This document shows, one piece after another, positions 1-24,907 of a DNA stretch of 24,907 nt (position 1 is the stretch's first letter; each line of letters begins with the position of its first letter). The DNA is from a virus. A program made the translations under genes and the position numbers. A model generated the notes under the pieces. The model was not told the origin of the DNA. It did no database searches and saw nothing but the letters and a program-made list of their open reading frames with translations. The stretch is from positions 1 through 24,907 of IMG/VR virus record IMGVR_UViG_3300034105_001477. One strand, given 5' to 3'.

Positions 1-1
1 T

Positions 2-811
2 ATTTATGTCAAATATGCGGGACGACAATGGGTTTACCTTGCAGCACCTGAAGCAGCTAGTAGTAATGATGATTGTTGGTTTGACATTTTAAATGGTGTA
101 GTCGGGACAGTAAGGTCTTTGGCGTTAAATCCTACCATTACATCTGTTGGAAATGGGTGGTATAGAATATCAGTAAGCTCGCTTAATACAGCTACAGGTA
201 GAACTTTATATTTATCGTCAGTTGATGCAAATACATCTTCAGTAGTTACAGGCAACGGCTACTCAGGCATCTACATTTGGGGCGCACAACTTGAGGCTGG
301 AGCATTCGCCACAAGCTACATACCAACAGTAGCCTCAACCGTAACTCGTGCTGCTGATGTTGCCAGCATGAGTGGGACTAACTTTAGTTCTTGGTATAAT
401 CAGAGTCAGGGGAGTATGTGTGTGGAAGCATGGAGCCCTTATGCAACTGGGGCATTATGGGGGATTTCAGCAAGTCTTGATGATGGTGTTTCTAATTATG
501 GCAATATTTATACCATTAGGTCTGGGGCTACTATATTTGCTGCTTCAAATGGTACTGCAATCAGTGTGGGAAGTGCTCCGGGGGCATCTCCATATAAAGT
601 TAGTTTATCTTATAAAGCCAGTCTCTATGCGTCAGGGGTTAATGGGGTAATAACTACAAATAGTACATTAACAAGCGTATCTACAACTATTAATAAATTG
701 AATATAGGCACTGCTTATGGGTCATCAGCTCCTTTAAATGGATGGGTACGAAAACTCTCTTACTACCCTGTGGCTCTTTCATCTTCCAACCTTGTGGCTT
801 TGACATCATGA
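2..811 (+). CDS. Tail fibre / receptor-binding protein, C-terminal part (5' truncated by window)
   Basis: The reading frame is open from base 2, so the true start lies upstream; a TTG at 119 is only an in-frame codon. At about 265-330 it encodes YIWGAQLEAG followed by TSYIPT, a signature I associate with phage fibre and structural proteins that carry a lectin-like (concanavalin/LamG-type) beta-sandwich. The protein is rich in Ser, Thr, Gly and Tyr, has no transmembrane segment, and its last ~130 residues look like a second jelly-roll domain. It probably binds a host surface glycan at the tail tip. The stop TGA (809-811) overlaps the next start as ATGA, which implies translational coupling. 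Fibre identity rests on motif and context; the exact ligand cannot be told. Confidence 0.75.
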   Translation: MYVKYAGRQWVYLAAPEAASSNDDCWFDILNGVVGTVRSLALNPTITSVGNGWYRISVSSLNTATGRTLYLSSVDANTSSVVTGNGYSGIYIWGAQLEAGAFATSYIPTVASTVTRAADVASMSGTNFSSWYNQSQGSMCVEAWSPYATGALWGISASLDDGVSNYGNIYTIRSGATIFAASNGTAISVGSAPGASPYKVSLSYKASLYASGVNGVITTNSTLTSVSTTINKLNIGTAYGSSAPLNGWVRKLSYYPVALSSSNLVALTS

Positions 812-1272
812 AAAGACTAATACTAACAAGTCCAACAGGGCTGACATTTGACCAACTGACACCTGAGCAACAAGCGGGTATTAGCTCGGTATTTGCTCAG
901 TATATTATGCCAATGCCGGGTACAATCAGCTATGGTACTGAAACTTATACAATCACTACGCCTGACCCTGAGTCTACAACAGATGCACCATTACCCGACA
1001 TTATCACAGTGTACACGGGGTTATCAATCCTAGACGCAACTACCACTGATAACTTTACTGTTGAGTCTATAACTACTTTAGGCTTGCCATTTACGCTGAT
1101 GGGCATGTGGGAATGGGAAGGTTACGCTGATGCTGGGTTTATAAGATCGTCAGCGCTAGACCCTAGCTTTATTAACTATCTACCTGATACGACAGATGAG
1201 GACGGAAATCCTGTACCTCCTGTTTTGCATATACCGAATAACTGGGCTGGCTGGCCTGAGGTGATCTTATGA
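808..1272 (+). CDS. Hypothetical tail-fibre-associated protein (154 aa)
   Basis: The frame is open further upstream (an ATG at 742), but the ATG at 808 overlaps the preceding stop as ATGA and gives a sensible N-terminus, MKRLILTSPTGLTFDQLTPE, so I choose it. The protein is 154 aa, acidic, without membrane segments. It ends in a Trp/Pro-rich stretch containing NNWAGWPEV. The segment LTPEQQAGISSVFAQYIMP looks helical, and the middle is Thr-rich beta. It sits between two fibre genes, with ATGA overlaps on both sides, so it is likely translated in a fixed ratio with them. It may be a fibre assembly or accessory tip protein; I do not recognise a named family. Confidence 0.65.
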   Translation: MKRLILTSPTGLTFDQLTPEQQAGISSVFAQYIMPMPGTISYGTETYTITTPDPESTTDAPLPDIITVYTGLSILDATTTDNFTVESITTLGLPFTLMGMWEWEGYADAGFIRSSALDPSFINYLPDTTDEDGNPVPPVLHIPNNWAGWPEVIL

Positions 1273-2765
1273 GTACACTAATTGGTACAGCGCCAGATCA
1301 AGTGCCTGTCAATGGTATGTTGGGGGATATGGCATTTCAAAACAAAGCATCGGTTAAGGTTGCGGATTTAACAGCGACAGGCACAACAACTGCCGCTAAC
1401 CTAGCCTACACAGGCACACTCACAGGCTCCACAGGCATACTTAATATTGGCTCAGGTCAAGTCTATAAAGATGCTTCCGGCAACGTGGGGATTGGAACGA
1501 GTACAACCACAGCTGACAAACTTACAATTTCTGCAGGTTCAGGTAGAGGATTAACAGTAGATGCTAATGGGCCAACAATTACTCTTTCAAATGGAGGCAC
1601 CGCTTTATGTAAGATTTCAAGTGGCAGTACAGGTGCTCCCGGATTATCATTTACTTCCTCAAGAGAGATAACCTTTAACACAGGAAGCTTGACATCACCA
1701 ACAGGATTTGCGCAATTAGGACCTAATGGTGGGATAAACATTGGATACTCCGCCGTAAATATGTACAGTATTCCTACCAACGGAGCTATTATTGCCGGCA
1801 ACGTGGGGATCGGGACGAGTTCGCCTACAAGCGGTGTAAAACTTGATGTAAACGGAACAATTAAAATAGCAACAGGAACTTCATCGTCTGCTGGTTGTAT
1901 TTTTACAAATGCTAACTACGGGATGTTGTTTCAAGCCTATCAAGCATCTCCAGCGCTAGCCGACTTTAGTTGGTTAAATTCAGCAGGCACAGAAAGAATG
2001 CGCATCGACTCCAGCGGCAACGTGGGTATTGGGACTATTCCTACTTCTGTTCCAGCTACAGGAAATCCTGTTATTGGTGCAAATAATCTAATAATGTATA
2101 ACGCTGGTAATTTGGGTTTAACATTACTGACTGATAACGCTGCTACTAGAACTCAACAAATAGGGTTTGGGTCACAAGGACTGTCACTATTTGATGCGGG
2201 GCTTAAATATGATAATAGCTCAAGAAGCTTGCAGTTATGGACAGGGGCATCTGTAAAAATGACCATCGACGCCAGCGGTAATGTGCTGGTGGGGGGAGCT
2301 ACAGCCGCCGCAGGTAATGTAACATTAGGGCGTGGAGGTGCTGGGGGCGGAGCAATACAAGTATTCAATAAACCAAACTCAGGTGCAACAAATGCAATAC
2401 TAAATTACTACGGGGCAACATATGTTGGTGGCATGAATATGGATAACACTTCCACTTCATTTATAACATCATCTGATAAACGATTAAAAGAAAATATTAT
2501 TGATGCACCTTCTGCTATTGGCTCAATAAATTCTATTCAAATACGCAGTTTTAATTGGATTGGCAACGCATCGCATCAAATGTATGGGGTGATTGCGCAA
2601 GAAATACAATCTGTTGCTCCTGAATGTGTATGTGAAGGACAAACTTCTGAAGATACGTGGGGTGTAGATTATAGTAAATTAACACCTAGATTAGTCAAAG
2701 CAATCCAAGAACAACAAACCCTCATCGAAGCATTAACCGCAAGACTAACTAAAGCAGGATTATAA
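1269..2765 (+). CDS. Tail fibre / spike with C-terminal peptidase S74 intramolecular chaperone
   Basis: This 498-aa protein starts at an ATGA overlap. The N-terminal ~400 residues are low-complexity beta-rich sequence with repeated GNVGIGT motifs (about residues 71, 178 and 252, plus a divergent GNVLVGG near 338), typical of trimeric fibre shafts. The C-terminus is an S74 chaperone: SSDKRLKEN, then YGVIAQEIQ and VDYSKLTPRLVKAIQE, ending in a coiled-coil-like helix. By comparison with the endosialidase chaperone, the catalytic pair would be Ser402 and Lys407, the expected five residues apart. Cleavage before Ser402 would release a 97-aa chaperone after the fibre has trimerised. The mature fibre would act in host binding at the tail tip. 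Confidence 0.9.
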   Translation: MSTLIGTAPDQVPVNGMLGDMAFQNKASVKVADLTATGTTTAANLAYTGTLTGSTGILNIGSGQVYKDASGNVGIGTSTTTADKLTISAGSGRGLTVDANGPTITLSNGGTALCKISSGSTGAPGLSFTSSREITFNTGSLTSPTGFAQLGPNGGINIGYSAVNMYSIPTNGAIIAGNVGIGTSSPTSGVKLDVNGTIKIATGTSSSAGCIFTNANYGMLFQAYQASPALADFSWLNSAGTERMRIDSSGNVGIGTIPTSVPATGNPVIGANNLIMYNAGNLGLTLLTDNAATRTQQIGFGSQGLSLFDAGLKYDNSSRSLQLWTGASVKMTIDASGNVLVGGATAAAGNVTLGRGGAGGGAIQVFNKPNSGATNAILNYYGATYVGGMNMDNTSTSFITSSDKRLKENIIDAPSAIGSINSIQIRSFNWIGNASHQMYGVIAQEIQSVAPECVCEGQTSEDTWGVDYSKLTPRLVKAIQEQQTLIEALTARLTKAGL

Positions 2766-2766
2766 A

Positions 2767-3096
2767 ATGATTACAAACAAATGGAACATCGTAGCAATGA
2801 ATTGCAAACCTGACGTAAATGGTATGCTTGATTATGTTGTGACGGCTCATTGGACTCTTACTGCAACTGATGGTACTTACACAGGTTCAGTCTACGGCAC
2901 AGCGTCATTTGAAGTTGATCCTGATAAACCTGACTACACACCTTATGAAGATTTAACTTTGGATGACGTTATCTCTTGGACACAAACATCATTGGGCGCA
3001 GAACAAGTAGCGTCTTATGAAAAGTCTGTTGCTGACCAAATCGAAGCTCAGATTAACCCGACTATAGTAACACCACCCCTACCTTGGATTGTATAA
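2767..3096 (+). CDS. Small fibre-linked phage protein (109 aa), function unknown
   Basis: The ATG lies one base after the S74 fibre stop. The product is 109 aa and soluble. Its first half (about residues 5-50) is beta-rich, with alternating W/T/Y segments such as WNIVAMNC and VTAHWTLTATDGTY. The second half has one amphipathic helix (LTLDDVISWTQTSLGAEQVASYEKS region) and a Pro-rich tail ending PLPWIV. Proteins with this look are common directly after fibre genes in tailed phages; I believe they belong to a DUF family but cannot confirm which. No catalytic motif is visible. Its place suggests a tail-tip or fibre accessory role. Confidence 0.7.
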   Translation: MITNKWNIVAMNCKPDVNGMLDYVVTAHWTLTATDGTYTGSVYGTASFEVDPDKPDYTPYEDLTLDDVISWTQTSLGAEQVASYEKSVADQIEAQINPTIVTPPLPWIV

Positions 3097-3098
3097 AA

Positions 3099-3254
3099 AT
3101 GATTAATTTAGACTTATCGGTACAAGAAATTAACCTTATCCTACAAGCACTGGGTCAAGCACCTTACGTTCAAGTGGCAGAGTTAGTTGAGAAGATTAAG
3201 GTACAAGCCGTGCCTCAAGTTGAGGCACTACCAAAAGAAGAAGTTTCAGAATAA
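3099..3254 (+). CDS. Small conserved-type phage protein (51 aa)
   Basis: A short gene between the 109-aa protein and the holin. ATG at 3099 is two bases after the previous stop, and the TAA (3252-3254) overlaps the holin start as TAATG. The product begins MINLDLSVQEINLILQALG and continues with YVQVAELVEKIKVQA, two short amphipathic helices, then an acidic tail rich in Glu and Pro. I recall similar ~50-aa helix-turn-helix-shaped proteins near structural and lysis genes in many phages, without a known function. The tight spacing on both sides and the well-formed helices argue that it is real. It has no signal peptide or membrane segment, so it is not an obvious lysis protein. Confidence 0.75.
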   Translation: MINLDLSVQEINLILQALGQAPYVQVAELVEKIKVQAVPQVEALPKEEVSE

Positions 3255-3676
3255 TGTTCGGCATAGATGATGCAATAACTTCGGTGGCCAATCTTGCTTC
3301 CACCGTTGTTGAAAGGATATACCCTGACGCAACCACGATTGAGAAAGCTAAACTTGACCGTATAGCCGCTGAGATAAGTAACGAGTTTAACTTAGTACTT
3401 GGACAACTCGAGATAAATAAAGTCGAAGCTTCGAGTTCCAGTGTATTCATCGCAGGAGCAAGACCTGCGGCAATGTGGGTGGGAGTTATCACCTTGTTCT
3501 ATATAGGGATAGGCGGAAGTTTACTTAATTGGCTTGCCTTATGCTTCAATTTACCCCCATTTCCTGTCATAATTGACTCAGCAAGTACAGATATACTTAT
3601 GGGGTTATTGGGTCTTGGAGGATTGAGAACTTTTGACAAACTGAAAGGTATTGACACAAAAACAATTGGGAAATAA
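3254..3676 (+). CDS. Holin, 3-TM gene-transfer-agent type
   Basis: The 140-aa protein has an amphipathic N-terminal part (residues 1-60), then FIAGARPAAMWVGVI (about 65-79), which matches the GTA_holin_3TM family signature (RP before the first membrane helix). Hydrophobic stretches lie at about 72-98 and 113-125, with a short basic C-terminal tail. Such holins collect in the inner membrane and open holes that let the endolysin reach the wall. It starts at a TAATG overlap and is followed four bases later by the endolysin, a normal lysis cassette order. No spanin gene was recognised nearby. The family call is by motif and context. Confidence 0.85.
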   Translation: MFGIDDAITSVANLASTVVERIYPDATTIEKAKLDRIAAEISNEFNLVLGQLEINKVEASSSSVFIAGARPAAMWVGVITLFYIGIGGSLLNWLALCFNLPPFPVIIDSASTDILMGLLGLGGLRTFDKLKGIDTKTIGK

Positions 3677-3679
3677 TAT

Positions 3680-4240
3680 ATGGTTCTTACGTCTGAACAG
3701 TTACACGATATGATGCCGAATGCCACGGATAAGAATATTGATAAGTTCTTATCACCATTGAATAATGCTATGAAGGAGTTTAATATATTGACTCCTCTTC
3801 AAATATCGGCATTCATCGCCCAAATAACACATGAGAGTGGCTCTTTACATTATGTGGAAGAAATAGCCAGCGGTTCAAATTATGAATTCAGAAAAGATTT
3901 GGGTAATTTGGAATTTGCGGCTTTACAAATAGCTCATGCCAATGATTCAACCACAGGAAAATTTTATAAAGGTCGTGGTCTAATACAAATCACAGGATAC
4001 GATAATTATAAGAAATGTGGAGAAGGTCTCAAGGCCGATTTGATACATAACCCTAGATTATTAAAGGAGACTGAATATGCTTGTCGAAGTGCTGCTTGGT
4101 TTTGGAATACTCATAATCTCAATAGGTTTGCTGATGTGGGTAATTTCGATCGCACAACGAAAATTATTAACGGTGGTCAAAACGGTAAGGCTGATAGGAT
4201 TTCGAACTATCAAAGATGTAAGGGAATACTTGAATGTTAG
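3680..4240 (+). CDS. Endolysin, GH19 chitinase-like muramidase
   Basis: The 186-aa protein covers one catalytic domain of the glycoside hydrolase 19 type that many Gram-negative phages use as endolysin to cut peptidoglycan glycan strands. Visible signatures are FIAQITHESG with the likely catalytic Glu52, a second acidic pair at Glu60/Glu61, KGRGLIQITGYDNY (about 99-112), and INGGQNG near the end. There is no N-terminal signal peptide, so export would depend on the adjacent holin. GGGAAA before the ATG serves as ribosome binding site. The stop overlaps the following small gene by seven bases. Length matches single-domain phage members of the family. Confidence 0.92.
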   Translation: MVLTSEQLHDMMPNATDKNIDKFLSPLNNAMKEFNILTPLQISAFIAQITHESGSLHYVEEIASGSNYEFRKDLGNLEFAALQIAHANDSTTGKFYKGRGLIQITGYDNYKKCGEGLKADLIHNPRLLKETEYACRSAAWFWNTHNLNRFADVGNFDRTTKIINGGQNGKADRISNYQRCKGILEC

Positions 4241-4404
4241 AGTGTGAATTGATATGGGGACGTTTCACCTTCCCTCCGATAAATTTATGGTCAGCTCCAA
4301 AACTAACATATATAGAATATACGGAAAAACGTATAAACAGTAAACAATCATATTCTTCTAGAGTTATCGTGAATCCTATTTACGAACGTAGAAGCTTAAA
4401 CTAA
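4234..4404 (+). CDS. Small conserved-type protein (56 aa) after the endolysin
   Basis: ATG 4234 lies inside the end of the endolysin gene, and the frame runs to TAA at 4402-4404, filling an otherwise empty gap. The 56-aa product begins MLECELIWGRFTFPPINLWS and ends in a basic segment. I recall the WGRFTFPPINLW core in short hypothetical proteins of other phages, which supports it as real. It has no membrane helix or lipobox, so it is not a recognisable spanin. Coupled translation with the endolysin is likely from the overlap. Its function is unknown; the downstream AAGGA at 4403-4407 serves the next gene. Confidence 0.7.
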   Translation: MLECELIWGRFTFPPINLWSAPKLTYIEYTEKRINSKQSYSSRVIVNPIYERRSLN

Positions 4405-4414
4405 GGAAATAAAA

Positions 4415-4609
4415 ATGGCTATAAGTCCTAAAATGATAGAAGAACCAATTATTGAGAAACCAATTGTGGAAGATGCTTTTTCAGAGCGTAATCCATCAAA
4501 CTGGAATATCGTTCAACTTGAAGACGGTAGTATTGAAGCTTCTTGCAGCAATTCTTTCGAAACATTCACAGGTACTGTTGAAGATTTCAATTTAAGATTA
4601 AGAGGCTAA
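4415..4609 (+). CDS. Hypothetical acidic protein (64 aa) upstream of portal
   Basis: A 64-aa gene with a strong AAGGA site before the ATG. It starts MAISPKMIEEPIIEKPIVED, a Pro/Glu/Ile repeat-like stretch, followed by a compact part containing WNIVQLEDGSIEASC and FETFTGTVEDFNLRL, which looks like a small beta-hairpin unit. The ending GTVEDFNLRLRG resembles short proteins found beside phage portal genes, but I know no function for it. It ends three bases before the portal start, so the two are surely cotranscribed. It could be a minor virion or scaffold-like factor; that is only inferred from location. Confidence 0.65.
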   Translation: MAISPKMIEEPIIEKPIVEDAFSERNPSNWNIVQLEDGSIEASCSNSFETFTGTVEDFNLRLRG

Positions 4610-4612
4610 GCG

Positions 4613-6175
4613 ATGGCCATAGTTAACGCTGCTCAGTCTTCAGTAAAAACAGTCGCAGATCCAAATGCATCGTATGATTCTTTAAAACCTTTATGGGATA
4701 AAAGTAGGGCTGTCTGCAGTGGGGAGCGTTACGTTAAGGAATTTGACGGCATTGTTGACACAATTCGTTTCACCAATTTACTAATTCCTTTTTCGCCTTC
4801 GATGTCTCAAAGCCAATATGAGTTTTATAAGGCTGAAGCAGAGCTTCCGGGTATCACGGCACAATTTGCCAAGATGCTTGTGGGAGGCTTGTTACGTAAA
4901 CAACCTATACTGACATTACCGAACAGTGTTCCTGAAGAAGCTAAGAACTGGATAATCAATGAGTTCGGAAAAGACGATACACCATTAACATCTTTTCTTG
5001 ATGCTGCATTGTATGATGAGATACAAACTTCAAGAGCTTGGGTTTTTGTGGACTACCCACAAATAATGAATCCTCAAACACTGTCAAGTGAAGATTTCAA
5101 GAAGTTCAAGCCATATCCGATACTGCAAAAAGCAGAATCCATTGTGAATTGGAGAACAAGAACAAACAGTCATGGCAAAACTCTTTTGGATAGAGTCATT
5201 GTTCGTGGTTATAGAGAAAATTATGAAGTTAATGAGTTTCATCCAACATTTCGAGATACCGTTTGGGTACATGAATTGGATGATCAAGATTTATATCGTA
5301 TTCGTATATACGAAAGAACATCAGACACTTCACAAGTCACGGTGATCGACGGTAAACAATATAAGAATTATAATCAAGAAAAAGCCCCTTTCGAATTGGT
5401 CGACACAATTGATAATATATTATCAAATGGCGAAAAATTGGATTATATTCCCGCATGGCCTTTGAACGGTACTGTGGAAGCCGTCGAGCCTATGCTCATG
5501 GCGGTCATTGATAAAGAGATAAGCCTCTACAATAAAATAAGTAGACGTAATCATCTTCTGTACGGTGCTTCAACATATACTCCAATAATCATCTCGGATA
5601 TGCCGGATGATGATTTTGATGAGATTGTTCAAGGTGGTCTGGGTACATGGTTGAGATTGAGACAAGGTGATGACGCTAAGGTTCTTGAAACACCGACAGC
5701 TGCATTGCAAGACATGGATAGAGCAATAGCATCTTCCATTGAAGAAATGTCCAAGCTCGGTATTAAGATGTTATCTCCCGAAACTGCACAATCGGGCGTT
5801 GCTTTGGAAATACGTAATGCGGCTCAAACAGCTCAGTTGGGCACATTGAGTAATAAAATCAGTAATGTGATGAAACAAATCATTACATGTATGATTAATT
5901 GGAGGTATAACTTACAATTAACTTCAGCCGATATTGAGTTCACACTCACAAGTGATTTCAATCCAGTTCCTCTGGGTTCGGATTGGTTACGTCTCGCGAC
6001 CGAATGGTATCAAGCGGGATTGCTGCCAAGATCTGTATGGATTCAATTATTGAAACAAAACGACATGGTTGAACCTGAGTATGATGATGAAGCCGCCAAG
6101 CAAGAAATAACTGCGGATCAAGCATTGATGCCGCAACCTGATGATGCATATGCACAAACAATAACACAACAATAA
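4613..6175 (+). CDS. Portal protein (DUF4055-type)
   Basis: This 520-aa protein matches the size and layout of DUF4055-type phage portals. The N-terminus holds the family pattern YDSLKPLWDKSRAVCSGERYVK (about residues 21-42), then SQYEFYKAEAELPG and FAKMLVGGLLRKQPIL. The middle is alpha/beta with GYRENYEVNEF, and a helical part follows (about 290-450: KEISLYNKISRRNHLLYGA, QSGVALEIRNAAQTAQLG). The acidic, Gln-rich C-terminus is disordered. Twelve copies would form the ring at one capsid vertex through which DNA enters and leaves. It is followed by virion-type genes including a MuF-domain protein, the usual portal partner. No terminase gene precedes it, which is unusual for this kind of gene order. 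Confidence 0.88.
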   Translation: MAIVNAAQSSVKTVADPNASYDSLKPLWDKSRAVCSGERYVKEFDGIVDTIRFTNLLIPFSPSMSQSQYEFYKAEAELPGITAQFAKMLVGGLLRKQPILTLPNSVPEEAKNWIINEFGKDDTPLTSFLDAALYDEIQTSRAWVFVDYPQIMNPQTLSSEDFKKFKPYPILQKAESIVNWRTRTNSHGKTLLDRVIVRGYRENYEVNEFHPTFRDTVWVHELDDQDLYRIRIYERTSDTSQVTVIDGKQYKNYNQEKAPFELVDTIDNILSNGEKLDYIPAWPLNGTVEAVEPMLMAVIDKEISLYNKISRRNHLLYGASTYTPIIISDMPDDDFDEIVQGGLGTWLRLRQGDDAKVLETPTAALQDMDRAIASSIEEMSKLGIKMLSPETAQSGVALEIRNAAQTAQLGTLSNKISNVMKQIITCMINWRYNLQLTSADIEFTLTSDFNPVPLGSDWLRLATEWYQAGLLPRSVWIQLLKQNDMVEPEYDDEAAKQEITADQALMPQPDDAYAQTITQQ

Positions 6176-6185
6176 GGAAAAGAAA

Positions 6186-6635
6186 ATGGCTAAGTTGAAA
6201 GGTGTACCGGGAAAGAAGAATCCTAAATTATCAGCAGCTTTGAAAGGCAATAAAAATGCCAAAGGTTCAGGCGGTGGAGCAAGAGCAGGAGCAATAAGTT
6301 CTCTTGTGGGTGGCGGTATCGGAGCAATGGTCGGAGGTGCATTGGCAGGAGTACATGCCAATAAAACAGTAAATGGTCCAAATAAGGCCAATGGAGAAAG
6401 AGTTATTCGGAGAGCAAGAAGAGCTTCGGCCATTGTCGGTGGAACGACAGGCGCTTTGTTGGGTGCCGCAAAAGGTGCCACTGTGGGCTTGGCAACAGGT
6501 CATCTTGGAGAAGGTGCCGCTGCAGGTGCCGTTGCGGGTGGTACTATAGGAGCCGCAACAAACTATGCAGGTTCAAGAATAGGTGCTAGACTTGCAGGTT
6601 CAGGCAAGTCCAAGTATAAAGCTAAAAAGAAATAA
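6186..6635 (+). CDS. Glycine-zipper, lysine-rich protein (149 aa)
   Basis: The first ~30 residues are strongly basic (MAKLKGVPGKKNPKLS...), as is the C-terminus (SGKSKYKAKKK). Between them are two Gly/Ala-rich hydrophobic stretches at about 33-56 and 82-137, full of GxxxG spacing such as GGGIGAMVGGALAG and GAAAGAVAGGTIGAA. This is the glycine-zipper pattern of membrane-inserting helical hairpins. It lies ten bases after the portal and two before another glycine-rich basic protein. I do not recognise a named family. A virion protein that inserts into the host membrane during ejection, or a DNA-binding internal head protein, would both fit; this is inference from composition and location. Confidence 0.7.
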   Translation: MAKLKGVPGKKNPKLSAALKGNKNAKGSGGGARAGAISSLVGGGIGAMVGGALAGVHANKTVNGPNKANGERVIRRARRASAIVGGTTGALLGAAKGATVGLATGHLGEGAAAGAVAGGTIGAATNYAGSRIGARLAGSGKSKYKAKKK

Positions 6636-6637
6636 CC

Positions 6638-6880
6638 ATGGCCAAGAGAGGAAAGGGCTCAAACCCCGCTTTAAGGGTTAATAATAATGCTGCCGGTAAA
6701 CATAAAAAGAAACCTATACTAATGGGCGCTGTTGCTGGGTTCCTTACAGGTGTTTTACAGCATTCAAGAAATAATGCAGCTTCAAAAGCCCTCTATGAAC
6801 GTAAAGGTTATGGGGTCACTGGTCACACTATCGGAAAGACACTGAGAGCCGCGTCAGGGGCAAACCTCATTTTAAAATAA
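6638..6880 (+). CDS. Small basic protein with one hydrophobic helix (80 aa)
   Basis: The 80-aa product starts MAKRGKGSNPALRVNNNAAG and has a Lys-rich HKKKP just before a hydrophobic helix, ILMGAVAGFLTGVLQH (about 27-42). A Gly/Ala-containing end follows (GHTIGKTLRAASGANLIL). It resembles a short version of the preceding glycine-zipper protein in its MAK start, basic N-terminus and GxxxG-like helix, so the pair may have arisen by duplication, though the similarity is too low to claim homology. Gaps of two and nine bases place it in one operon with the portal and the polymerase fusion. Function unknown; a membrane-active virion component is possible. Confidence 0.65.
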   Translation: MAKRGKGSNPALRVNNNAAGKHKKKPILMGAVAGFLTGVLQHSRNNAASKALYERKGYGVTGHTIGKTLRAASGANLILK

Positions 6881-6889
6881 GGAAAACAA

Positions 6890-9800
6890 ATGGCCATTAA
6901 TGCCAACACAAAAATATACGATAAAACACTGGATAGGGCAGCTATGATACGTCTGTTCGAGAGACGAGTTAACGGTAAAGTTGCGTTGATCATTGATGGT
7001 CATGTTGTTAGGTTGGACAAGTTAATTAAAGATGCAAATCTCTCTCAAAAAGGTTATGAGACCTTCAGAGAAGCCGTGGATAAGGAATTGCAAGGAACTT
7101 ATCGAGAAGCATTTAACACTTCTCGAAAAGATCTTGTCGGAATGGCAGCTGATCAAATATCATTCACATATCAGAACATTGAATCTGCGATGGGTAAGAT
7201 TTGGCAAACTAAAAAGCCGAGAATCATACCTGAGTCTCTGGTACTTGAGAGACCTCTGTACAATGACAGAACACTCGCGGCCGGATGGGTGGGTATCAGT
7301 CTGAATGAAAAGAAACGTTTAGAATCAGTAATTCGAAAAGGTATTGCTGAGGGTAAGACAAATAATGAGATTGCTCTTCTCGTAAGAAAGGGTAATATTC
7401 ATAATATAACTAAAATGCAATCCCAAACACTTGTGACGACATCAATCACAAGTATACGATCACAAGCGGATCGTGAAGTTTACAAAACCAACGAAAAAGC
7501 CCTGCAAGGGTGGCAGTATGTGGCAGTTCTGGATGCGAGAACCACCCCTCTGTGTGCGCACAGGGACGGGGAGATCTACCCTATCAGCGACACACGGCAC
7601 TTGCCTCCGGCACACTGGCATTGTCGTTCGACAACAGTTCCGGTTTTTAAATCTTGGGAGGACATCTCTAAGATAGAGAGTGTTGCTCAGGTGAGGCGAC
7701 AAAACATAGCAAATTTGACAAAAGATCAAATAGCGTTTTATGATGGACAAACTCCATTAAAAGAAACATACAATGATTGGTTGTATCGACAACCTAAAGA
7801 TGTTCAACTTAGACATCTGGGTGATTATCAGAAGTTGGAACTATTCCAATCGGGACAACTGACGCTTGATGGTTTCACTAATGCTGAGGGCAATACAATA
7901 GGCATCAAAGAACTCAGATCGATGACGGATTCAGGGTACACGATGCCCAACGATACAGTTAAGTTTGCGAATGCGAAAGCTCGTTTGGATTCTATGCAAC
8001 TGTATGCAACAACACCAGATGACTTCATAAAAGATCCTAAACTTACACAAACACTTCAAGATTATTACCTATTACAATCGGGCGAATTGAACGGAACACT
8101 TTCTTTGACCAACTATCGCGGTGCCTTAATAGGCAACAAGAAAATTACGAAGAGTAGGGTGTTAACGACTTTACCTAGAGAAGATCAGATGATTTTCAAT
8201 CCGGTGACAGGGCGATATGAAGATACACGTCTATATCAACCCAATATCGGAGTATTGAATAACAACTTAAGACTTGTCGATGAGAGTGATAAACTTCTGG
8301 ATAAAGATAAAGAATTTATCAATACTTTTATCACAGGTTTATCTGAAAAGATGAGTGCCAATGAAAGAGCTGTGATCACAGATAATCTCAGGATTATATT
8401 CGGTCGTCAACGTGAGAATAAGGAACTTTGGGGGAACTTCAAAGCCGTCACACAAGGCCAAATCAAGTTTGATGTGATGAACGTATCCGATGCCATTGAA
8501 ACACAAATACGGAAGGATATAGATCCATTAAAAAGGTTATTACAAGATAATTACATAGACCCTATACTTGGACCGACTCAACTTCAAGATCTTTCAGATA
8601 ATTTTATTTCAAACATATTTAAACGTAATGACTGGGAAGACACTGTAGCTCCTAAGATTTCAAGAGAATTGAGAAATGTATTTGATTATAAAATACCTTT
8701 GAAATTGAAGAATCGATTAAGTGATCAAGACTTGCAACAATTCTATTTAAGATTTTCTCATCGATTGAGCATGGCTGATATGCCCGACAGAGATCAATTT
8801 GCTGTGGCACTAGGTCGTGACCTTTATAATATGGCAAATTATAATGGTACAAGAAACGAATGGTATAACACAGGAATGAAACTTCTTGAGTCGAAGAATA
8901 TAAATAAATTCTTTGAGATTGAAACATACGGTGTTCAAAAAAGAAGAATGAAAAGTCGTCTGAGCGGACAACTCTTCGGGCCATACTATGACTCATTATC
9001 TTTCAATATAAGAGTGACCGATCCTCGTATTCAAGAATACTCACAACTCGTAAGAAAGGTCGATGTGGGCTTACGTGTCGGAGTGACCAATAAAAAGAAT
9101 AAACTGATCTTCAGAGAAGGTTATAAAACATATTTCACCGATCGTGGTGTATTGGGGCTTGAAGATACAAGAATACCGATAACATCGACAAGCAGTTTCA
9201 GTGATTTTCCCGAAGAACTTGTGGATAAAAATATGGTTGATGCTTTGAATTGGGCATCAAAAACAGAATATAAGGTTGATCAAGACTTTTATGATTTCAC
9301 GAAAAAGCTTTTATATTTTCAAGATGATCGAGGTAATGCTCAAAAGTATAATGATCTAAATGAATATCGTAAATATATATCATCCAGAGGAGATGCGTAT
9401 GAAAGATTTAAAGCGATGGATTGGTTACGTAAATCTGATAGTGCTTTTGCTAACCATGCCTTTGTTGATCATCGAGCTAGGATATATGATCGAGGTCTCA
9501 TATCTCCTCAATCTGGAGAGACTTTCAGACCCTTTCTTAACACAGCTGTATCGAAAAATTTTAGTCCTGAAGACTATTCCAACTTTCGAGATCAGATCGG
9601 AGCGTTTCTCGGAGGATTGAGTGACCACTTTGAAGGTAGATACAACTCATTATCAATTACAGGTAGACAAAAGATAGTTGATAAATGGAATGGAGATATT
9701 ATTCAGATCGGTAATCATATGCTCAGAGGAAAGCCTAATGATATCCGTGCTATATTGGATTCAGATTTTGTGTCCAAGATTGACGGAGAAGAGTTGGGTA

Positions 9801-11515
9801 AGTTCTTTCGATTTGCCATTGAGTCAGCTAAGATAGATAATTATCTGGTTGGAGACTATTCAGCAGCTTCTTTGGAAAAACTCAGAGAATATAAAATAGC
9901 GTTGGCTCTCGAACAAGATGCTTCATCTTCCGGTGCTCAGATCATTGCCCTGACAACAAAGAATAAACAACTTGCTGAAATGAGCAATGTCGTACCCACA
10001 ATGCAGAAACGTAGACTGTATGATGAGATCGCTGCGGCAACTTTCAATGATCCTCGTTTCAGAAAGCTGAATGAAAAACTCGGTCTCAATGAAAAGGATT
10101 TAAGAAAAGCCGCCAAAGCGCAGAACATGGTCACATTTTACGGTGCAGGTGAGAAGACAGGTATTATGAGTGTTGAAGGTAAGCTTGCCAAAATACTCGG
10201 TAAAGATACCGACACATTGGTTGTCAAAGCTTCAGATCGTGATATTGTCCTCAATGAAGTGTCAGCAAGAATTGCTCGTGTCGAAAGATATGACCCTGAA
10301 GGTGGAGCGGAACTTAGAGTACTTAGAGAAAATATTAAAAATGTTTTCAACAAAGGCTTAGATCCGGGTGATGATATTATGGAACAATTATTTTTCTTAG
10401 ATCCAAAGACAAAAGATTTAGTTGAAAAGATGTCACGATCTTATGAAAGAATAGTTACCCCTGAAGACTTCAAGACTATCGCCAAAATAATGAGTGAGAA
10501 CCTTAGAGATCAAGTACCGATACTTAAAGACTTTACTAAGTATTTCGGAAGACTCGCTGAAGACTTTTTGAATAATGCCAGACCATCATCAAGTGATTTC
10601 GATTGGAAATCTATAGCTAAGGGTCAAGTACTCGGAGATCGCAAAAGAGGTTATATACTGCCTGACAGGATAAGTGAAATATTAGGATTGAAGGCCGGTG
10701 AGCCTGTGAGTGAGAAGCTTATCAAGCGATTCGGTTTTTGGAAACCCAATGGAACTATGGCGGATATTATATATGGTGTTAAGGCTCCAGATAATAGACG
10801 TACAGGATTTACAACGCTTAAGCTTGATGTTGCTCAGATAGATATCACTAAGGGTATTGAAGTATTCACAGCAAACAAAATGCCGAAGAGTTGGACAAAT
10901 GCACCTTCGGTAAACTTTGATGGCAAGGTCATTGAACAGAATTTTACACAAAATTTTGAAGAGAGACTCACCTACAAAGACAAAGATGGTAAATGGGTTA
11001 CAAACATTCTTCAAATACCGCAGAAGACTGAAGCAACATGGTGGGAACAAGTCATAAACAAATCTGGAAAGATCAATGATATTGTTGATGCCACTCGTGC
11101 CAGAACAGCTTTTGGAGTAAACATGAATCATTCCAATGATGCCACTCTCGTTAAGAAGTTCCACTTATGGGGTAAGGAGAATAATGTTCCTACTTCAACA
11201 ATTCATGATGCATTCTTCGCAAATGCGGCTGATATGTTAAAAGCTCGAAAAGCTCTTAGAGAAATATATTCAACTGTATTGGAAAGAAATGTAATTCAAG
11301 ATACACTTAATGAGATGAGGTCTAGAGGCTTACCTAAAGAGCTTTACGATAAGTATTTGAATGAAGCTAAGGATATAGGGTTAATCCCTATCCCTGGCAG
11401 GTCTGTCGTTGGAGGTAAAGTTTTGGAAGAAAAGGATATCTTGAAATTTGAAGATATTATAAAAGAAATTCCGGAAGGATTTAAAGATGACTATGGGTGG
11501 TATGGTATTGGGTAA
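6890..11515 (+). CDS. MuF-type minor head protein fused to a T7/N4-like single-subunit RNA polymerase (putative virion RNAP)
   Basis: One uninterrupted 1541-aa frame with a good AAGGA site. Residues ~1-255 are a MuF/SPP1 gp7-like minor head domain, with core DARTTPLCAHRDG (Asp215, Cys222) and LPPAHWHCRS (His242, Cys245). Residues ~800-1541 hold the single-subunit RNA polymerase motifs, matched here with T7 RNAP residues from memory: DHRARIY at 860-866 (T7 D421-Y427); motif A DASSSGAQ, Asp1010 (D537); motif B Arg1072, Lys1076, Tyr1084, Gly1085 (R627, K631, Y639, G640, identical spacing); HSND at 1414-1417 (H784-D787); motif C HDAF, His1439-Asp1440 (H811-D812). Residues 256-800 are unrecognised. 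Motifs B to C are 356 residues apart against 173 in T7, so a large insertion exists. All catalytic residues are present, suggesting an active enzyme that is packaged via the head domain and delivered at infection. Confidence 0.9.
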   Translation: MAINANTKIYDKTLDRAAMIRLFERRVNGKVALIIDGHVVRLDKLIKDANLSQKGYETFREAVDKELQGTYREAFNTSRKDLVGMAADQISFTYQNIESAMGKIWQTKKPRIIPESLVLERPLYNDRTLAAGWVGISLNEKKRLESVIRKGIAEGKTNNEIALLVRKGNIHNITKMQSQTLVTTSITSIRSQADREVYKTNEKALQGWQYVAVLDARTTPLCAHRDGEIYPISDTRHLPPAHWHCRSTTVPVFKSWEDISKIESVAQVRRQNIANLTKDQIAFYDGQTPLKETYNDWLYRQPKDVQLRHLGDYQKLELFQSGQLTLDGFTNAEGNTIGIKELRSMTDSGYTMPNDTVKFANAKARLDSMQLYATTPDDFIKDPKLTQTLQDYYLLQSGELNGTLSLTNYRGALIGNKKITKSRVLTTLPREDQMIFNPVTGRYEDTRLYQPNIGVLNNNLRLVDESDKLLDKDKEFINTFITGLSEKMSANERAVITDNLRIIFGRQRENKELWGNFKAVTQGQIKFDVMNVSDAIETQIRKDIDPLKRLLQDNYIDPILGPTQLQDLSDNFISNIFKRNDWEDTVAPKISRELRNVFDYKIPLKLKNRLSDQDLQQFYLRFSHRLSMADMPDRDQFAVALGRDLYNMANYNGTRNEWYNTGMKLLESKNINKFFEIETYGVQKRRMKSRLSGQLFGPYYDSLSFNIRVTDPRIQEYSQLVRKVDVGLRVGVTNKKNKLIFREGYKTYFTDRGVLGLEDTRIPITSTSSFSDFPEELVDKNMVDALNWASKTEYKVDQDFYDFTKKLLYFQDDRGNAQKYNDLNEYRKYISSRGDAYERFKAMDWLRKSDSAFANHAFVDHRARIYDRGLISPQSGETFRPFLNTAVSKNFSPEDYSNFRDQIGAFLGGLSDHFEGRYNSLSITGRQKIVDKWNGDIIQIGNHMLRGKPNDIRAILDSDFVSKIDGEELGKFFRFAIESAKIDNYLVGDYSAASLEKLREYKIALALEQDASSSGAQIIALTTKNKQLAEMSNVVPTMQKRRLYDEIAAATFNDPRFRKLNEKLGLNEKDLRKAAKAQNMVTFYGAGEKTGIMSVEGKLAKILGKDTDTLVVKASDRDIVLNEVSARIARVERYDPEGGAELRVLRENIKNVFNKGLDPGDDIMEQLFFLDPKTKDLVEKMSRSYERIVTPEDFKTIAKIMSENLRDQVPILKDFTKYFGRLAEDFLNNARPSSSDFDWKSIAKGQVLGDRKRGYILPDRISEILGLKAGEPVSEKLIKRFGFWKPNGTMADIIYGVKAPDNRRTGFTTLKLDVAQIDITKGIEVFTANKMPKSWTNAPSVNFDGKVIEQNFTQNFEERLTYKDKDGKWVTNILQIPQKTEATWWEQVINKSGKINDIVDATRARTAFGVNMNHSNDATLVKKFHLWGKENNVPTSTIHDAFFANAADMLKARKALREIYSTVLERNVIQDTLNEMRSRGLPKELYDKYLNEAKDIGLIPIPGRSVVGGKVLEEKDILKFEDIIKEIPEGFKDDYGWYGIG

Positions 11516-11595
11516 TATAAAGACCCCGTTAAATTAACCCATATTTTAAACAGTTCTGTGTAGTATTCTTGCTACACAAAACTTATTACAAATTT

Positions 11596-11616
11596 AATAA
11601 GAATTGTATTCTTATT
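11596..11616 (+). promoter_or_regulatory. Perfect 9-bp hairpin with TGT triloop
   Basis: AATAAGAAT, TGT, ATTCTTATT forms a perfect 9-bp stem with a three-base loop. Its left arm also pairs with CTTATTA just upstream, so two mutually exclusive structures are possible. The stem is almost all A-T and the following bases (CATTTTATT) are not a clean T run. N4 virion RNA polymerase recognises small triloop hairpins with a purine in the loop centre, and this loop has G there. That, and the polymerase gene ending 80 bases upstream, is why a promoter role is raised; it is unproven. Confidence 0.4.
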
Positions 11617-11623
11617 CATTTTA

Positions 11624-11638
11624 TTGAGTTGTACTCAA
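11624..11638 (+). promoter_or_regulatory. Perfect 6-bp hairpin with TGT triloop, next to scaffold RBS
   Basis: TTGAGT, TGT, ACTCAA is a perfect 6-bp stem with the same three-base loop as the hairpin 25 bases upstream. The right arm abuts and slightly overlaps the scaffold ribosome binding site AAAGGA (11637-11642). In RNA it could tune translation of the scaffold gene; in single-stranded DNA it has the N4-type promoter shape. An N4-like start about 11-12 bases past the loop centre would fall at 11642-11643, leaving only a very short leader, which weakens the promoter reading. Confidence 0.4.
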
Positions 11639-11648
11639 AGGAAAACAC

Positions 11649-12293
11649 ATGTCTGAAGAAATTATAGATCCTACTACATCTGAAACTGTTATTGTACCTC
11701 CCGCTAAAAAGGAAGACGAGGACTTGGTTACAAAGTTAGTTGAGGAACGTATTAATGAGAATCTTAAGCCTATAAAAGACAAACTGGACAGTGCCTATGC
11801 AGCCAGAGATGAGGCACTCAAAAAGATTGCTGAATATGAACAAAAAGATAGAGAAGCGGAACTAAAGAGACTACAAGATGAAGGTAAGCACAAGGAAGCA
11901 TACGAAATTCAACTGGCCGAAGAGAAAGCTAAAAGAGAAGTGCTTGAGAAAAGAAATGTAGAATTAACAAGAGATATCGGATTAAAGACCATATTGACAG
12001 GATATACATTTAGAAGCACAACAGCGTCAGAGATGGCTTATAAGGAAGTTATTGGGCAACTTATCCAAAATGAAAATGGAAACTGGGTACATCGTTCAGG
12101 CATTTCAGTTGAAGATTTTGTAAAAACCTTTGCTGAAAATGAAGAAAATTCTTTCTTATTTCAACCTAAAATCTCTTCAGGATCTGGCAGTTCAGGTATA
12201 ACAACAACAAACACAAAAGAAGCACCTAAATCTATATTTGACCTTTCACAAGATGAAGTCTTAAAAAGAATTAGAGAAGGGAAACTTCGTTAA
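11649..12293 (+). CDS. Capsid scaffolding protein
   Basis: The 214-aa protein is highly charged and mostly helical. Residues ~20-105 form a long coiled coil rich in Glu, Lys and Arg (for example EEKAKREVLEKRNVELTRDI), followed by a short folded part (about 115-160) and a flexible Ser/Gly/Thr linker (SSGSGSSGITTTN). The C-terminal helix ends DEVLKRIREGKLR, a short basic end typical of scaffolds that dock onto the coat protein. It lies directly before the major capsid gene, the usual place for the scaffold that guides procapsid assembly and is removed before or during packaging. No protease motif is visible. Identification is by composition, length and context. Confidence 0.85.
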   Translation: MSEEIIDPTTSETVIVPPAKKEDEDLVTKLVEERINENLKPIKDKLDSAYAARDEALKKIAEYEQKDREAELKRLQDEGKHKEAYEIQLAEEKAKREVLEKRNVELTRDIGLKTILTGYTFRSTTASEMAYKEVIGQLIQNENGNWVHRSGISVEDFVKTFAENEENSFLFQPKISSGSGSSGITTTNTKEAPKSIFDLSQDEVLKRIREGKLR

Positions 12294-12321
12294 ATAAACA
12301 AATAAATTTTAAGGAATAAAA

Positions 12322-13506
12322 ATGACTATAAAGTCTTATACAGGCGCACTTGGTGATACTCATGTATTACAAGAAGCAATCAGTGCATATTCAGATGAAG
12401 CTTATTCAAATGCGAAAAAGTTATCTGGAACAGGTATTGTTGGTAATAACCCTTTAATCAATACTGATACAGAAACCTTTATTGGTCAAGTTCGTTGGTT
12501 AAAACCTTTAAATCCAACTATCAATGTAGCGTCTTTAACTGATTCTGCTGCAGGTGATAAAACTACTTTTGCATCTGACTTTTTACGTTATGTCAAAAGT
12601 GTTCGTACTCACGGTGCTGAAAAGATTAATATGCAACAAATTGTTACTCAATCAGATGGTCTTGCTAAAGTAGGACGTGATTTGGGCGAAACTCGTAGCC
12701 AAGATGAGCATGACGCAATTCTTGCTGTATTGAAAGGTGTTGCGATTTCTGAAGTACTTAATGGTGCTGGCACAGGATCAGGTGCTACAGGTCTTGGTGG
12801 TCAATCTTTTGATAATGATCCTACAGATAAGAAATATGGCTTTTATGTTGATCTTGGTGCAGCAAAACCTGTTGTTGATGCAACTGTTTCTGTTCAAGGC
12901 GCAGCTCGTGCTGAAGGCTTTTTACAAGCTATTGGTAAAGCATTCAAAGATTATGAGCCTGAATATGCTTATTTAGTAACTTCTCCTGAAGTTTATGCAT
13001 CTTTGCGTTCAGCAAATTTAGTTGATGAAATTGTTGTTGTTGATGGTAACATTAATTTCAATACTATTTTCAACGGTAAATTCCGTATAATTCAAACTCG
13101 TGCAAGCCAAGGCTTCACAACTGCTGAATTGGCTAAATTAAATACTGGTAACGGTGTTGATATTGTTGGTACTAAAACTAGCTTTATCGTATTGCCAGGT
13201 GCTATTGCTCTTGAATCATTAATGGTTCCTGATCAAGTTGAAATTTATCGTAATGCCAATTCTTATAAAGGTGGCGGTGCTACTTCTATTTGGTATCGTT
13301 GGGGTTATGTACTTGCTCCTGCAGGTTATGATTGGAACGGTTCACAAGAAAAATTCGTCAGCAATGATGAATATAAATCTGTAATTGAAGGTGGTACAGC
13401 TAAAGCTGTAACTGCAGCTACTTCTATCACTGCAAGTACAGGTACTTGGACTCGTAAAGTTGCCTCAGCTCTTTCTTTAGGTATTTTGCCAGTATTCCAT
13501 TCTTAA
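12322..13506 (+). CDS. Major capsid protein
   Basis: The 394-aa protein follows the scaffold with a strong AAGGA site and precedes the head-tail connector genes, the standard place for the coat protein. The sequence has coat-like parts: an N-terminal arm, FIGQVRWLKPLNPTINVASL (about 52-71), a long helix QDEHDAILAVLKGVAISEVLNG (127-148), a central YAFLVTSPEVYASL-like A-domain segment (about 213-226; actual start EYAYLVTSPEVYASLR), and an ending with Thr/Ala repeats. All 12 arginines use CGT, and GCT, GGT and GTT are frequent, unlike neighbouring genes that favour AGA; this fits selection for very high expression. An HK97-type fold is expected but not proven from sequence alone. Confidence 0.9.
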   Translation: MTIKSYTGALGDTHVLQEAISAYSDEAYSNAKKLSGTGIVGNNPLINTDTETFIGQVRWLKPLNPTINVASLTDSAAGDKTTFASDFLRYVKSVRTHGAEKINMQQIVTQSDGLAKVGRDLGETRSQDEHDAILAVLKGVAISEVLNGAGTGSGATGLGGQSFDNDPTDKKYGFYVDLGAAKPVVDATVSVQGAARAEGFLQAIGKAFKDYEPEYAYLVTSPEVYASLRSANLVDEIVVVDGNINFNTIFNGKFRIIQTRASQGFTTAELAKLNTGNGVDIVGTKTSFIVLPGAIALESLMVPDQVEIYRNANSYKGGGATSIWYRWGYVLAPAGYDWNGSQEKFVSNDEYKSVIEGGTAKAVTAATSITASTGTWTRKVASALSLGILPVFHS

Positions 13507-13515
13507 GGATTAGCC

Positions 13516-13989
13516 ATGGCACTCGTGAAAGGTACAAACTCTTATGCAACGATTTTAGAAGCTGATGCATATTTTTCAGATAGATTAGATGTTGCCGCAT
13601 GGACTTCTGCTACTGAAGCTCAAAAGTCTCAGGCTTTAATTACAGCAACATCAATGCTAGATGATTTGGCCTGGACAGGGGTTGCTACAGACTCTTCTCA
13701 ACTTCTAGCTTTTCCAAGAATAGGTTCATATTTTGATCCGAGGCTCGGTATTACAGTAGAAATTTCAAATGTACCTTTAAGAATTTTAACAGCAAGTTTA
13801 CAGTTGGCATATCATTTATTAAACAATGACGGATTATTGGATGATACAGGCTCAGCTTTAGATTTAAATATTGGTGGTATTTCTCTTACAAAAATAAGGA
13901 ATCCAGGAAAGATACCATCAGTGGTTAAAAGACTTATAAGACCTTTGTTATTAAACACTGCAACTAATACTTGGTGGCGGGCAAACTAA
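13516..13989 (+). CDS. Head-tail connector/adaptor (annotated elsewhere as DnaT-like)
   Basis: The 157-aa protein begins with VKGTNSYATILEADAYFSDR and contains WTSATEAQKSQALITATSMLDDLAWTG, then LAFPRIG, VPLRILTASLQLAYHLL. This pattern is the phage head-tail adaptor family often labelled 'putative DnaT-like ssDNA-binding protein', a label from a weak profile and probably not its true role. It would join the portal to the tail after packaging. Gene order (capsid, this protein, neck, tail terminator, tube) supports the adaptor role. The stop overlaps the next start as TAATG. The ATG at 13516 has an AAGGA site. Confidence 0.82.
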   Translation: MALVKGTNSYATILEADAYFSDRLDVAAWTSATEAQKSQALITATSMLDDLAWTGVATDSSQLLAFPRIGSYFDPRLGITVEISNVPLRILTASLQLAYHLLNNDGLLDDTGSALDLNIGGISLTKIRNPGKIPSVVKRLIRPLLLNTATNTWWRAN

Positions 13990-14342
13990 TGAGTTATGCT
14001 AAAATTATTGATAACAATCTTACTCGTGCTTTTAATCTTATTAAAGATTTAGCCGATACAGCAATATTCACCAAAAAAGGTGGAGTATCTTTTGATTTTA
14101 CAACTCGTGAGGTTACTAATACAACTTCTGATACTATTACTGCAAAGATAATTCTTATGGATGAGAAAAAATCTTCTAAAGATAGAAATACAAAAGAAAA
14201 ACAAATAATGTTTAAAACACAAGATGTTGGTGATATCTCCTTATACACCACAGTAACAATCAATAGCGTTGTATGGAAAATAGGCTCATCAATAAAAAAT
14301 GATGGATTTATTTCTGTTACAAGTATTTATTTGGAGGGATAA
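13989..14342 (+). CDS. Head closure / neck protein (117 aa)
   Basis: The ATG at 13989 overlaps the preceding stop (TAATG); a GTG at 13971 is also in frame but the overlap start gives the natural N-terminus MSYAKIIDNNLTRAFNLIKD. The protein has one N-terminal helix and then mostly beta strands with charged loops (LMDEKKSSKDRNTKEKQ), resembling small head-closure or stopper proteins that plug the portal channel and link to the tail. It has no cysteine or enzyme motif. It is coupled to the next gene by a second TAATG overlap. The role is assigned by location, size and fold impression rather than by a clear family signature. Confidence 0.65.
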   Translation: MSYAKIIDNNLTRAFNLIKDLADTAIFTKKGGVSFDFTTREVTNTTSDTITAKIILMDEKKSSKDRNTKEKQIMFKTQDVGDISLYTTVTINSVVWKIGSSIKNDGFISVTSIYLEG

Positions 14343-14749
14343 TGGGAAAATATACAAATCTTGAAAAAGATATCTTTTCATTATTTTCAAATATTACATG
14401 GACCGAAGAAGTTATAAAGACTTTTCCATCTAATTTTGTAACTGTAAATGCGGGTGAAGAGTTTATCAGGATAAATATCTTACCGAAAGGATTTGGAATT
14501 AATTTAAATTCAACATCAGGTGTTCTATTAATAGATATATTTACACTTGCAGGAAATGGAACTAAAAGAACATCTCTTATTGCAGACAAGCTAGACTCTT
14601 ATTTGGTCGGTAAATCATTATCAACAGAATCAAAAGCTGTAACACAATTTGCTAACAGCTCTTTAGATTACTCTGGAAATGATAAAGACAATCCAACCTT
14701 ATTCAGAGCAACTTACTCAATCCCTTTTAATTTCTTCGGAGCTTTATAA
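14342..14749 (+). CDS. Tail terminator protein (DUF4128-like)
   Basis: The 135-aa protein has the layout of tail terminators: an N-terminal helix (LEKDIFSLFSN), then strands around FIRINILPKGFGINLNSTSGVLLIDIFTLAGNG, a helix with TSLIADKLDSYLVG, and a C-terminal strand ending FRATYSIPFNFFGAL. I read this as related to the DUF4128 family, whose members sit just before the tail tube gene. Such proteins form a hexamer capping the finished tail and fix its length together with the tape measure. Position between neck and tube genes agrees. Family membership is from memory of the pattern and could be off. Confidence 0.72.
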   Translation: MGKYTNLEKDIFSLFSNITWTEEVIKTFPSNFVTVNAGEEFIRINILPKGFGINLNSTSGVLLIDIFTLAGNGTKRTSLIADKLDSYLVGKSLSTESKAVTQFANSSLDYSGNDKDNPTLFRATYSIPFNFFGAL

Positions 14750-14751
14750 AA

Positions 14752-15366
14752 ATGGCACATATTTCTTCTATTGGCGCTGCAATGTTCACAGATCTTTCTG
14801 TAATCACAGGTACTGTTACTTCTGGTAAAGCAGAGTCAGCACCAACTCAACCGGCCACTAAAGATGCTACAGGTTTTCAAGCATTGTTTGTAACCGCCAC
14901 TTCTATTTCAAAATATGCTAAAGTAAGTAATGTTAGAGAGTTTCCAGCTATTGGTACTCCTGCTAATATCGTTAGTGTACCTGTATACGGTCAAAAGCAA
15001 GGCCAAAGTATCGGTGGACAATCTGATGCACCATCTTTAGAAATCACAATCAACTATGTACCAAGTGATTGGGCAAAAGGAACTTCAGGTAGTACTCCTG
15101 AATCTTCTTTAGCTAACATGGTGGGTGACGGTGTTTCTCGTGTTTGGCGTTTCACTTTGTTAAATGCAGATTCAACAGCAACTGCTGGTGCTTCTTTGGG
15201 CAAATATGATTCTATTGTTGGCGGATTAGGTACTGTTCAAAACAGTCAGTACTATTTCTTCGGTAAATTAGAATCTTTATTGGTAACTCCATCATTGACT
15301 GATGCTACAACTGCAACAATTGCAATCTCTGTACAATCAGATTTCTATGGTGCTTATACAATCTAA
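14752..15366 (+). CDS. Major tail tube protein
   Basis: The 204-aa protein is rich in beta strands, Ser, Thr and Gly, with parts such as FQALFVTATSISKYAKVSNV, LEITINYVPSDWA (about 102-114), VWRFTLLNAD and TIAISVQSDFYGAY at the end. Size, composition and place before the tail assembly chaperones and tape measure match a siphovirus tail tube protein, which stacks as hexamers around the tape measure. Codon use is also biased to GCT, GGT, ACT and CGT, suggesting high expression. The best ribosome binding site (GGAG) lies about 11 bases before the ATG, inside the previous gene, which suggests coupling. Confidence 0.85.
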   Translation: MAHISSIGAAMFTDLSVITGTVTSGKAESAPTQPATKDATGFQALFVTATSISKYAKVSNVREFPAIGTPANIVSVPVYGQKQGQSIGGQSDAPSLEITINYVPSDWAKGTSGSTPESSLANMVGDGVSRVWRFTLLNADSTATAGASLGKYDSIVGGLGTVQNSQYYFFGKLESLLVTPSLTDATTATIAISVQSDFYGAYTI

Positions 15367-15378
15367 ATAAATTGATAG

Positions 15379-15403
15379 GGGTGTTCCTCGGTTAAGAACA
15401 CTT
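15379..15403 (+). promoter_or_regulatory. Hairpin downstream of the tail tube gene
   Basis: GTGTTC (15381-15386) and GAACAC (15396-15401) form a 6-bp stem with a 9-base loop, extended in RNA by two G-U pairs. No T run follows directly; a T5 tract (15434-15438) occurs further down after a weak GGC/GCC pairing. It sits in the 86-bp gap after the highly expressed tube gene. It may stabilise the upstream RNA or weaken read-through into the less needed tail chaperone genes, but it does not meet the usual terminator pattern. Confidence 0.4.
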
Positions 15404-15452
15404 AAACAATCGTGGCCAATAACGGTGCCCTACTTTTTAATTAAGGATAATT

Positions 15453-15689
15453 ATGACAGACGAATTACAAAAACCATTCAGTACAAGTTATGTACTAAAA
15501 ACTACGGCTAAACATATGCGTAAAAGCATTGATATTAGTATACGTAAAACATTTGAAAGAGTTAAAGAGTTTCAGCCGGACACAGACAAGGCAAAAGAAG
15601 TTTTTATAACTCTATCAATATTACATCAAATGCGTAAAAATCTTGATGATTTTCAAGCTTTGAATTCAGATAATTTTAAAGGTGAGTAA
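15453..15689 (+). CDS. Small helical tail-module protein (78 aa)
   Basis: The gene has a good AAGGA site and encodes 78 aa, beginning MTDELQKPFSTSYVLKTTAK. Two long helices follow (about 20-42 and 45-68), with KSIDISIRKTFERVKEFQPD and VFITLSILHQMRKNLDDFQ. It lies between the tube gene and the frameshifted assembly chaperone. I have seen similar short proteins in this position in tail modules, without an assigned role; a chaperone or tube-associated factor is plausible. The hairpin-like architecture resembles small cyclic-nucleotide sponge proteins in outline only, with no shared motif, so I do not assign that function. Confidence 0.65.
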   Translation: MTDELQKPFSTSYVLKTTAKHMRKSIDISIRKTFERVKEFQPDTDKAKEVFITLSILHQMRKNLDDFQALNSDNFKGE

Positions 15690-15742
15690 TCACTCATCAA
15701 TAATGGAATTATAAAATGGTCCCACAAATAAAGGTAAATAGT

Positions 15743-16045
15743 ATGTCAGGTATTAAAAGTTTAGTAGGTCGTAAGATGACTAAGTCTGTAAAATTTATGG
15801 GCGAAGATATTAAAATCTCAAAATTGAGTGTTGCTGAAGTTATGGACATTCAAGTCAAAGCTAAAGAAATAGAATCGGATGAATCTGCGGGTCTTGCATT
15901 ATTACAAACAGTGATTCGTTCAGCTGTTGAGGGTGCTGAAGATTTGGCCGATGAAGACTTTCAAACATTTCCTATGGATGAGTTATCAAAACTTTCCAAT
16001 GAAATTATGAAATTTTCAGGTATTGGTGCAGATCAGGGAAAGTAA
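15743..16045 (+). CDS. Tail assembly chaperone, short form (lambda gpG-like)
   Basis: I choose ATG 15743, which has AAAGG about eight bases upstream and gives MSGIKSLVGRKMTKSVKF, 100 aa. ATG 15716 would add nine unremarkable residues. The protein contains KFMGEDIKISKLSVAEVMDIQVKAKE, then helices, ending GIGADQGK-stop, the typical pattern of tail assembly chaperones (TAC). In lambda the equivalent gpG and its frameshifted form gpGT coat the tape measure before tube assembly. The gene ends in a slippery heptamer directly before its stop codon (16036-16042). The alternative start remains possible. Confidence 0.82.
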   Translation: MSGIKSLVGRKMTKSVKFMGEDIKISKLSVAEVMDIQVKAKEIESDESAGLALLQTVIRSAVEGAEDLADEDFQTFPMDELSKLSNEIMKFSGIGADQGK

Positions 16046-16374
16046 TTCTCACTGATGAAGATTTGGCAATTTATGAATTAGCATTTCATTTACATCTTCC
16101 GATATATAAACTAGAATCTGAAATGACATATGAAGAACTTCTAGGTTGGTTTTCATATTTTGAACAAAGGCCTGTGGGTTGGCGTGAGGACGACAGGACA
16201 ATGAAGTATTTACAAACACAAGGCGTTAAAGAAAAACCTTGGAATATATTTGCTTCACTTGACCCTATCTATAATCGCAACAAATCTGAAGGATTTAATG
16301 TTTCAAACTTTAAACATTCTGGATTATTTCAAAAGCTTTTGGGAGCTGGTGGAGGAGACAGATTAGATTTATGA
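15743..16374 (+). CDS. Tail assembly chaperone, -1 frameshift fusion (lambda gpGT-like)
   Basis: Frame 15743-16042 continues by a -1 shift into 16042-16374. The join is GADQGK followed by VILTDEDLAIYELAFHLHL, giving about 210 aa. The second part has no plausible start of its own: the first in-frame candidate is a TTG at 16063 without a ribosome binding site, and the frame is open upstream of it through the slip site. The T-like part has WFSYFEQRPVGWREDDRT, typical of gpGT-like extensions (the 'polar, W-rich, ERPxGWR' area). The fused form would be a minor product that recruits the tube protein to the chaperone-coated tape measure. Its stop overlaps the next gene as ATGA. Confidence 0.85.
16036..16042 (+). 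promoter_or_regulatory. Programmed -1 ribosomal frameshift site GGGAAAG
   Basis: The heptamer G GGA AAG has the X XXY YYZ form in the zero frame and is the same sequence as at the lambda G/T frameshift. The zero-frame stop TAA follows at once (16043-16045). After a -1 slip, reading continues GTA ATT CTC into the T-like frame. The position in a tail chaperone pair before the tape measure is the classical location. No strong downstream stem or pseudoknot was evident by eye. Confidence 0.88.
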
Positions 16375-16667
16375 TTAAAATAAAAAAGAATTTAAATTTT
16401 AAAAAAGAAATAGATGAACAAGCAAATCTTGCCAAAGATATCATAGTGAAAAAGCTCATTAAAGATTTGAAAGAAGAAACACCTGTAGATTCGGGTGCAG
16501 CAAGAGATGGGTGGAAATATACTGGAACTTCAATTATAAATAAAATTCCATATATTGATGATTTAAATAGAGGAACTTCAAAACAAGCGCCTTCTTATTT
16601 CATTGAAAAGACTCTTCTGAAAAGTTTAGCAGTAAAACCAAACGGTGTAATTGTTAGTAACTTATAA
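16371..16667 (+). CDS. HK97 gp10-like neck / tail completion protein (98 aa)
   Basis: The gene starts at an ATGA overlap with the frameshifted chaperone. The 98-aa product is Lys-rich with an N-terminal helix (to about 40), then ETPVDSGAARDGWKY (about 42-56), IPYIDDLNRGTSKQAPSYFI (about 62-81) and a C-terminal helix. The order 'PVDSG..R.GW ... PYI...NRGTSKQAP' is the HK97 gp10-like signature found in proteins that join the tail to the head. Its location between the chaperones and the tape measure rather than beside the neck genes is less common but known. It ends just before a strong terminator. Confidence 0.75.
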   Translation: MIKIKKNLNFKKEIDEQANLAKDIIVKKLIKDLKEETPVDSGAARDGWKYTGTSIINKIPYIDDLNRGTSKQAPSYFIEKTLLKSLAVKPNGVIVSNL

Positions 16668-16676
16668 TTTAACAAT

Positions 16677-16703
16677 ACCCCACTTGTAATTGAGTGGGGT
16701 TTT
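16677..16703 (+). terminator. Intrinsic (rho-independent) terminator
   Basis: ACCCCACT (16677-16684) pairs perfectly with AGTGGGGT (16693-16700), an 8-bp GC-rich stem with an 8-base loop, followed by TTT, so a TTTT run counting the last stem base. It lies ten bases after the gp10-like gene and 14 bases before the tape measure start. It is the clearest terminator in the window and implies that the head/neck/tube transcripts largely end here, with tape measure expression coming from read-through. Confidence 0.8.
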
Positions 16704-16717
16704 AAACAAGGATATTT

Positions 16718-19700
16718 ATGTCTGGTATTATAATTGATGTAAACGCCAAAACTGCGCAAGCTGAAAAAGACTTACAAAGTATAAATAAGTCGATTAAAAA
16801 TATCGAGACAAGTACCAAAGGAGTTTCAGATTCTCTCAAACAAATGTTTGTCAGTATCGGAGGTTTAGCTGCGCTGGGTGGTTCATTGGCGTACGTAAAG
16901 AACATTTCAACAGAGTTTAAACAACTTGAGAATAAAATAGCAACAGTTACAGGTAGAACAAAAGAACTTGTTGCGGTACAAACAGGACTCTTAGATATCG
17001 CAAAGGCGACAAGAGGTTCTGTTGCAAACACTGTACAAACATATACAACATTCGGTAGAGCTTTAAAAAATACTCATCAATCTTCTCGAGATATTTTGAC
17101 AGTAACAAAAGCGATACAACAATCATTTGCAATCTCAGGAACTGCGGCAGAATCTGCGAACAGCGCCATTATCCAACTGGGTCAAGGTTTATCTTCAGGC
17201 ACATTAAGAGGAGATGAATTTAACAGTGTAATGGAACAAGCCCCTGGATTGATTGAAGCAATTACAAAAGAATTAAAAGTTACGCAAGGTGAATTGCGTG
17301 CAATGGCTGCGGAAGGCAAGGTTACGGGAGATATTGTTTTTAAATCTCTACTTGCACAGGCCTCGAACATTAATAAAGAATTTTCAGTGTTAGCTCCGAC
17401 TCTAGCAGAAGCATCACAAGCAACAGCACAAGCTTTTAAAGTACTTGTCAACGAACTTGATAAGGGCGTTGGCTTAACAGATGCCATGGGTTTGAGATCT
17501 TTCAACATTGCAAGAAAAATAGAAGAAGCATCAAAAGGTGCTTTCGAATTCGGTATAAATATCGCATTGGCCTATTATGAATTAAAGGCAAAAATTTTAG
17601 GGATTGTTGGTGAAATAAAACAATCCTTCAACACAATAAAGAATAGCGTAATACAAGCTTTCCCTCCAAATTTGATCGATAATCTTTTGGCTAAAGACTT
17701 TGGAAAGGTTCTATCTCAGCTCAAAGATTTATTCATATCGGTATTTAATTCGATTTCAGGTGAAGTTGGAAGAATTTCCAAAGAGATCTTTTATAAGATG
17801 TCAGGTAAGACTGAATTTGTGATGATACTGTTAAGTATACGTTCTTTCGCAGTTGCTGTTATCGATATGTTTAAAGATCTTTTCAAAATAGTCACTGGCA
17901 GTGACGGTTGGACAGGATTGGTTGACACTATTACAGGAACTTCCAATAACCTTTGGTCTTTGACCGTTGCAGGATTTACTCGTTTTAAGGATAACTTTAT
18001 TAACCTATTCGAAGATATTCTCGATAAGGTTAAAGTTACCTATGGAAAGATAATAGAATTCTTTAAAGAATTAGTTTCTGGAGTTTTTGAAGGAGACTTT
18101 TCTTCCAAATTTAGTTTCACGGTGGATATTGATAAAGCTGTAGCAAATATAAAACAAGCATATGAAACAATAAAAGCTAAGATATTTAAAACCACGGAAT
18201 TTCCGCTGCCTGTACAAGCTGGAGTTCTCGAGGCACCTCCAAGTCTTATGGAAAGGCTCATCAGCAGTGTAAACAATAATGCTACTTTAAATTCTGTATT
18301 GAGCACATTGGATACTTTCGGTAAAAAGGTTATTGATATATTTTATCAAATCTATGACCAAGTAATTGGACACTCATGGTGGACGGATACTATAGGAGAA
18401 GTCGTAGGAACATCGAATACTCTTTGGTCAAAAGTTTCTTCAGGATTGATAGCTTTCAAAGCAAATATTATAGGAATCTTTAAAACAATCCACGATACCA
18501 TAGCACCTTACGCAGAAGGGTTGAGTGGTTTATTTGAAAGTATTTCGAGCAAAGGTCCAACCAGTTTTAAAGTAAATATTGATTTTGATAAGATACAAAC
18601 AGACTTTTTATCATTCATTGAAAAGGTCAAAGGTAATATGTCTGAGTTGGGGGATAAGTTTCCTTCAATATTAAAGACCGTAACTTACGGTTTGGGCTTT
18701 CTTCTTGTTAAGAATTTGTTTCCTGTTCCTGCGATTGAGGGTGCTTTGTTGGCTGCTTTCGCAACAAGTGGTGTATTTCTTTTAGATAACTTATCTCAAG
18801 TATTGACCGATAGAGGTTTGTTATCAGCGCTCGGCAAAACATTGGGCGAAGGTGCTGTGTATTTTGCAAAGACTTTCATTGCCGAAATTCCAAACATCTT
18901 AAGCTCTTTACTGGGTTTGATAACTTCCTTCACTGAAGGTTTCTTAACCAACTTACCGATAATCGGTGGTGCAATAAAGGCTCTCTTCAGTTTCTCAGAT
19001 ATGTTCGGTTTAAGCGGTATACTCGGTCTTGTCGGTACAGTACTGTTCGGAACAGGAGTTGTATCCCTGCTCAAAGGCTTCGGTATTATTGAAAGTGCAG
19101 CAATGTTATTCGGAACAAAGATGACAAAGCTAGCAACATTTTTCATGGGCAAGGGCGGATTAGTTTCCTCGGCTCTTTTTGGTGGTCCAAATACTGTAAG
19201 GATAGTTGCGACGTTACTGAGTGTCATTGATGCTTTTGGTGGGTTCAGATCTTTATTTGATGACTCGACAATAGGACATACAATCGCTCAAGGTGGGTTA
19301 TTCTATCTGATGCTGACAGGTAAAACAGGTCTTTCAAATATTGTCGGTAACTTCCGTACATCTGTATTGGAACCGATAACATCAGGAATCCACAGGACTC
19401 TTAAAGATTTTGAAAAGCTTGGACCGAAACAATCAGATTTGTTCGGCAAGACACCGTTTCCTCCTTCAGGTCAAGTGGATATGTTTGGAGCATCGGGCGG
19501 AAAAGCTGATATGCGTTCCATGAAAATAGATTCATTACGTATTGCACGTTCAAAGATAGATGATTTTATCGGATTTGCTTCGACAAAATTTCAAGCCTTT
19601 GATGTAGGGGTTAATGCGTTTGTCAACAAGACAGCATCTTCGACCAAACAAATGTTTTCAACAATTGCTCAAGCGTCTTCAACAGCATTGAGTACAGGAA

Positions 19701-22700
19701 ATTTCAAAGGTGCCTTAGCTTCAATAACTTCAGCAAGTAGTGCTTTCATAACTTCCATGACAACAATGGGCGGTACTCAAGGTGCTATCGGTAGATTGGT
19801 GTTCGGTAAAGTCGGCATGCTCACTTGGCTTGCTTTGTTGGCCATTTTCTTTGCAAAGTCGGCTTCCGCCAGTGATGAGTTTCACAGTAAATTGGAAGTT
19901 AAGAAAAACCCTTTCGATCAGATAAAGGGGTATTTCGGTGAATTGAACTTAGGATTTAAAGAAGGTTGGGGACAAAACGTAGTCTACGGTACACTTGCGA
20001 TTGCTGCCATAACTGCGGCAATAGTTGTTTTTAAGTCGATAGCATCAAATGTATTTTCTATTGAAGTTCCAAAAGCTGTCGGAATAGGTGCGGCAAAATC
20101 TGCAGTAAGTTTTTCTGAAATGCTTTCATTACTTGTGACAAGATCTAAAATGGCAGGTATCGGCATTACAGCTGCATTGAGTAGTGTTGCTGCCACAACA
20201 GCACCTATCTTAGGAAGTGCCGTTACAAAACTCGGTTCATTTACAGGCTCAATCGTTAAGGCTTTCAGCGGTATCGGTGTGATTGCTGGCGGTGCATTTT
20301 TGGGAGCAATTGCCGGAAGAATGATGGGCGGTAATGAGCTTGCCTCGATAGGTTTTGCGATGGGCGGTATGCTTGCGTTCAGTATGGCAAGTGCAATCAC
20401 ATCTGCTGTATCAGCCTTTCTGATCGGCTTGGGTGTCACACTTTCGGGCGTGGGGTTGTTTGCTATCGGTGCTGCGGTTGTCGGTGCAATAGGTTTATGG
20501 TTATTCGGAGATTCAGGAAACTTGTTCACTGAATTGGATCTTGTGATCGATAAGTTGAAAGAAATTTCAGGTTTCGGGAAAGATAAGACATTATCATCAA
20601 CAACAGGACTCTCGAAAGAAGCTGAAGCTTTAGCAAAAAGTTTACCTTTGGAATTGAAATATAATTTGGAAGATATAAATTTTGAGTTATTGTCCGACCG
20701 AGAGAAAGAAAGAACTAAAGATGCAATAAAAGAACTTCAAGATGCCTTGGACTCTGCGGCAAAAGATTTTGAAAAAGGTCTTCAACCGACACCTGAAACA
20801 GTAAACACAATAACCGCATTGGCAAAACGGGCTAATCTGTTGGGTGAAAAAGCTTCCGCAAAAACACAAGTGGATGCCACAAATCTTCCGAAAAGTCTGT
20901 TACAACTCAGGAATATGGATCCGACCGATACATTCGGGAAGGTTGAAAAATATATTAAGCAATCCGCCATTTCTTTACAATATTATAATCAAGTTGCCGG
21001 ACAAACAGTGTTGTCTTGGTTTGCGATGACAGATGCATCGAAAGAATATTTTGCCGGAAGAAAGAGAGGATTGGCGGAAGATGTTGCCGCAGGAAAGTTC
21101 ACTATCGGAGGACAAGCTCCAAGTGAACGCGAAAGCGCTTTAATGTTCCAACTTGCACAGTTAAAAGAGCTGACCATTGATCCCTCAATCGAAAGAGACT
21201 TGAACAGACTTACTGACGCTTATTATAATTTATTTAAAGAAGTTGAAGTGTCCAAGATAGGTGAATCTGTAACCAGACTTAAAGCACCGTTGGAAGAGGT
21301 TACAACTGCATTCTTGAATCAAATTGAAGCTCAACTACGTTGGGCAAGATTGAATGATGCACAAACCAAGGGCATTGACAAGTTTCAGAAAAGACTATTA
21401 TCCATTTCAGCTAATTTTAAGAAACTTGATATAACTTTCGATGCAAGTAAAATGCTTATCAAAGATGATGAGACTTTGAATAGACTTGACATGTTATCGA
21501 AGGAAGCGAAAAGACTTGCTGAGCAATGGCTTAAGACTGCGGGTACCGCTGAACAAAATAAAGTGTTACTTCAAATCGAAGAAGTCAAAACTCTTATTAC
21601 AAGATATTCCACCGAGATAGTCGGCTTGGACAATACAAGAAAACAATTTAAACTTGTTGAGTTGGCCGCCAAAATCGGTATCACAGGTATCACTGAAGAA
21701 ATGGCATTGACATTCTCGGACGCTGAAGCAGATGCTTATTTTCAAAAATGGAATGCTTTGTTCTTGAGGATGGAAGACCTAAAAACCAAGGCTGTTAAAG
21801 ACTTAAATACGATCGGCACTTCTTTGTTCATTTCTCAAGATGCCTTGCAATCAAGTCAAATGGATTTTCAACCCAGACTGGGTACTTTGGAAGATATGTG
21901 GGGGATACAAAAAGGAGACTACTTACCCGCATCGAAAGCCAACTTAGCTGAACAAAAGAAGCTTCAAGAAGAGCTTGATACAAATGCCGCCAAAGGTGCA
22001 GCAAGCACACTTGCTCTTAAGGCTCAAGCTGAAAAAGCCAATGTCGGTCTTTATGATGCTGTCGGCAGAGTTGGTCTTGATACCGCCACAGCCACAATTA
22101 CTCAGATTAACAAACTCAAACAGAGTATTATTGACTTTGAGAAAGAAAATAAGAATCTTGAAGCAATTCCGGGTATTGAAGAACAAATAAATCAACTTCA
22201 AACATCTCTGAAGAAACTTGACCCTGAAACATTCAGTAACTTGATCGGTCGACTCGGTTTAAATCTGGCACCACAAGATATCCAATTGTTAAGCCCCTCT
22301 GCATATGATAGTATATTGGCCGCAGGAAATGCCGTCAGATTACTTGATATGCAAGTCGAGGAAGCTAAAGATAAATTATCTAAAACAGAGCTTGATGCTA
22401 TTATTAAAAAGAAAATGGAACTTGTTGAAAGTGCCATGATCAGTGCAAGTGAAGTTGCGTATTCTACAGGAGATAAGATCAAACAAGCTTTATCAGATTT
22501 TGGCATATCATCGGCTGAACAAATAAGTTTACTTCCTGACAATGCAATACAAGATTTACTTGATACTCAAAAAAGCATAGGTGTTCTTAAAGCTGAATTG
22601 GCTAAACCGACTGACTTGAAAACATTTAAAGATCTTAATCATGAACTTGACCTTATTGAGAAACAAGGGAAAAGTATTGTCGATGAATATGGTTCTTTGG

Positions 22701-24907
22701 AAACTGTTATTGGAAATATTAATAGTATTTTCAAAACAAATCTTTCTTTGATAGACTTGTCAAATTTTTCAACAGGATTTATAGCGGCAATAAAAGATAC
22801 AGCTGAAGAACTTAAGCTTGAATTACAATCAGCAATTAATAGTGGCGAATTGACCGATGCAACAAGAAATCTTTTAGCTAAAATGAAAGAGATTATGTTA
22901 CAGGGTGAGTTTATTTCTATATTTTCGGACTTAGGTAAAAGCTTAGAATCGGCTCTTGTCGGTGGTGCCAAAGCGGGTTTTGATAAGTTTAAAAGTATCT
23001 ATGCTGATAGTCAAGCATCGTTCAGACAATATGCAATGTTGCCTCCAGAAGCAAGACGTGAACTTACTCAAAAAGCAAGTTATCAAGAAGCTTTTCAAAA
23101 AGCATCAAACTTACAACTTACTCCTGAGCAAGCTGATATTCTTAACCGAGTAGGTAAAGGTGAAGATATTCAAAAAGTTATGGAAGACTTTCAAACACAA
23201 TTTAAAGGTATATTGGACGACAAAAATCCATTGGTTGTTTCTCAAGATAATTTAAAAGAGTCTGTTGACGCTCTTAAAGAGTCTTTTGATAAATCGGTTG
23301 TTGATACTACAAAAACTCCTGAAATAGGAAAAGATATAGTTTCAAAAATTAATGGCGGATTGAATTCTGAAAATGTTCCGAATTTACTTGCCAAACCCAA
23401 GTCTGATAAAAAGATTGGTGAGTTGTCTTCGGAAACTTTATTGAGTGGTGAATTGGCCGCCAAAAAGAGAGATTATGAAATAATAGGTAAGCTACTGGCC
23501 AAGAGTAATTTCAAAGGTGTTTTGGATGCTGCTGATGGTTTTGGTGAAGAGGTTAAGAATCTGGCAAGTAAATCTCAGCTTGAACAAGCGGCAAAAATCA
23601 AAATGAAGCTGTCGGAACTCCAAGTTAAACTTGAAGAAGCAAGATCAAAAGGTTTTGATACTGTAAATTTGCAAAAGAAAATTGACAATTATACCGATGA
23701 ACTGGGTAGAATACCTTATGCTATTGACTATCTGCGTAATGCTATAAGAGAAGCCGGTGTAAATATGAGAGATACTGTTGATACAACATTCAGAGGAGCT
23801 TTTACCGATCTGTTAAAAGGTAAAGCTGCTGAAGGTGAATCTGCATTTTCAACATTCACAAGTACTCTTATGGAAGGTATAAGCAATTCTGTTGTGGATA
23901 CTTTTGCCAAAGGAATAACCGATAGGATAACTGGACCCGGAAGCTTAATTGCAGATGCTGCTCAATCAATGGGCGAAGGTATATATAACATATTTGGTAA
24001 TGTTCTTGATGGATTGGGTTCAATGTTTTCAAGTGAATCTTCATCAAAAAGTGGCGGTATATTGGATTCAATAACAGGATTCTTTTCAAATATATTTTCC
24101 ACATCCACATCGAAAGCGACTGCAGGGCAACCTGTGGGTGGTGGCTTCGGTGGCGGTGCAAGTGGTGGTCTTTTTGGCGGTCTGTCGGGCATTTTTGGTG
24201 GTGGCGATACTGGAGGCATGGGTGGCTCAAATGGTTGCTGTTGCGACACAGGGACTGCAGGTGCGCTTGGAAAAGCTGGTGATTTGTTTAAAGGTGCTAA
24301 TGGTGGATTAAATTCTGAAGGTATACCAAATCTACTTGCCAGACCTGATGAAAGCATGTTCAGCGGTATCACAGATTCTTTGACTAAAACATTTTCAGGA
24401 TTGTTTGGAGAAAATGGAACTATAGGCAAACTGCTTGATGGTTTTGGCGGCAATCTCATGGACATTTTTGGTGGTCTTTGGGACAGTCTTTCAGGCCTTT
24501 TTAGCGGAGGTAGTTCAGGAGGTGGTCTTAGTGGCCTTGCTGGTATAGGTGCTCTGTTTCTTGCCGATGGTGGTGTTGCTGGACAGGTAAAAGGAAAAGG
24601 TACAGGAACTTCAGATTCAATACCTGCTATGCTATCCAATGGTGAATTTATCGTCAATGCAAAATCAACCAGAGAAAATTTGAAGTTATTGACAACTATA
24701 AATTCAGGTAGAATAAAGAAACTTGCTCAAGGTGGACTAGCTGATAACATCAATATGCCGAGCATAGCTCCAATAAACAGCTCAAGCATGATGACTAATC
24801 CAACAAACTTGGAACCGATGAAATCAAACATTGGTAACTCGGGTAATAATCAGACAATAAACTTATCAATTACAGGCGATATATCTCGTCAAACAAAATC
24901 GGAAATT
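16718..24907 (+). CDS. Tail tape measure protein (3' end beyond window)
   Basis: An open frame of 2730 codons from ATG 16718 (GGA ribosome site upstream) to the window edge, with no stop in the stretches I checked. Residues ~60-225 match the tape measure N-terminal domain, with SGTLRGDEFNSVMEQAPGL (about 160-178) and MAAEGKVTGDIVFK. Residues ~390-620 hold two copies of a WT...GTSN-LW unit. Gly/Ala-rich hydrophobic segments lie at about 654-700, 727-795, 1032-1050, 1088-1105 and 1186-1264. A long helical coiled part follows, then a Gly-rich zone (about 2460-2600) with Cys2507-2509. Residues ~2616-2650 show LADGGVAGQVKGKGTGTSDS and then IPAMLSNGEFIVNA, the usual C-terminal tape measure motif. 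It sets tail length and probably enters the host envelope at ejection. Confidence 0.93.
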   Translation, partial: MSGIIIDVNAKTAQAEKDLQSINKSIKNIETSTKGVSDSLKQMFVSIGGLAALGGSLAYVKNISTEFKQLENKIATVTGRTKELVAVQTGLLDIAKATRGSVANTVQTYTTFGRALKNTHQSSRDILTVTKAIQQSFAISGTAAESANSAIIQLGQGLSSGTLRGDEFNSVMEQAPGLIEAITKELKVTQGELRAMAAEGKVTGDIVFKSLLAQASNINKEFSVLAPTLAEASQATAQAFKVLVNELDKGVGLTDAMGLRSFNIARKIEEASKGAFEFGINIALAYYELKAKILGIVGEIKQSFNTIKNSVIQAFPPNLIDNLLAKDFGKVLSQLKDLFISVFNSISGEVGRISKEIFYKMSGKTEFVMILLSIRSFAVAVIDMFKDLFKIVTGSDGWTGLVDTITGTSNNLWSLTVAGFTRFKDNFINLFEDILDKVKVTYGKIIEFFKELVSGVFEGDFSSKFSFTVDIDKAVANIKQAYETIKAKIFKTTEFPLPVQAGVLEAPPSLMERLISSVNNNATLNSVLSTLDTFGKKVIDIFYQIYDQVIGHSWWTDTIGEVVGTSNTLWSKVSSGLIAFKANIIGIFKTIHDTIAPYAEGLSGLFESISSKGPTSFKVNIDFDKIQTDFLSFIEKVKGNMSELGDKFPSILKTVTYGLGFLLVKNLFPVPAIEGALLAAFATSGVFLLDNLSQVLTDRGLLSALGKTLGEGAVYFAKTFIAEIPNILSSLLGLITSFTEGFLTNLPIIGGAIKALFSFSDMFGLSGILGLVGTVLFGTGVVSLLKGFGIIESAAMLFGTKMTKLATFFMGKGGLVSSALFGGPNTVRIVATLLSVIDAFGGFRSLFDDSTIGHTIAQGGLFYLMLTGKTGLSNIVGNFRTSVLEPITSGIHRTLKDFEKLGPKQSDLFGKTPFPPSGQVDMFGASGGKADMRSMKIDSLRIARSKIDDFIGFASTKFQAFDVGVNAFVNKTASSTKQMFSTIAQASSTALSTGNFKGALASITSASSAFITSMTTMGGTQGAIGRLVFGKVGMLTWLALLAIFFAKSASASDEFHSKLEVKKNPFDQIKGYFGELNLGFKEGWGQNVVYGTLAIAAITAAIVVFKSIASNVFSIEVPKAVGIGAAKSAVSFSEMLSLLVTRSKMAGIGITAALSSVAATTAPILGSAVTKLGSFTGSIVKAFSGIGVIAGGAFLGAIAGRMMGGNELASIGFAMGGMLAFSMASAITSAVSAFLIGLGVTLSGVGLFAIGAAVVGAIGLWLFGDSGNLFTELDLVIDKLKEISGFGKDKTLSSTTGLSKEAEALAKSLPLELKYNLEDINFELLSDREKERTKDAIKELQDALDSAAKDFEKGLQPTPETVNTITALAKRANLLGEKASAKTQVDATNLPKSLLQLRNMDPTDTFGKVEKYIKQSAISLQYYNQVAGQTVLSWFAMTDASKEYFAGRKRGLAEDVAAGKFTIGGQAPSERESALMFQLAQLKELTIDPSIERDLNRLTDAYYNLFKEVEVSKIGESVTRLKAPLEEVTTAFLNQIEAQLRWARLNDAQTKGIDKFQKRLLSISANFKKLDITFDASKMLIKDDETLNRLDMLSKEAKRLAEQWLKTAGTAEQNKVLLQIEEVKTLITRYSTEIVGLDNTRKQFKLVELAAKIGITGITEEMALTFSDAEADAYFQKWNALFLRMEDLKTKAVKDLNTIGTSLFISQDALQSSQMDFQPRLGTLEDMWGIQKGDYLPASKANLAEQKKLQEELDTNAAKGAASTLALKAQAEKANVGLYDAVGRVGLDTATATITQINKLKQSIIDFEKENKNLEAIPGIEEQINQLQTSLKKLDPETFSNLIGRLGLNLAPQDIQLLSPSAYDSILAAGNAVRLLDMQVEEAKDKLSKTELDAIIKKKMELVESAMISASEVAYSTGDKIKQALSDFGISSAEQISLLPDNAIQDLLDTQKSIGVLKAELAKPTDLKTFKDLNHELDLIEKQGKSIVDEYGSLETVIGNINSIFKTNLSLIDLSNFSTGFIAAIKDTAEELKLELQSAINSGELTDATRNLLAKMKEIMLQGEFISIFSDLGKSLESALVGGAKAGFDKFKSIYADSQASFRQYAMLPPEARRELTQKASYQEAFQKASNLQLTPEQADILNRVGKGEDIQKVMEDFQTQFKGILDDKNPLVVSQDNLKESVDALKESFDKSVVDTTKTPEIGKDIVSKINGGLNSENVPNLLAKPKSDKKIGELSSETLLSGELAAKKRDYEIIGKLLAKSNFKGVLDAADGFGEEVKNLASKSQLEQAAKIKMKLSELQVKLEEARSKGFDTVNLQKKIDNYTDELGRIPYAIDYLRNAIREAGVNMRDTVDTTFRGAFTDLLKGKAAEGESAFSTFTSTLMEGISNSVVDTFAKGITDRITGPGSLIADAAQSMGEGIYNIFGNVLDGLGSMFSSESSSKSGGILDSITGFFSNIFSTSTSKATAGQPVGGGFGGGASGGLFGGLSGIFGGGDTGGMGGSNGCCCDTGTAGALGKAGDLFKGANGGLNSEGIPNLLARPDESMFSGITDSLTKTFSGLFGENGTIGKLLDGFGGNLMDIFGGLWDSLSGLFSGGSSGGGLSGLAGIGALFLADGGVAGQVKGKGTGTSDSIPAMLSNGEFIVNAKSTRENLKLLTTINSGRIKKLAQGGLADNINMPSIAPINSSSMMTNPTNLEPMKSNIGNSGNNQTINLSITGDISRQTKSEI
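17861..18640 (+). repeat. Diverged tandem repeat in tape measure (two copies)
   Basis: At the protein level IDMFKDLFKIVTGSDGWTG... from 17861 and IDIFYQIYDQVIGHSWWTD... from 18332 share the same layout: a helix, W(W)T, GTSN-LW, a helix with F K-N-I, and a VDID/VNIDFDK segment. The offset is 157 codons at the start and about 150 at the end. The DNA is well diverged, so the duplication is old. Confidence 0.75.
23351..24346 (+). repeat. Separated repeat NGGLNSE..PNLLA(K/R)P in tape measure
   Basis: The 16-residue unit NGGLNSENVPNLLAKP (23351-23398) recurs as NGGLNSEGIPNLLARP (24299-24346), about 316 codons later, with 13 of 16 residues identical. The first copy lies in the helical part and the second just after the Gly-rich Cys triplet. 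The DNA copies have diverged at many third positions. Confidence 0.75.

What the first reader, a model, noticed from the sequence alone, without database searches (positions are those of the whole stretch)
6186..6880. Pair of basic, glycine-zipper small proteins between portal and the polymerase fusion
Both have Lys/Arg-rich ends and GxxxG-rich hydrophobic segments, typical of membrane-inserting hairpins. Their place in the same tight operon as the portal and the putative virion polymerase suggests that they could help form a path through the host envelope, or pack as internal head proteins. This could be the missing delivery partner set for a large ejected enzyme in a siphovirus.
Basis: inference. 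Interest (0 to 1): 0.6.

Follow-up and report, generated by a model that had tools for sequence, protein, structure and literature searches.

The report
Swappable small proteins beside phage portal
Two small, very basic proteins sit between the portal and polymerase-fusion genes of a tailed phage; they are not fixed partners of that polymerase but two of many interchangeable proteins, sharing a short N-terminal tag, that turn over at this spot and are probably minor internal head proteins.

Summary
Both genes are real and in tight operon order: portal, A (149 aa), B (80 aa), MuF-RNA-polymerase fusion. A has more glycine zippers than shuffled sequence (P about 0.001). B does not (P 0.12), and neither has a convincing transmembrane segment. 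They are not the fusion's delivery partners. EBPR siphovirus 1 and both DSS3 phages carry the fusion without them. Among 41 fusion phages, the content of this gene slot shows no phylogenetic signal: empty 14, tagged genes 14, others 13. The nearest relative (95% identical MuF) carries different slot genes. Both proteins belong to small unannotated families and carry an N-terminal tag, [G/V]NxNAxG(xHKK). The tag lies only in this slot in 16 fusion-phage records (981 kb). Elsewhere it marks small terminase subunits, tandem arrays of small basic genes between terminase genes, and toxin-like tails of portal proteins. In one relative, five tandem genes keep the tag while their bodies differ. A conserved short leader on variable small basic bodies, patchily present in the head operon, resembles T4 internal proteins with capsid-targeting sequences. 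I therefore favour accessory internal head proteins loaded by the leader (confidence 0.4). No virion data exist.

The parts
4613..6175 (+). portal protein, upstream border of the variable slot
   Evidence: phrog_145 E 8e-56, Pfam DUF4055 3e-9
6186..6635 (+). protein A, 149 aa, pI 11.8, glycine-zipper type
   Evidence: ORF; zippers 8 vs 1.6 expected; leader-free body scores 69.7 bits against a profile of relatives, best of 1000 shuffles 37.8; no PHROG, Pfam only sub-threshold glycine zipper
6219..6266 (+). leader motif of A (NPKLSAALKGNKNAKG, residues 12-27)
   Evidence: GNxNA motif shared with slot proteins of other MuF-RNAP phages
6291..6353 (+). first glycine-zipper segment of A (residues 36-56)
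   Evidence: best KD19 window 1.58 at residue 36
6429..6569 (+). second, longer glycine-zipper segment of A (residues 82-128)
   Evidence: Pfam Gly-zipper_YMGG E 0.0015 at 85-127, below its cut-off
6606..6632 (+). lysine-rich C-terminal tail of A (residues 141-149), preceded by NYAGSRIG
   Evidence: sequence; Y[AG][GA]x[RK][IL]G and basic tail conserved in L138, L080, L046, L006, L217
6638..6880 (+). protein B, 80 aa, pI 11.6
   Evidence: ORF; leader-free body 28.2 bits against L027/L029/L082 profile, best shuffle 9.9; relatives L027 vs L029 dN 0.006, dS 0.084
6662..6712 (+). leader motif of B (NPALRVNNNAAGKHKKK, residues 9-25)
   Evidence: matches NPALRGNKNASGPHKK of L006 and GNKNAAGPHKK of L027/L029
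6713..6757 (+). 15-residue hydrophobic segment of B (PILMGAVAGFLTGVL)
   Evidence: too short for a typical transmembrane helix
6890..11515 (+). MuF head protein fused to a single-subunit RNA polymerase, downstream border of the slot
   Evidence: Pfam Phage_Mu_F 1.2e-12 and RNA_pol 3.7e-13; phrog_241 4e-59, phrog_414 1e-19

Best explanation
A and B are two of a pool of interchangeable small basic proteins that occupy a variable gene slot between portal and MuF-RNAP. Shown: the slot, its turnover, and the short N-terminal leader ([G/V]NxNAxG, often followed by xHKK) shared by otherwise different bodies. Inferred: the proteins are made late with the head genes, and the leader brings them to the assembling head or to the DNA being packaged, so that they end up inside the capsid as minor internal proteins. 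The bodies (glycine-zipper in A, short helices in B) act on DNA condensation, exit or early infection, and are optional, as T4 IPI-IPIII are. They do not form an obligatory channel for the polymerase.
For: Leader is slot-specific: all 14 regex-matching ORFs out of 4768 in 76 loci plus the window lie between portal and MuF; in 16 whole records of fusion phages the DNA pattern occurs 3 times, always in the slot, reversed control 0. Across IMG/VR GNxNAxGxHKK gives 13 stretches, 9 in MuF-RNAP phages (8 in the slot); the reversed peptide gives 0. Leader kept, body variable: five tandem genes in L073, four with 16-18 of the first 18 residues identical and 35 synonymous against 6 non-synonymous codon differences there, while bodies share about 29-38% of aligned residues; similar 5-7 gene arrays starting MGAPxGNxNAxG in unrelated L228/L230/L243, in L230 between terminase small and large subunit genes. 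Slot content has no phylogenetic signal. A and B belong to real families beyond composition. T4 parallel: a 10-residue N-terminal sequence suffices for head targeting, and IPs are small, basic, optional and poorly conserved between relatives (PMC9026906); P1 DarB has an N-terminal targeting signal (PMC9024508).
Against: No virion proteomics for any member. The same motif is best known from small terminase subunits, which as far as known are not packaged, so it may bind DNA or terminase rather than mark cargo. No cleavage site or prohead-protease dependence was tested. One relative (L082) has two tagged genes elsewhere, downstream of the capsid genes. AlphaFold models are poor (mean pLDDT 57.5 and 59.7).
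Confidence: 0.4

Rival explanations
1. The leader is a DNA- or terminase-binding element borrowed from small terminase subunits, and A/B act in genome packaging or DNA condensation at the portal rather than as delivered cargo.
For: GAPxGNxNAxG is mainly a terminase small subunit motif in IMG/VR; 31 N-terminal leader matches are mostly small genes directly upstream of a putative large terminase, one of them (L327) scoring as terminase small subunit; the array in L230 lies between the terminase genes; A and B are strongly basic.
Against: A glycine-zipper body is odd for a packaging factor; patchy presence shows packaging works without them.
Confidence: 0.22
2. One reading: membrane-inserting hairpins that build the path by which the fused polymerase crosses the host envelope.
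For: A has zippers above chance; sub-threshold Pfam glycine-zipper matches; all A-type proteins found lie in MuF-RNAP phages.
Against: Fusion phages with an empty or unrelated slot are common and scattered on the tree; EBPR siphovirus 1 and DSS3 phages lack them; no KD19 window reaches 1.6 in A, and B's hydrophobic stretch is 15 residues; A- and B-types were not seen together elsewhere.
Confidence: 0.1
3. The slot is an insertion hot spot; A and B are fast-evolving accessory or stray ORFs with no virion role.
For: Slot also holds an HNH-like gene (L036), a tail-fibre-like block (L032) and a tRNA gene (DSS3).
Against: Purifying selection in a B-type pair (dN 0.006, dS 0.084) and on the leader; the same leader reappears in divergent phages with different bodies.
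Confidence: 0.2
4. A is a holin or other lysis protein.
For: Small glycine-rich protein with two weakly hydrophobic segments.
Against: The phage already has a holin (3254-3676, GTA_holin_3TM 2.8e-11, phrog_3427 1e-23) next to its GH19 endolysin (3680-4240, phrog_181 2e-57).
Confidence: 0.03

Closest known systems
Phage T4 internal proteins IPI, IPII, IPIII with capsid-targeting sequence (PMC9026906)
   Same: small basic proteins; short shared N-terminal leader; variable bodies; not conserved between close relatives; dispensable
   Different: different leader sequence; no shown packaging or cleavage; here encoded between portal and MuF of a siphovirus-like phage; one type has glycine zippers
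Terminase small subunits with GAPxGNxNAxG (PBSX-like; phrog_1889, phrog_509)
   Same: the short motif itself, N-terminal in one subgroup
   Different: A and B lack the helix-turn-helix and the HGFYS... body and lie at portal-MuF, not next to the large terminase
Ejection proteins of P22 (gp7, gp16, gp20) and the injected virion RNAP of N4 (PMC8402733 abstract; PMC5512222)
   Same: setting: proteins or a polymerase delivered with the DNA
   Different: no family match to them; A and B are far smaller and not universal among the polymerase-carrying phages
Glycine-zipper families (Pfam Gly-zipper_YMGG, Gly-zipper_OmpA)
   Same: repeated GxxxG in weakly hydrophobic helices
   Different: matches below curated cut-offs; no signal peptide or lipobox seen by eye

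Membership tests
T4-type capsid-targeted internal proteins | short conserved N-terminal leader on divergent bodies | tested here: met
T4-type capsid-targeted internal proteins | small, basic, optional, differing between close relatives | tested here: met
T4-type capsid-targeted internal proteins | homologous leader sequence (T4 CTS) | not tested
   no alignment to T4 IPs was made
T4-type capsid-targeted internal proteins | leader needed and sufficient for packaging, removed by prohead protease | not testable with these tools
   needs virions
Terminase small subunit | match to a terminase small subunit family | tested here: not met
   A: no PHROG at E<=1; B: only acetyltransferase and an unknown family at E about 0.1
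Terminase small subunit | GNxNA motif | tested here: met
Obligatory delivery partners of MuF-RNAP | present whenever the fusion is present | tested here: not met
Obligatory delivery partners of MuF-RNAP | absent where the fusion is absent | tested here: inconclusive
   no GNxNAxG in 43 RNAP-less Kolga-type loci, but other basic small proteins there
Membrane glycine-zipper hairpins | glycine zippers above chance | tested here: inconclusive
   met for A, not for B
Membrane glycine-zipper hairpins | transmembrane-grade hydrophobic helices | tested here: not met
   max KD19 1.58 (A) and 0.93 (B); simple scale only

The most novel reading that the evidence does not exclude
[GV]NxNAxG(xH[KR]) is a general phage head-loading leader: it tags small basic proteins in head operons of unrelated phages (portal-MuF slot here; tandem arrays beside terminase genes in L228/L230/L243), and as an internal linker it precedes toxin-like domains on portal proteins (L213). 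It would route cargo into the virion, and its presence in small terminases would mean loading through the packaging complex.
Probability: 0.15. Interest if true: 0.8.

Novelty: new variant of a known kind. Interest (0 to 1): 0.48.

Why it matters
If right, phages with MuF-RNAP fusions carry an exchangeable set of small internal proteins marked by a 12-18 residue leader that can be recognised from sequence, so candidate head cargo could be predicted in uncultured phages and tested by a reporter fusion. It also removes a wrong lead: the polymerase fusion does not depend on this pair for delivery.

Tried and rejected
tblastn of A, B and a synthetic leader against annotated phages: A and B none, leader only two phiCD27 terminase small subunit records at E 3 (low-complexity filter on). 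Pfam/PHROG on 28 slot proteins: only sub-threshold or generic zipper matches, and one strong PHROG of unknown function (phrog_2423, 8e-22), by inference the DUF6496-like members. AlphaFold for A and B: too poor for fold search. Profile search with the A-type alignment: no stretch conserved enough. Search for the fusion in genomes of 84,980 prokaryote species: none. Literature for the motif, for MuF-RNAP fusion and for glycine zippers in virions: nothing on these proteins. Considered and rejected: holin (a holin is present elsewhere), terminase small subunit (no family match), obligatory RNAP partner (tree), NUMOD3 (no Pfam hit).

Full report
WHAT IS THERE. The two ORFs exist as described: A at 6186-6635 (149 aa) and B at 6638-6880 (80 aa), with 10, 2 and 9 nt between portal, A, B and the MuF-RNAP gene. 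Codon usage in the reading frame resembles the long genes of the window. Both small proteins are extremely basic. A has glycine zippers beyond chance (8 GxxxGxxxG against 1.6 in shuffles); B does not. Neither has a convincing transmembrane segment by a simple scale: the best 19-residue hydropathy mean is 1.58 for A and 0.93 for B.

THE SLOT. 71 IMG/VR loci encode the fusion. The interval between portal and MuF is highly variable. In 41 non-redundant phages it is empty in 14 (DSS3_VP1, with only a tRNA gene there, counted as empty), holds genes with a GNxNA motif in 14, genes with an NPKGxNQY motif in 3, and others in 10, including DUF6496-like 50-aa proteins. Five of the 14 GNxNA phages (L080, L083, L138, L217, L252) came from motif searches, so the unbiased figure is 9 of 36. 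On a maximum-likelihood tree of the MuF region the GNxNA label needs 13 changes for 14 rows, no better than shuffled labels (mean 11.8; 464 of 500 shuffles as low); many forks of that tree are poorly supported. The closest relative, L006 (95% identical over this part of MuF), has a DUF6496-like gene and one 147-aa tagged gene instead of A and B; L033, also close, has nothing. EBPR siphovirus 1 has no room in the slot and the two DSS3 phages have a tRNA gene there. The pair is therefore not a fixed accessory of the polymerase.

THE SHARED LEADER. Both N-termini carry the same short motif: ALKGNKNAKG in A, ALRVNNNAAGKHKKK in B. Among 4768 mechanical ORFs of 76 loci and the window, all 14 matches to a GNxNA expression are slot genes (the loci cover about 6 kb around MuF). 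In 16 whole records (981 kb) the DNA pattern for GNxNAxG occurs three times, always in the slot, and the reversed control never. Over all of IMG/VR the longer form GNxNAxGxHKK gives 13 stretches, 9 of them in MuF-RNAP phages, against 0 for the reversed peptide. L073 has five tandem slot genes; four keep 16-18 of 18 leader residues with mostly synonymous codon differences (35 against 6) while the bodies diverge.

FAMILIES. With the leader removed, A still scores 69.7 bits against a profile of its relatives (L138, L080, L046, L006, L073, L041, L217), the best of 1000 composition-matched shuffles reaching 37.8; B scores 28.2 against L027/L029/L082, best shuffle 9.9. The relatives were chosen because they looked alike, so this shows shared order beyond composition, not an unbiased discovery. 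A-type proteins share leader, zipper, basic linker, zipper, Y[AG][GA]x[RK][IL]G and a basic tail. A- and B-types were seen together only in the window. In L082 two tagged genes, one of B type, lie downstream of the capsid genes, so the slot is not the only possible place.

WHERE ELSE THE LEADER OCCURS. A start-codon-anchored version gave 31 stretches: 5 lie in MuF-RNAP phages and carry zipper genes, the rest are mostly small genes directly upstream of a putative large terminase; one of these (L327) scores as terminase small subunit. Unrelated phages L228, L230 and L243 have 5-7 tandem small basic genes all starting MGAPxGNxNAxG; in L230 they lie between terminase small and large subunit genes, with a portal next. 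The motif also links a portal to a toxin-like C-terminal domain in L213 (the toxin-like reading is my own from the sequence, not a database match). No paper in the library mentions the motif strings searched.

CONTROL WITHOUT THE POLYMERASE. The Kolga-type pelagiphages have a 47% identical portal and a MuF without polymerase. In 43 such loci no GNxNAxG occurs in 1222 ORFs, but other short lysine-rich proteins sit at the same place. Small basic proteins at this position thus do not need the polymerase, while the A-type has so far been seen only with it. That one-way link is weak evidence, since slot and fusion belong to one group of phages.

MOST LIKELY FUNCTION. A conserved short N-terminal leader, variable small basic bodies, optional presence and a head-operon position match T4 internal proteins, where a 10-residue capsid-targeting sequence is enough for packaging and the proteins differ between relatives (PMC9026906); P1 DarB is a second case of an N-terminal head-targeting signal (PMC9024508). 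I infer that A and B are accessory internal head proteins. Packaging, any targeting role of the leader and the function of the bodies are not shown. The main rival is that the leader binds DNA or terminase, as its presence in small terminases suggests; the two are compatible if loading goes through the packaging complex. They work like T4 IPs at most; membership is not claimed.

Noticed in passing
L002, L036, L039, L041, L046, L060, L070: The MuF-RNAP match spans 5.1-6.3 kb instead of 4.6 kb in several relatives, and EBPR siphovirus 1 has an HNH endonuclease gene (gp48) inside it: the fusion gene looks like a repeated target of intron or homing-endonuclease insertion; the window copy is uninterrupted.
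   Followed up: no
window 6890-11515: MuF-single-subunit RNAP fusion of full length is shared with marine Naomviridae (DSS3_VP1/PM1, 28%) and EBPR siphovirus 1 (57%), but no relative was found in genomes of 84,980 prokaryote species: apparently a lytic lineage.
   Followed up: partly
L228 1814-3226, L230 4596-6227, L243 165-1965: Tandem arrays of 5-7 small basic genes each starting MGAPxGNxNAxG; in L230 between terminase small and large subunit genes.
   Followed up: partly
L213 4109-6559, L215, L077/L087: The motif GAPxGNxNAxGxH directly precedes a toxin-like C-terminal domain; in L213 it follows the portal domain.
   Followed up: no
window 3254-4240: Lysis cassette: GTA-type 3TM holin (3254-3676) and GH19 endolysin (3680-4240), with a small hydrophobic ORF overlapping the endolysin end (4077-4247) that could be a spanin.
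   Followed up: partly
L010, L013, L016, L038, L040, L006 slot: DUF6496-like 47-52 aa proteins (MPLKKGxSxKxISxNISxxxxxGKPQKQAVAIAL) are a second recurrent slot gene.
   Followed up: no
L018, L021, L023 slot: A third slot type has the motif NNPKGxNQYxxG at the N-terminus, perhaps a functional equivalent of the GNxNA leader.
   Followed up: no
window 6047-6481 (-): A 144-codon antisense ORF overlaps A; probably a shadow of A's GC-rich codons.
   Followed up: no
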